Below, piece by piece: positions 1-64,000 of a stretch of DNA of 64,000 bases. Origin of the DNA: Sphingobacteriales bacterium 46-32 (GTDB taxonomy: Bacteria; Bacteroidota; Bacteroidia; Chitinophagales; Chitinophagaceae); NCBI GenBank assembly GCA_001898485.1, contig MKTY01000020.1:992001-1056000 (forward strand), written 5' to 3'. The translations under genes were made by a program, and so were the position numbers. The first letter of the stretch is position 1. Each line of letters begins with the position of its first letter. The notes under the pieces are model-generated. The model made no database searches. It was given only the letters and a program-made list of their open reading frames with translations, and was not told the DNA's origin.

Positions 1-39
1 CGGCAGGGCTGCTGTATTATTTTTAAGTTACTTTACACC

Positions 40-1098
40 ATGTTTTCACCGTTAATTTCTTCTTTTCGCTGCCGTAAATCAATCATCTGCATTCTTTTGC
101 TGGCCAGCATCCTGGCAGGCTCTCCTTTGCAGGCACAGCAACGCAGCAGCGATCCCTACTTTGTGACTTTTGAAGATCAGCTTACCACCCGGCTCTACCT
201 GGCTAAAAAATATACTTCCCTGTCTCTCGAAGCACCGGAAGGTATTCAAAGCCTTAAATACCGTCCCAACAGCCTGTTGACGATGGGCATAAATGGCTCC
301 TATAAATCCCTTTCCATGAGTCTGGGCTCAGGATTTGGTTTCCTGAATCCTAATAAAGACGAAAAAGGCAAAACAAAATCGTTTGACTGGCAAACACATA
401 TCTATACCCGCGATTGGGTTACAGATATTTATGGCCAGTTTTATCGTGGTTATTACCTCAACCAGGGTGTGCAGTCGGGCACGCGCGACCGCAGTTTTTA
501 TGTACGGCCCGACCTGCGGGTCAATCTGCTGGGCGGATCCGTATACCGGTTACTGAATGGGGAACAATTTTCTTACCGTGCCGGTTTTCTGCAAACGGAA
601 TGGCAAAAAAAATCAGCCGGTTCAGCGCTGATCGGCGCAGAAATCTATTATGGACGAGCCAAAGGAGACAGTGCGCTGGTACCGGCTGCGGTGGAAGGCT
701 ATTATCCACAGGCAGGCATTGATCGGGTACGGTTGATAGAGCTGGGCCCCGGAGTGGGTTATGCTTATACATATGTATGGCAGGAGCATCTTTTTGCAAC
801 CGGCAGTGTTACGATGAACGGTGATATCAGTTTTGTAAAAGAAGAAAAACCCGAAGGCAATGCAAACCGGGTCAGCTTCAGTCCAAATGCCACGCTGCGC
901 GTTGTAGCTGGTTACAATAGCGAGCAATGGGCCCTTACCGTATCCTGGTTGCATAATAGCACCAATGTAAAAGGGCGGTCTTCTAACCTGGAGTACCGGA
1001 TTAAAACAGGCGATTTCCGTATTACTATTGCCCGCCGCTTTACACCGGGTCGCAAACTGAAACGCGACCTTGATTCGGTGATCGAAAAACTGCCCTGA
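40..1098 (+). CDS. DUF4421 family outer-membrane-type protein, copy 1
   Basis: 352 aa. A hydrophobic segment at residues 14-32 ending in LQAQQ looks like a signal peptide, so the product is exported. The body is rich in alternating beta-strand-like stretches (YRPNSLLTMGINGSYKSLSM, LGSGFGFLNPN) that I recognise as the DUF4421 family of Bacteroidota, whose function is unknown. A beta-barrel or outer-membrane-associated protein is the likely inference. The next gene is a same-strand paralogue 45 nt downstream, sharing the YRPN, LGFGFLN-type and QTEWQ blocks. The ATG at 40 leads straight into the signal peptide and is preferred. Confidence 0.8.
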   Translation: MFSPLISSFRCRKSIICILLLASILAGSPLQAQQRSSDPYFVTFEDQLTTRLYLAKKYTSLSLEAPEGIQSLKYRPNSLLTMGINGSYKSLSMSLGSGFGFLNPNKDEKGKTKSFDWQTHIYTRDWVTDIYGQFYRGYYLNQGVQSGTRDRSFYVRPDLRVNLLGGSVYRLLNGEQFSYRAGFLQTEWQKKSAGSALIGAEIYYGRAKGDSALVPAAVEGYYPQAGIDRVRLIELGPGVGYAYTYVWQEHLFATGSVTMNGDISFVKEEKPEGNANRVSFSPNATLRVVAGYNSEQWALTVSWLHNSTNVKGRSSNLEYRIKTGDFRITIARRFTPGRKLKRDLDSVIEKLP

Positions 1099-1143
1099 TT
1101 TTTCTGAAATGGCCGGCTGGCACAATTTTTTACCCATATCCAC

Positions 1144-2169
1144 ATGCAGCGATATTTCTTAACGGTTTTTTGTCTGGCATTTTCCATGCTCACGGCTCTT
1201 GCGCAAACACCTGCGGAGAGGGATTCTTCTGTAAGCCGTCACTATGATACCTACCGGCGCCATATTACTGCACGTGGATTTCTTTCCAAGAAATATACGG
1301 ATGTAAGCCTGCGGGGTCCGCGACCCTTTCGCGCACTTCACTACCGGCCCAATAATGCATTCAATGCCGGTGTGGGAGCCAGCTATGGAGCAGTCACACT
1401 TAACCTCGGATTCAATCTTGGATTCCTGGACCAAAAAAGAGATGAAAGGGGAAAAACGCGTTTTCTCGACCTTCAGTCGCATATTTATACGCGCAAATGG
1501 GTCATAGATCTGTATGGCCAGTTCTATAAAGGCTACTACCTGACCCCGCGAGGCACTGCTGCGCCGGCCAATCATCCTTATTATCTGCGCCGCGATATGG
1601 ATGTGATGGTGTTGGGAACATCTGTATACCGGCTGCTGAGTCCCGCCCGATTCAGTTATCGTGCTGCATTTTTGCAAACGGAGTGGCAACAGCATTCTGC
1701 CGGTAGCTGGCTCGTTGGTTTCGAAGCGTATCATGGCCAGGTAAAAGGCGACAGTGCACTGGTTCCTTCACTGATTGCCGCCAATTATTCGCAACGAGAT
1801 ATACATAAACTTCGCTTTACCGAGTTTGGTCCGGGAATTGGCTACGCCTATACTGCTGTATGGAAACGTCATTTTTTTATAACCGGTAGCCTTAGCCTGA
1901 ATGGTGACCTTAGTTTCGTACGCGAATACAAAGAGAATACATCGCAGCAAAAAACCTCGATCAGCCCGAACATCAGCTTTCGGGCGGTAGCCGGCTACAA
2001 CAGTCATCGCTGGAGTGCAACGATTTCGTGGGTAGATCAGGCACTCAATCTGCGCGGCCCGCTGTCATCGCATGAATACCTGGTACGCACGGGTAATATC
2101 CGTTTCACAGTAGCGAAACGTCTGCAACCCGGCAGACGTCTGCGGGAGCGTCTTAAACGTATTGAATAA
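1144..2169 (+). CDS. DUF4421 family outer-membrane-type protein, copy 2
   Basis: 341 aa. An N-terminal signal peptide (MQRYFLTVFCLAFSMLTALA, then Q) precedes the same strand-rich architecture as the upstream gene. Blocks shared with copy 1 include HYRPNNAFNAGVGASYGAV, a YTRKW.IDLYGQFYKGYYL segment, the FSYRAAFLQTEWQ segment and the C-terminal RFTVAKRLQPGRRLR. The two genes therefore look like a tandem duplication, 45 nt apart and probably co-transcribed. The function of DUF4421 is unknown; the prediction is an exported envelope protein. It converges with the holin-like gene on the other strand, 9 nt away. Confidence 0.8.
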   Translation: MQRYFLTVFCLAFSMLTALAQTPAERDSSVSRHYDTYRRHITARGFLSKKYTDVSLRGPRPFRALHYRPNNAFNAGVGASYGAVTLNLGFNLGFLDQKRDERGKTRFLDLQSHIYTRKWVIDLYGQFYKGYYLTPRGTAAPANHPYYLRRDMDVMVLGTSVYRLLSPARFSYRAAFLQTEWQQHSAGSWLVGFEAYHGQVKGDSALVPSLIAANYSQRDIHKLRFTEFGPGIGYAYTAVWKRHFFITGSLSLNGDLSFVREYKENTSQQKTSISPNISFRAVAGYNSHRWSATISWVDQALNLRGPLSSHEYLVRTGNIRFTVAKRLQPGRRLRERLKRIE

Positions 2170-2178
2170 AAGAAAATA

Positions 2179-2541
2179 TCAGCCCTGTTCCCGCTCACGC
2201 CGCTGCCGATCTTCTTCGCGGAAAAGAGTGGATGTAATAAATGTAAGCAGGAGGCTGAAAAGAAGACCCCAGCCAAAAGAGTCGATCTTAAAGCCATCTA
2301 TCCACTCGCTGGCCAGTAAAACCATTAGCGTATTGATGACAAACAAAAACAGGCCAAACGTAAAAAGAGTGAGCGGCAGCGTAAGTAAAATAAGTACAGG
2401 ACGAAGAAATGCATTCAGCAATGCCAGCACCAGTGCAAACCAGATGGCAGTGCCATAACTTTTTATGTGCACACCCCGCAATATCTGAGATAAGATATAT
2501 GTCACAGCGGCTATAACCAGCAATCTTATGATGAGTCTCAT
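2179..2541 (-). CDS. Phage-holin-like small membrane protein (YvlD/DUF360 type)
   Basis: 120 aa, almost entirely hydrophobic. About four membrane segments are visible: residues 3-22, 29-47, 50-75 and 87-106. A charged tail (FREEDRQRREREQG) follows. The pattern LNAFLRPVLILLTLPLTLFT is typical of the YvlD-like family annotated as mycobacterial four-TMS phage holin superfamily. That name does not mean phage origin: the family is chromosomal and its role is unknown. There are no phage genes nearby. The inner membrane is the likely location. Confidence 0.8.
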   Translation of the reverse strand: MRLIIRLLVIAAVTYILSQILRGVHIKSYGTAIWFALVLALLNAFLRPVLILLTLPLTLFTFGLFLFVINTLMVLLASEWIDGFKIDSFGWGLLFSLLLTFITSTLFREEDRQRREREQG

Positions 2542-2578
2542 ACTATAAATGTATTACAAAGGTGCCGATATTTTGAAT

Positions 2579-2636
2579 AGTTAACAGTGAACAATTGACA
2601 GGAAACAGGATTCCTGTCAACCGACCACTGTTAACT
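2579..2636. repeat. Compound nested hairpin
   Basis: Two nested perfect inverted repeats. The outer arms are AGTTAACAGTG (2579-2589) and CACTGTTAACT (2626-2636). The inner arms are TTGACAGGAA (2595-2604) and TTCCTGTCAA (2611-2620). It follows the stop of the inactive M16 gene on the minus strand and could act as a processing or termination structure. The words GACAGTT and TAACAGTG recur at 9833-9860, so it may instead be an interspersed intergenic element. Confidence 0.65.
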
Positions 2637-2644
2637 GTCAACTA

Positions 2645-3919
2645 TTATACAACAACCAGTTCATAAAATTCCTCTGGCCGCAGATATTTCTGTGCCAGCT
2701 CGCGCAACTCTTCTGCTGATACATTTTTAATCGTATCAATAGACCGGTAAAAATAGTCTTCGCCCAGGCCATTGAGGATAATATTCTTCCAGCGTGAAAT
2801 AATCTGGAAGGGGCCATCGAGGTCGCCCAGCAAACCACCCATCATATAATTGCGTACCAGCAACAGCTCTTCATCATCTACCAGTTCTTCACGCAGCTCC
2901 TGCATTTCTTTATATACTTCTGCAATGGTAGCATCTGTTACATCTCGTCCGGCTTCGGTGCTGATCATCCAGGCAGAATGCTGCTGATGATTTTGCAGAT
3001 AGCTGTGAATGCCATAGGTATACCCCTTGTCTTCCCGGATGTTGAGCATGAGCCGCGATCCGAAAAAGCCGCCAAACAATGTGTTTAAAACAAGTGTTTT
3101 CAGAAAATCGGGATGATGCCTGTTGGGGAAAGGACTTGCCAGGCGGATAGAGCCCTGCACACCTTTTTCATCATTGATGACGCGATATTTTTTTTCACCC
3201 GAGGGGTTCAATGGATGGTCAACCGCCGGAACACTTCCCTGGGGCAGATCGCCAAAATTATCATTGAGCAGCTGCTCGAGGTTGGCGGGCAGCCGGCCGG
3301 CCACAAACATGATCAGCCGGCCCTGCTGATAATAGCGCTTATAAAAATCAACCAGCTGGTTCTGCTGCACAGTATCGAAATCTTCGAGCCGGGTATACTT
3401 GCCATATGGATGATCTTCGCCAAACAGGTAAGCATCAATAAGGCGGTTTGCCACAAAATCACTTTTCTGCAGATTTACCCGCAGCCGCTGTTTCATATTC
3501 TGTTTGTAAATGGCCAGCTCTTCTTCGGGAAGTGTAGCATCGGTGAGCAGTTCACGCACCATGGGCAGCAGCTCTGTCACATACCTGGTAAGAGTATGCA
3601 GCGAAAGAGTGGCTGTTTCATTGTAACAGGCGCGGTTGAGGTAAGAACCATAATAATCAAAATGCTCATTTATCTGAAATGCAGTGTGGCGGGTAGTGCC
3701 GTTTTTGAGCAGAAAATTGGTACTGGCTGCTATGAGATTCTGGGTTTCCATGGCGTTGCCGGCATAAAACACCCATTCAATCGACATCACCTCTTCTGCA
3801 CCAGCTTCTATCGTATATACTTCTACCCCATTTTTAAGCACCAGCTTATTATATGGTTTCAGGTGCAGGTTGAAGTTGACCGCATCTACTATGGCGGGAG
3901 CGTTTTTCCGATCGGGCAT
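2645..3919 (-). CDS. M16 family peptidase-like protein, non-catalytic subunit
   Basis: 424 aa with two M16 (insulinase/processing peptidase) halves, roughly residues 25-210 and 220-410. The zinc motif HxxEH is absent from the N-terminal half. The C-terminal half has the family's SRLMLNIREDKGYTYGI block, which carries the Arg-Tyr region used by partner subunits. In Bacteroidota such genes sit beside an active M16 gene and the products are thought to form an active/inactive pair, as in other bacterial M16B heterodimers. Here the active partner lies 36 nt upstream on the same strand. Neither protein has a clear signal peptide. The substrate is unknown. Confidence 0.88.
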   Translation of the reverse strand: MPDRKNAPAIVDAVNFNLHLKPYNKLVLKNGVEVYTIEAGAEEVMSIEWVFYAGNAMETQNLIAASTNFLLKNGTTRHTAFQINEHFDYYGSYLNRACYNETATLSLHTLTRYVTELLPMVRELLTDATLPEEELAIYKQNMKQRLRVNLQKSDFVANRLIDAYLFGEDHPYGKYTRLEDFDTVQQNQLVDFYKRYYQQGRLIMFVAGRLPANLEQLLNDNFGDLPQGSVPAVDHPLNPSGEKKYRVINDEKGVQGSIRLASPFPNRHHPDFLKTLVLNTLFGGFFGSRLMLNIREDKGYTYGIHSYLQNHQQHSAWMISTEAGRDVTDATIAEVYKEMQELREELVDDEELLLVRNYMMGGLLGDLDGPFQIISRWKNIILNGLGEDYFYRSIDTIKNVSAEELRELAQKYLRPEEFYELVVV

Positions 3920-3955
3920 AAATATTCCTTTCTTCTACTTGTTTAAAATGATTGA

Positions 3956-5194
3956 TCAATTGGCCGCATGATAATAAATAGTGTTGCTGTTGCTGTCTTT
4001 AAACAGGCGGCGGCTTTCCTGAAGAATATCTTCCGGTGTTACAGAGGCATATTTCTCCAGTTCAAAATTCATCCACGCAGCATCGCCCAGCAGTTCGTAA
4101 TAAGCCAGGCTATTGGCCCGGTTCATAACGCTCATGTCTTCAAAAGCAATCATGCTTTCCGTTTTATTCTTCACCTTCTGCAGCTCATGTTCGCTGACCA
4201 GCTCTGTCTTCATCTTTTCCAGCTCCGCTTCAACAGCGGCTTCGGCTTCGGCATGTGTTATTCCTTTTACCAGCTTTCCTTCGATACAAAGCAGACCGGC
4301 ATCTGTGCTGCCGAAATGATAACATTCAATATTGCTGAATAATTTTTTCTCTTTTACCAGCACCTGGTGCAAACGCGAGGAAGCACCGCCACCCAGGATA
4401 TCGCTCAGCAGATCGGTAATATAATAGCGGCGATCGAGCCGTGATGCCATATGCCAGCATTTGTAAAAAGCATCCAGCGGCACAGGCGCTTTAATATCGA
4501 GACGATGCGCTTCTTTTTGTTCGGGCTCTTCGGGCAGGTTACGTTTATATTTTTCTCCGGCAGGAATCTCGCCAAACCATTTTTCTGTCAGTGTCTTTAC
4601 CTGCTCTGTAGTCACATTGCCGGCAACGACCAGCACGGCGTTTACAGGGCGGTAGTGTTTAAAGAAAAAATCTTTTACATCCTGCAGTTGAGCATTTTCG
4701 ATGTGCGACAACTCACGGCCAATGGTCATCCAGCGGTAAGGATGGCGCTGAAATGCCAGCTCACGCATTTTATGCCATACATCGCCATAGGGCTTGGTAA
4801 GATAATGTTCTTTAAATTCCTCGCATACAACCTTACGTTGTACATCGAGGCTTTTTTCACCAAACGCGAGTGAAAGCATGCGATCGCTTTCGAGCCAAAA
4901 AGCTGTTTCCAGGTTTTCGGCAGGCAATTGTATATAGTAATTGGTCAGGTCATTGGTCGTATAGGCATTATTCTCTCCTCCTGCCATCTGCAGGGGTTCG
5001 TCATAACTTTCAATGTTGACAGACCCGCCAAACATGAGGTGCTCAAACAGGTGAGCAAATCCGGTTCGCTGCGGATCTTCATCTCTTGCGCCTACATCGT
5101 ACATAATATTCATAACAGCCATAGGAGTGGATGTGTCGGGATGTACAATTACCCGCAGTCCATTGGCCAGCGTGAAGCGTTCAAACTGTATCAT
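3956..5194 (-). CDS. M16 family zinc metallopeptidase, catalytic subunit
   Basis: 412 aa from the ATG at 5194 (MIQFERFTL); a TTG nine codons further upstream is less likely. The HxxEH motif is present (H48, E51, H52 in FAHLFEHLMFGG), followed by further acidic residues about 75 residues later (VVCEEFKEHY) that supply the third zinc ligand in this family. The C-terminal half contains GGGASSRLHQVLVKEKKL, the substrate-binding part of the fold. It is the first gene of a two-gene unit with the HxxEH-lacking M16 protein. No signal peptide is evident, so a cytoplasmic or periplasmic peptide-degrading role cannot be decided from sequence. Confidence 0.9.
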   Translation of the reverse strand: MIQFERFTLANGLRVIVHPDTSTPMAVMNIMYDVGARDEDPQRTGFAHLFEHLMFGGSVNIESYDEPLQMAGGENNAYTTNDLTNYYIQLPAENLETAFWLESDRMLSLAFGEKSLDVQRKVVCEEFKEHYLTKPYGDVWHKMRELAFQRHPYRWMTIGRELSHIENAQLQDVKDFFFKHYRPVNAVLVVAGNVTTEQVKTLTEKWFGEIPAGEKYKRNLPEEPEQKEAHRLDIKAPVPLDAFYKCWHMASRLDRRYYITDLLSDILGGGASSRLHQVLVKEKKLFSNIECYHFGSTDAGLLCIEGKLVKGITHAEAEAAVEAELEKMKTELVSEHELQKVKNKTESMIAFEDMSVMNRANSLAYYELLGDAAWMNFELEKYASVTPEDILQESRRLFKDSNSNTIYYHAAN

Positions 5195-5537
5195 AAGTGG
5201 AATAACATCTGTTAATGTCAAAAGTTGATCTGTGCCTGGTCCGGCATCCTTTACACCTCAGGCCGCCAGGCGCTTTCTTCGGTATAAACGTATGGAATCC
5301 CCGGGCCGGGGCCAGCCAGCAAAAGTATTGAAAAACACACAGATCGGTTTTGTCAGGGGTGGTTTCATTGCGCTTTCAGCATCATTTAGCCCACTATTGA
5401 AGCCCTTTATCCGGGATATTTTGCGTTTCGGCGGCAAAATCTCCTGCAGAAGGTGCAGATATGCGGAGATAAACCCTGCCCGCCTTTCAGACCAGGTACT
5501 GCTGTTTAGCGGATTACCTGAGTTAAGCGGCCTGCTG
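5195..5537. other. Intergenic stretch without a supported gene
   Basis: About 340 nt between the M16 unit and the aspartyl protease gene. I see no RNA motif, no clear hairpin with a T-run and no recognisable protein. One frame on the plus strand is open here, but it runs into the 3' end of the protease gene and has no family features. Confidence 0.5.
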
Positions 5538-6734
5538 TTATTTGATGCTTTTTACTTTAAAATCAAATTGCACGAGCTCTCCGTTTCTCCGGATAATGAG
5601 GCGCAGTTTTTCGTTGGTCGACTGCAGGGCAGATTTATACTGGTCAAAATTGAGTGAAAAATTATTATTGACCGCCATTACTTCATCTCCTTCTTTGATT
5701 CCCGCTTTTGCGGCAGGTGAGCCAGGCGCTACATCGCCGATCATGATCCGGTCTCCTATATAGTATAATTCGATGCCGGAGTAAGAGTAATCGAAAGGAT
5801 CGCGGAAATGTGAATTGGGTGTAATGTGAATATCGCGCTTATCATAGTTATAGATCACATTGAACCGCCGGAATATATCGTTTCCGATAAGTCCACCCAG
5901 ATAGGGATAAGAGGTAACATTATAGTTGTCGTCAAAAACATAGGTAGGTACATTCCGGAAACGAAACGGGCCTATCTTAAGTTCCTTTACCACGGTTACA
6001 AACATGTCGAATTTGCCGCCGATGCCTTCTCCCTGCTTGGGCAGCAGTTTGCGTTTGCGGTTCAGCAGGGCACTGTCTTCTATAAAATCCTGTGTGAGCA
6101 TCAGGCAGAGTCCGGCGCCAATATCATGCAGGAACCGCGCATTGTGAACCCCGTCATCTTTGATGCGCGCGTAATGGACAGGCAGTGTACCCAGAAACGG
6201 CTTGATGAGATAGCCTCCTTTAGGATACCGGATCATTCCTTTGCTGCAGATCTCAATACGCAGGCTGTCATAATTCACTTTTACAATATAACGGCTCAAA
6301 AGGCCATAACCAATGATTCCGTCTACCCGTATTCCATAGACGCTGGAGAGGACAGAATAATCGTTGACATGGAAATTGAGGCTGTCGACATTAAGATTGG
6401 GGAAACGGAGTGTGCGGTTATAGAGAAAACCAACCTTTCTGATACCGGCAATACCACGTATCGTGCGGTCCGAAGGCTCTGGCTGAAGACCAAGAGCTAT
6501 GACGGTAGAAGAATCCAGAGAAATACCGCTACTACCGCTATCCAGTACAAAATTGAGCGTATCGGGAAACTTATCCAGCAGGGCAGAAAGAATCACCACA
6601 CCTCCTGTCATTTGCTGAAAGGGTATGCGGGTAAGCAGGCGTGATGTAGGCTCTACAAACTCTTCCTGTCCCTTTGCCCCAAAGAGGCTTAGCAGGCAAC
6701 ATAAAAGAGCCAGGGCCTGTTTTCTCATTTTCAT
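5538..6734 (-). CDS. Exported retropepsin-like aspartyl protease with C-terminal PDZ domain
   Basis: 398 aa. A signal peptide is visible at residues 1-22 (ALALLCCLLSLFGAKGQ). Two pepsin-type motifs follow: FVLDSGSSG near residue 64, where the usual DTG is DSG, and a second FLHDIGAGL near residue 200. The C-terminal 80 residues form a PDZ domain (GDVAPGSPAAKAGIKEGDEV). This is the Asp_protease_2 plus PDZ architecture common in Bacteroidota, predicted to act in the periplasm or at the surface. The substrate is unknown. The gene stands alone between two intergenic stretches. Confidence 0.87.
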   Translation of the reverse strand: MKMRKQALALLCCLLSLFGAKGQEEFVEPTSRLLTRIPFQQMTGGVVILSALLDKFPDTLNFVLDSGSSGISLDSSTVIALGLQPEPSDRTIRGIAGIRKVGFLYNRTLRFPNLNVDSLNFHVNDYSVLSSVYGIRVDGIIGYGLLSRYIVKVNYDSLRIEICSKGMIRYPKGGYLIKPFLGTLPVHYARIKDDGVHNARFLHDIGAGLCLMLTQDFIEDSALLNRKRKLLPKQGEGIGGKFDMFVTVVKELKIGPFRFRNVPTYVFDDNYNVTSYPYLGGLIGNDIFRRFNVIYNYDKRDIHITPNSHFRDPFDYSYSGIELYYIGDRIMIGDVAPGSPAAKAGIKEGDEVMAVNNNFSLNFDQYKSALQSTNEKLRLIIRRNGELVQFDFKVKSIK

Positions 6735-6918
6735 ATGACAATACAGGTTAGCAGTTCTGATTGATTAGGACAAGCCCATTCTCCCAAAAGATGCAGGAAA
6801 ACCATAATAACTCTAAATTTAATTAATCAGGCCCCCTTTCCCAAACCGGCGCCCCCTTTTGTTGTTATAGCATCGTATTTTTGCACCTGGCGGGCCTAAG
6901 CCCCTAAAATTGAGCCGC

Positions 6919-8043
6919 ATGGTATTATCCGAACTTTTGGAAAAAGCAGCAAACTTTGGTTTCCTGACAGTAGAAGAAGGAGTTTATCTCTATCATAATG
7001 CACCGCTGACCGACCTTATGTTTGTGGCGGATGAGCTGAGAAAAAAGCAGGTTCCGCATGGCAAAGTCACCTGGCAGATAGACCGTAATGTGAATACAAC
7101 CAATGTGTGTATCGCCAACTGTAAGTTTTGCAACTTCTTCCGCATTCCCGGCCATCCCGATGCCTATATCACGGATATGCCCACCTATCGTCAAAAAATC
7201 AGCGAAACGCTCAAATATGGGGGCGATCAGTTGCTTCTGCAGGGCGGCCACCATCCTGAGCTGGGACTTCAATTCTATGTAGATACATTTCGACAGATAA
7301 AAGCCGAGTTTCCCGATATCCGCCTGCACGCCCTGGGACCTCCGGAAGTAGCGCATATTACCAAACTGGAGAAAAGCACCCATCACGAAGTGCTGAAAGC
7401 GCTTAAAGAAGCCGGCCTCGACTCTTTGCCCGGTGCCGGTGCCGAAATCCTGATAGACCGTGTTCGCCGCCTGATCTCAAAGGGAAAATGTGGCGCCCAG
7501 GAGTGGCTCGACATCATGCACGAAGCACACAAACTGGATATTACCACATCTGCCACGATGATGTTTGGCCATGTTGAAACCATCGAAGAGCGTTTCGAAC
7601 ACCTGGTACGCATCCGCGAAGTACAGAGCCGTAAGCCCGAAGGAGCCAAAGGATTTCTGGCCTTCATTCCCTGGACATTTCAGGACGTAGATACCCTGCT
7701 TACACGCATTCGTGGGGTACATAACCTTACTACGCCCGAAGAGTATATCCGTATGATCGCCCTGAGCCGTATCATGCTTCCCAATATCAAAAATATTCAG
7801 GCCTCCTGGCTTACTGTAGGTAAGCAAACTGCACAGGTTTGTCTGCAGAGTGGGGCCAACGATTTTGGCTCTATCATGATCGAGGAAAATGTAGTAAGCG
7901 CAGCGGGTGCGCCCCACCGTTTTACCTACAAAACCATACAGGATGCCATCCGGGAGGCAGGCTTTGAGCCACAACTGCGCAATCAGCAATATGAGTGGCG
8001 CGCCATTCCCGAAACCATCGAAGAGCAGGTAATCAATTACTAA
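6919..8043 (+). CDS. mqnC: Cyclic dehypoxanthinyl futalosine synthase (radical SAM)
   Basis: 374 aa from the ATG at 6919; a TTG three codons upstream is in frame but weaker. The radical SAM cluster motif CxxxCxxC is C64, C68, C71 in TNVCIANCKFCNFF. The blocks GGDQLLLQGGHHPELGL and SLPGAGAEILIDRV separate MqnC from the related aminofutalosine synthase MqnE. MqnC cyclises dehypoxanthine futalosine to its cyclic form in the futalosine route to menaquinone. The other mqn genes are not in this window. A candidate -7 element (TATTTTTG) lies at 6876-6883. The DUF3817 gene follows after 13 nt. Confidence 0.93.
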   Translation: MVLSELLEKAANFGFLTVEEGVYLYHNAPLTDLMFVADELRKKQVPHGKVTWQIDRNVNTTNVCIANCKFCNFFRIPGHPDAYITDMPTYRQKISETLKYGGDQLLLQGGHHPELGLQFYVDTFRQIKAEFPDIRLHALGPPEVAHITKLEKSTHHEVLKALKEAGLDSLPGAGAEILIDRVRRLISKGKCGAQEWLDIMHEAHKLDITTSATMMFGHVETIEERFEHLVRIREVQSRKPEGAKGFLAFIPWTFQDVDTLLTRIRGVHNLTTPEEYIRMIALSRIMLPNIKNIQASWLTVGKQTAQVCLQSGANDFGSIMIEENVVSAAGAPHRFTYKTIQDAIREAGFEPQLRNQQYEWRAIPETIEEQVINY

Positions 8044-8056
8044 AGCACACGTATTA

Positions 8057-8374
8057 ATGAAATCGCCCAAAACGTTTCAGTTGTTTCGCAAAGTAGCCCT
8101 GGCAGAGGGAATCTCTTTCCTCGTGCTTCTTTTTATAGCAATGCCGCTTAAATATTTTGCATCTATTCCCATGGCCGTAACCATTGTAGGCGGATTGCAT
8201 GGCCTTTTATTTGTCGCTTTTATTGTACTTGCCTGGGAAACAAGAAATGAATATAAACGCAACTGGATCTGGCTGGGTAAGGCTTTTGTTGCTTCCATTC
8301 TTCCTTTCGGCACATTTGTAATGGAAAAACAGTGGAAACGCGAGCAGCAGGAAGCCACCGGTATCAGCAAGTAA
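8057..8374 (+). CDS. DUF3817 integral membrane protein
   Basis: 105 aa with three predicted membrane segments (around residues 17-33, 38-59 and 70-88). It contains the characteristic AEGISFLVLLFIAMPLKY and GGLHGLLFVAFIVLA blocks of DUF3817 (YdzA-like) proteins, whose function is unknown. It lies 13 nt after mqnC and is probably co-transcribed, but nothing in it indicates a menaquinone role. Its stop codon abuts that of the convergent nagA gene. Confidence 0.85.
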   Translation: MKSPKTFQLFRKVALAEGISFLVLLFIAMPLKYFASIPMAVTIVGGLHGLLFVAFIVLAWETRNEYKRNWIWLGKAFVASILPFGTFVMEKQWKREQQEATGISK

Positions 8375-9475
8375 TCAGTTTATCAGTTGCAGCAGCTGCA
8401 ATTGTTCATTTATCAATGCCATAGTGGCCCGGCTGCCTTTTTGCAGGCTGCCCGTTACAGTTGAATCATTCAACAGCTTTGCCGGATACAACGAACACAT
8501 GCGGATGGCTTCTGCCGGTTCTATACCCGCATGTTGAACCAGGTTTTGCAGCGCTTTGATGGTTGTCAATGCCGACCCGCTCAAAATACCATTGGCTTCA
8601 TATTTATCTCCCGCGAGGTAATGCTGATAATAACCGCTGGTTGTATCTGTAACGGCATCTGTAATGACAAAAAGGCGATCGCCAATTACTTTTTTGGCAA
8701 TACGCAGCGCGGCATAGTCTACATGATAGCCATCGGGAATAATACTCACCATCACCCGTTCATCTTCCATAGCAGCACCCACCAGGCCGGGTGCGCGATG
8801 CTGTAGCGGTGTCATGGCGTTATACAAATGTGTTACCGCAGTTATGCCCCTGCCAAATGAGCGCCTGGCTTCTTCGTAGGTTGCATTGCTATGGCCTGCT
8901 GAAATGATCACGTCATATGAGCTGATCAGCCGTAGCAGCTCTTCGCTTATCAGTTCAGGAGCAAGCGTGATAAAACGAATCACTCCACGACCGTAATCAA
9001 GCAGTTGTTTTACCTGCTGAGCAGTAGGAATGTGAATGAATTTCTCTATATGCGCCCCCTTACGCAGGGGGTGAATCCAGGGGCCCTCTGCGTGTAACCC
9101 CAATACGCCCTGCCCACCAGCCTGCCAGTAGGCACGCACAGCATCTATGCTATTATAAAAAACGTCATAACTATTGGTAGCCACGGTGGGCATACACCAG
9201 GCTGTGCCTCCGCTCCGGCAATATTGTACCAGGCGTGTGAGCGATTCTGGCTCCGGGTATTCTGCCAGCAGCCGGCCACCGGCACCATAAATCTGCAGAT
9301 CCAGAAATGCTGGTATAAGCCAGCTGTCTGCCGCGTATGTTTCTATTGCTACTCCCGGAGGAATCGCGTTTTGTGGTATAAGATCTGCAATAATACCGCT
9401 CTCATCGGCCAGCACAGCATAATCCTGCAGCCAGTTGTAACCGGTAAATATGCGTGGAGCACAATGTGCAATCAT
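8375..9475 (-). CDS. nagA: N-acetylglucosamine-6-phosphate deacetylase
   Basis: 366 aa from the ATG at 9475. A TTG 17 codons upstream would run into the preceding gene. Amidohydrolase-fold features are visible: the metal-site glutamate in GLHAEGPWI, the histidines in ISAGHSNATY and TAVTHLYNAMTPLQHR, and the catalytic aspartate region LFVITDAVTDT. It deacetylates GlcNAc-6-P to glucosamine-6-P in amino-sugar recycling in the cytoplasm. No nagB or GlcNAc transporter lies nearby. The gene starts 25 nt after a small membrane-protein gene on the same strand. Confidence 0.9.
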   Translation of the reverse strand: MIAHCAPRIFTGYNWLQDYAVLADESGIIADLIPQNAIPPGVAIETYAADSWLIPAFLDLQIYGAGGRLLAEYPEPESLTRLVQYCRSGGTAWCMPTVATNSYDVFYNSIDAVRAYWQAGGQGVLGLHAEGPWIHPLRKGAHIEKFIHIPTAQQVKQLLDYGRGVIRFITLAPELISEELLRLISSYDVIISAGHSNATYEEARRSFGRGITAVTHLYNAMTPLQHRAPGLVGAAMEDERVMVSIIPDGYHVDYAALRIAKKVIGDRLFVITDAVTDTTSGYYQHYLAGDKYEANGILSGSALTTIKALQNLVQHAGIEPAEAIRMCSLYPAKLLNDSTVTGSLQKGSRATMALINEQLQLLQLIN

Positions 9476-9500
9476 AGTTTCGTCTATTTGAAAACTCCGT

Positions 9501-9797
9501 TTAGTCAAGCGACCAGAACCGGCCAAACAAACCCAGGTATTTCTCTTTGCTGCGCGGTACGGCTATTGCCGCTTTCTGATCTCCCTGCAGAGGTACCGGT
9601 ACTTCGCGTTTTTCAAAATAAGTAACCTGTACACGCGAAAACAAAAAGCTATTGGTAAACTCAATTACAGGAGGCGAACTGATCTGCGCTTGCTTGTCGG
9701 CCTGGAATTTTACAAAATCATCATAAGAAGGCCGGGTAAACCATGCAGCCAGAATAACCGCTGCTATAAAGAGGAATACCACATTTCTGAATTTCAT
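9501..9797 (-). CDS. Small membrane-anchored protein of unknown function
   Basis: 98 aa. One N-terminal membrane anchor (VVFLFIAAVILAAWFT) is followed by RPSYDDFVKFQADKQ, which resembles the start of DUF4359-type anchored proteins (a short TM, then a P-S-x-x-D-F motif). I do not call the family firmly. The remainder is soluble and basic-aromatic at its end (YLGLFGRFWSLD). It lies 25 nt upstream of nagA on the same strand and could share its transcript. A TACCTTTA sequence just upstream is one base from the -7 consensus. Confidence 0.7.
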   Translation of the reverse strand: MKFRNVVFLFIAAVILAAWFTRPSYDDFVKFQADKQAQISSPPVIEFTNSFLFSRVQVTYFEKREVPVPLQGDQKAAIAVPRSKEKYLGLFGRFWSLD

Positions 9798-9832
9798 GCG
9801 GGCATTTTTTTAAAGGTAGGAATTTGTATTGG

Positions 9833-9931
9833 TTGACAGTTAACAGTGGACAGTTGACAGGCATTTCTTTTAAACTTTTGAATGAATCCCCTTCATTAGC
9901 ACATAAGCACATTTATCACATTAGCACATTA
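9833..9931. repeat. Short heptad and decamer direct repeats in intergenic DNA
   Basis: Two kinds of short repeat lie side by side between the response regulator gene and the small membrane-protein gene. At 9833-9860 the words GACAGTT, AACAGTG, GACAGTT and GACAG are in tandem. At 9897-9931 the words TAGCACAT, AAGCACAT, TATCACAT and TAGCACAT recur every 8-9 nt. No coding function is seen. The first type shares its core words with the compound hairpin at 2579-2636. Confidence 0.6.
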
Positions 9932-9949
9932 ACTTCAAATCCATCTCTA

Positions 9950-10639
9950 TTATCCTGTTACAAACCTGTACCCTATCCCTTTGATCGTAATTATCTCCAG
10001 TGCAGGGTCATCTTTAAGGTAACTGCGTAGTTTGGTAATATATACATCCAGATTGCGGCTATTGAAAAAAGAATCATTACCCCAGAGCAGGTTAAGAATG
10101 TCTTTGCGGTCAATTACTTTATCCCTGTTTTCAGCAAGGAGTTTCAGGAGCTCGCTTTCGCGGTAAGAAAGTTTCCGTTCTTCCACGCCATTGCTCAATA
10201 CCTGGCGGTTGAGATGAAACACAAGGCGGCCAAGATTTACACTGTCGCCTGTCAGCTTTTGAGGCGCTTCGGTCTTACGGCGAAGCGCATTCTGAATCCG
10301 CACAATCAGCTCTTCCATACTAAATGGTTTGCGGATATAATCATTGGCCCCCAGCCCAAATCCCTTTACCACATCTTCGGTCTGTATTTTGGCTGTAAGA
10401 AAAATAATGGGCACTTCTTCGTCGAGCTGACGAATTTCGTCTGCAATTGCAAACCCGTCTTTATTGGGCAGCATTACATCCAGTACACATACTTCGGGTT
10501 GAAATTTTTTGAAGAGGTCTACAGCCCGGGCGCCATCACTTTCCATGGCTACTTCAAAGCCCCTGCTTTCCAGACTTTCTTTTACAATTTTGCCCAGGAA
10601 GAGCTCGTCTTCCACATACAGTACTTTTATGTTGCTCAT
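9950..10639 (-). CDS. OmpR/PhoB-family response regulator
   Basis: 229 aa. The receiver domain is at residues 1-120, with acidic pocket E10-D11, phospho-acceptor D54 in CVLDVMLPNKDG, and the conserved Thr and Lys in FLTAK and YIRKPF. A winged-helix DNA-binding domain follows at about 135-229 (LSYRESELLKLLAENRDKVI, VYITKLRSYLKDDP, IKGIGYRFV). It lies 18 nt downstream of the histidine kinase gene and is surely its partner. The direct-repeat element at 12381-12418, upstream of the divergent GLPGLI gene, and the matching copy at 22038-22075 are plausible binding sites; this is inference from position and repeat geometry. Confidence 0.93.
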   Translation of the reverse strand: MSNIKVLYVEDELFLGKIVKESLESRGFEVAMESDGARAVDLFKKFQPEVCVLDVMLPNKDGFAIADEIRQLDEEVPIIFLTAKIQTEDVVKGFGLGANDYIRKPFSMEELIVRIQNALRRKTEAPQKLTGDSVNLGRLVFHLNRQVLSNGVEERKLSYRESELLKLLAENRDKVIDRKDILNLLWGNDSFFNSRNLDVYITKLRSYLKDDPALEIITIKGIGYRFVTG

Positions 10640-10657
10640 TTGTAAAGGGTGGCGCTG

Positions 10658-12322
10658 TCAGACACTGCGCTGATTTTTGGGTATGATAATGGTAAAGGTA
10701 CTACCAATTCCTTCATGTGAGTCAAGGCTGATAGTGCCGCCATGCTGTTTTACCACCTGGGCCACATAACTCAGGCCCAACCCATGTCCCTTTGCATTGT
10801 GTGTGTCGCCGGTAGGCACACGGAAGAATTTTTCAAATACTTTATTGAGATAGCCGGCTGGTATGCCAATTCCATTATCGCTCACTTTCAACTCTACTTC
10901 GCCTTCGCGGCCAGTCAGCTGTACCCGGATGCTGGGATTTTCCTTACTGTACTTGAGGGCAGTGTCGAGTAGATTAAACACCACACTTTGCAGGTGCAGC
11001 CTGTCGCCCCTGAGTTGTAGTGAGCCACTGGTCTCAACGGTTATCTGTCCCCTGTATTTTTCTGTCTGCAGACGCAGAGAAGACACCACCTCATCTACCA
11101 CCTGGCCCAGGTCAAATACTTCCTGCTTCAGCTCTACATCTTTCTTTTCAAACATTGACAGTTTCAGCACCTTATCGACCAGCAGGCTCAGGCGCTGCAA
11201 TTCATTCTGGGAAATATCGAGATACTCTCGTGTGCGCTGGGGATCCTGTATGGCATTGAAGTTTTTGAGCGCTTCTATGGCCACGCCCACCGTGGCAATC
11301 GGCGTTTTAAGCTCGTGGGTGATGTTGCTCATCAGATCACTCTTCATCTGCGAAAGGCGTTGCTGACGTAAGAGGTTGCGATACAGGAAAATAAAGCTCA
11401 GCAGGGTAATGCCGACGAGGAAAACAGAAAACAGGATGGGTAGCCGGATCTTTTTTAATAAAAAGGGTGCCGGAGAGTCCATCTCTGCCTGGTAACGTTG
11501 GTGATTTAAAAAAGAGGGCCTGAAAGTAACCGAATCCATCTGGGCAGACACATTGGGAACGGCCTTATGAATAGTAAATGATACGTTGAGTTTTTCCTGC
11601 TGCATCGACTGGCTGAGCTTTTGTGTCAGTATCGGCAGGGGCAGGCTGTCTGTCAATAATGAGTCGAGCCGCAGCAGTACCTGGTCGCCGCGGTCGTTGG
11701 TGATATAAATTGTGTTGACCTCGACAACACCCGACCGCCGGGCAGAGTCGTTTGACTCGGGCTTTCTGACAGAAACTTTTTTAGGACTCAGTCTGCCTAT
11801 TGAAATGGACTGTGGTGCCTGCATCCAGGCAGCAGAATCTCGCCCAATATTTTCCCTGACAGGTGGCTTTATCACGACCATTTCACGGATGCGCGAAGGA
11901 TCAATGGAATCGAGATTAAATTTGAATGCATGACCCGAGTCCGGCACCACCCTACCTGTCGATGACTGGAGCGTGATTTTCATATTAGCTATGCGCGCCT
12001 GCTTGCGACGGATGCTATCGGCGATGGAGCTTTGCGCGAGCAGACGTACTACATTGCTGGCTTTTTCATTATAAGCCGTCCTGGGCATCGCTCTTTTTAT
12101 ATTAACAGCAGCAGCAACGGTATCTTTCAGCACCCGTTGAATCTGGCTCAGGTTTATAGAATCCTGCACATCGCGTACAGCCTCCCGCAGCAGAAAGTTG
12201 ACCCGCGTTTCAAGCACGTTTTTTTCCCGACGGTAATTTCCCCTCAGCCAATAGGCCTGAAAACCGGTAATGATGAGCATTACCAGCACCATCAATAACA
12301 CCATCCATCTCAGTCGTACCAT
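10658..12322 (-). CDS. Membrane sensor histidine kinase
   Basis: 554 aa. TM1 at about residues 7-26, an extracytoplasmic region of some 265 residues with no domain I recognise, and TM2 at about 292-316. The HisKA domain carries H336 in NITHELKTPIA. The HATPase has DNGIGIP, the FEKFFR F-box and GHGLGLS. In the N-box, NLLDTALKYS has Thr (T454) where the magnesium-coordinating Asn of the usual NLxxNA is expected, which may lower ATP binding. It is followed 18 nt downstream by its response regulator and is divergent from the GLPGLI gene. The signal is unknown. Confidence 0.92.
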   Translation of the reverse strand: MVRLRWMVLLMVLVMLIITGFQAYWLRGNYRREKNVLETRVNFLLREAVRDVQDSINLSQIQRVLKDTVAAAVNIKRAMPRTAYNEKASNVVRLLAQSSIADSIRRKQARIANMKITLQSSTGRVVPDSGHAFKFNLDSIDPSRIREMVVIKPPVRENIGRDSAAWMQAPQSISIGRLSPKKVSVRKPESNDSARRSGVVEVNTIYITNDRGDQVLLRLDSLLTDSLPLPILTQKLSQSMQQEKLNVSFTIHKAVPNVSAQMDSVTFRPSFLNHQRYQAEMDSPAPFLLKKIRLPILFSVFLVGITLLSFIFLYRNLLRQQRLSQMKSDLMSNITHELKTPIATVGVAIEALKNFNAIQDPQRTREYLDISQNELQRLSLLVDKVLKLSMFEKKDVELKQEVFDLGQVVDEVVSSLRLQTEKYRGQITVETSGSLQLRGDRLHLQSVVFNLLDTALKYSKENPSIRVQLTGREGEVELKVSDNGIGIPAGYLNKVFEKFFRVPTGDTHNAKGHGLGLSYVAQVVKQHGGTISLDSHEGIGSTFTIIIPKNQRSV

Positions 12323-12380
12323 TGGTTGCAGGTTGTTGTGGAAACAAAAGTAGGTAATCGGTTTTTAGCAGCCATTGCAT

Positions 12381-12447
12381 CTTAACCTTTATTAACCTAA
12401 ATCCAAGGTGTATTAACCTCCTGACCTGAACAGGACTTTTAGCTTTG
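12381..12447 (+). promoter_or_regulatory. Direct-repeat operator plus -7 element of the GLPGLI gene
   Basis: TTAACC recurs at 12382, 12392 and 12413, that is 10 and 21 nt apart and so on one face of the helix. The last copy ends 21 nt before TAGCTTTG (12440-12447), a match to the Bacteroidota -7 element TAnnTTTG, which lies 22 nt before the ATG. No TTG -33 element is present, so an activator bound at the repeats probably replaces it. The same arrangement occurs at 22009-22075. OmpR/PhoB-family regulators typically bind such 10-11 nt phased direct repeats. Confidence 0.7.
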
Positions 12448-12469
12448 GGCACTAATCATTTTATAAACA

Positions 12470-13258
12470 ATGAAGAATGTAATTCTGGGTGTTGCCGCCC
12501 TTTGCGGCACATTTGCCTCTGAAGCGCAACAGAAAGAAGGCAGGATCGTTTACCAGCGCAAAGTTGTTATCAATATTCAGTTCGGCGGACCCGGTACGGG
12601 TGATATTCCCCCGCAGACAAGGGTTACGCAGTTTGAGCTCAATTTTGCCAATGGCCAGATGGTCTTTCAGCAAATGGAAGATGATGCTCAGGATGAGTTA
12701 GCCGGCAGCAGTGGTGGTGTTGTAATTCGTACGATTGGCAGTAGTGCAGAAGATGTTACTTTCTTCGATTTCGCCCAAAGCCGTAAGGTAGAACAACGCG
12801 ACTTTTTCGATAAACGATTCCTGATAACAGACAGTATCCGTAAAGGCAACTGGAAACTGACCGATGAAACTAAAACCATTCTCGATCACCAGTGCCGCAA
12901 AGCGGTCTCACAACGTATCGGAAAACGTTCCATCATGAATATGCAAAATGGAAAAATGGAACGTAAAGAAGTAGATGATACCACCACCATAGAAGCATGG
13001 TTTACCACCGATATTCCGGTAGCGGTAGGCCCCGATGTGGCCGGACAACTGCCTGGCGCCATTCTGGAGCTGACGAGCGACAACGGGCGCTCCGTATACC
13101 AGGCTATTGAAATTTCTCCTAAAGCCAATATCAAAGCCATCAAAGAACCTTCCAAAGGCAAAAAAGTGAATCAGCAGCAATTCACGGAAGAACGTAATAA
13201 AATGCTCGATGAAATGCAACGCAATGGAGGGGGCACAATACGGTTCCGCAGTTCATAA
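12470..13258 (+). CDS. GLPGLI family exported protein
   Basis: 262 aa. A short signal peptide (MKNVILGVAALCGTFASEAQ) is followed by EGRIVYQRKV, the usual N-terminal strand of GLPGLI proteins. The naming motif is present near residue 190 as VAGQLPGAILEL. These proteins are exported in Bacteroidota, have no known activity and often sit near large outer membrane beta-barrel proteins. This gene is divergent from a two-component system and shares a precisely matching operator with the beta-barrel gene at 19179-21986, so it probably belongs to that regulon. A hairpin with a T-run follows at 13276-13307. Confidence 0.88.
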   Translation: MKNVILGVAALCGTFASEAQQKEGRIVYQRKVVINIQFGGPGTGDIPPQTRVTQFELNFANGQMVFQQMEDDAQDELAGSSGGVVIRTIGSSAEDVTFFDFAQSRKVEQRDFFDKRFLITDSIRKGNWKLTDETKTILDHQCRKAVSQRIGKRSIMNMQNGKMERKEVDDTTTIEAWFTTDIPVAVGPDVAGQLPGAILELTSDNGRSVYQAIEISPKANIKAIKEPSKGKKVNQQQFTEERNKMLDEMQRNGGGTIRFRSS

Positions 13259-13275
13259 TAATTAACCGGCATATA

Positions 13276-13307
13276 TAAAAAAGGGGCAGCACGCTGTCCC
13301 TTTTTTA
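13276..13307 (+). terminator. Rho-independent terminator after the GLPGLI gene
   Basis: Arms AAAAAGGGGCAG and CTGTCCCTTTTTT with a small loop, preceded by an A-run and followed by Ts. It lies about 20 nt after the GLPGLI stop codon. One G-T wobble is in the stem. Confidence 0.8.
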
Positions 13308-13381
13308 TTTGAGAAAATATCTGTCTCCTTTAACAAACAAACCACTATGAAACTGGCCGGCTATTGCTTAATTTTACGCTT

Positions 13382-14077
13382 ATGAAACAACTTGCCTGCC
13401 TGGTGTTACTTTTCTGTCTCGGCTCTCATACGCTGTTGCGGGCAGATAATGTGAGCAGCATTACTGCGCAGGATCCCATCGTAGCATTCTGGACCTGGTT
13501 TCAACAACATCAAAACCGGCTTCGCCTGTTTGAATCAGATCCCGGTAAATACCTGCAGGAAATCCATACCCAGGTCAAAAAAATCGGCGATGGGCTTACA
13601 ATCGAGCTTGAACCGCCTCAAAACGGCATTATCAACCTCACTTTCTCTGCAGATGGCGATCAGGAGCTTTTTCCGCTTGTACGCTCCATCGTTGATAAAG
13701 CCCCTCCCATCAAAGGCTGGCATTTTATTGCCTTCAGGCAGCGAGCAGATCTGTCGCGCGCAAAATCTATGCAGCTGAAAGTGGGTACACTTACCCTAGA
13801 TCCGCAAAGCATGAAGTTTTTTCCGGTTGTAACAGGCGACACGCTGGATATTATCATATATGTAAAAGGGCTGACACAGGCCAACTATGCAGATGTATCC
13901 TACCATGGCCTGCTGCTATTAGACAATCTGCTGGGAGAATATGATTGTGTGATGAAGGTGCGCAGTTATGACTTTCATCCCATGCCGGCTAAAAAAGAAG
14001 AACTGGATACCCTGCAGCCACTTCTTGAAATAGCCAGTTATGTGGATCGTTTTCATGCCAGCCGAAAACCCCGATAA
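13382..14077 (+). CDS. Exported protein of unknown function
   Basis: 231 aa from the ATG at 13382; a TTG six codons upstream is possible. A signal peptide is visible (QLACLVLLFCLGSHTLLRA). I do not recognise a family for the mature part, which begins QDPIVAFWTWFQQHQNRLRL and contains a repeated pattern of short acidic and hydrophobic stretches. The next gene, an OmpA-like protein, starts 10 nt downstream and is also exported, so the two probably form an operon with an envelope role. Confidence 0.75.
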   Translation: MKQLACLVLLFCLGSHTLLRADNVSSITAQDPIVAFWTWFQQHQNRLRLFESDPGKYLQEIHTQVKKIGDGLTIELEPPQNGIINLTFSADGDQELFPLVRSIVDKAPPIKGWHFIAFRQRADLSRAKSMQLKVGTLTLDPQSMKFFPVVTGDTLDIIIYVKGLTQANYADVSYHGLLLLDNLLGEYDCVMKVRSYDFHPMPAKKEELDTLQPLLEIASYVDRFHASRKPR

Positions 14078-14087
14078 TTAACCTGCC

Positions 14088-14513
14088 ATGCACCTTCGCA
14101 TTTTTTCGCTGCTGACAATATTACTTGCATGGGCACATACCGGCCATGCACAGCAAAGCACAGAGACAGTTCCTGTTTTTTTTAAAACCAATAGTTCTGT
14201 TATCGATCCACGCTACTACCCCAAACTGGATGCTATTGGCAGCATTTATGCCGGCGATGAGTCTGCTTTTCTCAAAATTTTTGGTTTTGCCGATCCTGTC
14301 GGCAGGGCCACTTACAATGATTCTCTTTCCGAACGTCGCGCCCGGGCCGTATTGGAATATCTCAACAAACGGTTTGATATCGACAGCAGCCGGTTATTTG
14401 TAACCTGGCTGGGCGAAGAAACCGATGCATACGATCTGCACTTTCCCGAGGCTCATATACAACAGCGCTGTGTAGATGTGGTAGTCTATTTCCGTAATCC
14501 ACTGGTCCGGTAA
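14088..14513 (+). CDS. Small OmpA C-terminal-like periplasmic protein
   Basis: 141 aa. Signal peptide at residues 1-21 (ending GHAQ). The rest is one OmpA-like fold: VFFKTNSSVIDPRYYPKLDAI, then KIFGFADPVGRATYNDSLSERRARAVLEYL, which contains the family's G-x-(A/T)-D and N-x-x-L-S-x-x-R-A features used for peptidoglycan binding. There is no barrel or lipobox, so it is a free periplasmic domain. It lies 10 nt after an unknown exported protein and probably shares its transcript. Confidence 0.82.
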   Translation: MHLRIFSLLTILLAWAHTGHAQQSTETVPVFFKTNSSVIDPRYYPKLDAIGSIYAGDESAFLKIFGFADPVGRATYNDSLSERRARAVLEYLNKRFDIDSSRLFVTWLGEETDAYDLHFPEAHIQQRCVDVVVYFRNPLVR

Positions 14514-14669
14514 TCGTAAACCGCCTATAAGTAAAGAATCATCCTTACAAACATCGCCTTGCATTCTGCTGCACGTAATTCTACTGTGGAGATTTTTTCT
14601 GCCTGCAGCATCTTCTTCAACATAAATATTTGATTATTCCGTCTTATCTTTCTCCTCCATTTATCAACA

Positions 14670-15245
14670 ATGCACAAGCCGCTTTTCGAAGATCAGGTTT
14701 TTGAAAAAAAAGATTTCAGTGCAACCGGCTTCCCACTGGGAGAATACGATAATTGTCATTTTATCAACTGCAACCTGGCAAACACCCAGCTGGACTCATG
14801 CGTATTCAGTGAATGTATTTTTACCGGCTGCAACCTGAGTACCGCCGGTCTTCAGGCAACCTCGCTACGCGATGTAAATTTTGAGCAATGCAAGCTCCTT
14901 GGCCTTCATTTCGACACCTGCGATAAGTTTCTTATTGAATTTTCGTTCGACAATTGTGTAATGGACCTTTGTACATTTTATCAGCTTCGTATCAGGAAAA
15001 CTGTTTTCCGCAACTGCTCTGTAAAAGAAGCCGATTTTACGGAGGCTGATCTTGGCGCCGGTGTTTTTGATGGGTGTGATCTGCAGCATGCACGCTTTGA
15101 CCGTACCAATCTCGAAGGAGCCGATTTTCGTACTGCATTCAATTATATCCTGGACCCCTCTGTCAATAAAATCAAAAAAGCACGGTTTTCCCTGGCTGGC
15201 CTGCCGGGATTACTGGCGCATTATGATATCAATATCACTCATTAA
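14670..15245 (+). CDS. Pentapeptide-repeat protein, Qnr-like
   Basis: 191 aa, made almost wholly of pentapeptide repeats of the A/C-(D/N)-(L/F)-x-x type: CNLANTQLDSCVFSECIFTG and ADFTEADLGAGVFDGCDLQH, then ADFRTAFNYILDP. Length, the Cys-rich character and a short non-repeat break resemble Qnr/MfpA-type proteins, which fold as a right-handed quadrilateral helix mimicking DNA and binding DNA gyrase. Chromosomal relatives have variable or unknown roles, so resistance should not be assumed. No signal peptide; cytoplasmic. Confidence 0.85.
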   Translation: MHKPLFEDQVFEKKDFSATGFPLGEYDNCHFINCNLANTQLDSCVFSECIFTGCNLSTAGLQATSLRDVNFEQCKLLGLHFDTCDKFLIEFSFDNCVMDLCTFYQLRIRKTVFRNCSVKEADFTEADLGAGVFDGCDLQHARFDRTNLEGADFRTAFNYILDPSVNKIKKARFSLAGLPGLLAHYDINITH

Positions 15246-15291
15246 TTATTTAGCCACCTGTAAACCTTTCCCAAGCACCACCCATCATCCA

Positions 15292-15744
15292 ATGCAGCAA
15301 CTAATCCTTCCCCGGAAATGGACCGGCTATTTTCGTTTTGGCACCGCCTATTCACTCAATCAACAGTTATTACGCGTTGCCTTCGAGCTGGAACTTAATT
15401 TCAATAATTTCCTGTTTGACGGAATATGTACAGATGAATATACTGCACAACTATTTGACGGTCCCGCTCATGTAAAAGGTGAGTATGACGAGCATACAGT
15501 TCAGTTTGTAAAAAAATATCCGGCATTACTGGCCATTGATGACAATGACAAGGTATATGTTGATCACAGCCAGCCGCCCGCACCCATTTTTTATAAAGGA
15601 AAAATCAGGAAGCACTGGTGGACCCGTCGCCTGTATGCAACAGGCATATGGACCATCACCGTGCTGGCTCCAGATTATAATGGGTCGCCTGTAACACGCA
15701 CTGTTGACGGTCGATGGAAAATGTGGGCCAGCTCCTCTAAATAA
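15292..15744 (+). CDS. Hypothetical protein
   Basis: 150 aa from the ATG at 15292; the frame is open further upstream but would overlap the pentapeptide gene. No family recognised. It has no signal peptide or membrane segment and is rich in aromatic residues (RKWTGYFRFGTAY, RKHWWTRRLYATGIWTI). It lies 46 nt after the pentapeptide gene on the same strand. A strong hairpin follows immediately at 15745. Confidence 0.7.
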   Translation: MQQLILPRKWTGYFRFGTAYSLNQQLLRVAFELELNFNNFLFDGICTDEYTAQLFDGPAHVKGEYDEHTVQFVKKYPALLAIDDNDKVYVDHSQPPAPIFYKGKIRKHWWTRRLYATGIWTITVLAPDYNGSPVTRTVDGRWKMWASSSK

Positions 15745-15774
15745 AAAGCAACATCGGAATACCGGTGTTGCTTT
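15745..15774. terminator. Bidirectional terminator between the hypothetical gene and copZ
   Basis: Arms AAAGCAACATCGG and CCGGTGTTGCTTT around an AATA loop, with one T-G wobble. Read on the minus strand it ends in a T-rich run (TTTTTATTT), so it terminates copZ best, but it can serve both convergent genes. Confidence 0.8.
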
Positions 15775-15806
15775 CAATAAAACTTATACACGTTCAGCAG
15801 CGTTCG

Positions 15807-16016
15807 TTACTTTAATTGCTCCGCTTTGTAACCGGCTTCCGTTACCGCCTGTATTACCACGGCCCCTTCTATAGGTGCCTCTACTGTCAGCTTTTTATCA
15901 GGGTCTGTCACATCTACCGTCCAGAGCCCCTCACCTACCCGCTGGTTCAGGTAAGGCGTTACTTTTTCAATGCAGCCACTGCATTTGATATTCGTTTTGA
16001 ATGTTTTTGTTTCCAT
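15807..16016 (-). CDS. Heavy-metal-associated domain protein (copper chaperone-like)
   Basis: 69 aa, a single HMA domain with ferredoxin-like fold. The metal-binding CxxC is C12-C15 in IKCSGCIEKV, where the usual Met-x-Cys is Lys-Cys. VDVTDPDKKLTVEAP and VTEAGYKAEQL fit the family. It probably carries Cu(I) in the cytoplasm and exchanges it with CopA, whose gene is 95 nt upstream on the same strand. A -7-like TAGCTTTG at 16049-16042 suggests it may also have its own promoter. Confidence 0.87.
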   Translation of the reverse strand: METKTFKTNIKCSGCIEKVTPYLNQRVGEGLWTVDVTDPDKKLTVEAPIEGAVVIQAVTEAGYKAEQLK

Positions 16017-16041
16017 ATTTATTTCTGTTTAATCGCTTTTG

Positions 16042-16049
16042 CAAAGCTA
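16042..16049 (-). promoter_or_regulatory. -7 element upstream of the copper chaperone gene
   Basis: TAGCTTTG on the minus strand matches TAnnTTTG, 25 nt before the chaperone ATG. No TTG is found at the expected -33 distance, so this is a candidate only. Confidence 0.45.
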
Positions 16050-16111
16050 TCAGCAGTCTAAAAACACGTTGTTACATAATATAGGCACCGGCTTATATAA
16101 TTTTAAGCCCC

Positions 16112-18364
16112 TTATAAACGCGTCCATTTCAGCCGCAGGCTATTGGCTACCACACTTACGCTGCTGAGCGCCATGGCCGCACCAGCCAGCATTGGATCAA
16201 GTTGAAAACCGTTTATGGGCGCGAGTGCCCCTGCTGCTATAGGTATACCGATCAGGTTATAGATAAATGCCCAAAAAAGATTCTGACGGATGGTGTTTAC
16301 GGTTTTACCCGAAAGGCGGAGTGCATGAGGCACGGCCAGCAGGTCGGAAGTAACCAGGGTCATCCTCGCTACATCCATGGCTATATCGCTCCCTTTGCCC
16401 ATGGCTATGCTCACATCGGCCTGCGCCAGTGCCTGGCTGTCGTTGATACCATCGCCCACCATGGCTACTACTTTGCCCTGTACCTGCAACTGTTTAATAA
16501 ATCCGGCCTTATCTGCAGGCAGCATCTGCGCCCTTACCTGTTTGATGCCCACTTCGGCAGCGATGGCCAAAGCAGTGGTTTCATTATCGCCGGTAAGCAT
16601 AAATACTTCAATACCTCTTTGCTGCAAAGCGGCAATCGCTTGGCGCGAAGATGGCTTGAGTTTATCGGCTACAGCAATAGCCGCCACACGTTTATTATCT
16701 TCTGCTACCTGTATAATTGTATACGCCTTTTGCTCCCAGTCTTTCAGTTGCTGACTAAACTGCATAGAAGGTCCGTCGGTTGCTTTTTCCAGTAATTTAT
16801 CATTTCCCAAGCGGTATTCTTTCTGGTTATAAACGGCCCGAATGCCCATGCCTGTGATGTTTTCAAACTCATCCAGCTCAACCGGTTTTACCTGGCGGCT
16901 TTGCAGGCCTGCTACAATTGCCTGCGCCAATGGGTGGGCAGATCTTAACTCCATGGCAAGCAGCACCTGCAGTACCATGCCGGCATCAGCCGCAGGCTCA
17001 AGATAAAGGCCTGCCAGATCAGGATGCCCCTGGGTGATGGTGCCCGTTTTATCCAGTACAATGGCGTTTACCTTATGAGCCAGCTCCAGACTTTCGGCAT
17101 CTTTTATCAGGATATTGTTTTCGGCACCGCGACCAATACCTACCATGATGGCGGTGGGAGTAGCAAGACCCAGTGCACAGGGACAGGCAATGACCAGTAC
17201 GGTAATAGCCGCCAGTATACCTCCACTCAGTCCATTGGGCCCGCCCCACACAAGCCAGGCCAGTAAGGTAACCAGTGCAATGCCCATTACCACAGGCACA
17301 AATATGCCGGCCACCTTATCTGCCAGTTTTTGTACAGGAGCTTTACTTCCCTGCGCTTCCTGCACCATCCGGATGATCTGCGCCAGCAAAGTCTCTCCGC
17401 CTACTTTTTCTGCCTCAAATACAAAACTACCTTTTTGATTAAGCGTACCGGCAAATACGGCCGCTCCCGGCCTCTTTTCAACCGGTATGGGTTCGCCCGT
17501 AATCATGCTTTCATCTACAAATGAATCGCCACGCTGTACACGGCCATCTACAGGAATTTTATCACCAGGTTTTACCAGTATTTTATCACCGGCCTGCAGC
17601 ACATTTAAGGGTACTTCTTCATGATCGCCACCATCATTCACACGTGTCACAAACCGTGGCTGCAATCCCATCAGCTTATGAATAGCAGAAGAAGTCGAGT
17701 ATTTAGCTCTTTCTTCAAGCAGCTTGCCCAGCGAAATAAACGCGATGATCACCACAGCTGCTTCATAATACACATGGGGATGTTGTCCGCGGGCATGCCA
17801 GACCTCTGGAAAGAATGTATTGAATACACTGAATAAATAAGCAATACCGGTACTCAATGCTACCAGCGTATCCATATTGGCTTTACCGTGGCGTGCCTGC
17901 TTCCAGGCATTGATAAAAAACCTTTTACCTACAAACACAAATACGGGAGTCGACAGTGCCAGCATGATGTAATTGGCAAAAGGCATGTTCATAAAGAACA
18001 TAGCTATGACTACAAGCGGTACAGCAAAGATCAACGCCCAGATAGTACGCTGCCGCAGCTGGCGATACTGTTTCAGCTGCGCCTCTTCACGAATGGATTC
18101 TTTATTGTCTGTATCTATTACCAGGTCATAACCCACGGAGCGAACTGCAGCGCGCATGGCGGCTGCGTCTGTCTGCGCCGGGTCATATAATACCCAGGCC
18201 TGCTGGTTGGCAAAGTTGACGCCGGCATCGCTCACACCAGCAACCGACCTGAGCATTGACTCCACACTCACGGCACAGGCCGCACAGGTCATTTCCAGTA
18301 CAGGAAATATTTCTTTTTTTAATTGCTGAGCACCGCTTCCGCTTACTGTTATATTCCGTACCAT
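16112..18364 (-). CDS. copA: Cu(I)-translocating P-type ATPase
   Basis: 750 aa from the ATG at 18364, with a TTG two codons upstream as an alternative. One N-terminal HMA domain (C27-C30 in [11 protein letters not shown]). P1B-ATPase motifs follow in order: [12 protein letters not shown], the membrane metal site [13 protein letters not shown], the phosphorylation motif [10 protein letters not shown], the AHPLAQAI His-Pro motif, TGDNETTA and [15 protein letters not shown]. About eight membrane segments are visible. CPC plus a CxxC HMA domain indicates Cu(I) or Ag(I) export. It lies between an HMA-AraC regulator and a copper chaperone on one strand. Confidence 0.94.
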
Positions 18365-18451
18365 CGTCAATCTTTTTACAAAATTGCAACAGGTACTGCA
18401 GGGGAATGTTACAGGATTTGACGCCGGATGTATAAAATTTGAAGCGGAGAA

Positions 18452-19015
18452 TTATACCTTGTCAAGAGGTTTACGCAGGTTCTGCTTCAGCTCTTTAAAG
18501 GCAGTAGGAGTAAGACCGGTCACTTTCTTGAACTGTTGCGAAAGATGCTGTACACTGCTATAACCCATTTCGAAAGCGATATCGCTCAGGTTTTTCTCAT
18601 CATACCGCAGCAGCTCCTTTACCCGCTCAATACGTTGCAGAATGGCATATTTCTCAATAGTCACCCCCTCTACGGAAGAAAACAGATTGGATAAATAATG
18701 ATACTCGAGGCCCAGCCGCTCCTGCAGTATTGCCGACAACTTGAATGACTGATCATCGGTATCGTTGCTGTGTACGAGGCCAACAATGGTATTCTTGATC
18801 TTTTCTACCAGGCGGGCTTTTTTATCATCCAGCAATTCAAATCCCTGCTGCTCCAGTTTCTGACGCAGCGTTGCCAACTGATCTGCAGACGGCTCCTGAT
18901 CCAGCTCCACTTCACCTAATTGTATGCGGCGATATGGCAGGCCGGTTTCCTGCAGTTGCTGTATGACCGACATAATACACCGGTCGCATACCATATTTTT
19001 TACAAATAATACCAT
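18452..19015 (-). CDS. AraC-family regulator with N-terminal HMA-like metal-binding domain
   Basis: 187 aa. Residues 1-65 resemble an HMA fold: VKNMVCDRCIMSVIQQLQE has a CxxC at C10-C13, followed by LPYRRIQLGEVELDQ. Residues about 80-180 are an AraC/XylS double helix-turn-helix (YLSNLFSSVEGVTIEKYAI, LSDIAFEMGYSSVQHLSQQF, FKKVTGLTPTAFKEL). Fusing a metal-binding domain to this DNA-binding domain suggests direct copper sensing; this is inference. It lies 87 nt upstream of copA on the same strand and probably controls the copper genes. A -7 element (TAACTTTG) is at 19042-19035. Confidence 0.87.
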   Translation of the reverse strand: MVLFVKNMVCDRCIMSVIQQLQETGLPYRRIQLGEVELDQEPSADQLATLRQKLEQQGFELLDDKKARLVEKIKNTIVGLVHSNDTDDQSFKLSAILQERLGLEYHYLSNLFSSVEGVTIEKYAILQRIERVKELLRYDEKNLSDIAFEMGYSSVQHLSQQFKKVTGLTPTAFKELKQNLRKPLDKV

Positions 19016-19034
19016 TTATCCACCTTTACAGATG

Positions 19035-19042
19035 CAAAGTTA
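19035..19042 (-). promoter_or_regulatory. -7 element of the HMA-AraC regulator gene
   Basis: TAACTTTG on the minus strand matches TAnnTTTG and lies 19 nt before the ATG at 19015. No good -33 TTG is visible, consistent with activator-dependent transcription. Confidence 0.5.
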
Positions 19043-19116
19043 ATTAATAACACAGCAGCAGAGATTTGGTTACACCCCCCTCCCGAATAAGTCCGTCATG
19101 TATAAGGACCTGAAAT

Positions 19117-19151
19117 TTAAAAACCCCAGGCAATCAGTTGATCACCCGGGG
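19117..19151 (-). terminator. Terminator after the beta-barrel gene
   Basis: Read on the minus strand: arm CCCCGGG (19151-19145), a 14-nt loop, arm CCTGGGG (19130-19124), then TTTTTAAATTT. It lies just past the stop of the gene at 19179-21986 and separates it from the copper cluster. Confidence 0.75.
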
Positions 19152-19178
19152 CAGGTACACAGAGAAAACTGTCTTTGA

Positions 19179-21986
19179 TTAGCGGGTAATGATCCGCATA
19201 TTGCCACCCTGATTTGCGCCCAGTCCGGTTTTGCTGAGGCTGTAGGTGAAACTGATCATGGCATAGCGACGCAGGGTATTGACCCTCGAGTCTTCGATAT
19301 AGTTCTGATTACTATTGCGGCTCACTCCTATATTTTGATTCAGCATATCATTCACTCTTATCTTCAGCTCACCTCTGTTGAACTTCAGCATCTGTTTACT
19401 GATAGCGGCGTGCCATAGTGGTACTTTTGTATTGAAGCCTGCTGCCAGCTGATTATTGATATTGTAGGCAAACTCGGTGCTGAAGTGAAAGCCGGCAGGA
19501 AGATCCCACTCAACCTGTACCTCATACAGCTGTGAAAAATAACGGGTGTTGAAGGCCTTTTGCAGCGAATAACGGGTATGATTAATATTACCACCAGCTG
19601 TAAACGTCAGATTCAGTTTTTCATGCGGGTTCAGGTCAAGGGAAACACGGGGACCTACAGAAAGCATATTGATACCGTTGGCCTGGCCATTGATAAACTG
19701 GCGGCTTTTATTGTAAACAGTATTCGTGCCCAGTTGCAATGAGCCTTTCAGGAAACGAATCGGCAGGCTCAGGTTAAGATCGGAAGCAAGTGTATATACG
19801 CCATCGGTGTTAACCGGCCGGCTCTTACGTACACCATTACTGAAAACCGAGTCGCTGTTTACAATTTTATTGTCGGTTCGCATGAAATTAATAAACGCGA
19901 AGAAGTTTTTATTTTTAAACGGATTTACCCCGGTATAGTTGAACTGCAGGTTGTGCGAATACTCCTGCTTCAGGTCGGGATTACCTTCGCGGATAGCCAG
20001 TGGGTTACTGATATCAGGTACGGGCTGCAACTGCTCTACCGATGGCTGGTTGGTTGAAGTACGATAATTGAGCGTAAGGTTTTTGAACCGGGTGAAGTTA
20101 TATTGAACGCGTGCATTGGGCAGCAGGTTATAGAAAGTCTTACCGATGATGGTATCTTTTATTCCTGAGATCACTTTACCCTCCAGTGTGGAGCGTTGCC
20201 AGTTGAGGCCTACACTGTAATTGTATTTACGTTGCTGCGTGCGCAGGCGTATGCCGGCATTATTATAACCATAGGTATTTTTGAAATTATTGGTAAGCGA
20301 ATCATTCAGCTGATCATACTTACCCGATCCGGCATCATAGTCATACGTAGTCTTGTCGGACCGGCTGCGGGTATTGCTATTGGCCACACTCAGCTCTATT
20401 AACGAGCGGCGGAAAAGCGGCTCAGTGTATACCAGGCGGCCAGTATACCCGGTGAGGCTGCTTTCGTTATAACTGCGCTGGTTGATAGAATCGGTACGGT
20501 AACGCGTGCCCAGGCGATCATAAAACTGGTTTACTGATTCAAAACGGCTGTCTCCATCACTGTTGTTGAGTGTGGTCTGCAGCGCCAGCGAAAGGGTGCG
20601 TCCCTTGCGGCGGAATTTTTTACGAAAGAGGATATCGTTGCTGAAATTGAAGGCATCGTTATTGGTCGCCCGGTTGTTGTAGCCCTCGTTGCTCAACAGG
20701 CCATCTTCACCCATCTGTGTATAGTTACTGCTAACGCGGTTGCGCGTTTGCTGATAACCCAGCGATGGATTGACTTTTATAGAATGAAAAGAGTCAATAA
20801 AGTAATCAAAACCCAGGTTAAGCCGGTGCGAGTTATTGTTGTTGTCCTGAACAGATTGCTGATTGTATAAGTAGGAGGAGTCGGGTAGCAGATACTGCCG
20901 GCGCACATCCGAATTGACCCGGGGGTTGAAGTGATTGTAAAAGTAGTTGCTGGTAAAATCCAGTTTGGTGCCAATGATATTATTATAATTGATACCGCCC
21001 CCCCAGATGGTACGGATGCCCCGGTTGTTGTTGCCCATGAGTCCGGCCAGCGAGTTGTCAGACATATTCATACTCACATTACCGCCGCCATTGCGCATCA
21101 TGCGCGACAGCTCGCCGGTAAAATTCATCATATCCATAAAGGAGAAACCTTCGGTATTGTTATTATTCCCCAACCCTACCACCGACATCTGACGTGCTCC
21201 TTTGAATGAGTTTACGTTGAAGCGGCCTTCGAGCCGGTCGCGTGTGCCGCCGCCGGCCATTATTTTTCCAAACACTCCTTTCTTCTTATCCTTTTTCAGC
21301 TTGAGGTTGATCGTTTTTTCGCTGTTGCCATCGTCAAAGCCCGTGAGCTGTGCCTGGTCGCTCTGGCGGTCATATACCTGTACCTTGTCGATCGCATCGG
21401 CCGGCAGATTTTTGGTTGCCATTTTGGGATCCTTACCAAAAAACTCCTTGCCATCTACCAGTACTCTGTTCACGGTCTGCCCCTGCGCTTTTACTGTACC
21501 ATCTTTATCTACCTGCACACCGGGCAGTTTTTTGAGTAGCTGCTCTACGCTGGCATTGGGCGGTGTTTTAAAGGAGCCGGCATTGTACTGAACGGTATCA
21601 CCCACCAGTGTAACTGGCGGTGCCTCACTGCGTACAATCACCTCATCGAGCACCTGGGTGCGGTCATTCATTACCAGCTGACCCAGGTCTGGTTTAGTGA
21701 CACTGTCTGTTATGGAAAAATGTATACTGCGGTTGTGGTATGCCACGTGGGTAATGAGCAGGCGGTATTCGCCCGTTGCCAGATCGGTAAGTGAAAAACG
21801 ACCGGCATTATCGGTCATTACAAAGCCCACCAGCGATGAATCCTTTTTTTGAAGTACGGTGACGGTAGCATCTGCAACCGGCCGCTTTGCCAGTGTGTCA
21901 TAAGCCACCCCCTGTACCGACCCCTTTTGAGAAAAGGCCGGGGCCGCCAGCCATAATAAAACAAAAAGCGTAAAGCAATATCTCAT
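19179..21986 (-). CDS. Outer membrane beta-barrel protein with carboxypeptidase-regulatory-like domain, copy 1
   Basis: 935 aa. Signal peptide (CFTLFVLLWLAAPAFSQ), then a CarboxypepD_reg-like domain at about 22-105 (VQGVAYDTLAKRPVADATVT), a plug-like domain at 110-225 ([40 protein letters not shown]) and a long C-terminal beta-barrel. This is the TonB-receptor-like OMP_b-brl_3 architecture of Bacteroidota. No TonB box or SusD partner is evident and the substrate is unknown. A Met- and Asn-rich loop lies near residues 280-325. It is paralogous to 23239-26127 and shares an operator with the GLPGLI gene. Confidence 0.9.
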   Translation of the reverse strand: MRYCFTLFVLLWLAAPAFSQKGSVQGVAYDTLAKRPVADATVTVLQKKDSSLVGFVMTDNAGRFSLTDLATGEYRLLITHVAYHNRSIHFSITDSVTKPDLGQLVMNDRTQVLDEVIVRSEAPPVTLVGDTVQYNAGSFKTPPNASVEQLLKKLPGVQVDKDGTVKAQGQTVNRVLVDGKEFFGKDPKMATKNLPADAIDKVQVYDRQSDQAQLTGFDDGNSEKTINLKLKKDKKKGVFGKIMAGGGTRDRLEGRFNVNSFKGARQMSVVGLGNNNNTEGFSFMDMMNFTGELSRMMRNGGGNVSMNMSDNSLAGLMGNNNRGIRTIWGGGINYNNIIGTKLDFTSNYFYNHFNPRVNSDVRRQYLLPDSSYLYNQQSVQDNNNNSHRLNLGFDYFIDSFHSIKVNPSLGYQQTRNRVSSNYTQMGEDGLLSNEGYNNRATNNDAFNFSNDILFRKKFRRKGRTLSLALQTTLNNSDGDSRFESVNQFYDRLGTRYRTDSINQRSYNESSLTGYTGRLVYTEPLFRRSLIELSVANSNTRSRSDKTTYDYDAGSGKYDQLNDSLTNNFKNTYGYNNAGIRLRTQQRKYNYSVGLNWQRSTLEGKVISGIKDTIIGKTFYNLLPNARVQYNFTRFKNLTLNYRTSTNQPSVEQLQPVPDISNPLAIREGNPDLKQEYSHNLQFNYTGVNPFKNKNFFAFINFMRTDNKIVNSDSVFSNGVRKSRPVNTDGVYTLASDLNLSLPIRFLKGSLQLGTNTVYNKSRQFINGQANGINMLSVGPRVSLDLNPHEKLNLTFTAGGNINHTRYSLQKAFNTRYFSQLYEVQVEWDLPAGFHFSTEFAYNINNQLAAGFNTKVPLWHAAISKQMLKFNRGELKIRVNDMLNQNIGVSRNSNQNYIEDSRVNTLRRYAMISFTYSLSKTGLGANQGGNMRIITR

Positions 21987-22008
21987 AGCCTGGTTTTTTA
22001 ATCGGCTA

Positions 22009-22075
22009 CGAAAATATTCGCATTACGCTCCGGCCCGGGTTAATTTGGTTTGGATTAATGTTAATGAAGGTTAAG
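22009..22075 (-). promoter_or_regulatory. Direct-repeat operator plus -7 element of beta-barrel gene copy 1
   Basis: On the minus strand TTAACC, TTAACA and TTAACC start at 22074, 22064 and 22043, again 10 and 21 nt apart. Counting from the first base, 30 of 39 positions are identical to the element at 12381. The last repeat is 21 nt from TATTTTCG (22016-22009, one mismatch to TAnnTTTG), which is 22 nt from the ATG. Both distances equal those at the GLPGLI gene. Confidence 0.7.
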
Positions 22076-22249
22076 AAAAGGTAAGGGGTATAAGGTGAAA
22101 GGCATATGGCTTTATGTGCAATAGTCAGGACCGGCCTTACAGGCAGTGTCTGATAAATTTAAACTAATCGTATAGTTTTGAACCCTAATATTTTCCTGGC
22201 GATCTGCGTTTTACTCCTTATGCCTTTCTGCTCATACCTTCTACCTTAC

Positions 22250-22837
22250 TTAGTCGACCATCTCTCCCCGCTCCGTATCCTCCCGGTCTTTTTCATAAAT
22301 AAGTACCCGCACCTTCCATTCCATCAATTCGTATTGAAGGGAAACCTCGAGCCGCATTTTATCGGTGATACGATCGGCCTGCTCAAAGCGGAGTACGGTG
22401 CTGGCAAATGTTTTTGACTCGGTTGGCTCCTGGTATTTTCCTTTGAGGTAAAAGGTCATTCCATAGTCCATCTTTACCGCCATGTTGTTGAATTTCTGAA
22501 AAAGTGATTTAAACCTTGCGCGGGCGGTTTCAAAATCATCTGAGGTAAACATCAATGCCTGCCAGGAGTAAATCTGTTTGTTGGTGGCAGAGTACCGGGT
22601 AATGGTTACGCTTTCTGCACCTTGCACAGCCAGGCTGCATTCATAGTTGGTGTACTGAGGGTTTTCGTCTATCACCGCACCCAGCATGCTATTGAACTGA
22701 TGCGGATAATCACGAATTACTTTTTTCATGTCTGCCGCAAATTCGCCGGCAATAGTTGGTTTAAACTGAGCAAAGGAAGAGGAAAGTGAGAGCAAAAAGA
22801 GGCTGACAGCCACTAGTGGTTTTACGAGTTTTTTCAC
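22250..22837 (-). CDS. Exported protein of unknown function
   Basis: 195 aa from a GTG at 22837, chosen because VKKLVKPLVAVSLFLLSLSS then makes a clean signal peptide ending in SFAQ; a TTG lies 12 codons upstream. No family recognised. The mature part has FAADMKKVIRDYPHQFNSML and LAVQGAESVTITRYSA, followed by a C-terminal strand-rich half (RLEVSLQYELMEWKVRVLIY). It lies between the two beta-barrel genes on the same strand, so an envelope role is plausible but unproven. Confidence 0.7.
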   Translation of the reverse strand: MKKLVKPLVAVSLFLLSLSSSFAQFKPTIAGEFAADMKKVIRDYPHQFNSMLGAVIDENPQYTNYECSLAVQGAESVTITRYSATNKQIYSWQALMFTSDDFETARARFKSLFQKFNNMAVKMDYGMTFYLKGKYQEPTESKTFASTVLRFEQADRITDKMRLEVSLQYELMEWKVRVLIYEKDREDTERGEMVD

Positions 22838-22950
22838 GAGTATGGGATTAAACGGGTTAAATAAGCAGTACAAATATTATAAAATATTCAATTTGTTACA
22901 TAATTTACCGTAATTAATTACGTTAAACCTTTTATCAAACATATCCAGAT

Positions 22951-23109
22951 ATGAAAAACAGAGGCATTGCTCATGCACATGAAGCAGCCAGAATTTATCA
23001 ACGCTACTACAAACCCTCTTTCAACATCTTGCGTTTACTAAAGTCGGTACTGGCTGTTTTTATTTCCGGATCATCGCCTGCGTCAGGTGGACTCGTCCGT
23101 CGCAAATGA
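22951..23109 (+). CDS. Candidate small protein (52 aa)
   Basis: A short frame from ATG to TGA in an otherwise empty 400-nt gap. The predicted peptide is basic, with an N-terminal His/Ala/Tyr/Arg part (HAHEAARIYQRYYK), a hydrophobic middle (LRLLKSVLAVFISG) and a SGSSPASGGLVRRK tail. It is followed 35 nt later by a clear rho-independent terminator on the same strand, which no other plus-strand gene here needs. That is the main support. No family recognised; it could also be part of a non-coding RNA. Confidence 0.4.
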   Translation: MKNRGIAHAHEAARIYQRYYKPSFNILRLLKSVLAVFISGSSPASGGLVRRK

Positions 23110-23144
23110 GCCTTTTCAGCATTACTAACCCCTTGATTATACTG

Positions 23145-23177
23145 AAGTCTGCCGCCTTATGGTGCAGACTTTTTTTA
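23145..23177 (+). terminator. Plus-strand terminator after the small frame
   Basis: Arms AAGTCTGC (23145-23152) and GCAGACTT (23164-23171) followed by a T-run to 23177. The only plus-strand feature it could serve is the 52-aa frame or an RNA from the same place. Confidence 0.75.
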
Positions 23178-23182
23178 TTAAA

Positions 23183-23214
23183 ATAAAGAAGCCGGCAGCT
23201 GCCGGCTTCTTTAT
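23183..23214. terminator. Perfect palindromic terminator of beta-barrel gene copy 2
   Basis: A 32-nt perfect palindrome; each arm is ATAAAGAAGCCGGCAG or its complement. It lies 25 nt past the stop codon of the minus-strand beta-barrel gene and next to the plus-strand terminator, so the two insulate converging transcripts. The flanking T-runs are short. Confidence 0.65.
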
Positions 23215-23238
23215 CACATACATATTTATTTATCGGTC

Positions 23239-26127
23239 TTACTGTACACGTATACGGTCTGCATTACGATTCATCATACGGTTCATACCGGGTCCGCCAG
23301 GCATTGTCATTTGCTGACCACCATTGCCCCCCATCTTGTTTAGGTTAAACAGGAAGCTAACCATAAAGTACCGGCGCAACACAATGCTGCGGGTATCCTG
23401 CACATAGTTGTCACTGGCTGTACGGGCAATGCTCTGGTTTTGATTCAGGATATCATTTACAGAAAACTTAAGCTCTCCATTTTTCTTCTTAAAGAGCTGT
23501 TTGCTCAGACTGGCATTCCACAAAGGAATATTCTGGTTATAACCCTGCGCACGACCGGTATTGATCAGGTAACTGAAGTCGGTAGAGAATATAAAGCTGG
23601 CCGGAAGGTTATAGGAGAAATCGCCGGAGTAGGTCTGTGTCCAGTAATCTTCATTCAGATTGGTGTTGACCGTATACTTTACATCATTATATGCGAGGTT
23701 GGCACGTACGCCCACATCAAATTTTGTTTTATTGATGTTTATACCCACGCCTTGTGATACATAAGCGGTTTTGGTATAGTTCTTACGGGCACTTACCATG
23801 CTCACATCGCGTGTATAGGAAAGATTGTTGGTGATATTTACACTCGATCCTTTCCATTTCGGATTCTTGAAAGGAAGACCAACGGTAAAGAAAGAGTTAC
23901 CGCGATAATACCCATTCAGGTTCTGATAATTGGTGATCTGTACCGGACCATTTACGGTGATATTATTCACGATCTTATTCTGCGTGGTGCTGAAACTCAG
24001 GTTGGCAGCGATCAAACGGAAGGTGAGAATGTTGAAGGTATTGAACCCGATATTGAAATTGTGCGAGAACTCCTGTTTCAGGTTCGGGTTACCGATCTTG
24101 ATATTAAGTGTATCGGTAGCATCCGGTACATTCTGCAATTGAGATACGCTGGGCTGATTGGTACGTCCGTTGTACGAGAATCGCAGGTTTTTGCTGCGTG
24201 TGGGGGTCCAGTTAAAATTGGCTGTGGGGAAGAAGTTGGTATATGACTGGCGGGTAAGCGAGTCTTTCTGCGTCAGCGCCTGGTAACTCTGGCTTTCGAG
24301 TGTGGCGCGTTGTACACCTATACCAAACTGATAGTTGTATTTCTTTTCCTGCACCCTGAAGTTGGTACCAAAACGATGGGCAACAAAGCTGTTTTCAAAA
24401 TTATTAGTCAGGAGCAGATTGGGCGTCTCGTATTTCTGCGAAGAAGGATCAAAATTGTAGGTCTCCTTTTCAGAAGTACTCTTATTCCGTGTATAGGCAT
24501 AGTTAACTTCCAGCAGTTTATTCAGACCAAATGGTTCTGTATAAGATGTGCTGAACACGTTGTTGTTGGTCGTTGTCTTCTGCTCATTGGTCTGGTTTTG
24601 ATTCACCGTGCGGTAAAGGATGCCATCCTGAGTATAAAAGTCGTTGTTGGAATAGGTCAGCCCATCGCTGGTGCTGCGGCCGATTGTACCATTCCAGCCG
24701 AGTGTAAGCGTACGACCCGTTTTTCCGAATTTGTGGCGAAACAACAGGTTGTTACCCCAGTTGAAACCATCGCGCTCATTCTGGTTATTGGTACGTGCCG
24801 TAACAGCCAGAAACTCTTTGGCGGGAATAAGGGAGCTACTGAACGATGTGTCATTGCTATAGCTCTCTGAGTGCTGCAGGGTCAGCGATGGAGTATACAG
24901 AATAGAGTTGGCCGAATCTATCTGGTATTCAAACCGCACATTGAACCGGTGATTCAGGTTTTTACTCTGCGAAATACTTTGCTTGTTAAGTGTAACTATT
25001 GAATCAGGATAAGTAGTGCGGCGCAACATATCCTGTTGCTGACGTGTGTCTGAATTGGACAGGAAATAGCTGCCTGTGAGTTTCATTTTACCAGCCCATT
25101 CATTGCTGTAGTTAAGACCTGCAGAGAGTGATTTGATGAGGCCGGTGCTGCCGCTGCCGCCACCACCGCCACCAAACATGGCGCCCATGCCACCGCGTAC
25201 CTGCATGCCACCCATCATACCACCACCGCCGCCGCCGCCACCGAATCCGCTAAAACCGCCCATGCTGCTGATGATGTCTGAAAATGAAAAACCCTGCTTA
25301 TTGATATTATTACCATTAAATAGTATTGAAGTACGCTGATTACCGTTAAAGCGGTTGATGCTCAGGTTACCTTCATAATGTCCTTTGTCGCCATAAGCAA
25401 CAAGCGCCCGGCCAAAGTAGCCTTTGTTACGATCCTTTTTCAGTTTAATATTAATCGTCTTGCTGCGGCTTCCGTCATCAATCTTGGTAAACTTTGCCTG
25501 GTCGCTCATATCGTCAAATACCTGTACACTTTCGATCATATCGGCTGTCAGGTTTTTGGTAGCCAGTTTGGGGTCATTTCCAAAAAACTCCTTACCGTCT
25601 ACCAGTACCTTTTGTACAGACTCGCCCTGTGATTTTACGTTACCCTCTTTATCTACTTCCATACCGGGGAGTTTCTTAAGCAGATCTTCCGCTGTGGCAT
25701 TGGGCTGGGTACGGAACCCGCTGGCATTAAACTGTACTGTATCGTTTTTTACAACTATAGGAGCCTCATTGGTTACAATAACCTCACCCAGCATTTTGGT
25801 TGCCGGGAAGATATCGCCCAGGTCTATTACTTTCTTTTCATCGGTGATGGCGACCTTCCGCACCGTTTCGCCATAGGTCTGGTGAGAGAGAATCAGGCGG
25901 TAGTTGCCATTGCTGAGGCCTTTAATTTCAAAAGCCCCCTGTTTGTTGGTCAATGTAAAAGTAACCAGCGAAGAGTCTTTTGCCTGCTGCAAAGACACGG
26001 TAGCATCCGTAACTGGTTGTTTAGAAAGGGAATCGGTCAATTTTCCGCGAATAATACCATCTGTTTTTTGGGCTTGTGCCGCAAAGGATAGTAAAATAAG
26101 AGCTAATGCAGTTAGAAATTTTCTCAT
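23239..26127 (-). CDS. Outer membrane beta-barrel protein with carboxypeptidase-regulatory-like domain, copy 2
   Basis: 962 aa from the ATG at 26127, which begins a good signal peptide ([20 protein letters not shown]); an in-frame GTG 20 codons upstream is rejected. Architecture equals copy 1: CarboxypepD_reg-like domain, plug-like domain ([40 protein letters not shown]) and a long barrel. A Gly-Met-rich loop ([20 protein letters not shown] and following, encoded at about 25140-25275) and a Met-rich C-terminus ([15 protein letters not shown]) are unusual. The upstream region lacks the TTAACC operator of copy 1, so regulation probably differs. Confidence 0.9.
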
Positions 26128-26265
26128 ATAATAATATAGGTATACGAAATTAGACGTAAACAGGCGTAGAAGCCTGCGCCCAATCACGCAAAATGCATGA
26201 GAGAATAGATGAACTGCACAAAAGGCTCGGTGAACGGGTTATCAAATGGCCAGCCGGTTGGGACA

Positions 26266-29200
26266 TTAGCTGAACAGGTATTCCACGTCTTCGCGGGTAA
26301 GGCTTTTTACAAAGCTGGTATCATCGGCTATCAGCTCCTTGGCCAGGGCCCGCTTTTTCTCCTGCAATTGCAGGATTTTATCTTCAATGGTATCCTTACA
26401 GATCATGCGATAGGCAAAAATGTTCTTGGTCTGGCCAATCCGGTGCGTACGGTCAATGGCCTGTTGTTCTACGGCCGGGTTCCACCAGGGGTCCACTATA
26501 TATACGTAGTCGGCTGCAGTAAGGTTAAGACCCACACCACCGGCTTTAAGAGAGATCAGGAATACACGTACGCTGTCGTCGTTCTGAAAACGCTGGATCG
26601 CTTTTTCACGATCGGGTGCCGATGTACTGCCATCAAAATATTCATATTTCACCCCCAGCTCGTCCAGCTTCCCTTTGATCAATGCCAGCATACCCAGAAA
26701 CTGTGAAAAGATCAGCGCTTTGTGATTGCTGATGTTTTCTGTGATTTCGCGGCCTATCTCTTCGAGTTTGATGGAATGATTTTCGAACTTTTCTTCCTCG
26801 TTGAGAATCGCGGGTGAATCGCAGATCTGGCGCAGCTTCATCAGGCCCTGCAGGATGGTAAGCTGTGAGCGCTGAATGCCCTGCTCCTGTATGGTGCCCA
26901 GAATTTTATCTCTGAAATCGTTTCTGTAGGCATCATAGATCTTGCGTTGCTCATCTTCCATTTCGCACCACAGGATCATCTCCTGTTTTTCGGGCAGGTC
27001 TTTGGCCACCTGCTCCTTGGTGCGCCGCAGAATGAAGGGATAAAGTATTTTACGCAGATGTTCTTTCCGGTCCTGCTCACCAAACTTGTCGATGGGAATG
27101 GCAAACTCCTGCCGGAAAAACTCCATCGTACCCAGCATACCGGGATTCAGGAAATGCATTTGAGCAAAAATGTCGAATGTATTGTTTTGCAAAGGCGTAC
27201 CACTCATGCATAACCGGTGGCGGGCATTGAGCAAGCAGGCCGCCTTGGTTACCTTGCTCGAAGGATTCTTGATAGCCTGGCTTTCATCCAGTATCACATA
27301 GTCAAAATTGACACTCATCAGCAGTTTGATATCGCTGCGCAGTGTACCATAGGTAGTGATAGTGACATTATGATCCAGTATCTCTTCGCGCAGCCGGGTG
27401 CGGGTAGCACCATGGTGAATGCGGTAGGTGAGCTTGGGGGTAAATTTCCGGATCTCACTCTCCCAGTTATAGATCAGTGTAGTGGGACAAACAACCAGTG
27501 CCTTTACCTGACCCTGGCCAATGTCGGCCCGGAAGTGTTCGAGAAAAGAGAGGGCCTGTACAGTCTTACCCAAACCCATATCATCGGCCAGAATACCGCC
27601 CCAGTTCACCTCCTTCAGGTAGTTGAGCCATTGAAACCCTGCTATCTGATAGGGGCGCAGGATTGGTTTCAGGGTAGCGGGTGGGTCAATCTCATTGATT
27701 GTATTAAACTGACGAAGACGTTCATATTTTTCTTCGAGCTGCACAACGAGCTCTTCTTCATCGCGGTTTTCGTACAGTTCATCAACCACACTCAGATGAT
27801 AGCGCGATAACTTAAGGTTATTGCTATTTCCTTCGCCCACTCTGAAAAGAAGCGAGTACTTCTTTAACCATTCTTCAGGCAGAATGCCCAGCGTGCCATC
27901 ATTGAGTTGTACAAACTGCTGTTTATTGGCCAGCGCCCGTTTCACCTCTGCCACCGTCACTTTCTGATCGCCAAATACTATGTCGACTTTGGCATCAAAC
28001 CAATCTGTATTGCTGCTGATGAAAATGCGTGTTTGCGGTTTAGCGGTATTGAACCGGAAGTTTTTCAGTGCTTCGAAACCAAACACTGGTGTATGCATTT
28101 CCTTCATAGCATCCACAAACAAAAAGAACCAGTTGTTTTTTAAAACATCTGTTCCCTTGAGTACCAGCGAGCCGTTGTCTTCATTCACTATAAAGTTGGA
28201 ATGCAGTGCCTGCAGTTTGGCAATAAATGCATTTTCTGCTTCGCGGTTGCGATGAACGATCAGCAGTTTTTCGCCCTGCGGTACCACAATCTCATCGCGG
28301 TCGCGCGATTTGGTTTCATATCCTTTATAGGAAAATGAAGGCTGAAAAACGAGAAAGTCGCCTTTTTCTACAAGAAATAATTTTACCTCGGGGTCACCGT
28401 CCTTTACCTCCTGTATCAGCGACCGGTCAAAATCGACTTTATATTCACGCGCCAGCGGCATTACAAATTCCTGCAGGGTCTTACCCCACTCGCCTGCCGG
28501 CACCGTTATACGGCCACCGGGAAGAAATTTTTCTACAAGGTGTACCACCTCATTGTTTTTCCATAAAAACAATTGATGGTTGTAAAGAAAAAATAATGGA
28601 CTCACGCTTTCATTGTCATCCATGTTATACTCCATAATGCCTGCCTGTACCTTACAGATTATCTGGTAGTCGCCATTCTTTTTCACATTAAACTGCGGAC
28701 GGGCTTCTGCGTCGGCAATTGTGAGCGGCTGCAGGTTGGCTGTCTTAAACGATTTGCCTTCGGGCAGCAGGTAGTATAGTGGCGCTGTTTCGCGCGGAGC
28801 AGATAGTTGTTTTAGGCGCGGAAAAAGATACTCGGCCACCAGCTCTTTGGTTTCTGCCGGCAGGTCATCTTCTTCCTGGTGAATGATATTTTCCCATATT
28901 CCTGAAAAGGGAGAATTGCGGCTTACAAATTTATTGATCTCCGACTCCTGCAGTTTCCTTAAAAGGGCCAGCAGGGTACGGTCTTCTTCAGGCAGCTTGT
29001 CTGTCTCTATATAGCGGCTGATATCTGCTTTTTCGGCCTTGCCGGCAAAACCGTCATTTTTTTCGTTGGGCTCGCCCAGCAGGGCATCGATAGTAAAATG
29101 CGGATAAGCCTTTTTATTAAAATTAAATACAAGACCCAGCCGGAGGGATGGGCGTACGATTTCTTCTTCTTCGGGTTCGGCTACTACCGGTTCTTTTTCT

Positions 29201-30033
29201 TTCACCGGCAGTAATACCGGCCTGTTTGGATTAGCCATAGGTGTCACCCGCTTGATGCTGCTGTCAAGTACACGGAGAAAAGGCTTGCCTTCCTTGTAGG
29301 CAAACTCAAACTTACCGGTTAGATCGTCAGAGAGAGAGTAACCATACGCCTCCAGTAATTTATTTTTTTCTTTATCCCAGTTGCGGATGCTGTCAAAGTA
29401 ATTGGCCCCATATGCATTGAGCAATTGCAAAAACACAATCACTTTGGGAAGACATAGCGGATGATCGGGATCATGATAATCGCAGCTGGTGTCAAAGTTG
29501 CGTTCTTCGTTTTTGCGGATCAGTACGGCGTACGATTTGCCATCGAGCATGACGGTAGCTTTCACCATTTCATTTTCGGCCTGCTCAATATTAGCCTTTT
29601 GCGTACGCAGATATTTTTCTGCATCCAGCATGGTGGTAGGCGAGCATAGAAGACGCAGTGTTTTGAGATCAATGGTCTTCATCTTAGCCACCGTATGACG
29701 CTGGTCATAATGTACCTCTTCTGCCTGCAGATGACCTTTATCGATCATTTCCTGCAGTTGAAATAACGCGGCTGTCTCGTGACGGCAGATGTCGCCAATA
29801 TTATAGGGGCAGCTGCAGCGAAGTGAAAGCCCTTTTGGATCTTTGAATTTCTGGATATAAACTTTATAGTACGTAGAGTAACTGTCATCCTTCACACGGA
29901 ATACGGCTGAACCAAAGAGGTCATCATATTCTATCAGCTCTACAAATCCTATTGCATGGATCTTCTTACCGCGTCTGATCACTTCATCAGTTCCATGTGT
30001 GTATACGTACTTCAGTAAATGAGGTAATGCCAT
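26266..30033 (-). CDS. SNF2-family helicase with N-terminal SWIM zinc finger
   Basis: 1255 aa. The SWIM finger is near residues 100-118 (LRCSCPYNIGDICRHETA, pattern CxC...CxH). A long middle region of no clear family follows. The C-terminal 480 residues hold the SNF2 ATPase: ADDMGLGKTVQALSFLEHF (motif I), VILDESQAIKNP (motif II, DESQ instead of DEAH), CMSGTPLQN (III), and the helicase C domain ending QQAIDRTHRIGQTKNI (VI). Bacterial SNF2 proteins of this kind are thought to remodel protein-DNA complexes, often RNA polymerase. No restriction or defence genes adjoin it, so a housekeeping role is more likely. Confidence 0.92.
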   Translation of the reverse strand: MALPHLLKYVYTHGTDEVIRRGKKIHAIGFVELIEYDDLFGSAVFRVKDDSYSTYYKVYIQKFKDPKGLSLRCSCPYNIGDICRHETAALFQLQEMIDKGHLQAEEVHYDQRHTVAKMKTIDLKTLRLLCSPTTMLDAEKYLRTQKANIEQAENEMVKATVMLDGKSYAVLIRKNEERNFDTSCDYHDPDHPLCLPKVIVFLQLLNAYGANYFDSIRNWDKEKNKLLEAYGYSLSDDLTGKFEFAYKEGKPFLRVLDSSIKRVTPMANPNRPVLLPVKEKEPVVAEPEEEEIVRPSLRLGLVFNFNKKAYPHFTIDALLGEPNEKNDGFAGKAEKADISRYIETDKLPEEDRTLLALLRKLQESEINKFVSRNSPFSGIWENIIHQEEDDLPAETKELVAEYLFPRLKQLSAPRETAPLYYLLPEGKSFKTANLQPLTIADAEARPQFNVKKNGDYQIICKVQAGIMEYNMDDNESVSPLFFLYNHQLFLWKNNEVVHLVEKFLPGGRITVPAGEWGKTLQEFVMPLAREYKVDFDRSLIQEVKDGDPEVKLFLVEKGDFLVFQPSFSYKGYETKSRDRDEIVVPQGEKLLIVHRNREAENAFIAKLQALHSNFIVNEDNGSLVLKGTDVLKNNWFFLFVDAMKEMHTPVFGFEALKNFRFNTAKPQTRIFISSNTDWFDAKVDIVFGDQKVTVAEVKRALANKQQFVQLNDGTLGILPEEWLKKYSLLFRVGEGNSNNLKLSRYHLSVVDELYENRDEEELVVQLEEKYERLRQFNTINEIDPPATLKPILRPYQIAGFQWLNYLKEVNWGGILADDMGLGKTVQALSFLEHFRADIGQGQVKALVVCPTTLIYNWESEIRKFTPKLTYRIHHGATRTRLREEILDHNVTITTYGTLRSDIKLLMSVNFDYVILDESQAIKNPSSKVTKAACLLNARHRLCMSGTPLQNNTFDIFAQMHFLNPGMLGTMEFFRQEFAIPIDKFGEQDRKEHLRKILYPFILRRTKEQVAKDLPEKQEMILWCEMEDEQRKIYDAYRNDFRDKILGTIQEQGIQRSQLTILQGLMKLRQICDSPAILNEEEKFENHSIKLEEIGREITENISNHKALIFSQFLGMLALIKGKLDELGVKYEYFDGSTSAPDREKAIQRFQNDDSVRVFLISLKAGGVGLNLTAADYVYIVDPWWNPAVEQQAIDRTHRIGQTKNIFAYRMICKDTIEDKILQLQEKKRALAKELIADDTSFVKSLTREDVEYLFS

Positions 30034-30231
30034 AAAAACATTTACAGTTCACAATGGACAGCCCCCGTTTTAAAAAGGCTTGTCCCGCCCCCGCTTCGAA
30101 AAGGGCAATCGGCAAATGTAAAGGAATGTAAATGGGATTTCCTTGGAAAAACGGGAGCTTTTAAAAAAAATTTTGTTCCGCCAGTACTGCCAGAAAAATT
30201 CTTTACCTTGTATGATTTTGCCCGTTCGGGA

Positions 30232-30963
30232 TTAGCCCTGATGGGCAATCAAACGGCCATCTTTATACAATGGCAATACATTGGCAACATCCGGGGTAAG
30301 ACAAAAGCGGATATCTTCTATAAGACCGAAGCGCTCTACCAGGCGGTGGTAGTGAGTGAGTTTGGGAGCAAAGCCTGTAAGGTTTCCCTTTTGTTTATTA
30401 TACATCAGCTCGGCCATGAGTGAGCTGTCGCAATGAATGGTAAAATGTTTTTTAATCTGGCTGATAACAGCACCGGCAAACAGGGTGTCTTCGAGATTAA
30501 AACGATCTTTCCAGCCGGCACATCCCAGCACTACATTTTTCTTTTCTGCAATCAGAAACTCACATACAGCACTCAGGTTGGGAAATGAGCCGGAAATAAT
30601 GGTTTCTGCTCCACGGTCGAGCGCCATCTGCAGCAGGCGGGTACCATTGGTAGTGGTAAGCACCAGCGTGCGGTTTTCAATAAAATCACGACCATATTCA
30701 AGGGGTGAATTGCCATGAGCCAGACCTTCCGCAATTTTTCCATCCCGCTCCCCGGCAGCAATGCCATCGATGCTTCGGCTGATCTCAATAGCTTTGGGTA
30801 CTGAGTCGACCGGTATCACGCATTTGGCGCCGTTATGAAGTGCAGATGCAATGGTAGAGGTTGCCCTAAACACATCAATAATAACAACAACACTGTTGCT
30901 GAGATCATAAAGGTGTAATAATGCGGGCGATAGCGATGTATGCAGAGAGGGCTTGTTACTCAT
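30232..30963 (-). CDS. comB: Putative 2-phosphosulfolactate phosphatase
   Basis: 243 aa from the ATG at 30963, 11 nt after a TATTTTTG -7 element (30982-30975), so the leader is very short. ComB features are visible: VVVIIDVFRATSTIASAL, AGERDGKIAEGLAHGNSPLE, LVLTTTNGTRLLQMA, ISGSFPNLSAV and VVLGCAGWKDRFNLEDTLFAG. ComB is magnesium-dependent and dephosphorylates 2-phosphosulfolactate to sulfolactate, first defined in coenzyme M synthesis. No comA, comC or other coenzyme M gene is present, so in this organism the substrate or pathway may differ. Confidence 0.88.
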   Translation of the reverse strand: MSNKPSLHTSLSPALLHLYDLSNSVVVIIDVFRATSTIASALHNGAKCVIPVDSVPKAIEISRSIDGIAAGERDGKIAEGLAHGNSPLEYGRDFIENRTLVLTTTNGTRLLQMALDRGAETIISGSFPNLSAVCEFLIAEKKNVVLGCAGWKDRFNLEDTLFAGAVISQIKKHFTIHCDSSLMAELMYNKQKGNLTGFAPKLTHYHRLVERFGLIEDIRFCLTPDVANVLPLYKDGRLIAHQG

Positions 30964-31032
30964 AATCAAGGCGGCAAAAATAATGTTTTTCGCCGGATGG
31001 GCCTCTGCTCACAGGATGAAAGGCCGGAGCAT

Positions 31033-31518
31033 TTACTTATGCAGCAGCTTTTGCCATTTATCCGATTCAGCAAACTCCTTAATAGCCTGATTGCGTTTTT
31101 CGAGCAGGATTCTGAGGTAGCGGGTCAGGTAAAGGCGGTTAAAAACACGGCCAAGCATGCCATAGGGAGACTCAAACTGCAGCAGATCAATCATGATGGT
31201 ACCATTATCGCAGGGTTTGAAATAATGCTCATGACGCAGCTGGCGGAAATCGCCTTCTACCTGCTCATCCACAAACATATCGGTCTTTTTCATTTCAGAA
31301 ATGCGGCTGCGCAGCAAGCGATTTTTAAACAAATGACGGGCGCGCCAGGTCACCGTTTCATCTTTTTCAATAAGGCCAAAGCGTGTACCGGCCACTGCTT
31401 CTTCAGAAAAAGAAGACATCGACTGCTTATGAAGTTCAATACTCCGTGAAAGGTCAAACACCCTGTCTGCCGGGGCAGCAATAAAGGTTGTAAGGTGGAT
31501 GGTAGGCATTTTCTTCAT
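31033..31518 (-). CDS. SRPBCC-fold ligand-binding/cyclase-like protein
   Basis: 161 aa from the ATG at 31518 (MKKMPTIHLTTFIAAPADRV). The beginning HLTTFIAAPADRVFDLSRSI and the central ITWRARH-like strand, with FVDEQVEGDFRQLRHEHYF and MIDLLQFESPYG, fit SRPBCC/Bet v1-like proteins annotated as cell-division inhibitor or polyketide-cyclase-like. Such proteins bind hydrophobic ligands; the ligand here is unknown. It lies 60 nt downstream of gcvT on the same strand. Confidence 0.8.
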   Translation of the reverse strand: MKKMPTIHLTTFIAAPADRVFDLSRSIELHKQSMSSFSEEAVAGTRFGLIEKDETVTWRARHLFKNRLLRSRISEMKKTDMFVDEQVEGDFRQLRHEHYFKPCDNGTIMIDLLQFESPYGMLGRVFNRLYLTRYLRILLEKRNQAIKEFAESDKWQKLLHK

Positions 31519-31578
31519 CTGGCTTTTGATTGTTTGGCAATCTCCCCCACAGCAAAAATCCAACCACACCCGCTTCTA

Positions 31579-32664
31579 TCAGGCAAAAGGAATACGCACT
31601 ACGCGGGCGAGCAGTAATTTATCACGCACTTTTATGAAAATTTCCGTGTCAATGGCAGCATAGGCGGTACGAACATATCCCATACCAATGGCTTTGCCCA
31701 GGCTTGGTGACTGTGTACCACTGGTTACCACACCAATAGTTGCTCCCAGCTGATCCTTGATTTCGTATCCATGGCGGGGAATGCCACGGTCAATCATTTC
31801 AAAACCTACGAGCTTGCGCTCCACGCCATCGGCTTTTTGCTGCTGCAGGATATGGCTGGCAGTAAATGTTTTGGAAAATTTGGTGATCCACCCCAGGCCT
31901 GCTTCGAGCGGCGATGTGGTATCATCAATATCGTTTCCATAAAGGCAATACCCCATTTCCAGACGCAGGGTATCGCGAGCACCCAGGCCAATGGCGCGAA
32001 TACCGGCAGCAGCACCGGCTTCAAATATCGCATTCCAGATACGGTCCGCATCGTCTCCTTTGTCTTCAAAATATATTTCCACCCCACCAGCTCCGGTATA
32101 GCCGGTAGCACTTACCAGCACATTGTCGACTCCCGCAAAACGGCCTTTTACAAATGTGTAGTATTTGAGATTGAGAATGTCCATGTCTGTAAGCGACTGC
32201 AGAATGCGTGTGGCATTGGGACCCTGTATAGCGAGCAAACCTGTCTTATCAGAAATGTTATGCATTTCTGCGCCGTTTGTATTGTGGCGGCTGATCCAGT
32301 TCCAGTCTTTTTCGATGTTTGATGCATTTACCACCAGCATATAGGTTTTATTAGGCTCAATGCAATAAACCAGGAGGTCATCTACAATACCACCTTCATC
32401 ATTGGGCAGACAGCTGTACTGCGCCTGGCCGGCAGTGAGCTTTGAGGCATCATTGCTGGTAACACGCTGTATAAGATCAAGTGCCCGATCACCCTTCAGG
32501 ATAAACTCGCCCATATGGCTTACGTCAAAAACACCGGCATTTTTTCGTACAGCAGCATGCTCATCGTTGATGCTGGTATAGCTGATGGGCATGTTGTAAC
32601 CGGCAAAGTCAACCATTTTGGCTCCGAGGGCAATGTGTTTTTCCGTAAAGGGCGTATTCTTCAT
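31579..32664 (-). CDS. gcvT: Glycine cleavage system T protein (aminomethyltransferase)
   Basis: 361 aa, the usual length. The folate-binding T-protein fold is shown by [67 protein letters not shown] and [19 protein letters not shown]. It transfers the methylene group from the aminomethyl-lipoyl H protein to tetrahydrofolate, releasing ammonia. gcvP and gcvH are elsewhere. A -7 element TACCTTTG lies at 32689-32682, 17 nt before the ATG. No glycine riboswitch-like structure is seen upstream. Confidence 0.94.
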
Positions 32665-32728
32665 AAATGCATTTTGATGCGCAAAGGTAAGATTAAGGAG
32701 CTAACGGTTGTTGGCCGTTCGTCGTTTT

Positions 32729-32760
32729 TACAAAAAGAGAAAGCCCTGTTGCCAGGGCTT
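32729..32760 (-). terminator. Terminator after the PspC gene
   Basis: On the minus strand, arms AAGCCCTG and CAGGGCTT with a four-base loop (GCAA), followed by TTCTCTTTTTGT. It lies about 45 nt past the stop of the PspC-domain gene. Confidence 0.7.
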
Positions 32761-32803
32761 GCCCACCCGATCGACATCGGGCTCAACTTCAACCGAATTT
32801 ATA

Positions 32804-34918
32804 CTAGAAGCTTTTCAGCAGCGAAAAAACGGTGGGTGATCCTATTTCGGTGATCACATCTTCTTTTCTCACTGCTGTACGGCCAGTTTCTTCTGTAGTT
32901 TCATCAAGCTGTTCGCGACTACCGGAATCATTACTATAGCGATAGCCATCTTTTATCTCAGCCTGTTTACCATTGGTATCTTTCAGCGTGCGATCGGCCT
33001 GCATGGTATACTCCACATCGGGTTGCAGTTGAAAGCTTCGGTCTTCGTCCCACTCAATACCCACCACACGACCGCGGCGATAGCTGCGTTTTACCCTGAA
33101 ATCGTTCAGGTTGAGTTTTCTGAAAAGCGTACGGTCCAGGGTGATCTTTTTTCCCACAGGTACTTCAATATCCAGCACCACATGCTGCAGACGGTATTTG
33201 CTGTTTTTGTCCACAGCAAAGCCATTGCCCAAATCGAGCAGGTTGCCATTTGACTGCACTCGGTACTGGATATGTGACGCACGTTCACGGGCTGCGGTTA
33301 CAGTATTTCCATAAGCCACTTTGCGGATGGTTACATGATAATTGCTGTCGGGGCTTTTATCTACGTTGAGTGATACAAAAGTGAGCTTGAGGGTATCATC
33401 GCTCAGGTCCCAGCCACCACCATCATCATTGATCCAGTTGTAGCGACCCTGGTATTCCAGCTCGGGCTCCGATACCAGCACGGTCATTTTGCCGTTGGCG
33501 GGCTGCTGTATGGTTTGTGTTTCCAGTACCTGACCTTCTGAGCTCAGATCGCGCGTCACACTGGAAGCAAACATTACCACACATACCCATCCAAAAGCCC
33601 AGAGTGTACCAAACACCCAACCCAGGTAACTGCCGCGTGACCGCACATTCATGATCCTGCGTACCACCCATACAATCAGCGCTATCAGGGGTATTATCAG
33701 GAAGAAAATAAGCGTACCCCAACCCCAGAGCTGCTGCCATTTGCTGGTCCATAAGAAATTATTGACCGGCCACCAGGCAATGCCACCAAACAGCAGGGCC
33801 AGCAGGGCTACAAACAGCGCAAAGGCAATAGTACCCGCAATGAACAGGAAAAAGGCTTTGAACAGTACACCAATGGCATGACCCAGGCCGGTACCACCCC
33901 TGCGGGCTGTTTCACCGACTTCTGAAGCAAAACTGCGGCCACGGGTTTGTGCAAAGTCGCGGGCACGCTCGCTGAAGTTTTGTGCTGATTCACGCACTTC
34001 TTCGCCCCAGTCTTTCATGCGGTCGCGCATATTGCCCATGCCTTCCTGCACATTTTGTCTGATAGAGTTAACATCAACCTTTTCGCCACGCATTTCCATT
34101 TTTTCATATTGGGTACGGGCTTCGGGCAATACGATCCAGAGAATGATATAGGCCAGTGTAAATGTGCTGGTAAGTGAGCCGAATACAATGTTGGGGAAGA
34201 AATCGAAATTATGACCCCAGCTAAACCAGTCGAGCATGCTCAGCACAATACTGAGAATAAGGGGCGCAGCAAATATCAAACGCACATTGGTGGTGCGTAC
34301 ATTGAAATACGCAGCCAGGCCGCCGGCTACCCCGCCCAGCACACGATCATCGGGGTTGCGGTACAGGCGTTTGCCGCCGTAACTATCGAGATCACGTGTG
34401 GGTAGTATCATCCAAAGCAGGATATAGATCAGGAAGCCCAGGCCAAAACCACCAAAGGTGACGATGGCAAAGAGTATGCGTACGATAGCAGGGTCTACAT
34501 TCAGGTAATTGGCAATACCGCTACACACACCTGCGATAAACTTATCGCTGGTATCACGATAAAGACGTCCCTTTGCCCGGCGTGATCCCTGATTGCTGTA
34601 TTCCTGGCGCGGACCCGATTGCTGCGACTTTGACTGATTATCGGTTTCTTCTTCGACTGCATCGAAGTCTTCCGGACGGCCCATGCTGCGAATGATCTCT
34701 TCCACATCTGCATCTGTGATAGCTGCAGCACCTTTGCATACCTTATCATTCATCAATTCGGCCAGCCGGCTTTCAATATCATTAATGATTTCATCACGAC
34801 CCTCTTCATTGGCAAAATAGCGGCGCAGGCTCTCGATATAATCCTGCAACTTTTCATAGGCAGAATCCTCTATCGGTATTACGCGACCACTGAGGTTGAT
34901 GTTAATAATCTTTTTCAT
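32804..34918 (-). CDS. PspC-domain membrane protein with two PspC repeats
   Basis: 704 aa. N-terminal cytoplasmic region (residues 1-110) with IININLSGRVIPIEDSAYEK and an acidic stretch. Two PspC domains follow (FIAGVCSGIANYLNVDPAIV about 130-190; VLGGVAGGLAAYFNVRTTNV about 195-290), then a coiled amphipathic segment, several more membrane helices and a soluble C-terminal half rich in beta-strands. PspC proteins belong to membrane-stress systems. It is 23 nt downstream of a PadR regulator gene and clearly co-transcribed with it; PadR-PspC pairs are frequent in Bacteroidota. Confidence 0.9.
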   Translation of the reverse strand: MKKIININLSGRVIPIEDSAYEKLQDYIESLRRYFANEEGRDEIINDIESRLAELMNDKVCKGAAAITDADVEEIIRSMGRPEDFDAVEEETDNQSKSQQSGPRQEYSNQGSRRAKGRLYRDTSDKFIAGVCSGIANYLNVDPAIVRILFAIVTFGGFGLGFLIYILLWMILPTRDLDSYGGKRLYRNPDDRVLGGVAGGLAAYFNVRTTNVRLIFAAPLILSIVLSMLDWFSWGHNFDFFPNIVFGSLTSTFTLAYIILWIVLPEARTQYEKMEMRGEKVDVNSIRQNVQEGMGNMRDRMKDWGEEVRESAQNFSERARDFAQTRGRSFASEVGETARRGGTGLGHAIGVLFKAFFLFIAGTIAFALFVALLALLFGGIAWWPVNNFLWTSKWQQLWGWGTLIFFLIIPLIALIVWVVRRIMNVRSRGSYLGWVFGTLWAFGWVCVVMFASSVTRDLSSEGQVLETQTIQQPANGKMTVLVSEPELEYQGRYNWINDDGGGWDLSDDTLKLTFVSLNVDKSPDSNYHVTIRKVAYGNTVTAARERASHIQYRVQSNGNLLDLGNGFAVDKNSKYRLQHVVLDIEVPVGKKITLDRTLFRKLNLNDFRVKRSYRRGRVVGIEWDEDRSFQLQPDVEYTMQADRTLKDTNGKQAEIKDGYRYSNDSGSREQLDETTEETGRTAVRKEDVITEIGSPTVFSLLKSF

Positions 34919-34941
34919 GTCGGGAATATTTTGGTTGAAGT

Positions 34942-35289
34942 CTAATTGATGGGGTTAGTCGAATTTTTGCTGGTGAGTGCATTTACCCCGTTTGACAACT
35001 CATTCCAGGTTTGTTCCAGTTCTTTATAAAACTGTTCGCCTTTTTCTGTGAGCGAAAAGTATTTGCGGGGAGGGCCTGAATTACTTTCTACCCAGCGATA
35101 CGTGAGCATATCTGCATTTTTCAGCCGGGTGAGCAACGGGTAAAGTGTTCCTTCCAGGATCTGGAGATTGGCGGCCCGCATCTCCTCTACTATATCACTG
35201 GGGTAGGCCTCACCCCGGCGAATAATGGAGAGAATGCAAAACTCCAGTATCCCCTTCCGCATCTGGCTCTGTGTGTTCTCTATATTCAT
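34942..35289 (-). CDS. PadR-family transcriptional regulator
   Basis: 115 aa, a single winged helix (MRKGILEFCILSIIRRGEAY, ILEGTLYPLLTRLKNADMLT, NSGPPRKYFSLTEKGEQFYK) with a C-terminal dimerisation helix; the short PadR-s1 form. It is first in an operon with the PspC gene, and its promoter carries a perfect 15-bp inverted repeat around the -33 element, so it probably represses itself and pspC until a membrane-stress or ligand signal appears. Confidence 0.93.
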   Translation of the reverse strand: MNIENTQSQMRKGILEFCILSIIRRGEAYPSDIVEEMRAANLQILEGTLYPLLTRLKNADMLTYRWVESNSGPPRKYFSLTEKGEQFYKELEQTWNELSNGVNALTSKNSTNPIN

Positions 35290-35380
35290 ACAACTAGGTT
35301 TGTTAAATGCAACTGGCCGGTTCGGGCTTCAGGGCCGTGTTCTTTTCACCTCGGTCTACCCTTTCCTGCCAATCACAACA

Positions 35381-35428
35381 CAAATCTAAGGTGAAATATG
35401 GTACTATGCAACACATAGTACCATATTT
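35381..35428 (-). promoter_or_regulatory. padR-pspC promoter with overlapping palindromic operator
   Basis: Perfect 15-bp arms AAATATGGTACTATG (35394-35408) and CATAGTACCATATTT (35414-35428) around a CAACA loop. On the minus strand the loop supplies TTG (35411-35409), which is 20 nt from TAGATTTG (35388-35381): a full TTG-N20-TAnnTTTG promoter. The core GTACTA-N9-TAGTAC resembles arms I recall for PadR-s1 operators. Repressor bound here would block sigma contact at -33. Confidence 0.8.
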
Positions 35429-35429
35429 T

Positions 35430-35665
35430 TAAAGGTAACTTTTAAAGCCTACGGCCTTTCGTACAACTATTTATATGATTTTCAATAAAATATGTGTATA
35501 AGCGACTTGTGTTCTTTTTTTACATTTGGGATAAATGGAGAAAAAAACAGATGAATGGGGGTTAAAAGTCAGGGAAATGGCCGGTCTGTGGGCTACCATT
35601 CGACTTCAACAGAGCAGGCCCGCGAAGCATCGCGGGCCTGCAATTATGGAGGTGCCTGCCACTGA
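35430..35665. other. Intergenic stretch with one GC-rich palindrome
   Basis: Between the padR promoter and the exbD stop. It holds a perfect palindrome with arms GCAGGCCCGCGA (35614-35625) and TCGCGGGCCTGC (35630-35641). The stem shares AGGCCCGC with the nine-unit array at 52.5-53.4 kb but has no T-run. A TACATTTG sequence at 35521-35528 resembles a plus-strand -7 element, but the short frame after it overlaps exbD and has no protein-like features. Confidence 0.5.
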
Positions 35666-36223
35666 TCACCGATCACCTACCACCAACCTCAATATCTCCT
35701 TATCCGTCTCATCCGGCGACAGGATCATATATTTCTCTACTTTATTGATCAATGCTTCATCCATGGCATTTATTACCTGACTGTAACTGGCATTTGCTGT
35801 TGGCTTTATCAGCAACATCAGGCCCGCACGACCTTCTTTAAATACGCCCGGCTCATCGAGCCATTTCTGCAATGTCCGGATCGCATCTCCCACGCCTCCT
35901 CTGGGAGAGAAACTACTTTGCTTTGCGAGTTTTTCTTTCAATGCCTTATCTGCCGGACCATGATAATAAGCAATGCGGTTATCGCCATCAATAAGAATCG
36001 TAAATGCGGCCGATTCGCCCAGGTGAGACGGCGGTCCCTCTTTAGGCATATTAAGGCGTGTAACTGATGGTTTGCTGAGCTCAGTTGTCATGACAAAAAA
36101 AGCAACCAGCAAAAAGCCCAGATCTACCATAGGGGTCATGTCGATCCGTAAATTATTCTTTTTCATTCGGGCAACACCTGCTCGTTGCCTTGCTGGCGCA
36201 GAGGTTTCGTTAATAGTGGCCAT
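35666..36223 (-). CDS. ExbD/TolR-family biopolymer transport protein
   Basis: 185 aa from the ATG at 36223; a second in-frame ATG at 36298 would add 25 charged residues. One TM segment (MVDLGFLLVAFFVMTTEL) carries the conserved aspartate of ExbD that couples proton flow to TonB-type energy transfer. The periplasmic domain follows. Bacteroidota usually encode exbB with several exbD genes together; here no exbB or tonB adjoins, so this is an orphan copy. A GTCAGCC/GGCTGAC hairpin lies at 36272-36289, just upstream of the preferred start. Confidence 0.85.
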   Translation of the reverse strand: MATINETSAPARQRAGVARMKKNNLRIDMTPMVDLGFLLVAFFVMTTELSKPSVTRLNMPKEGPPSHLGESAAFTILIDGDNRIAYYHGPADKALKEKLAKQSSFSPRGGVGDAIRTLQKWLDEPGVFKEGRAGLMLLIKPTANASYSQVINAMDEALINKVEKYMILSPDETDKEILRLVVGDR

Positions 36224-36348
36224 ACTTAATTTTTCAATTGAGATGGTACGTTGATCCTTTTCCACACTTTTGTCAGCCCTCCGGCTGACCGGAATCATGC
36301 CGCACAGGCATTGTTATTGCTAGCTTTACGGTATAAATCTTTTTTGAA

Positions 36349-37173
36349 ATGAAGACCATCATTGTTCCAACCGACTTTTCTCCCGCTGCCATCAACGCTA
36401 TGAATTATGCGGCCGATATGGCATTGCAGATAAATGCCAGTTTAATGCTGGTAAATATTTACCAGATTCCTGTTGCTGTTACCGATACTCCACTGGTAAT
36501 GGTATCTGTAGAAGAACTGCGCAAAGGCGCAGAAGATCGCCTGGCCGAAATGAAACAGGATCTTACACATGTTACCTCCGGTAAACTTAAAGTTTATACC
36601 GAAGCCATCCTCGGCGATGTGGTAGACGAGTTGCAGGAGCTTTGTGAAAAGATCAACCCCTTTGCAGTGGTAATGGGTTCAATGGGACATACAGCGCTGG
36701 AGCGCACACTCTTTGGCAGCACAACCCTCACTGTTATAAAACACCTGAGATGGCCGGTCATTGCAGTGCCCAAAGGAAAGGAATATGGTGCCGGCATCCG
36801 CAAAATCGGACTTGCCAGCGATTTTAAAGAGGTAGTGGACAGCGTACCGTTTGCTGCTATTAAAGATTTTGTATCCACTTTCAATGCAGAGCTGCATGTA
36901 CTAAATGTGGACTATGAAAACAAACAATTCAAGCCCGATACTCCCGAGCAGTCTGTACTGCTGCACACCGAACTGGAGTCGCTGAAACCACAATATCATT
37001 TCATTGAGCATCCTGATATCGAAGACGGCATTAATGCCTTTGCAGAAAAAAATAATCTCGATATTATCATCGCCATACCGAAACGACACAAACTACTGGA
37101 GGGATTGTTCCGGAAAAGCTCTACCCGACAGCTGGTGTTTGAATCGCACGTACCAGTGTTGTGTATGCATTGA
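36349..37173 (+). CDS. Universal stress protein with two Usp domains
   Basis: 274 aa. First Usp domain: KTIIVPTDFSPAAINAMNYA through VMGSMGHTALERTLFGSTTL, which has the G-x2-G-x9-G(S/T) nucleotide-binding pattern. Second domain: RKIGLASDFKEVVDSVPFAA through AIPKRHKLLEGLFRKSSTRQ, where the nucleotide motif is degenerate. Cytoplasmic; role in stress survival is inferred from the family. A strong bidirectional terminator follows. Confidence 0.92.
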   Translation: MKTIIVPTDFSPAAINAMNYAADMALQINASLMLVNIYQIPVAVTDTPLVMVSVEELRKGAEDRLAEMKQDLTHVTSGKLKVYTEAILGDVVDELQELCEKINPFAVVMGSMGHTALERTLFGSTTLTVIKHLRWPVIAVPKGKEYGAGIRKIGLASDFKEVVDSVPFAAIKDFVSTFNAELHVLNVDYENKQFKPDTPEQSVLLHTELESLKPQYHFIEHPDIEDGINAFAEKNNLDIIIAIPKRHKLLEGLFRKSSTRQLVFESHVPVLCMH

Positions 37174-37174
37174 T

Positions 37175-37209
37175 AAAAAAAGAGGTCCGCGATGCGGACC
37201 TCTTTTTTT
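37175..37209. terminator. Bidirectional terminator between usp and asnS
   Basis: Arms AAAAAAAGAGGTCCGC (37175-37190) and GCGGACCTCTTTTTTT (37194-37209) with a GAT loop. The A-run and T-run make it work in both directions for the two convergent genes. Confidence 0.92.
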
Positions 37210-37230
37210 ATTCTTCGTTTCTGCTGTTGA

Positions 37231-38673
37231 TTAAAATTCTGCGTTCTTGGGTGTGCGCGGAAAAGCGATTACATCGCGAATGTTGGACATGCCGGTCACA
37301 AACTGCACCATACGCTCAAAGCCCAGGCCGAAACCTGCATGTGGCACTGTACCAAAACGGCGTGTATCGAGGTACCACCAGAGCTCTTCGGTAGGTATGT
37401 GCATCTCTTCCATACGCGCTACCAGGCGATCGAGCCGCTCTTCACGTTGTGAGCCGCCTACAATTTCGCCAATGCCCGGCGCAAGTATATCCATCGCAGC
37501 TACGGTTTTGCCATCATCGTTCTGACGCATATAAAATGCTTTGATGGCAGCAGGATAGTTGGTAAGGATCACAGGCTTTTTAAAATGTTTTTCTACGAGG
37601 TAGCGCTCATGCTCGCTTTGCAGGTCCATACCCCAGCCGGTGATGGGATACTGAAATTTCTTTTTCTTATTATGATTGCTCTCGCGCAGTATGTCGATTG
37701 CTTCGGTATATGTGAGCCGCTCAAATTCGTTATTGACAACAAACTCGAGTTTTTCAATCAATCCCATTTCGCTGCGTTTGTCCTGAGGCAGTTGTTTCTC
37801 TTCATCAACGAGGCGCTGCGCCAGGAACTCAAGATCTTCGCGGTTGTGCTCCATCGCATACCGGATCAGGTATTTGATAAATGCTTCGGCCAGGTTGGCA
37901 TTGTCTTCGAGATCATGAAAAGCCATCTCCGGTTCAATCATCCAGAACTCAGCGAGGTGACGTGCGGTATTGGAGTTTTCTGCACGGAATGTGGGACCAA
38001 ATGTATAGATCTCACCAAAGGCGGTTGCCGCCAGTTCTCCTTCCAGTTGTCCGCTCACGGTAAGGTTAGTTGAGCGGCCGAAGAAGTCTTCTGAAAAATC
38101 AATACTGCCATCTTCCTTACGTGGTGCTGTACCATCCAGAGGCAATGTGGTTACTTTAAACATTTCACCAGCACCTTCTGCATCACTGGCCGTGATGATA
38201 GGCGTATGCATATATACAAATCCACGCTCATTGAAAAACTGATGTACGGCAAAGGCGAGTGCATGGCGTACACGGAAGACTGCACCAAATGTGTTTGTAC
38301 GAAAACGCATATGCGCCTGCTCACGTAAAAATTCAAGACTCTGCCGCATCGGCTGAATTGGAAATTTTTCCGGGTCGCTGTCGCCCAGTACTTCTATAGT
38401 GCTGGCAACAAGGTCCATCTTCTGTCCCTTGCCCAATGAAGGTTTTGCATTGCCAGTTATTTTAAGTGCCGCTGACCTAGTAATCCGTTTCAGTAACGTC
38501 TCATCGAACTTTCCCAACTCTACAACGATCTGTATATTCTGATTGGTAGAGCCATCATTAAGTGCAATAAACTGATTGTTGCGAAAGGACTTTACCCAGC
38601 CCATAACGGTTACTTCCTGACCCGCCGGCTCCTGTGCCAGCAGGGCTTTAATTTTGATTCGTTTGTTGAACAT
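37231..38673 (-). CDS. asnS: Asparaginyl-tRNA synthetase
   Basis: 480 aa from the ATG at 38673, preferred because it starts [14 protein letters not shown] and sits 19 nt after a complete promoter; the frame stays open for 33 codons upstream. N-terminal OB fold anticodon-binding domain ([20 protein letters not shown]), then a class II core: motif 2 [20 protein letters not shown] and motif 3 [14 protein letters not shown]. It charges tRNA-Asn in the cytoplasm. Confidence 0.95.
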
Positions 38674-38692
38674 AATGTGAAAATTGGGATAG

Positions 38693-38724
38693 CAAAGATA
38701 GCTACCAAAAGCTCCCGAATGCAA
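38693..38724 (-). promoter_or_regulatory. asnS promoter
   Basis: On the minus strand TTG (38724-38722), 21 nt, then TATCTTTG (38700-38693), 19 nt before the ATG. Both elements fit the Bacteroidota vegetative consensus. Confidence 0.65.
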
Positions 38725-38773
38725 GGTTTTCAAGCCTTTGCCGGGGTTTTGAGGTATTTTGATACCATCCAAA

Positions 38774-38950
38774 TATTTTTGTTTTTACGAAATTCTGCGT
38801 ATACTTGCAGCGGAAAGACGACTGGTTAGTTCTACAACTCCCTTAGATAAGCTCATCAGGTTTTCCCATTTCCATTCAAAATAAACTCAACCTTTTTTCA
38901 TTTTTTTCAGACTTGTGATCAAGGCTTTGTGTTAAACTTCAAGACTTTGT
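38774..38950 (+). promoter_or_regulatory. rho promoter candidate and leader
   Basis: TTG (38779-38781), 18 nt, then TATACTTG (38800-38807; one mismatch to TAnnTTTG) would start transcription near 38814, leaving a leader of about 135 nt before rho. A TATTTTTG at 38774-38781 is an alternative. The leader is C- and T-rich with little structure, as expected for Rho loading, which would fit the known autoregulation of rho in other bacteria. This is inference. Confidence 0.4.
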
Positions 38951-40588
38951 ATGTACGATATTCTGCAACTGAACGATATGCTCGTTCCTGAACTGCTGGA
39001 CATTGCCGAGCAGCTCAACATCCCCAATGCTAAAAAGTTAGATAAGCAGGAGCTGGTATACAAGATTCTGGACAGCCAGGCCATTGCCGGCTCCAAAGGA
39101 TCTGCCGCCCCCGAAGAAAAAGGTAAGCGTAAGCGTATCATTAAAGCCAGCACAGGCATTACTACCGAAGAAGCTGTTGTGGAAAACACCGGCGGCGAAG
39201 AAGAGAAGAAGGTGGTTAAAAAAGCTGCCGCTGCTCCCGCCCCACCCAAAAAAGATGACAAAGGTGGCCCGCAGAAAAGAGGCCGTAAAAAAACAGAAGA
39301 GAAAGAAGAACAGGTAGCCGAAGCCGCTGCCCCCGAAACACCTCCCGCAGCTGCCCCCGCTCCTGCACCCGCTGCACCAGCAGAAGAACAGGCTCCGCAG
39401 CCACAACAACCTGAAGCCCCCGCCCCCAACAAAGTATATCCTCAACGCCGCGAACAGCAGTTCAACATCGAATTTGACGGCGTTATTCTTTCTGAAGGTG
39501 TACTTGAAATGATGCCGGACGGTTATGGCTTCCTCCGCTCATCTGATTATAACTATCTCTCTTCTCCCGACGACGTATATGTTTCTCCTTCACAAATAAA
39601 ACTCTTTGGATTGAAGACCGGCGATACCGTACAGGGTGCCGTTCGTCCTCCCAAAGAAGGTGAAAAATATTTCGCCCTGCTTAAGGTTGATGCCATCAAT
39701 GGTAAGAGCCCTGAAGAAGTTCGTGACCGTGTGCCTTTTGACTATCTTACTCCGCTCTTCCCCTTCGAAAAGCTTAACCTTTTTACACAGCCCAACGATT
39801 ACAGTACCCGCATTATGGATCTCTTTACTCCTATCGGTAAAGGACAGCGCGGCCTGATCGTTGCCCAGCCCAAAACCGGTAAGACCATGCTCCTCAAAGC
39901 AGTGGCCAACGCCATTGCCGCCAACCATCCTGAATGCTACCTCATGGTAGTACTGGTAGATGAGCGCCCTGAGGAAGTAACCGATATGGAAAGAAGTGTA
40001 CGTGCCGAAGTAATTGCCTCTACCTTCGATGAGCCCGCAGAGAAACACGTAAAGGTTTCTACCATTGCCCTGCAGAAAGCCAAGCGCCTGGTAGAGTGCG
40101 GTCACGATGTTGTGATCCTGCTCGACTCGATCACCCGCCTTGCCCGCGCCCACAATACAGTAGCTCCGGCCTCCGGTAAAGTACTTTCCGGTGGTGTGGA
40201 AGCCAACGCCATGCAAAAGCCCAAACAATTCTTTGGCGCCGCCCGTAAGATCGAAAACGGTGGTTCACTCACGATCATCGCCACAGCCCTGGTAGATACG
40301 GGCAGCAAAATGGATGAGGTGATCTTTGAAGAGTTTAAAGGAACCGGCAACATGGAGCTTCAACTCGATCGCCGCCTGGCCAACAAACGCATCTACCCCG
40401 CCATCGACCTTACAGCCTCTTCTACACGCCGCGACGACCTGCTGCTCGACCGCGATGTACTGCAGCGTATGAACCTGCTGCGGGTTTACCTCACGGATAT
40501 GAACACCGAAGAAGCGATGCGCGAACTGCAGAACCGTATGAAGGGAACCAAGAACAATGAAGAGTTTCTGGCGAGCATGAACCGCTAA
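38951..40588 (+). CDS. rho: Transcription termination factor Rho with long disordered insert
   Basis: 545 aa, against about 420 in E. coli. Residues 1-45 are the Rho N-terminal helix bundle ([20 protein letters not shown]). Residues about 46-165 are a low-complexity Lys/Glu then Ala/Pro/Glu insert. The RNA-binding cold-shock fold follows ([20 protein letters not shown]), then the RecA-type ATPase: [15 protein letters not shown] (Walker A) and [14 protein letters not shown] (Walker B). Disordered inserts of this kind are known in Bacteroidota Rho and have been linked to condensate formation in Bacteroides thetaiotaomicron. Rho unwinds nascent RNA to end transcription. A terminator follows at 40621. 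Confidence 0.95.
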
Positions 40589-40620
40589 GAAAACGTATAA
40601 TTCCGCAAGGATCAATGAAT

Positions 40621-40648
40621 AAAAGCCTCCTTTCCGGAGGCTTTTTTG
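40621..40648 (+). terminator. Terminator after rho
   Basis: Arms AAAAGCCTCC and GGAGGCTTTTTT around a short loop, with six Ts. It lies 33 nt past the rho stop codon. Confidence 0.9.
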
Positions 40649-40728
40649 TGCCCGTATATACCATGGTGACCGGCTTATCCGTTATTAATACTCATTTTCC
40701 TTTGTAAAAAACCATACTGGCTCTTATC

Positions 40729-42015
40729 ATGAGAACCTTTGTCCTGATCTCCCTTTTTGTTGGGGCTGTCCTCACCGGACGGGCCCAAAAGTCGGTGACC
40801 GGCCTCTGGACCGGAACACTTACCAACGACAGCACAACCGCACGCCAGGATCAGTCTTTCGAGATCGCCCTTACCCAGTATAAAGAAAAAGTGTACGGCT
40901 ACTCCCGCCGCACATTCATTGTAAACGACACCCTTTATTATGTCCTGAAAAGAGTAAAAGGCAAAGTAGATGGTGATATCTGTGAAGTAACCGATGACGA
41001 ATATATTTCCTATAACTTTCCGGGGCAGGTAGACAAGGGCGTAAAAGTAACCTACTACTTCCATCTCAACCAGCACGACAGTACCTGGTCGCTTGACGGA
41101 CGCTGGAGCACTAATCGCGTTAAGCGGAATTTCTACGCCATGAGTGGCACTGTAGCAATGCGTGAAGAAACCAACCTCGACAACTCAAAGCTGTTTGCGC
41201 ATATGGAAGAGCTGAGAATAGCCAAAGAGGTTCCTTTTTATGCTGCTTATAAAACACCCGCTGCACCTCCTACCGCATCGCCCGCTTCCAAACCGGTTAC
41301 CAAACCAGCAAATACGGAACTGGCCCGTGCTGAAAAACAAGCACCCAAACAGGAAGCCGTAAAACCAGCAAAAAACACCCGCAGAGAAGAGAACGAACAG
41401 AAAAAACAAACCGCTGCAATCAGTGCAACTGCAGAAAAGAAAGCAGACGACTCCGATCAAAAACAGGCTTTTTCCAAAACGGTTTCAGATAGTAACCCGT
41501 CTTCGAACACTGATACAAAACAGGTACAAACAGAGATTGCCGTCACCCCTGCAGGTAAGAAACAACCGCAGGAAACAAAAATCAACACATCACCTGTTGC
41601 TGTTAACAGTACCCCGGTTGTAAGCGCCCCAGCTGCACCCCGCAATCCGGCAGCGGCCGAATTTGTACACGAACGGACCGCAGCAGCGCCGCAGGTGGTG
41701 AACTTCCGGTCAGACAGTCTCTCACTTGCCCTTTATGACAATGGAGAGATTGATGGCGATACGGTGAGTGTACTACTCAACGACGAAATCATACTGGCCC
41801 GCCAGGGCCTCAAGGCTTCTGCTATTAAAAAGACAATACAAATCCCTGCCGATAAAGACGAAGTGAGGCTGGTGCTGTATGCAGAAAACCTGGGACGTTA
41901 TCCTCCCAATACCGGTCTGCTGGTCGTTCACGATGGCGATGATGTATACCAACTCCGCTTTACTGCTGATCTGCAGCAAAACGCCGTGATAGTGTTTAAG
42001 CGTAAACAGAAATGA
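40729..42015 (+). CDS. Exported two-domain protein with long charged linker
   Basis: 428 aa. Signal peptide (FVLISLFVGAVLTGRAQ). The N-terminal domain, about residues 20-150, is strand-rich (GLWTGTLTNDSTTARQDQSF, RRTFIVNDTLYYVLKRV). Residues about 180-315 are a low-complexity linker of Pro, Ala, Lys and Gln (PPTASPASKPVTKP). The C-terminal domain, 325-428, begins VVNFRSDSLSLALYDNGEID. I recognise no family for certain. It lies 10 nt upstream of an esterase-like gene and is probably co-transcribed. A surface or periplasmic role is inferred from the signal peptide and tether-like linker. Confidence 0.8.
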   Translation: MRTFVLISLFVGAVLTGRAQKSVTGLWTGTLTNDSTTARQDQSFEIALTQYKEKVYGYSRRTFIVNDTLYYVLKRVKGKVDGDICEVTDDEYISYNFPGQVDKGVKVTYYFHLNQHDSTWSLDGRWSTNRVKRNFYAMSGTVAMREETNLDNSKLFAHMEELRIAKEVPFYAAYKTPAAPPTASPASKPVTKPANTELARAEKQAPKQEAVKPAKNTRREENEQKKQTAAISATAEKKADDSDQKQAFSKTVSDSNPSSNTDTKQVQTEIAVTPAGKKQPQETKINTSPVAVNSTPVVSAPAAPRNPAAAEFVHERTAAAPQVVNFRSDSLSLALYDNGEIDGDTVSVLLNDEIILARQGLKASAIKKTIQIPADKDEVRLVLYAENLGRYPPNTGLLVVHDGDDVYQLRFTADLQQNAVIVFKRKQK

Positions 42016-42025
42016 GTTAATTTGG

Positions 42026-42835
42026 ATGAAGCCATTCATAACCACCATGAGCCGCTTCATCCTGTTACTTTTCCTGATTAGCTGTGCACAACCGCTATGG
42101 GCCCAGCGCATTCAGCGCAGTACCGTTTACTCGCCCCAAATAAAAGACAGTTTCCTTCTACAGGTTCGCCTCCCCAAAGGATATAAGCCGGGAATCGCCT
42201 ATCATCATATTTATGTGCCAGATGGATCATTGAAAATGGGAAATTATATCCTGGGCAAAGACAGCAGCTGGCGGGCCGATGTTCCGGAAAACTGTATTAT
42301 CATCAGTATTGCCCATACAGGCAACTGGCATGAGCAGCGGCAAAGGGATTTTCTGCCTTCCGATGCCGGCGGATACAGCGACAAAAACTTCGGTCATGCC
42401 CGGCATTTTTATCTTTTCCTGAAAAACACATTGATGCCTTCGGTACGACGCCAGTACGGCGCTTCAAAAAGCGCAGCATTTATTGGCCATTCGTTCAGCG
42501 GGTTGTTTTGCCTGTATACGCTTTTCCAGGAAGATAAATTATTTGACCGGCATTTTGCAATCAGTCCGTCTGTCTGGGCCAACAACCGGGAGTTGCTTAA
42601 AATAGAAAAGCTGCATGCCGTTAAGAGCAAGCAGCTTTCGGGTGAAGTATCGTTACTGGCCGGCGGTCTTGAAGTATTTAATAAGGTACTTTCATCGACA
42701 CGGGAGTTTTATGATACTACGCTGGCCAGAAAATACCTGGGTTATAAGGTCACGTTTGGTACGATCAACAATGCCAATCATTATTCCATCATCAAGCCTG
42801 GTGTTGATCGCGCCCTCGCGAGTTTTAAAAATTAA
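42026..42835 (+). CDS. Exported alpha/beta-hydrolase, esterase family
   Basis: 269 aa from the ATG at 42026; an alternative ATG at 42047 gives a tidier signal peptide ([20 protein letters not shown]). LISC could be a lipobox, so either secretion or lipoprotein anchoring is possible. The nucleophile elbow is GHSFSGLF near residue 155, and NNANHYSII near the C-terminus supplies the catalytic His. The fold resembles the Fes/IroE-type putative esterases that hydrolyse siderophores or other esters; the substrate is not known. Its stop overlaps that of the convergent pterin dehydratase gene by 4 nt. Confidence 0.82.
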
Positions 42836-43065
42836 CTTACCAGCGCATCAATCTTTGCCGACAGTTTACGGTCTTTATCAGTCACCACATCTCCGGCATC
42901 GTGTGTGCAGAGCCAGATCTCTACCGTATTCCACACATTCTTCCATTCCGGATGATGATTTGCTTTTTCGGCTTCCAGTGCTACCCGCGTCATAAAAGCA
43001 AACGCTTCGCTGAAATCGGCAAACTGAAATTTTCTGTACAGTTTATTTCCGGCTTCTGTCCACAT
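42832..43065 (-). CDS. 4a-hydroxytetrahydrobiopterin dehydratase (pterin carbinolamine dehydratase)
   Basis: 77 aa, slightly short for the family but complete over the core: [38 protein letters not shown] and [18 protein letters not shown]. The catalytic His-His-Pro and the later TH are present. The enzyme dehydrates 4a-hydroxytetrahydropterin, supporting aromatic amino-acid hydroxylases. No hydroxylase gene is nearby. Next to it on the same strand, 11 nt upstream, is the IPExxxVDY-type gene. Confidence 0.9.
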
Positions 43066-43076
43066 AATTTGAATTT

Positions 43077-43526
43077 TTAAAAGACGAGGTGCTCTTTATT
43101 TTTTATTTTTTCATGAGTCAGCTCCACTACAAGTTGTACGCCCGAAATTGATCTGATGGCATTGATATGTTGCTGAAGGTCTTCACTGCTTACAATGTCA
43201 TCTTTCATGAGCCATAAAAAGTCAAGGTGTTTGAACTCAGGTAGCAGGTACTCCCCTTCATGCTGATTCTTGTACAGATAGTGTGCCAGCGATCCTGTTG
43301 GCTCGAGATATTCAAAAACTGAAAAAAAATAATCGCGTCTTTTCTTCTGTAGCCTGATCTCAATTTCATGATTGATGCGGAAATCGACGCCCAGCAAATT
43401 ATTAAGCTGCCAGCAAAACTGGTAGTCTTTTACGGGGGCCATTATTCCCAGCAACCGGCTGTCTTCAAAAAAAGCTTCAGCCAGGTCATGGTTGTTGATA
43501 GAGAGTTTCAGACTTTTATCAGACAC
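43077..43526 (-). CDS. IPExxxVDY family protein
   Basis: 149 aa, cytoplasmic. The family motif appears as [12 protein letters not shown] near residue 95, a variant of I-P-E-x-x-x-V-D-Y. [15 protein letters not shown] and [14 protein letters not shown] fit the same small Bacteroidota family of unknown function. It lies 11 nt before the pterin dehydratase gene and 20 nt after the M28 peptidase stop, all on one strand, so the three may be an operon. Confidence 0.75.
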
Positions 43527-43546
43527 GCCTCGTTTTTTATTTTTTA

Positions 43547-45199
43547 TTAAAACTGTACTTCCGCCTGCATATCCGTATTTCCACGTTTGAATTTGACTAC
43601 CGTTTTTTCGCCTTTGTTGAATTTACCAAGAGCCTGCATATAACTTTCTACCGAGCTTACCTTATGATCACCAATCTGGGTTATCACATCTCCGGCTTTC
43701 AGTCCGGCACGGGCTGCAGGGCGACCATCTGTTACTCCATCGGCACGCAATCCATTACCACTATAGGTATAATCCGGCATTATGCCCAGTGTAACCTTAA
43801 ACGCAGTAGAGCGTGCCTGCTCTTCTCTTGTTTTTAAAAATCCAAGTTTCTGATTTTGTTTATCCAGTTTGGCGATCAGGTTGCTTATGTAATTTACGAT
43901 ATGCAGCTCACCTTCATAATTGATTCGGTCTGCATCATCGGTGGGGCGGTGATAGTCTTTGTGCTGGCCGGTGAAAAAGAAAAGTACGGGAATATCTTTC
44001 CGGTAAAAAGAAGTATGATCGCTGGGGCCGGTACCGCTTGAATCAAGTTTTATCGCAAACGGCAGTTTCTTTTCCTGCGGATTGATGACGGTAGACCAGG
44101 TAGCAGAAGTGCCATATCCGCCTATAGCGAGGGTATGTGTGCTATCACTCAGCCGGCCGATCATATCCATATTGATCATATAGTTTACCGACTTCAGATC
44201 TACCGTTGGATTCTCGGTATAATATTTACTGCCATAGAGCCCCAGTTCTTCGCCGGAAAATGCCAGCAACAGGTAATTGCTGTTTTTTGACTTGCTGCTT
44301 TTGAGAATACGTCCGAGCTCAATAAGTGCGGCGGTGCCGCTCGCATTGTCATCGGCACCATTATGTATCAGGTGCTCGCCGGTGCGGAGCATGGAGTTAC
44401 CGTCTTCGCCATAGCCCAGGTGATCATAATGCGCACCCAGCACTACGGTAGAGGGGGCCCCATTATCAATATATCCCACTACATTATAACCTGTTCGTTT
44501 TGCTTCGGCCAGTTTTACATTCAATTTAAGCTGCAGGCTGGCAGTGGGGTCATTGAAAAAACGGGTAGCGGCTTCTTTTTTAACGTAAATGACAGGAAGG
44601 GGTAGTGTGGCAGATTTATCCTTACCATCAAAGCGAAGCTGGTCATTTATATCAGACGTATTATATAATATGATCGCCGTGGCCGCTTTATCAAACGCCT
44701 TACGTGCGTTGTTACGGATATACTCCTGCACATCAAAATGCGGGTTCTGGCGATTTTCTTCCAGCACGTCCCGAAGGTTTACAAACCAGGGCATATCTGC
44801 TTCCTGTAAAGCTATGGCGGGTTGCGCTTCTACCGCTTTCCCGGCGCTGTAGGGTAATGGAAAAAAGTCTTTATCAACAGTAAGCGCTGTGCCATTAACC
44901 GAAAAAAAAGTAGATGGGTCGATTTTTTTCCCTTCATTCACTTCAAATGCCTGGTAATATTCATTGCTGCCTTTTGGCGCAATGCCCAGTGCAGAAAATT
45001 GAGCACTGATATATTCCATAGCCTGTTTTTCACCCGGTGTGCCTGTTCTTCTCCCTTCCAGTTTATCATCGGCCAGCAGGCCGATATGAGAACGCAGGTT
45101 GGCAAGGGTTAACTTATCAGCTTTTTTAAGTTTTTGGGCCAGGCCCTGCTGTACTGTCAATAACAATAAAAGGGACGCAGAAACACGAAACAGATTCAT
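43547..45199 (-). CDS. Exported M28-family zinc aminopeptidase with PDZ domain
   Basis: 550 aa from the ATG at 45199, starting a signal peptide (FRVSASLLLLLTVQQGLAQ). The M28 core has VVLGAHYDHLGYGEDG, IHNGADDNASGTAALIELGR, LLAFSGEELGLYGSKYY and NMDMIGRL, giving the two-zinc His-Asp-Glu-Glu-Asp-His ligand set. A protease-associated insert lies between about residues 110 and 210. The last 80 residues are a PDZ domain (DGRPAARAGLKAGDVITQIG). Predicted to trim peptides in the periplasm or at the surface. A -7 element TACCTTTG lies at 45227-45220. Confidence 0.9.
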   Translation of the reverse strand: MNLFRVSASLLLLLTVQQGLAQKLKKADKLTLANLRSHIGLLADDKLEGRRTGTPGEKQAMEYISAQFSALGIAPKGSNEYYQAFEVNEGKKIDPSTFFSVNGTALTVDKDFFPLPYSAGKAVEAQPAIALQEADMPWFVNLRDVLEENRQNPHFDVQEYIRNNARKAFDKAATAIILYNTSDINDQLRFDGKDKSATLPLPVIYVKKEAATRFFNDPTASLQLKLNVKLAEAKRTGYNVVGYIDNGAPSTVVLGAHYDHLGYGEDGNSMLRTGEHLIHNGADDNASGTAALIELGRILKSSKSKNSNYLLLAFSGEELGLYGSKYYTENPTVDLKSVNYMINMDMIGRLSDSTHTLAIGGYGTSATWSTVINPQEKKLPFAIKLDSSGTGPSDHTSFYRKDIPVLFFFTGQHKDYHRPTDDADRINYEGELHIVNYISNLIAKLDKQNQKLGFLKTREEQARSTAFKVTLGIMPDYTYSGNGLRADGVTDGRPAARAGLKAGDVITQIGDHKVSSVESYMQALGKFNKGEKTVVKFKRGNTDMQAEVQF

Positions 45200-45375
45200 A
45201 GCGGGTAAAATTTGTAGTGCAAAGGTATTGATGCCAGTAGTTTTTTGGCGATTTAGCCAGCTTATTCTGGCGGGCGGCAAGTAAGAACAATTTGCGGGTT
45301 ACTTTGTCATTTAATCGTAATTCGTAAACGCATCTAGTCCCCGCACTCTATTTTTGCAGCCTTTTACAGCCAGAT

Positions 45376-47490
45376 TTGAAAAAGAAACCGCTTCATATTG
45401 CATTGGTTGGTAATCCCAACAGTGGAAAAAGCTCTCTTTTCAACAGCCTTACAGGGCTGAACCAAAAAGTGGGTAATTTTCCCGGCGTAACCGTCGACAA
45501 ACGTACCGGCCACAGCAGCCTGGCTGGTACAGATGCCCAGATCATTGACCTGCCCGGTACTTATAGTCTTTATCCGCGTCGCCTCGATGAGTGGGTAAGT
45601 TATAAAGTGCTTTTGCAGCAGGATGCTGGTATCAGTACCGATGTAATAGTGGCGGTGGCCGATGCCAGCAATCTGAAACGCAACCTGCTTTTTGCCACGC
45701 AGCTGATCGATCTCAAAATGCCCGTGGTACTGGCGCTGACCATGATGGACCTGGCGCAAAAAAAGGGAATCCATATTGATCTGGCGGCTCTGGAGCGGGA
45801 ACTGGGTGTCCCTGTTGTGGCAGTAAACCCACGCAAGCAAAAGGGCATTGCGCAGCTCAGAAAAGCAATTGAGCAAACCGCACAGGGCCTGTACAAGCCC
45901 CCCGTCAATGATTTTATTGATATAAAAGGACTTGCTCCGGCTGCAGTAGATGCTGTAAAAAAATTATTTCCTGGCCTTAGCGATTATGGCGCCATTCATT
46001 ACCTGATCAATCATGAATCTTTTGACCTGGACAGACAGACACAGGAGCAGATTGAGGCAATAGAGGTAAACAACCAGTTTAACCCTACCAAAACACAGGC
46101 CGAAGAGATTCTCAATCGTTATAGCCGAATCCGCCACATTATGCAGCAGGCCGTAAGTGAGCCTGATCCCCGGCAGCAATCCCTTTTTACTGAAAAGCTG
46201 GATAATATTTTACTGCACCGGCGCTGGGGTTATGTAATTCTGCTTGCCGTGCTTTTTTTGTTGTTTCAAAGCGTGTTCTGGCTGGCTACCTTTCCCATGG
46301 ACTGGATCGATGCCGGCACGGCATCGTTTAGCAGCTGGCTTGGCGATATACTTCCGGAAAACAACTGGACCGACCTGCTCATCAATGGCATCATTGCCGG
46401 CCTTGGTGGTATCATCATATTTATACCACAGATCGCTATTTTGATCGGACTCATCACCATACTGGAGGACACTGGTTATATGGCACGCATCAGTTTTCTG
46501 ACCGACCGGCTTATGCGTACAGTGGGGCTCAACGGAAAAAGTGTGATGCCCATGATCAGTGGATTCGCCTGCGCCATTCCGGCGGTAATGAGTGCCCGCA
46601 GCATCGAAAACCGCAAGGAGCGGCTGCTTACTATTCTCATCACTCCACTCATGAGTTGCTCGGCACGCCTGCCGGTATATACCATACTGATCGGGCTGGT
46701 TATTCCCAATAAATACCTGTTTGGTTTTATTGGGCTGCAGGCCCTGGTCATGCTGGGACTTTATATTCTTGGTTTTGTGATGGCGCTTATTGTTTCGTAT
46801 GTAGCCAAGTGGTTTATTCATATCCAGGAAAAAAGCTTCTTTATACTGGAGCTTCCTATGTACCGTTCACCACGCTGGAAAAATGTGTTGCAAACCATGT
46901 TTGATAAAGCCCGCATTTTTGTGGTAGATGCCGGTAAGGTAATTATGGTTATCAGCCTTCTGCTGTGGGCGCTCAGCTCTTTTGGACCCAGGGGAGAAAT
47001 GCATGTGGCTACTGAGCGTTATGAGCAGGCGCTCGCACAACCAGGTGCAGATACTACCACGCTTGAAAATGAATATGCCAATGCCCGTCTCGAAAATTCA
47101 TATATCGGCCATTTTGGTAAATCCATTGAGCCGGTAATACAACCATTGGGGTATGACTGGAAAATAGGTATTGCTCTGCTCACTTCTTTTGCAGCTCGTG
47201 AAGTATTTGTAGGTACAATGGCTACACTCTACAGTGTGGGTGGTGAAGAAAATGAAGGTCCTTTGAAAGAAAAAATGAAAGCGGCCGTTCGCAGCGATGG
47301 CACTCCGGTATATACACTGGCCACAGGAGTTTCACTGCTTCTGTTTTATGTTTTCGCTATGCAGTGTATGAGTACGCTTGCGGTAGTAAAACGTGAGACC
47401 CGCAGCTGGAAGTGGCCAATGATACAGCTGGTTTATATGACCTGCCTGGCTTACCTCATGAGTTTTATTGCTTACCAGGTCCTGAGCTGA
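45376..47490 (+). CDS. feoB: Ferrous iron transporter FeoB
   Basis: 704 aa from a TTG (TTGAAAAAG); no ATG lies upstream in frame before the divergent gene. The N-terminal G domain has GNPNSGKSS (G1), NFPGVTVDK (G2) and DLPG (G3). The G4 guanine-recognition motif is TMMD at 122-125 instead of NxxD, and no clear G5 is seen. The C-terminal half has the two Gate motifs (VMPMISGFACAIPAVMSARS, ITPLMSCSARLPVY) and about ten TM helices. It imports Fe(II) across the inner membrane. feoA is 4.2 kb away on the other strand. A TATTTTTG -7 element lies at 45349-45356. Confidence 0.94.
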   Translation: MKKKPLHIALVGNPNSGKSSLFNSLTGLNQKVGNFPGVTVDKRTGHSSLAGTDAQIIDLPGTYSLYPRRLDEWVSYKVLLQQDAGISTDVIVAVADASNLKRNLLFATQLIDLKMPVVLALTMMDLAQKKGIHIDLAALERELGVPVVAVNPRKQKGIAQLRKAIEQTAQGLYKPPVNDFIDIKGLAPAAVDAVKKLFPGLSDYGAIHYLINHESFDLDRQTQEQIEAIEVNNQFNPTKTQAEEILNRYSRIRHIMQQAVSEPDPRQQSLFTEKLDNILLHRRWGYVILLAVLFLLFQSVFWLATFPMDWIDAGTASFSSWLGDILPENNWTDLLINGIIAGLGGIIIFIPQIAILIGLITILEDTGYMARISFLTDRLMRTVGLNGKSVMPMISGFACAIPAVMSARSIENRKERLLTILITPLMSCSARLPVYTILIGLVIPNKYLFGFIGLQALVMLGLYILGFVMALIVSYVAKWFIHIQEKSFFILELPMYRSPRWKNVLQTMFDKARIFVVDAGKVIMVISLLLWALSSFGPRGEMHVATERYEQALAQPGADTTTLENEYANARLENSYIGHFGKSIEPVIQPLGYDWKIGIALLTSFAAREVFVGTMATLYSVGGEENEGPLKEKMKAAVRSDGTPVYTLATGVSLLLFYVFAMQCMSTLAVVKRETRSWKWPMIQLVYMTCLAYLMSFIAYQVLS

Positions 47491-47494
47491 CCGG

Positions 47495-48400
47495 TCAGGG
47501 TTGTGGCGCACGCCATTTATCGCGCGGTTCATAATGCTGATATACCAACGCGGAAAGTTTTCGCGCCAGCGTCCATGCCTCGTTGCTGCGCTGCCAGCTA
47601 ATGTCTTTATTGTTTTTGGTAAATATGCAAAAGATATACGGATTGTGCGGTGCATTTACCAGCAGCACTTCACTTCTTGCCGCATTTACACAACCATTTT
47701 TACTAAACACTTCTATAGTGGGTGGAATCTGAGAAATAGCTTCGGCCTCATCCCAGTAGTTACGTCCGAGGCAACGCATTATACGATCGCAGGCCGCTGG
47801 TGTATATAGTTTATTTGTATAAATCAATTCAAACAGGCGGGCAATCTCTGCAGGAGTTGTTTGCCCCCAGCCATAGATGCTGCGGTTGGGCTCTCGTCCG
47901 GGAGTGCGTGAATTGACCCTTGTTTGCCTAAGACCGGCACTATCCAGAATTTCATTGATGCGTGTGCCTGTACCGGCCAGCTTTTGCAACCAGAGGCTGG
48001 CTGTATTATCGCTGGTAGTAAGCATGAGCATGATAATTTTTTTCAGCAGGATGGGTTCGCCGTCTTTGAAAGACCCCAGAATATCTTCTCCTTCATATAA
48101 GAGTGAGTCACGGTATACATGTGCGGAATCATAATGCAATTCTCCCCGCTGTATTTTATCCATAATGCCCAGCATAATGGGTACTTTCACAATACTGGCG
48201 GTAGGAAAATGGGTATCTGCATTAATCTGTGTAACACGTCCGGTCCGCAGGTTTTTTACATATACGCCCACATCGCCATTAAAGCCCTGTACAGCCTGCC
48301 TGATTTTGTGAAGTAGTTGCTGGTCCTGTTTTTGCGCCTTAGCAGGTTGCGCTGTAGCGGTCAAAACGATAAGAGCGATCAGGAAAAATAAATGTCTCAT
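47495..48400 (-). CDS. Class A beta-lactamase-like serine hydrolase
   Basis: 301 aa from the ATG at 48400, which overlaps the upstream stop as ATGA and so is translationally coupled. Signal peptide at residues 1-22. SxxK is S69-K72 (TASIVKVP) and SDN is at 130-132. The third motif is KNG (234-236) instead of K[T/S]G, and the omega-loop region has GREPNRS, with Glu but no matching Asn. It may thus be a transpeptidase-like or weak hydrolase rather than an efficient beta-lactamase. Periplasmic. It converges with feoB, 4 nt apart. Confidence 0.87.
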   Translation of the reverse strand: MRHLFFLIALIVLTATAQPAKAQKQDQQLLHKIRQAVQGFNGDVGVYVKNLRTGRVTQINADTHFPTASIVKVPIMLGIMDKIQRGELHYDSAHVYRDSLLYEGEDILGSFKDGEPILLKKIIMLMLTTSDNTASLWLQKLAGTGTRINEILDSAGLRQTRVNSRTPGREPNRSIYGWGQTTPAEIARLFELIYTNKLYTPAACDRIMRCLGRNYWDEAEAISQIPPTIEVFSKNGCVNAARSEVLLVNAPHNPYIFCIFTKNNKDISWQRSNEAWTLARKLSALVYQHYEPRDKWRAPQP

Positions 48401-49677
48401 TTCAAAAAATCTGTTACGAGTGCACAAAAGGCAATGATGCCTGTTTTCATGGCCGCATCATCTACAAAAAAGTCGGCCGTATGGTGTGGTGGGGCTTTGG
48501 TTGGGTCTGTGCCGGCGGGCATACCGCCCAGGTATAAAAACAACGAAGGCGCTTTGGTACCATAATAAGAAAAGTCTTCGGCTCCCGTCACCCACTCCCG
48601 CTCCTGCACATGAGCATTGCCCAATGCCAGCTGCAGCGATGGAAGCATGCGGCGCAGCAGGACCGGATCATTGTATGTGACCAGGGTTTTGGTATCGATC
48701 GTCACCTCCGCCTCTGCGCCCGACGCCCGGGCAATTGTTTCCGCTGTATGGCGAATACGCCGATGCACATCCTGCTGCATAGCATTATCCAATGTGCGGA
48801 TAGTGCCATCGAGGGTACAGGTTTCGGGAATAATATTGTTGCGAACGCCACCCTGTATTTTGCCGACCGTGATCACAACCGGACCACGGGTGAGTTCGCT
48901 TTGCCGGCTTACAATCTGCTGCAGTCCCTGGATGATTTGTGCCGATACCACAATGGGGTCTATACCCAGCCACGGCTGCGAGCCATGACTGCCACGACCT
49001 TTTACTTTAATTGAAAACCAGTCGGACGACGCCATAAAGGCGCCTGACTTGTATTGAATGGTCCCCACCGGAGTTGCAGAGTTGATGTGCAGGCCAAAAA
49101 CGGCATCTACTTTAGGATTCTCCATTACTCCTTCTTTCACCATCAATGCAGCACCACCTTCTTCACCCTCGGGCGGACCTTCTTCGGCTGGTTGAAATAT
49201 AAATTTGATTGTTCCCTTCAACTCTTTGCGCAAGGGCGCCAGTACTTCTGCCACACTCATAAGCATGGCTACATGCGTATCATGCCCGCAGGCATGCATC
49301 ACTCCTACTTCCTGTCCATTATAAGTTGTCTTTTCCTTAGATGTCCAGGGCAGATTGCCCCGTTCTGTAATGGGGAGGCCATCCATATCGGCACGCAGGG
49401 CAATGCAGGGTCCGGGTTTTGCGCCACGCAAAATACCGACCACACCCGTTATGGCCACTCCTTCTTTTACCTCCAGACCAAGTGAGCGCAGATGGTCTGC
49501 TACCAGGCGGGCAGTTTTTACCTCCCGATTGCCGAGTTCGGGTTGCTGATGCAATTGATGGCGCCAGGCGATACAGCGAGACTCTACTTTATCAATAGCA
49601 GCCAGCAAAGGCTTGCTGAGCTGAGCCTGTAAATAAATACCTGCGAGCAGGGCGGCAGACAAAAGCAAAATGCGCAT
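48397..49677 (-). CDS. Exported M20-family amidohydrolase/carboxypeptidase
   Basis: 426 aa with a signal peptide (LLLSAALLAGIYLQAQ). M20D features: ALRADMDGLPI, VMHACGHDTHVAML (cysteine and histidines of the metal site), FIFQPAEEGPPEGEEGGA and a lid domain with GGVRNNIIPETCTLDGTIRT. Family members cleave N-acyl or aminoacyl amides such as hippurate-type substrates. Its stop overlaps the start of the beta-lactamase-like gene (ATGA), so the two form an operon acting on periplasmic peptide or amide substrates. Confidence 0.9.
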   Translation of the reverse strand: MRILLLSAALLAGIYLQAQLSKPLLAAIDKVESRCIAWRHQLHQQPELGNREVKTARLVADHLRSLGLEVKEGVAITGVVGILRGAKPGPCIALRADMDGLPITERGNLPWTSKEKTTYNGQEVGVMHACGHDTHVAMLMSVAEVLAPLRKELKGTIKFIFQPAEEGPPEGEEGGAALMVKEGVMENPKVDAVFGLHINSATPVGTIQYKSGAFMASSDWFSIKVKGRGSHGSQPWLGIDPIVVSAQIIQGLQQIVSRQSELTRGPVVITVGKIQGGVRNNIIPETCTLDGTIRTLDNAMQQDVHRRIRHTAETIARASGAEAEVTIDTKTLVTYNDPVLLRRMLPSLQLALGNAHVQEREWVTGAEDFSYYGTKAPSLFLYLGGMPAGTDPTKAPPHHTADFFVDDAAMKTGIIAFCALVTDFLK

Positions 49678-49782
49678 GTAAAAAATTTCCTGAATTTACC
49701 ATAAAAATCTCTTTAATCATTTACCTTCAAACGAACGTGTAGACGGTTAGGTTCTATAAAACTGCCTCAGTTTACTTCAGGA

Positions 49783-51024
49783 ATGCTACTTAGACATTTA
49801 CATTTTCTAAGAGCTGTGTTGCTCCACAGTGTAACGGCTTTTGGTGGCCCACAGGCTCATATTGCCATGATGATGAAAACTTTTGTAAAGGGCACACACT
49901 ATGTGACCGAGCAGGAGTTGATGGAGTACAATGCTTTTTGTCAGTTGCTGCCCGGGGCATCCTCTACACAAACACTTACGCTTATTGGTTATAAAAGAGG
50001 CGGTGTGCCGCTGGCTGTGCTCACGCTTATTGTATGGATACTGCCCGCCTGTATATTTATGGGCGCGCTTTCTTTTCTGCTCCATTATATAGATCGGACT
50101 GCGCTGCACAATGATATTTTTAAATTCATTGCTCCCATGGCTGCGGGTTTTCTCGTATATGCCTGTTATGCAGCTTTTCCGCACGCCATCCGCAATACCA
50201 TTACCTGGGTGATCATGCTGATAAGCGGCCTGGTTACATTTTTCTTTTTTAAAATGCCCGCCGTGTTTCCGCTGCTGATCGTAACCGGGGGAATTGCCAC
50301 TAACCTGAGTCGTAAACGTATACCACAGGTTGAGCAAAAGCCACGGAAAATAAAATGGTGGAATTTCTGGCTGTTTGGGATCATTTTCATTGCAGCGGGT
50401 ATTGTGAGTGAAACAGCTAAAAAGAATGACTGGCCCGACCGTAAGCCTATCAACCTTTTCGAAAATATGTACCGGATGGGCAGTTATGTTTTTGGCGGTG
50501 GACAGGTACTGATGCCCATTATGTACGAACAGTTCAGTATCCGGCCGGATGCCATCAGGCAGAAAGATCAGAATGTAGTACAAATCGATAAAGAAGAAAT
50601 GTATACCGGTATGGGCATTGTGCGTGCAGTACCCGGACCTGTATTTTCTATCGCGTCTTTTGCCGGAGGCATGGCGCTAAAAGATATGGGGCCGGAAATG
50701 CAGGTGCTGGGCTGTGTAATTGGAACAATCGGCATTTTTTTGCCAAGCGCCCTCCTGGTCCTTTTCTTTTTCCCGATCTGGAATAACCTCAAAAAATATG
50801 CAGCCGTATACCGATCGCTCGAAGGCATCAACGCCTCGGTTGTTGGCATCATGATCGGTTCTACTTTTTATATCCTGAAAGATATTTCGCTTATTACTGC
50901 ACAGGCTATCAGCGCTATCAATCTTGGCGTGATACTTGGCACTTTCCTTTTACTCTGCTATACGAAAATTCCTTCGCCGGTGATTGTAGCTATCTGCGTG
51001 GCCCTCGGCTACTTTATAAGGTAG
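49783..51024 (+). CDS. chrA: Chromate transporter, long two-domain form
   Basis: 413 aa with about ten membrane segments in two homologous halves: residues about 12-200 ([40 protein letters not shown]) and 215-413 ([40 protein letters not shown]). The paired FGG and PG motifs are typical of the CHR superfamily, which exports chromate by proton antiport; some members have other anion substrates. It stands alone between an M20 gene and the nadD-feoA pair. Confidence 0.9.
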
Positions 51025-51147
51025 AGGGTAAAAGGTAGAAGGGTGAGGGTTAAATGGGTTGCTTTTCCAGAAGAGATAATAAAGATTTCGTGTATGGCTG
51101 GCATGAATGATGGCTGTACATTGCTTTTGCCTTCCGGCTTTTAGCCT

Positions 51148-51720
51148 CTACCTTTTATAGTGGCCGGCGCGTTCTATTTCTTCGCGCACCGCATCGGGCA
51201 CCATATAGCGAATGGATTTGCCGTTGCGTATAAGCTGCCTAATTGTCGTTGCCGACAACTCCAGCAGGGGCGCCTGCAATGTATGCAGTTTTGCGCCGAT
51301 GGTATTACTTACCGGAAAGCCGGGGCGCTCATATACATAAATAGGATAGTTGTCTATTATATAAGAGGCGTTGTTCCATTTATGCAGATTCTGGAAACTG
51401 TCGCTGCCCATGATTACGGAGAAATTATGTTCAGGATATTTTTCGGAAAGATGAGCGAGGGTAACACTGGTATATGACGGGCGGGGCAGGGAAAATTCCA
51501 CATCAGAGACCTTAATGCGCTGATCATCTGCAATAGCCACACGCAACAGATGCAGGCGATCATATTCGTTGAGAAGACTATGATTGACCTTAAAGGGGTT
51601 TTGTGGAGAGACCACAAACCAGATCTTGTCTATTTCTGTCTCATTAAGAATATGGCTGGCAATGATCAAATGCCCTGTATGTACAGGATTGAATGAACCG
51701 AAATATAAACCAATATTCAT
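51148..51720 (-). CDS. nadD: Nicotinate-nucleotide adenylyltransferase
   Basis: 190 aa. The nucleotidyltransferase motif GLYFGSFNPVHTGHLIIA contains the HxGH signature (HTGH), and ISATTIRQLIRNGKSIRYMV-like residues (LSATTIRQLI) form the C-terminal ISSTxIR motif. It adenylates nicotinate mononucleotide to deamido-NAD in NAD synthesis. It lies 15 nt downstream of feoA on the same strand, an unusual pairing without obvious functional link. Confidence 0.93.
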   Translation of the reverse strand: MNIGLYFGSFNPVHTGHLIIASHILNETEIDKIWFVVSPQNPFKVNHSLLNEYDRLHLLRVAIADDQRIKVSDVEFSLPRPSYTSVTLAHLSEKYPEHNFSVIMGSDSFQNLHKWNNASYIIDNYPIYVYERPGFPVSNTIGAKLHTLQAPLLELSATTIRQLIRNGKSIRYMVPDAVREEIERAGHYKR

Positions 51721-51735
51721 TTAATATATTGACAA

Positions 51736-51966
51736 TCAATCAATTACATCAACAACAATATGTGCTGCTTCATCTAAACGCAGGCTTAGCCGGTAACCGG
51801 CCACCTGTACCGACACTGGATCGCCGAGGGGAGCGATTTGCTCTACCGAAATCGTTTCGCCGGGCAAACACCCCATTTCCATTAATTTCAGGTGAATCTC
51901 ATGGCTGTTTACTTCTCTGATCACGGCATGCTGACCAGGCCTTAACTCGGATAATTTTTTATTCAT
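51736..51966 (-). CDS. feoA: FeoA-domain protein
   Basis: 76 aa, an SH3-like barrel: KLSELRPGQHAVIREV, LKLMEMGCLPGETISVEQ and GDPVSVQVAGYRLSLRLDEA fit FeoA, the small cytoplasmic partner required for FeoB-driven Fe(II) uptake. Unusually it is not next to feoB (45376-47490) but heads a two-gene unit with nadD on the other strand. No Fur-box-like palindrome is evident in the short divergent region with ybeY. Confidence 0.9.
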   Translation of the reverse strand: MNKKLSELRPGQHAVIREVNSHEIHLKLMEMGCLPGETISVEQIAPLGDPVSVQVAGYRLSLRLDEAAHIVVDVID

Positions 51967-52028
51967 ACCAACACGGTTGGAGCAAAACTAACATTGATTT
52001 TTCTGCTTTGTTTACGAATTTTGAAAAT

Positions 52029-52466
52029 ATGCCATCAGCAACAAAATCAAATATTTGTTTCTTTTTTGAAACCCCGGTAAGCCTTCGCAACCGCACACAA
52101 TTAAAAGAAGAAATCGTACGCATTTTTAAACGCCATGGCAAAAAGCCGGCCTCATTGAACGTTGTTTTCTGTACAGACAAACGGCTTCTCGAGATCAACC
52201 GCCAGTATCTTCAACATGATTACTATACCGACATTATTACTTTTGAACTCAATGCTCCCGGCCAGCCTGTAGAAGGCGAGGTTTACATCAGTGTAGACCG
52301 GGTGAAGGATAACGCCCACCAGCTGGGGCAACCCGTCTACCACGAATTGCACCGCGTAATCTTTCATGGCGTACTGCACCTCAGTGGTTTCGGCGATAAA
52401 ACAGATGCCCAGGAGGCAGAAATGCGCCGGCAGGAAGACCTCTGCCTAAAAAGGTATTTTAAATAA
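52029..52466 (+). CDS. ybeY: Endoribonuclease YbeY (rRNA maturation)
   Basis: 145 aa from the ATG at 52029; a TTG seven codons upstream is less likely. The motif VIFHGVLHLSGFGDKTDAQE gives the HGxLHLxG signature. The third ligand of the usual HGxLHLxGyDH is Asp-Lys rather than Asp-His, as I recall for other Bacteroidota YbeY proteins. NRQYLQHDYYTDIITFEL and EVYISVDRVKDNA also match. YbeY matures 16S rRNA 3' ends and takes part in ribosome quality control. The palindromic array begins about 75 nt after its stop. Confidence 0.92.
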   Translation: MPSATKSNICFFFETPVSLRNRTQLKEEIVRIFKRHGKKPASLNVVFCTDKRLLEINRQYLQHDYYTDIITFELNAPGQPVEGEVYISVDRVKDNAHQLGQPVYHELHRVIFHGVLHLSGFGDKTDAQEAEMRRQEDLCLKRYFK

Positions 52467-52541
52467 AAAGGAAGGTTAAGGGACAGGGGAATTCTGTAGC
52501 CACAGAGATCCTTAGCCTGTTGTATTTCCAATCTAGGCCCT

Positions 52542-53407
52542 GTAGGCCCGCATTGTAATGCGGGCCTACGGCAAAAACGCTCTTCCAAAAGGATTACAAC
52601 AGATTCTCGACAGCAGACCTGGCCATCGCACTCCCGCATATCCCCAGTAGGCCCGCATTGCAATGCGGGCCTACGGCAAAATCGTTCTTCCAAAAGGATT
52701 ACAACAGATTCTCAGACAGCAGACCTGGCCATCGCACTCCCGCATATCCCCTGTAGGCCCGTATTGCAATGCGGGCCTACAACAAAATCGTTCTTCCAAA
52801 AGGATTAAAACAGGTTCTCAGGCAGCAACCTGATCGTCGCACCCCAGGATGTCCCCCTATAGGCCCGCATTGCAATGTGGGCCTACAGCAAATACGTTTT
52901 TTCGAAACAGATTCTCAGGCAGCATATCTAGTCGTCTCATTCCCGCATATCCCCTGTAGGCACGCATTGCAATGCGGGCCTACAGCAAAATCGTTCTTCC
53001 AAAAGGATTAAAACAGATTCTCAGACAGCAGACCTGGCCATCGCACTCCCGCATATCCCCCGTAGGCCCGCATTGCAATGCGGGCCTACAACAAAAACGT
53101 TCTTCCAAAAGGATTAAAACAGGTTCTCAGGGCAGCAACCGCCGCCGCATCCCGTATCCTCCTTGTAGGCCCGCATTGCAATGCGGGCCTACGGCAAAAT
53201 CGTTTTGGAAACAACGGTTGGAAGAAAGGGCCCCTGTTAAATGACCAGATCTACAACGTCCTACATATTCCCTGTAGGCCCGCGTTGCAATGCGGGCCTA
53301 CAACAAAATCGTTCTTCCAAAAGGATTAAAACAGATTCTCAGACAGCAGACCTGGCCATCGCACTCCCGCATATCCCCTGTAGGCACGCATTGCAATGCG
53401 TGCCTAC
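52542..53407. repeat. Tandem array of nine 28-bp palindromes, period about 106 bp
   Basis: Palindromes start at 52542, 52647, 52753, 52859, 52956, 53062, 53165, 53274 and 53380, spaced 97-109 nt. Each consists of an arm GTAGGCCCGCATTG followed by its reverse complement. The spacers are also related: TTCTTCCAAAAGGATTA, then CAGATTCTCAGACAGCAGAC and CCGCATATCCCC recur. Copies 1, 3, 4 and 5 carry single-arm mismatches; copy 9 has a matched change on both arms. It resembles REP-type elements. No transposase is nearby. Confidence 0.92.
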
Positions 53408-53473
53408 GGCAACGTTTCGCAAAAAAGTCTTACGGAAATGATTATCTGAAAGGGTTTAATGGGGAAATATGCC

Positions 53474-53489
53474 TGTTTCACGTGAAACT
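53474..53489. promoter_or_regulatory. parS-like site 1
   Basis: TGTTTCACGTGAAACT, one mismatch from the broadly conserved ParB-binding 16-mer TGTTTCACGTGAAACA. First of four sites spaced 88-96 bp. Confidence 0.8.
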
Positions 53490-53566
53490 TCAACCAAATA
53501 ATAAGCAGTGAGCCATTTCTTCGCCTGAATCTATTCGTCGATTAGGGGGAGACAGGTCATTTTACT

Positions 53567-53582
53567 TGTTCCACGTGAAACT
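53567..53582. promoter_or_regulatory. parS-like site 2
   Basis: TGTTCCACGTGAAACT, a parS-type 16-mer with the CACGTG core intact, 93 bp from site 1. Confidence 0.8.
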
Positions 53583-53654
53583 AATAAGGATGGGTTTATA
53601 CGATGTCTCCTGCAAACAATAGCCCTACTACTCATATGGCAACAAAAAACTTCG

Positions 53655-53670
53655 CGTTCCACGTGAAACC
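53655..53670. promoter_or_regulatory. parS-like site 3
   Basis: CGTTCCACGTGAAACC, core CACGTG intact, 88 bp from site 2. Confidence 0.75.
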
Positions 53671-53750
53671 CCTCATAACCCTATTTCCTTTAACCCTTCA
53701 ATACCTTATCTAAAACCTTAGAACAACCCTCCAATAAGGCAGATATTCAA

Positions 53751-53766
53751 TGTTCCACATGGAACA
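53751..53766. promoter_or_regulatory. parS-like site 4
   Basis: TGTTCCACATGGAACA, where one central base breaks the CACGTG core; 96 bp from site 3 and 40 bp before the mnmG start. The weakest of the four. Confidence 0.6.
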
Positions 53767-53793
53767 CCGTCCACCCTCTGTGTTTAATTGCTT

Positions 53794-53801
53794 TACCTTT
53801 G
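53794..53801 (+). promoter_or_regulatory. -7 element of mnmG
   Basis: TACCTTTG matches TAnnTTTG and lies only 4 nt before the ATG. If used, transcription would start at or inside the start codon, giving a leaderless message; otherwise the match is chance. Confidence 0.4.
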
Positions 53802-53805
53802 CAGG

Positions 53806-55668
53806 ATGTTTCCAAATTATGATGTAATTGTTGTAGGCGCGGGTCACGCCGGTTGTGAAGCTGCCGCCGCAGCCGCCAATCTGGGGTCTAAAGTGCTTTT
53901 GGTTACCATGAATATGCAGACTATTGCCCAGATGAGCTGTAATCCCGCGATGGGAGGTATTGCCAAGGGGCAAATAGTACGCGAGATTGACGCTATGGGC
54001 GGATACTCGGGAATCGTTACTGATCTTTCCATGATCCAGTTCAGGATGCTTAACCGAAGCAAAGGGCCTGCAATGTGGAGCCCCCGCGCACAGAGCGACC
54101 GGATGCTCTTTGCTTCAAAATGGAGAGAAATGCTGGAGAATACTCCCAATGTTGACTTTTACCAGGATATGGTAAAGGGACTCATTGTTAAAGATGGACG
54201 AGCATGTGGAGTCGTTACAGGTCTGGGCCATCAAATAGAATCAAAAGCAGTAGTCCTTACTAATGGAACTTTTCTGAATGGAGTAATACATATTGGTGAA
54301 AAGAACTTTGGAGGCGGCCGTGCTGCAGAAAAAGCTGCTACAGGAATAACAGAACAATTGGTTTCCCTTGGGTTTGAAAGTGATCGCCTTAAAACAGGAA
54401 CACCCCCACGTATCGATGGCCGTAGCCTTGACTATACCAAAATGGAAGAGCAGCCTGGCGATGAAGAGGTGGTTGGCTTCTCTTATACCCAAACTGTTAA
54501 GCCAACCCAGCAAAGAAGCTGCTGGATCAGCTATACCAACCAAACAGTCCACGATATTCTGAAAACAGGTTTTGACCGGAGTCCAATGTTTGCCGGCCGG
54601 ATCGACGGCGTTGGCCCACGCTATTGCCCCAGCATTGAAGACAAGATCAACCGGTTTGCCGAGCGGGAACGTCACCAGCTATTCATTGAGCCCGAAGGCT
54701 GGAATACAGTAGAAATATATGTAAACGGATTTTCTACTTCTCTCCCAGAAGATGTACAGTACAAAGCATTGCGACTTGTACCAGGATTCGAAAATGTACG
54801 CATCTTCCGTCCAGGCTATGCCATTGAATATGACTACTTTCCTCCAACCCAACTTAAACACACATTAGAAACAAAACTAATATCTAATTTGTTCTTTGCG
54901 GGACAAATAAATGGAACAACGGGGTACGAAGAGGCCGCCTGCCAGGGACTCATGGCTGGAATCAATGCCCACCAGAAAGTAAAAGAACTCGCACCTGTAA
55001 TATTAAAACGCAGCGAAGCATACATTGGAGTACTTGTCGATGACCTGATTAGTAAAGGAACCGAAGAACCTTACCGGATGTTTACCTCCCGCGCAGAATA
55101 TAGAACCCTGCTTCGCCAGGACAATGCGGACGCCCGCCTCACACCACTTAGCTATAAACTGGGCCTGGCAACCCAGGAAAGAATGGATCGTGTATTGGAA
55201 AAAACACAGCAGGTACAGCAAATAAAAGATTTTCTCAAAATCAATACAGTTACTCCAGAGCAGATCAACCCATACCTGATGAGTCTTAACTCATCACCCA
55301 TAACCGAAAAACAGAAACTGGAAAAAATATTGTTACGTCCCGACGTAGAACTCGATACGCTTTCAAAAGCAGTACCCTTCCTGGCAGAAGCCCTTATCAC
55401 CTACACACGCGAATCAATAGAACAAGCCGCTATCCAGGTGAAGTATGATATATATATAGAAAAAGAAAAAGAACTCGTACAACGAATGAGTCAGCTTGAA
55501 GATCTTGAGATTCCAGATAGTTTTGATTACAAAAAAATCCAGGCCTTAGGTAATGAAGCCCGCGAAAAGCTGAATCGCATCCGACCCAGAACACTTGGTC
55601 AGGCCAGTCGTATTTCGGGTATTAATCCGAGTGATGTACAAATATTAATGGTATACATGGGTCGTTAA
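53806..55668 (+). CDS. mnmG: tRNA uridine-5-carboxymethylaminomethyl modification enzyme, FAD subunit
   Basis: 620 aa from the ATG at 53806; a TTG six codons upstream is in frame. The FAD-binding motif is VVGAGHAGCEAA, followed by MSCNPAMGGIAKGQIVREID, TGTPPRIDGRSLDYTKMEEQ, AGQINGTTGYEEAACQGLMA and the C-terminal MnmE-binding region RPRTLGQASRISGINPSDVQ. With MnmE it makes cmnm5U34 in tRNAs. The gene (gidA) lies near the replication origin in many bacteria, consistent with the parS-like sites upstream. Its stop overlaps that of the convergent ATP-grasp-SET gene by 4 nt. Confidence 0.95.
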   Translation: MFPNYDVIVVGAGHAGCEAAAAAANLGSKVLLVTMNMQTIAQMSCNPAMGGIAKGQIVREIDAMGGYSGIVTDLSMIQFRMLNRSKGPAMWSPRAQSDRMLFASKWREMLENTPNVDFYQDMVKGLIVKDGRACGVVTGLGHQIESKAVVLTNGTFLNGVIHIGEKNFGGGRAAEKAATGITEQLVSLGFESDRLKTGTPPRIDGRSLDYTKMEEQPGDEEVVGFSYTQTVKPTQQRSCWISYTNQTVHDILKTGFDRSPMFAGRIDGVGPRYCPSIEDKINRFAERERHQLFIEPEGWNTVEIYVNGFSTSLPEDVQYKALRLVPGFENVRIFRPGYAIEYDYFPPTQLKHTLETKLISNLFFAGQINGTTGYEEAACQGLMAGINAHQKVKELAPVILKRSEAYIGVLVDDLISKGTEEPYRMFTSRAEYRTLLRQDNADARLTPLSYKLGLATQERMDRVLEKTQQVQQIKDFLKINTVTPEQINPYLMSLNSSPITEKQKLEKILLRPDVELDTLSKAVPFLAEALITYTRESIEQAAIQVKYDIYIEKEKELVQRMSQLEDLEIPDSFDYKKIQALGNEAREKLNRIRPRTLGQASRISGINPSDVQILMVYMGR

Positions 55669-57083
55669 ACACCGGCCCTTGTACTAACCGAATTTCCCAC
55701 TACCCCATTAATGGTGCCCCTGCAATTAGTCGCACCACAGCGACATTCAAAAGGCTCCATACTTTCATCAAGAAAAGAACTATAGTCGAGCGTAAGCTCC
55801 TCATGCATGCGAATATTTCGTAATGCAATAACATTTAACCCACTCATCCCGGTATTGGCATCGCAGCTATGATTCTGTGGCGACCACTCAGCCGGATTAT
55901 CATCCCAAAGAACAAATACCTCATTGCTGAGAGCGTAGGCATACCTGCGAAAATTCAATTTTTGTTCTTCATTCCAGTGTTTCTCTACATGCAGGCGCGT
56001 TACTATTCTATGCTGCCGCTCTTCTCCCTGAAAAACAATCTCTCCCTTTTTAATATGGCGGTTTGCATAAATACCAAAACCCGAAATAGAATTGCCCCGC
56101 ATAGAAAAAGGTTTCTTCCTTCGCTTATGCCTTGCAATACCTTCGGCTATGATATGATCGAGAAAACCCTTTTGCCCCGCGTCATCAAACTTAAGAATGA
56201 AATCAGCCGAACCCTCATACCCATCTGTATAAAAGACAGAACAGGTAAAATTAATTTCGAGGAAAAAAATCTCCCCGGCTTCATTAACCCTGAAATCCAT
56301 CCTGGCATAACCAACCCCGTTGAAGCCTTTGAAAATACGGCTTGCTGCTTCACGCAACTTTTTATCCAGTCCCGGATCGGTGCACGGAAAATTACAATCG
56401 GGATGCAACTCCGACGTTTTTAAGGAATACGTTTTGAAAAACTTTCCATCGGGAAAAACATATTCAACCGGCTTAAAAACCCGGCAGCTTTTACCATCAG
56501 TATCAGCTGCAACCAATACGGTAAACTCACGACCATCAATATATTCTTCTACCAGCAAAGGACCATAATCGTTAAATATCTCAACGACCTTATTCAGAAG
56601 ATCCTGCTTATTATACAAAACAGATCGCTCATCGATACCGAGGCTATCGCCTGCTTTGGCCGGCTTTATAAATAAGGGGTATTTCATAAACTCATCAACC
56701 CGATCAATATCTTCTGGTTTTTCAATAATGAAATACGCTGGTGTAGAAACCCCCTCGCAGTAAGCCACATATTTCATCAACTCCTTGGTGGGATCATATA
56801 ATAATGCTGTAGGCCCCGTATAAGGCAGATCAAGCAGGTCGAGACTGTGAATAACATCGATAGAAGGAACCTCCCACTCCAGATACCCTTCGCACAGGTT
56901 AATGAAAATGTCATAGTTCTTTTTCTTCAGCTCCTTCAGTTGTCTGTAGGTAGTAAGCTTGTTAAGAAACACATGATCAACCTCGGCATCGGGTAAAAGA
57001 GCCGTAAGATGCCGGGGTGGGTCATAGTTTTTGTAATCCACACCTGTAGTGGAATAGTCTGGTTGCAGCACACAAACACGCAT
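55665..57083 (-). CDS. ATP-grasp ligase fused to a SET-domain methyltransferase
   Basis: 472 aa, two domains. Residues about 1-320 are a D-Ala-D-Ala-ligase-like ATP-grasp: FIKPAKAGDSLGI with K140, VEEYIDGREFTV, ARMDFRVNEAG and FLEINFTCS with E276 and N278 as metal ligands. Residues about 328-465 are a SET domain: ISGFGIYANRHIKKGEI (GxG), NHSCDANTG (404-412), ELTLDY with catalytic Y434, and a post-SET CxCx4C (C447, C449, C454). Together they suggest amide-bond formation plus lysine-type methylation on one product. It is last in a three-gene operon, 26 nt after another ATP-grasp gene. Substrates are unknown. Confidence 0.88.
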   Translation of the reverse strand: MRVCVLQPDYSTTGVDYKNYDPPRHLTALLPDAEVDHVFLNKLTTYRQLKELKKKNYDIFINLCEGYLEWEVPSIDVIHSLDLLDLPYTGPTALLYDPTKELMKYVAYCEGVSTPAYFIIEKPEDIDRVDEFMKYPLFIKPAKAGDSLGIDERSVLYNKQDLLNKVVEIFNDYGPLLVEEYIDGREFTVLVAADTDGKSCRVFKPVEYVFPDGKFFKTYSLKTSELHPDCNFPCTDPGLDKKLREAASRIFKGFNGVGYARMDFRVNEAGEIFFLEINFTCSVFYTDGYEGSADFILKFDDAGQKGFLDHIIAEGIARHKRRKKPFSMRGNSISGFGIYANRHIKKGEIVFQGEERQHRIVTRLHVEKHWNEEQKLNFRRYAYALSNEVFVLWDDNPAEWSPQNHSCDANTGMSGLNVIALRNIRMHEELTLDYSSFLDESMEPFECRCGATNCRGTINGVVGNSVSTRAGV

Positions 57084-57109
57084 AAAAATAGTATTGTAAG
57101 AAGGAAAAA

Positions 57110-58246
57110 TTAGTACGCGAGGCCTCTTCTGGCAAATGCATCATCGATGATCAGCTTCACCACCTCTGCAAAGGAAACACCAGCGAAACGAAGGATTGCA
57201 CCGATAGAAGTATAATTCTCATCTTCGCTCAACCCACATTGCGCATTTACTTCCAATACGAATAACTTCCCGTTGTTTGAATCCATACGTATATCCAGCC
57301 GGCCATACCCCACTCCCCCAACAGCCCGGTATGCTGCTACGCTAACTTCACTTAATTTATTATCCAGTTCCCTATTCACCGATTGATATTCATAAAAATT
57401 TGCGTTGCCGGGCATTGGCTTTTCTTCTTCATAGATTTCCCATAAGCGGTCAAAAGACAAAAACTTTTCTTCGTCGGGAAGGCTTTCATGAAAAATGCGC
57501 TCCACAGCCGGATAGCAGCGCACCGAATCACCCGAGCCAATCACAAACGTGGTAAACTCACGCCCTCTGACAAATGACTCAGCAATGAGTCCATCTGCCA
57601 ACAAATTCCAGCCACGGTATCCGGCTTCTATCTCCCGCACACGGTCCTCCAATTCCGCATCCGTATATACCACATTTTTTACAGAAACACCCATACTTCC
57701 TCCAGATACGGCAGGCTTTATAATAACGGGAGCACCGAGCTGCTGGCAAAGACCAGTATGCAGGTCTCCTGCAGAACGGATCATTTTCCATGGCGGGGAG
57801 GGTACGCCAGCATTATCAAAAGCTTCCTTCATCGGAATTTTTGAAGTTGTGACACGGTAAAAATAATCGGACGCACCCGTATAAATCAGGCGGTTCTTTT
57901 CGAGCTCACCGATAACTGAAACACCAGGAGTACCGTTGATTTCATCACCATCGCAAAGATTCAGCACTACGGGAACCTTGCGTCCGGATCTCTTTCGGAT
58001 GCCCTGAATTATTTCAGCAAAATTATTTATGGTAACGGGCTGCCAGACCCAGTCAACCCCAAGGAAAGAAAAAGCCCGTTTATATTCCTCCAGGCTCTGA
58101 GAAAAATCATAATAATACTCAAGGTTGGGATCTGAGGTTTCCAGATGTGGTATCAATACCCAAACCTTTAATTTCCGGATGGGTTCTGCACTGACCTTTT
58201 GTTTTGCACTGCGCTTAAGCCCTTTCTTCCCGGTTTCTGCGATCAT
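57110..58246 (-). CDS. ATP-grasp ligase, D-Ala-D-Ala-ligase-like
   Basis: 378 aa. A basic N-terminal tail (KKGLKRSAKQK), a pre-ATP-grasp domain (KVWVLIPHLETSDPNLEYYY) and the ATP-grasp fold: VIIKPAVSGGSMGVSV with K177, LIAESFVRGREFTTFV, GRLDIRMDSNNG and FVLEVNAQCGLSEDE with Glu and Asn metal ligands. The last differs from the E-x-N-x-x-P-G of true Ddl enzymes, so D-alanine ligation is unlikely. Its start overlaps the SET-only gene by 32 nt and it lies 26 nt before the ATP-grasp-SET gene. Confidence 0.87.
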   Translation of the reverse strand: MIAETGKKGLKRSAKQKVSAEPIRKLKVWVLIPHLETSDPNLEYYYDFSQSLEEYKRAFSFLGVDWVWQPVTINNFAEIIQGIRKRSGRKVPVVLNLCDGDEINGTPGVSVIGELEKNRLIYTGASDYFYRVTTSKIPMKEAFDNAGVPSPPWKMIRSAGDLHTGLCQQLGAPVIIKPAVSGGSMGVSVKNVVYTDAELEDRVREIEAGYRGWNLLADGLIAESFVRGREFTTFVIGSGDSVRCYPAVERIFHESLPDEEKFLSFDRLWEIYEEEKPMPGNANFYEYQSVNRELDNKLSEVSVAAYRAVGGVGYGRLDIRMDSNNGKLFVLEVNAQCGLSEDENYTSIGAILRFAGVSFAEVVKLIIDDAFARRGLAY

Positions 58247-58724
58247 TCAATTGCTGTTGTATAAAACGAGTGAGTTTGTACTGATCCAATACATCCTGGC
58301 CAAGATGTGCTGCCCCCTTAATATCTCCAAGGCAACGGTGACTGCCGCACAGGCATTGAAAGGGCTGGGCCATACTCCATTCTGTAGAGGGATAGAAAAA
58401 AGTCATTTCATCACCCGTTTCAATTGGCTTAAGCGCAATAATTTCATAGCTATGGGTATCAAAAAAAACATTCGGATCACAGCTGTGATTTATGTATTGC
58501 AAATGCTCCGGCTCCAGTAAAATATGCTGATCAACACCTATTTGCACAGTTAAATAAGAAGGCGATGAAACAACAGCACCCGCACTGAATGTGGTAATTA
58601 CATCGCCCGGCCGGTACGATCGTTGGGCGAAAAAAGCTTTCTGGTTGTTAGAGGTATTTTGCCGCACCACGGCAAAATGATGATCGCTGATAGTGAGGTA
58701 GGCGGAGCTGGAGGCAGTTACCAT
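58215..58724 (-). CDS. Stand-alone SET-domain protein
   Basis: 169 aa. A compact SET domain: QKAFFAQRSYRPGDVI, QYINHSCDPNVF (NHSC 79-82), EMTFFYPSTEW with Y111 in the catalytic position, and post-SET FQCLCGSHRCLG (C124, C126, C131). The SAM-binding GxG near the N-terminus is not conserved (NNQKAFF), so either SAM binding is altered or the protein is a partner subunit. It is the first gene of the operon and overlaps the ATP-grasp gene by 32 nt. It may methylate a lysine on a protein or peptide; the target is unknown. Confidence 0.85.
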   Translation of the reverse strand: MVTASSSAYLTISDHHFAVVRQNTSNNQKAFFAQRSYRPGDVITTFSAGAVVSSPSYLTVQIGVDQHILLEPEHLQYINHSCDPNVFFDTHSYEIIALKPIETGDEMTFFYPSTEWSMAQPFQCLCGSHRCLGDIKGAAHLGQDVLDQYKLTRFIQQQLNDRRNREERA

Positions 58725-58930
58725 AATTTATTTGTTATGAAAAGATAATTATAAAGCATAAACAAAAACAGAACTGCCCAATAAATGTGAACAACTACGA
58801 CAAGAGGTGGAAAAGCCGGGCTGAGCAGCTAATGCAACAGTTCTTCCTGGTACCTCGCGCTATGACTGATAACACTAAATCCATTATCAAAACGAGGACT
58901 GGCCAATAAGAGAAAGGACCCTATCTTTAA

Positions 58931-59593
58931 ATGGTGAAGGCCGTCCTGCTCACCTTTAAGACCCTCGTACTATACCTTGCTATAAGCATAGCAAGTCTGC
59001 TTATGCTAAGTATGATAATTGATTATGCCAGTTTTGAAACCGATATTCACTTTTTGCGCAGCAAACAGGGCTATCTGCAAAACACAACATGGACATGGGC
59101 TTTCTATATTCATGTCTTTACTGCAATAATTCCCTTAGTGGCAGGTCTTACTCAATTTTCGCCCTATCTTTTGCGAACCAATAAGAGGCTACACCGCACA
59201 GCAGGCAAAATCTACATCCTCGCCATTTTACTCATTAACTTTCCAACCGGACTTATTCTGGCCATCAACGCCAATGGTTATTTACCCACCAAACTCGCCT
59301 TCCTGTTACTTGACTGCCTCTGGTTCTTTTTTACCCTTCGGGCATGGCTGGAAATAAAGAAAGGAAATATTACGGCGCATAAAAACTTCATGCTCCGGAG
59401 CTATGCTTTAACCTTTTCTGCCATTACACTTCGCACCTGGAAAATTATACTTCCGGTTTTCATTACGATAGATCCTCTAACGCTTTATCAGCTTGATGCC
59501 TGGCTGGGTTTTGTGCCAAACCTGTTTATAGCAGAATGGTTGATCAGCAGGAGTCACCGCTCGAAAGAGAAAAAATACATCAGCAGCAAATAG
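58931..59593 (+). CDS. DUF2306 integral membrane protein
   Basis: 220 aa with about six membrane helices. The central LRTNKRLHRTAGKIYILAIL and GNITAHKNFMLRSYALTFSA contain the His residues typical of DUF2306, a family of unknown function thought to bind haem or quinone by analogy with other His-containing membrane proteins (inference). It is divergent from the SET operon. Its last 40 nt overlap the convergent 64-aa membrane-protein gene. Confidence 0.85.
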   Translation: MVKAVLLTFKTLVLYLAISIASLLMLSMIIDYASFETDIHFLRSKQGYLQNTTWTWAFYIHVFTAIIPLVAGLTQFSPYLLRTNKRLHRTAGKIYILAILLINFPTGLILAINANGYLPTKLAFLLLDCLWFFFTLRAWLEIKKGNITAHKNFMLRSYALTFSAITLRTWKIILPVFITIDPLTLYQLDAWLGFVPNLFIAEWLISRSHRSKEKKYISSK

Positions 59594-59748
59594 GCTGCTC
59601 CCACAAAAAGAAAAGCGGTCAGAAGAAAAGAGACGATAGACCAAACCCAGGGCGATTTTTCCTCTCTAACCAGCTTCCGGTATACTGATGCCGCTACAGC
59701 CCATGAAACTAGTAGAAGTACTATTATATAGAGGATTAAGACACTCAT
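59554..59748 (-). CDS. Small two-helix membrane protein
   Basis: 64 aa from the ATG at 59748; the frame stays open a little upstream. Two membrane segments (VLILYIIVLLLVSWAVAASV and VWSIVSFLLTAFLFVGAAYL) are linked by a short basic loop (RKLVREEKSP). No family recognised. It overlaps the 3' end of the DUF2306 gene by 40 nt on the opposite strand. Support is the clean membrane topology. Confidence 0.55.
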   Translation of the reverse strand: MSVLILYIIVLLLVSWAVAASVYRKLVREEKSPWVWSIVSFLLTAFLFVGAAYLLLMYFFSFER

Positions 59749-59946
59749 AACGGTGGGTTGATACTCAAATATCAATGATCTTACCGATATTGCCCGAAAC
59801 AGGTTTCCTTTTTAACAATTATGCCAAACCGGTTGCCGGTTTGGCTTATCCCCAGTGCCGGACAAAACATCATATCAACGCATATACCTCCTAATGGGTA
59901 TTGCAAAAACCGGCAAATTGAAGTTCTTTTAGGCAAAAATCAGAAA

Positions 59947-60774
59947 ATGCGCTCCCTACTCTACCCAATTTGCCTGCTATTACTCCTTACGAGCTTGCAG
60001 GCCAATGCCCAAACCGTCACCAAAAAACTCAAACAATCCCTCGAACTCCAGATGCAAAAGACCGACGAAGATGATATGGCTGGTACCCGGGGTGCTTCTG
60101 TAGCCTGGCACCCTGTGCTTAAAAAATACTACGCGGCATTTGCCGGAAATACGGCTTATCCACTTGCTGTTTTTGATGAAAAAGGAAAAAGGCTTAATGA
60201 TGAAGACCTCGCAACCATGACAGATCTACGTGGCCTTTGGTACAACACCGTCACCAAACAAATCTGTGGGAACGGTTATGATGCCTTTGGCTGGTTCACC
60301 TATCAACTGGATAAAAACGGAATCCCTACAGACGTAACTGACATTACAGACGATATGCGTCAGCCCAATGAACAGGCCGTGGGTACTTATAACTTTACCG
60401 AAAAACAAGTGCTTTTCCTCGGTGGCAGCCAGGTATATAAATACAATGCCAAAGGAATAGCTGTTGACTCTGTAGTTATTCACTGGGGCCGTAAAAAAGC
60501 AGATGGCCCGGGAGAGGAGGAGGATCCAGCCTTTGGACATGAAGATTATAACGCTACATCACTTATCTATACAGGTATTAAAGGACAGGAATTGGGTTTT
60601 CTAAACGTAGCTGAAAATCAAATTGAACTTTACGATATTAAAACCGGCTATCTTATAAAACTGCTGACCCTGCCAGAAACAGCCACTGCAGAGTTAAGTT
60701 TCAATTTTGCCTACGCCAACGGTACTTACTGGCTATTTAATATGGAAGAACGGAAATGGGTGGGATATAAATAA
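59947..60774 (+). CDS. Exported protein of unknown function
   Basis: 275 aa from the ATG at 59947, which begins a signal peptide (MRSLLYPICLLLLLTSLQAN, then AQ); an in-frame ATG 42 codons upstream would place this inside the protein. The mature part has strand-turn repeats such as GASVAWHPVLKKYYAAFAG, FDEKGKRLNDEDLATMTDLR and FTYQLDKNGIPTDVTDI, which suggest a propeller-like fold. No family is called. A terminator follows at 60818. Confidence 0.75.
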   Translation: MRSLLYPICLLLLLTSLQANAQTVTKKLKQSLELQMQKTDEDDMAGTRGASVAWHPVLKKYYAAFAGNTAYPLAVFDEKGKRLNDEDLATMTDLRGLWYNTVTKQICGNGYDAFGWFTYQLDKNGIPTDVTDITDDMRQPNEQAVGTYNFTEKQVLFLGGSQVYKYNAKGIAVDSVVIHWGRKKADGPGEEEDPAFGHEDYNATSLIYTGIKGQELGFLNVAENQIELYDIKTGYLIKLLTLPETATAELSFNFAYANGTYWLFNMEERKWVGYK

Positions 60775-60817
60775 GGAAACAGTATTGCCGCATCGTACAA
60801 AAAACTATTCGATCCAT

Positions 60818-60847
60818 AATGACCCGGCTTTGGCCGGGTCATTTGTT
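60818..60847 (+). terminator. Terminator after the exported protein gene
   Basis: Arms AATGACCCGGC and GCCGGGTCATT with a TTTG loop, then TGTTT. It lies about 45 nt after the stop at 60774. Confidence 0.75.
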
Positions 60848-60907
60848 TAAGAAATCATCTACCAGCAAATCCGAAATTTTAAAGCACCGCCACTACAGTT
60901 AACACAC

Positions 60908-61373
60908 AAAAAAGCCTGCTGCTTTCTTAACAGGCCACTGTGCATTGGTCCCGAGGCTTCGGGAGGGATCGAACCCCGGCTAAAATATCTTACCCTTTCT
61001 CAGTCTATCGCAAACAAAAAAGCCTGCTACTTTCATAACAGGCTTCTGTGGTGTGGTCCCGAGGCTTCGGGAGGGATCGAACCGTCCACTAAAATATCTT
61101 ACCCTATCTCAATCTATCACAAACAAAAAAGCCTGCTACTTTTGTAACAGGCTTCTGTGCTGTGGTCCCGAGGTTTCGGGAGGGATCGAACCCCGGCTAA
61201 AATATCTTACCCTTTCTCAGTCTATCGCAAACAAAAAAGCCTGCTACTTTCGTAACAGGCTTCTGTGCTGTGGTCCCGAGGTTTCGGGAGGGATCGAACC
61301 CCGCCTAAAATATCTTACCCTTTCTCAATCTATCGCAAACAAAAAAGCCTGCTACTTTCGTAACAGGCTTCTG
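60908..61373 (-). repeat. Tandem 108-bp array of terminators and tRNA 3'-end fragments
   Basis: Five copies of a hairpin, starting at 60913, 61021, 61130, 61238 and 61346. On the minus strand each has arms AGCCTGTTAC and GTAGCAGGCT around GAAA, then TTTTTTG. Between them lie four pieces (from 60947, 61055, 61164 and 61272) containing GGTTCGATCCC and ending GGGACCA, like a tRNA T-arm and 3' end without the 5' half. A shared GATATTTTAG spacer completes the unit. All lie downstream of tRNA-Phe on its strand, so they can act as serial terminators. The hairpin nearest the tRNA is intact; the farthest is degraded. Confidence 0.88.
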
Positions 61374-61446
61374 TGGTGTGGGGCGGGATCGAACCGCCGA
61401 CTCAAGGATTTTCAGTCCTTTGCTCTACCGACTGAGCTACCGCACC
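61374..61446 (-). tRNA. tRNA-Phe (GAA)
   Basis: 73 nt without an encoded CCA. Anticodon loop CTGAAAA gives GAA for Phe. The D arm GCTC...GAGC, anticodon stem AGGA-less core AAGGA/TCCTT and T arm GGCGG-TTCGATC-CCGCC all pair. The acceptor GGTGCGG/CCACACC pairs except for C5-A68. A -7 element lies 38 nt upstream, and the first terminator of the tandem array starts directly after the 3' end. Confidence 0.95.
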
Positions 61447-61484
61447 ATCCTTTAATCATTTGACATAAAGCCAAATGCGGGCTG

Positions 61485-61492
61485 CAAATATA
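61485..61492 (-). promoter_or_regulatory. -7 element of the tRNA-Phe gene
   Basis: TATATTTG on the minus strand matches TAnnTTTG, about 38 nt before the mature tRNA 5' end. No TTG is seen at -33. Confidence 0.55.
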
Positions 61493-61547
61493 GGCTGATT
61501 CCTTAGAATACCGAAAAAAACAGGGAAATAATCCTGATTTTTCAGTT

Positions 61548-63812
61548 TTACATGCCGTATTCGCTCAAAAACTTGATCCGCATGATTTTCAACTGTTCCC
61601 AGTTAAAATTGTGCTCAGAAAGCTCTTCCTGGGCTACCTGCAATGAGGAGGTATCACATCCTTTAAAATATTCGATGATTTCGTCCTGCTCGGTCTCGTC
61701 CAGCATTTCGTCTATCGCATAATCGAGATTAAGCTTGGTGCCACTGGCCGCAATAGTCTCCATCTCCTCCAGCATCTCATCCATACGCCATCCTTTATTA
61801 CGTGCGATAGTTTCGAGGCTTACTTTTTTATCGGTATTCTGAATGATATATACTTTATTCCCGCTTTTATTCACCACGCTTTTCATCACAAAATCATCGG
61901 GCTTCACTATATTATTATCTTCTACATAACGCGCAACCATTTCAACAAATGGCTTACCATAGCGAATTGCCTTGCCTTTACTAACGCCCTGGCACTTTTC
62001 CAGATCGGCAACAGTAGTTGGATAGAGCGTTGCCATATCCTGCAGCGATGTTTCCAGGAAAATCACAAAAGGCGGCAGGTTCTTCTTCTTTGCCTCTTTC
62101 TGACGAAGCTCCTTTAGCATTTCAAAGAGCTTTTCATCTGTAGCCCCTCCGGAGCTGGCTTCTGTACCTTCCTCATCATCGGCATTGGCCTCTTCGTAAA
62201 GATTATTCAGTACTATCTTAAACGATTTGGGCTTTTTCAGAAATGCCTCTCCCTTCTTTGTAAACTTCAATACACCATACTCCTCTATATCCTTACTCAG
62301 CAAACCTTCCAGCAGCATCTGCCGTATCAGAGAATTCCAGAAATGTGACTCCTTATCATTTCCACTGGCAAATACATCCAGCCCTTCGTGGCGGAACATT
62401 TGTATCTGTGGAGTGAGCTTACCGCCTATTATTTGTACCACATATTCTGTAGCAAATCGTTCATCCAGTGCGCGAATGGCTTTCAATACAACCACCGCAT
62501 CCTCCTTGGCCTCTATTTTCTCCTTCGGATGCTTACAGTTATCACACTCACCACAGTTTTCTTTCTCGTACTCTTCGCCAAAATAACTCATCAATACCTT
62601 ACGGCGACAGACTCCGGCTTCGGCAAACGCAACGGTTTCATTGATCAGCTGGGCACCAACTTCACGCTCACTAAGCGGCTTGTCGCGCATAAGGTGTTCC
62701 AGCTTGCTTACATCTTTGTGTGAATAATAAAGAATACAGCGGCCTTCCAGTCCATCGCGACCAGCGCGACCGGTTTCCTGGTAATAGTTCTCGATCGACT
62801 TGGGTATATTGTAATGAATTACAAACCGGATATCCGGTTTATCTATTCCCATACCAAATGCTATAGTGGCACATATAACCTGCACTTCTTCATTGAGGAA
62901 AAGGTCCTGGCGTTCGGCCCGCAGTTTACTGTCAAGACCCGCATGATAGGCTACAGATTTAATACCGTTTGCATTCAGCAGGTCAGCCATTTCCTCTGTG
63001 GTCTTCCGGTTGAGCGTATATATAATACCACTCTTACCCGCCATTCCTTTTATAACCCGCACAATACTCTCATCTGTCTGTGCCTTTTTTATTTTGGGTA
63101 AGACTTCGTAATAAAGATTGGGGCGGTTAAAAGAAGATATAAAAATATTGGGGCTACGCAGATCCAGATTCTTTACGATATCGCTCTGTACCTTTGGAGT
63201 AGCGGTGGCAGTAAGGGCAATAACCGGTATATCTGGATTGATCTGAACCATCATTTCTCTTAACCGGCGGTACTCTGGTCTGAAGTCGTGTCCCCACTCA
63301 GAAATACAGTGTGCCTCGTCTACAGCAAAAAAAGAAATTTTAAGGTCGGAGAAGAACTCCAGGTTTTCCTGCTTGGTCAGTGTTTCGGGCGCCACGTACA
63401 ACATCTTTGTTTTACCCGTCAGCAGGTCGTCATGTACTTCCTTTATTTCCTTTTTGGTAAGGGTGGAATTCAGAAAGTGAGCGACCTCGTCATTACTGCT
63501 ATAACTACGCACCAGGTCAACCTGATTTTTCATCAGTGCGATAAGTGGAGAAACGATGATCGCAACACCCTCACTCACCATGGCCGGTAGTTGATAGCAA
63601 AGACTTTTGCCGCCACCGGTAGGCATGATCACAAATGTATCATGACCTGCCAGCAGGGATTCTATGACCTTCTCCTGCGTACCTTTAAACTTATCAAACC
63701 CAAAATACTCCTGTAATTTTTCGTGCAGATCGAAACGAGTTTTACCAGAATCAGATTCCTTAACCTTTGCCGGCTTACGTGAGCCGGATTTTTTGACTGT
63801 AGATGTTGCCAT
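61548..63812 (-). CDS. recQ: ATP-dependent DNA helicase RecQ
   Basis: 754 aa, longer than the 610 of E. coli. Basic N-terminal tail, then SF2 motifs: MPTGGGKSLCYQLPA (I), FFAVDEAHCISEWGHDFRPE (II with the aromatic loop), ALTATATP (III) and QETGRAGRDG (VI). The RecQ zinc domain has CRRKVLMSYFGEEYEKENCG and CDNC. An HRDC domain lies near residues 575-655 (NLPPFVIFLETSLQDMATLY). A C-terminal extension of about 100 residues is the extra length. It is a 3'-5' helicase in recombination and replication-fork repair. The gene starts close to the window edge. Confidence 0.94.
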   Translation of the reverse strand: MATSTVKKSGSRKPAKVKESDSGKTRFDLHEKLQEYFGFDKFKGTQEKVIESLLAGHDTFVIMPTGGGKSLCYQLPAMVSEGVAIIVSPLIALMKNQVDLVRSYSSNDEVAHFLNSTLTKKEIKEVHDDLLTGKTKMLYVAPETLTKQENLEFFSDLKISFFAVDEAHCISEWGHDFRPEYRRLREMMVQINPDIPVIALTATATPKVQSDIVKNLDLRSPNIFISSFNRPNLYYEVLPKIKKAQTDESIVRVIKGMAGKSGIIYTLNRKTTEEMADLLNANGIKSVAYHAGLDSKLRAERQDLFLNEEVQVICATIAFGMGIDKPDIRFVIHYNIPKSIENYYQETGRAGRDGLEGRCILYYSHKDVSKLEHLMRDKPLSEREVGAQLINETVAFAEAGVCRRKVLMSYFGEEYEKENCGECDNCKHPKEKIEAKEDAVVVLKAIRALDERFATEYVVQIIGGKLTPQIQMFRHEGLDVFASGNDKESHFWNSLIRQMLLEGLLSKDIEEYGVLKFTKKGEAFLKKPKSFKIVLNNLYEEANADDEEGTEASSGGATDEKLFEMLKELRQKEAKKKNLPPFVIFLETSLQDMATLYPTTVADLEKCQGVSKGKAIRYGKPFVEMVARYVEDNNIVKPDDFVMKSVVNKSGNKVYIIQNTDKKVSLETIARNKGWRMDEMLEEMETIAASGTKLNLDYAIDEMLDETEQDEIIEYFKGCDTSSLQVAQEELSEHNFNWEQLKIMRIKFLSEYGM

Positions 63813-64000
63813 TATTCATTTATTACTCTACCGCCGGCAATACAGCCGGTATCTCCACCTGCGCCTGTGCTCATTAAGATACTCATTTTATTGCTGTTTC
63901 CCAGCATATTAATGAATATACATCTCAAGAATGGTCCCCACCGGACCCTAATGACGTCGCAGCAATCCTTCGCACTAGCTAATCAGTGGTAAAAAGAGGA
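63813..64000. other. Window end, nothing supported
   Basis: The last 188 nt, upstream of recQ, show no clear promoter element, RNA or start of another gene. Confidence 0.5.

Follow-up and report, generated by a model that had tools for sequence, protein, structure and literature searches.

Phased direct repeats serve as operators for response regulators of the OmpR/PhoB family, as in the Pho boxes recognized by PhoB and SphR, where the repeats follow one another at a plain 11 spacing. In Escherichia coli, most ArcA sites are described, in one study, as containing three to five direct repeats, separated centre to centre mainly by 11 or 22 bp (PMC3798270). In Riemerella anatipestifer, DAP-seq of the PhoPR system established TTTAACA as the most conserved nucleotides, and placed five GLPGLI proteins, along with one outer-membrane beta-barrel protein, among the direct targets of PhoP; these investigators further indicated that PhoP binds upstream of its own operon, and remarked on the resemblance of the motif to ArcA (PMC9603813).

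Within the literature searched, the scope of which lay outside preprints and most subscription journals, neither an earlier description of the TTAAC operator considered here nor a report joining GLPGLI with Chitinophaga was found. The window analysed here (the whole stretch of 64,000 nucleotides from Sphingobacteriales bacterium 46-32) carries two arrays of TTAAC repeats, each followed by a -7 or -7-like box (Table 1). We propose, with a probability of roughly 0.88, that these arrays are operators of the adjacent RprY-like regulator, which would control the GLPGLI and beta-barrel genes and probably the kinase-regulator operon as well. This reading builds on the sequence of the arrays, their spacing, their conservation and their association with particular genes, all of which were observed directly.

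Table 1. Positions of the genes and promoter elements discussed in the text.
Feature	Position in window	Strand	Remark
OmpR/PhoB-family response regulator, RprY-like (Response_reg + Trans_reg_C)	9950..10639	-	presumed array binder
Sensor histidine kinase (HisKA + HATPase_c)	10658..12322	-	fast-evolving sensor part, conserved kinase part
-7 box TACTTTTG, kinase-regulator promoter	12345..12352	-	array at 29 nt; kinase ATG 22 nt after
TTAAC triple array (offsets 0, 10, 31)	12382..12417	+	candidate operator, GLPGLI promoter; probably also of divergent kinase promoter
-7 box TAGCTTTG, GLPGLI promoter	12440..12447	+	array 22 nt before, ATG 22 nt after
GLPGLI family protein (TIGR01200, Porph_ging)	12470..13258	+	predicted LolA/RseB/PNGase F-II N-domain-like fold
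Outer-membrane beta-barrel protein (CarboxypepD_reg + OMP_b-brl_3)	19179..21986	-	predicted TonB-dependent-transporter-like fold
-7-like box TATTTTCG, beta-barrel promoter	22009..22016	-	array 22 nt before, ATG 22 nt after
Second TTAAC triple array	22039..22074	-	candidate operator of beta-barrel gene

Two promoters of shared geometry

The original prediction held that the GLPGLI and beta-barrel promoters share a long operator and an exact geometry. Direct comparison of positions 12381-12419 with the beta-barrel site returned the claimed 30 identities in 39 positions, the TTAAC repeats of both arrays start at 0, 10 and 31 (that is, in steps of 10 and 21 nt), and the distance from box to ATG was likewise found to be 22 nt at both promoters. 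The claimed gap of 21 nt between array and box needed correction: it is obtained only with the repeat written TTAACC, and amounts to 22 nt when the count begins after the final TTAAC. With at least three direct repeats, spaced by about one or two helical turns, the array has the form of a multi-repeat operator of the OmpR/PhoB type, with an ArcA-like architecture. At an offset of about 20 stands a further putative half-site, degenerate in the window arrays; the majority of the distant genomes examined preserve it, with a fourth TTAAC-like repeat at 20 in nine of ten genomes of other classes. The two window arrays lie 9.6 kb apart.

Among 990 pairs of upstream stretches in the window (each of up to 150 nt), the best 38-mer match (30 identities; runner-up 25) was that between the GLPGLI and beta-barrel genes, and it sits at the same offset in both. 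In the 5.49-Mb genome as a whole, the bare TTAAC triple has three matches, and the composite of triple, 22-nt gap and TANNTTTG, at up to three mismatches, also occurs at three places, as against none for either reversed control; the third composite match adjoins a paralogous kinase-regulator pair. The zero control counts and the rank of the window pair therefore place the shared geometry far above chance, as had been predicted. A wider regulon in this genome was considered and rejected: a 15-base core at up to three mismatches gave 50 matches against 46 for the reversed control, so that weaker matches represent noise. The predicted regulon in its own genome is a small one, comprising two promoters for the window system and the divergent kinase side of one of them.

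The array at the GLPGLI promoter is flanked by a -7 box on each side, the two pointing in opposite directions, and is therefore likely to control the kinase-regulator operon too, which would then be autoregulated. Across the GTDB-wide survey (described below), a kinase-side -7 box lies exactly 28-29 nt from the array in 44 of 50 GLPGLI sites (one of 51 having been dropped for offering less than 60 nt upstream), in only one of 43 barrel sites, at 36 nt, and in four of the seven sites left unassigned in this count, at 29 nt. Farther away the kinase-side box is weaker: among 20 distant sites, it was found at 27 or 29 nt in eight and at 12 nt in one, and was not seen in the other 11.

With respect to the target proteins themselves, the GLPGLI protein exceeds the cut-off of TIGR01200 (122.2 against 50 bits), and its Pfam label is that of a protein of unknown function. 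A fold search placed the N-terminal domain of PNGase F-II first (VIA Z 15-16), in agreement with Pfam (42.7 bits), followed by a Thermus protein, VioE, ependymin, LolA and RseB/MucB at Z values of about 9-11, which may reflect only a common bowl fold. The beta-barrel protein matches OMP_b-brl_3 (PF14905) at 141.1 bits, above the cut-off of 27, and its AlphaFold model (mean pLDDT 79.5) retrieves TonB-dependent transporters first (Cir, E 6.9e-17), with TM-scores by query length of just 0.25-0.38 across the best 50 rows. The two probably constitute an envelope module, in which a periplasmic protein of predicted LolA/RseB fold accompanies a TonB-dependent-transporter-like barrel.

Conservation of the array

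Conservation beside the same kinase gene in related genomes had been named as a check of the prediction, and lack of conservation as its refutation. The prediction withstood this check: in a sample of the family the array is kept in all 45 cases of a GLPGLI gene divergent from that kinase. The complete sample held 57 GLPGLI genes, 45 of which have both array and divergent kinase, 12 neither, and none a mixture; no rows were dropped, one gene at a contig start (L228) is uninformative, and absence of a kinase denotes absence within the stretch fetched. The corresponding Fisher value of 1.4e-12 overstates independence, because related genes share ancestry. A 36-nt pattern, allowing two mismatches, was found in 31 of 147 family genomes (2 for the reversed control), and in 30 of the 31 loci read a GLPGLI or OMP_b-type gene lies downstream of the array; one match (L060) has a kinase alongside and no recognisable target gene.

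An extended exact consensus, searched across GTDB (84,980 species genomes), returned 101 sites on 96 stretches, of which 100 are upstream of a GLPGLI or barrel gene, two of them via a small first gene. The gap between array and box is 22 nt in 95 of these sites (94 by pattern, and L145 by eye) and 12 nt, or one helical turn shorter, in the remaining six. It might still be supposed that the window promoters resemble one another by chance, or through the copying of a repeated element to two places, given that TTAAC is AT-rich and the sites are just 9.6 kb apart. Their upstream regions, however, are identical at 45 of 90 positions overall, with the likeness limited to array and spacing, the controls gave zero or 2 against 31 genomes, and the array is kept in 96 stretches of other genomes; this explanation is already refuted by conservation, and we assign it almost no weight.

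When barrel genes are ranked among the best 70 listed, the array is present at 40 of the first 43 and at one of the next 27 (the count covers 70 of the first 71 places among the matches listed, with G074:C108:226-3027 left out and L308 included). Two of the three misses among the first 43 (L303 and L327) end at a contig edge, and L342 shows no array in the roughly 160 nt that precede its ATG. The array accompanies the nearest relatives of the window beta-barrel gene, and hardly its paralogs. Where GLPGLI and barrel genes stand apart, the array is duplicated in 15 of 16 instances; where they form an operon, the array is single, and none of four has one at the barrel gene.

A sample of 395 genomes from the phylum gave matches in 21 of them, at 27 places in all, against none for the control. 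In 20 of these 21 a site is accompanied by a kinase related to that of the window, and in 18 by the regulator as well; at one match (G469) no kinase-regulator pair lies within about 4 kb. Pfam assignments of target proteins from other classes cover four proteins. No array was found in the five genomes of the phylum sample that belong to the same order and another family. The system is thus patchy, both in the family (31 of 147 genomes by the strict pattern) and in the phylum (21 of 395).

The candidate regulator

The window regulator belongs to the OmpR/PhoB family, with PF00072 (94.9 bits) and PF00486 (70.3 bits) both above cut-off. Its best NCBIfam match is RprY (NF051850), at 236.9 bits and under the cut-off of 370, and the ArcA model (115 bits against a cut-off of 334) was not reached. 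Four RprY-like regulators, scoring 221-297 bits, are encoded in its own genome, and the nearest of them to RprY is another gene (L291), which at 297 bits is also below 370. In a tree retaining 57 of 61 regulators (those shorter than 215 aa, or with fewer than 180 residues aligned to the window regulator, were dropped; two of the 57 rows are identical), all array-bearing rows fall in a single RprY-like group of 50, 44 with and 6 without an array, and the seven OmpR-family rows outside that group have none. Because those six regulators, L291 among them, show no array at their loci, its presence does not invariably characterize the clade; at the threshold used, it was absent from the loci of the regulators nearest RprY (L291-L293) and from the kinase-regulator loci L231, L233 and L234.

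The presumed recognition helix is similar among RprY-like regulators, including those without a nearby array, so that paralogs could bind the same TTAAC repeats. With four such regulators in one genome, the arrays might be bound by another of them, for example the RprY-like paralog on contig C20 near 1534693, or by some other factor, and the adjacency of the kinase would then be incidental. Yet where genomes are rearranged, and from class to class, the arrays stay with the neighbouring kinase-regulator pair, and the array at a paralog on contig C19 stands beside that paralog's own pair; binding by a different regulator is considered quite improbable. Control by the adjacent regulator is thus the reading retained, and comparative genomics agrees with the original prediction that kinase, regulator, GLPGLI protein and outer-membrane protein form one regulon, with the regulator as its presumed controller.

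A proposed mechanism

In the mechanism envisaged, the sensor kinase would phosphorylate the regulator, dimers of which would occupy the phased TTAAC half-sites in tandem, at offsets 0, 10, about 20 and 31. The bound regulator would bring RNA polymerase to the -7 box 22 nt downstream, and the GLPGLI and outer-membrane beta-barrel genes would be switched on together; both dependence on phosphorylation and activation, as opposed to repression, are what we infer from the arrangement. Column frequencies across the 101 sites reveal no canonical -33 element fixed between array and -7 box. At GLPGLI sites (n=47), the last TTAAC is followed by CT(G) (C in 39, T in 37, G in 23), which could be a weak -33 element, and the absence of a canonical -33 therefore does not prove dependence on an activator.

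Were the neighbouring regulator, phosphorylated or not, to act as a repressor, the spacing would reflect occlusion and involve no contact with polymerase. The Riemerella study, in which deletion of PhoP (TTTAACA motif) left two GLPGLI targets up and three down (PMC9603813), lends this some credence. The exact spacing of 22 or 12 nt in 101 sites nevertheless suits polymerase contact better than simple occlusion, as does the lack of a fixed canonical -33, even with the weak CT(G) at GLPGLI sites, and repression is judged unlikely.

Significance

If activation by the adjacent regulator is correct, a little-studied two-component system gains a concrete list of targets from an exactly spaced site, and the GLPGLI proteins and the targeted OMP_b-brl_3 barrel, which are without an assigned role, gain a searchable definition of their regulon. 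The exact operator offers a handle on the signal sensed by RprY-like kinases, and is a well-defined candidate for helix-face-dependent activation at the unusual -7 promoter of Bacteroidota, for which the 22- and 12-nt spacing classes represent a natural experiment in helical phasing. A doubtful and deliberately tentative extension sees in the array an operator code hard-wired throughout the phylum for RprY-like systems, which would be an ancestral envelope-homeostasis response of Bacteroidota: the sensor part would change fast while kinase core, operator geometry and, among related families, the output stay fixed, and GLPGLI, as a periplasmic protein of LolA/RseB fold, would feed back on the sensor as RseB does in the sigma-E response.

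Relationship to known systems

The likeness to PhoB-type boxes contained in the original prediction survives for the phased direct repeats and for a presumed binder of the OmpR/PhoB family. The Pho-box reading was not kept because the regulator falls below the cut-off for PhoB of Bacteroidetes (NF053854; 165.2 against 270 bits); the array also differs from Pho boxes in its spacing of 10 and 21, and none of its targets is a known phosphate gene. RprXY of Bacteroides and Porphyromonas includes the best-matching NCBIfam regulator, yet short of cut-off as given above; in the accessible portions of three reports (PMC6032018, PMC3646045, PMC3764172) no RprY operator motif was found, and the RprY target nqrA is unrelated to those of the window.

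ArcA, also of the OmpR/PhoB family, resembles the window regulator in its sites of multiple direct repeats, which differ among themselves in number and architecture (PMC3798270), whereas geometry and targets of the window type are nearly invariant. Riemerella PhoP is likewise a two-component regulator of Bacteroidota, with a TTTAACA motif and both GLPGLI and barrel targets; the accessible portion of that report places the motif around 579 of 583 peaks, in contrast to two promoters here, and no fixed spacing of repeats or of a -7 element was found in it (PMC9603813). By analogy, the nearest model for the window array would be the phased TTAAC repeats of the ArcA and Riemerella PhoP type, rather than the Pho box.

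The two sites in the window

Both of the originally claimed elements proved to be present, with an ungapped alignment from 12381 giving identity at 30 of 39 positions, and their TTAAC-type repeats, predicted to lie 10 and 21 nt apart, occupied offsets 0, 10 and 31 within the candidate operator that they form (the array). The predicted distance of 22 nt between the -7 box (a Bacteroidota promoter element) and the ATG held at both the GLPGLI and the barrel sites, as did an equal distance from the last TTAAC to that box (TAGCTTTG or TATTTTCG), although the latter is 22 nt when counted from TTAAC and not the 21 nt first given. Among 990 pairs of upstream stretches compared in the window, these two scored best (30 of 38 identical; runner-up 25), and the matching 38-mers stood at equal offset in both stretches. 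Because only 45 of the 90 positions reaching to the ATG were identical, the likeness of the two sites is limited to the array and its spacing.

Coordinates and strands of the features in the window
Feature	Position	Strand	Remark
OmpR/PhoB-family regulator	9950-10639	-	Best NCBIfam model RprY, under cut-off
Histidine kinase	10658-12322	-
Reverse -7 box	12345-12352		29 nt from array, 22 nt from kinase ATG
Array at GLPGLI gene	12382-12417	+
GLPGLI protein	12470-13258	+
P-ATPase and AraC-type regulator	16112-19015
Outer-membrane barrel	19179-21986	-	CarboxypepD_reg and OMP_b-brl_3
Array at barrel gene	22039-22074	-
Paralog of barrel gene	23239-26187

In the genome that holds the window, an assembly of 27 contigs totalling 5.49 Mb, the bare triple repeat matched three times, as did the composite of array, spacing and -7 box even with 3 mismatches allowed; the reversed controls gave no match. 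The third composite (C19:260576-260641, C19 being a contig of this genome) adjoins a paralogous kinase-regulator pair, and its array (L235 2142 (-), that is, G000:C19:260606-260641) lies at the extreme end of the paralogous regulator gene, upstream of a 222-aa DUF6624 gene.

Conservation and gene association

Of 147 genomes from the same family, 31 contained the 36-nt pattern with at most 2 mismatches (reversed control, 2 matches). At 29 of 31 loci read, the window's two included, either the GLPGLI gene or a barrel-gene relative (the latter of at least 42% identity) lay immediately downstream; locus L056 carried a distant barrel gene (25% identity) downstream of its array, and among these 31 family loci L060 had an array next to the kinase with no recognisable target gene. 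Conservation beside the same kinase in related genomes, the check originally proposed, was observed for all 45 array-bearing GLPGLI genes, each with a divergent kinase; the whole family sample of 57 GLPGLI genes, which are related sequences and hence not independent, divided into these 45 and 12 with neither feature (one of them at a contig start), with no mixed case. Barrel relatives carried the array in 40 of 43 first-ranked cases and in 1 of the 27 next read. Barrel genes that shared an operon with GLPGLI lacked a separate array (0 of 4), and those apart from it had one in 15 of 16 cases; in the exception (L078) the two genes lie on the same strand, 326 nt apart. At L265 a single array was followed by barrel gene, GLPGLI, kinase and regulator, all in one direction.

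An exact scan with the 36-nt consensus, in which 84,980 species were each represented by a single genome, yielded 96 stretches with 101 sites. The 80 titles listed of the 96 stretches named Bacteroidota, apart from one Williamsia, and those with a family or genus were Saprospiraceae/Lewinella or genera of the Chitinophagaceae. The record titled Williamsia sp. (L138, JADCRZ010000019.1), which holds kinase, regulator, GLPGLI, barrel gene and two arrays, is probably mislabelled. Protein comparison placed 51 of the 101 sites upstream of GLPGLI and 43 upstream of a barrel gene, and six more were assigned by reading: L149 (GLPGLI-like) and L098, L123 and L156 (barrel) from the first 15 to 74 residues of each protein, and L109 4236 (+) and L116 402 (+), where the array is followed first by a small gene with a signal-like start and then, in the same orientation, by GLPGLI. 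The contig of L098 equals in length that of L034, where a barrel gene follows the site. Thus 100 of 101 sites are explained, the exception being L168. The common array pattern is real, and is strongly conserved wherever it is present.

Spacing and divergent promoters

Array and -7 box were separated by 22 nt in 94 of the 101 sites by pattern, and in L145 (TACTTTGC) by eye, and by 12 nt in 6. The 45 family GLPGLI arrays showed distances of 22 nt (33), 12 nt (10), 21 nt (1) and 11 nt (1), and all 41 barrel arrays showed 22 nt, two of them by direct reading (L308; L316, with TAATTTAG). The 22- and 12-nt classes lie one helical turn apart, as expected if a bound protein must face the polymerase.

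On the kinase side of the array, a reverse -7 box (CAAANNTA) was located at a distance of 28 or 29 nt in 44 of 50 GLPGLI sites, and among 43 barrel sites such a box preceded the array once, at 36 nt; one array is therefore flanked by two divergent promoters. In distant loci the position of this box varied more: of 20 sites, 8 had it at 27 or 29 nt and 1 at 12 nt, and 11 gave no match. Locus L270 carried array and promoter twice (1635 and 2374 (-)); the two 66-nt sites are identical and are separated by 739 bp.

Distribution in the phylum and the regulator tree

Across 395 phylum genomes, the composite with 1 mismatch allowed turned up at 27 places, against 0 for the reversed control. The 21 genomes concerned comprise 6 from the family, 5 from elsewhere in the class and 10 from other classes; none of the sample's 5 genomes of the same order but another family had it. 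A relative of the window kinase accompanied a site in 20 of the 21 genomes (exception G469), and the regulator was also present in 18 of these 20, the stretches of G021 and G216 ending before it. In other classes, four TTAAC-like repeats (0, 10, 20, 31) were seen in 9 of 10 genomes, and the target gene encoded a different small protein, its start signal-like; none of the four such proteins queried matched a Pfam family over cut-off.

All array-bearing rows of the regulator tree fell in one 50-row group (support 100/99; 44 with array, 6 without), and the 7 OmpR-family rows outside it had no array. The array label required five changes, and 0 of 500 shuffles required as few. Most array-bearing rows share approximately SR[NS][LM]DVYI in the presumed recognition helix. 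At L301 5077 (-) (G001:C21), an array has a paralogous kinase on one side and, on the other, the gene of a TMEM260-like (O-mannosyl-transferase-like) membrane protein, and further outputs thus appear to be wired to the same operator.

Gene products

Residues 30-295 of the window kinase, its sensor part, matched 6 other proteins of the set at E 1e-3, with 23-29% identity, and the kinase part gave 61 other matches, the top one at 76%; these sequences suggest a system of fast-changing input and fixed output. The GLPGLI structure model (mean pLDDT 79.7) resembled the N-terminal domain of PNGase F-II (7zgn; Z 16.1, 3.4 A, 171 residues), LolA (1ua8; Z 10.0, 4.0 A, 139 residues) and MucB (6jau; Z 9.8, 4.1 A, 141 residues), and the top fold matches of the barrel model (mean pLDDT 79.5) were TonB-dependent transporters with low TM-scores; such resemblance of predicted models does not establish function. 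The barrel gene's immediate neighbour is an array-less paralog (L351, 40% identity), a pairing also seen in several relatives. Between the two arrays, a copper-type P-ATPase adjoins an AraC-type regulator whose N-terminal part is weakly like the copper chaperone CopZ.

Proposed mechanism and known systems

The regulon originally proposed (kinase, regulator, GLPGLI protein and outer membrane protein), with predicted binding and putative control, is the best explanation, from conservation and gene association. Most likely, tandem regulator dimers would occupy phased half-sites and contact the polymerase at a promoter that lacks a canonical -33 element, and this contact would switch on the GLPGLI and barrel genes, both of the envelope; the common array probably also governs the kinase-regulator operon.

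As described for Flavobacterium psychrophilum, the -7 consensus is TAnnTTTG at -12 to -5 (PMC9723704). Riemerella PhoP is reported to bind a TTTAACA motif, to bind also upstream of its own operon, and to act directly, in both directions, on GLPGLI and outer-membrane genes (PMC9603813), and in P. gingivalis two GLPGLI genes appear, with negative change, in a table for the PG0720 deletion (PMC8757827). For ArcA, which belongs to the protein family of the window regulator, mostly three to five direct repeats are described, spaced 11 or 22 bp (PMC3798270).
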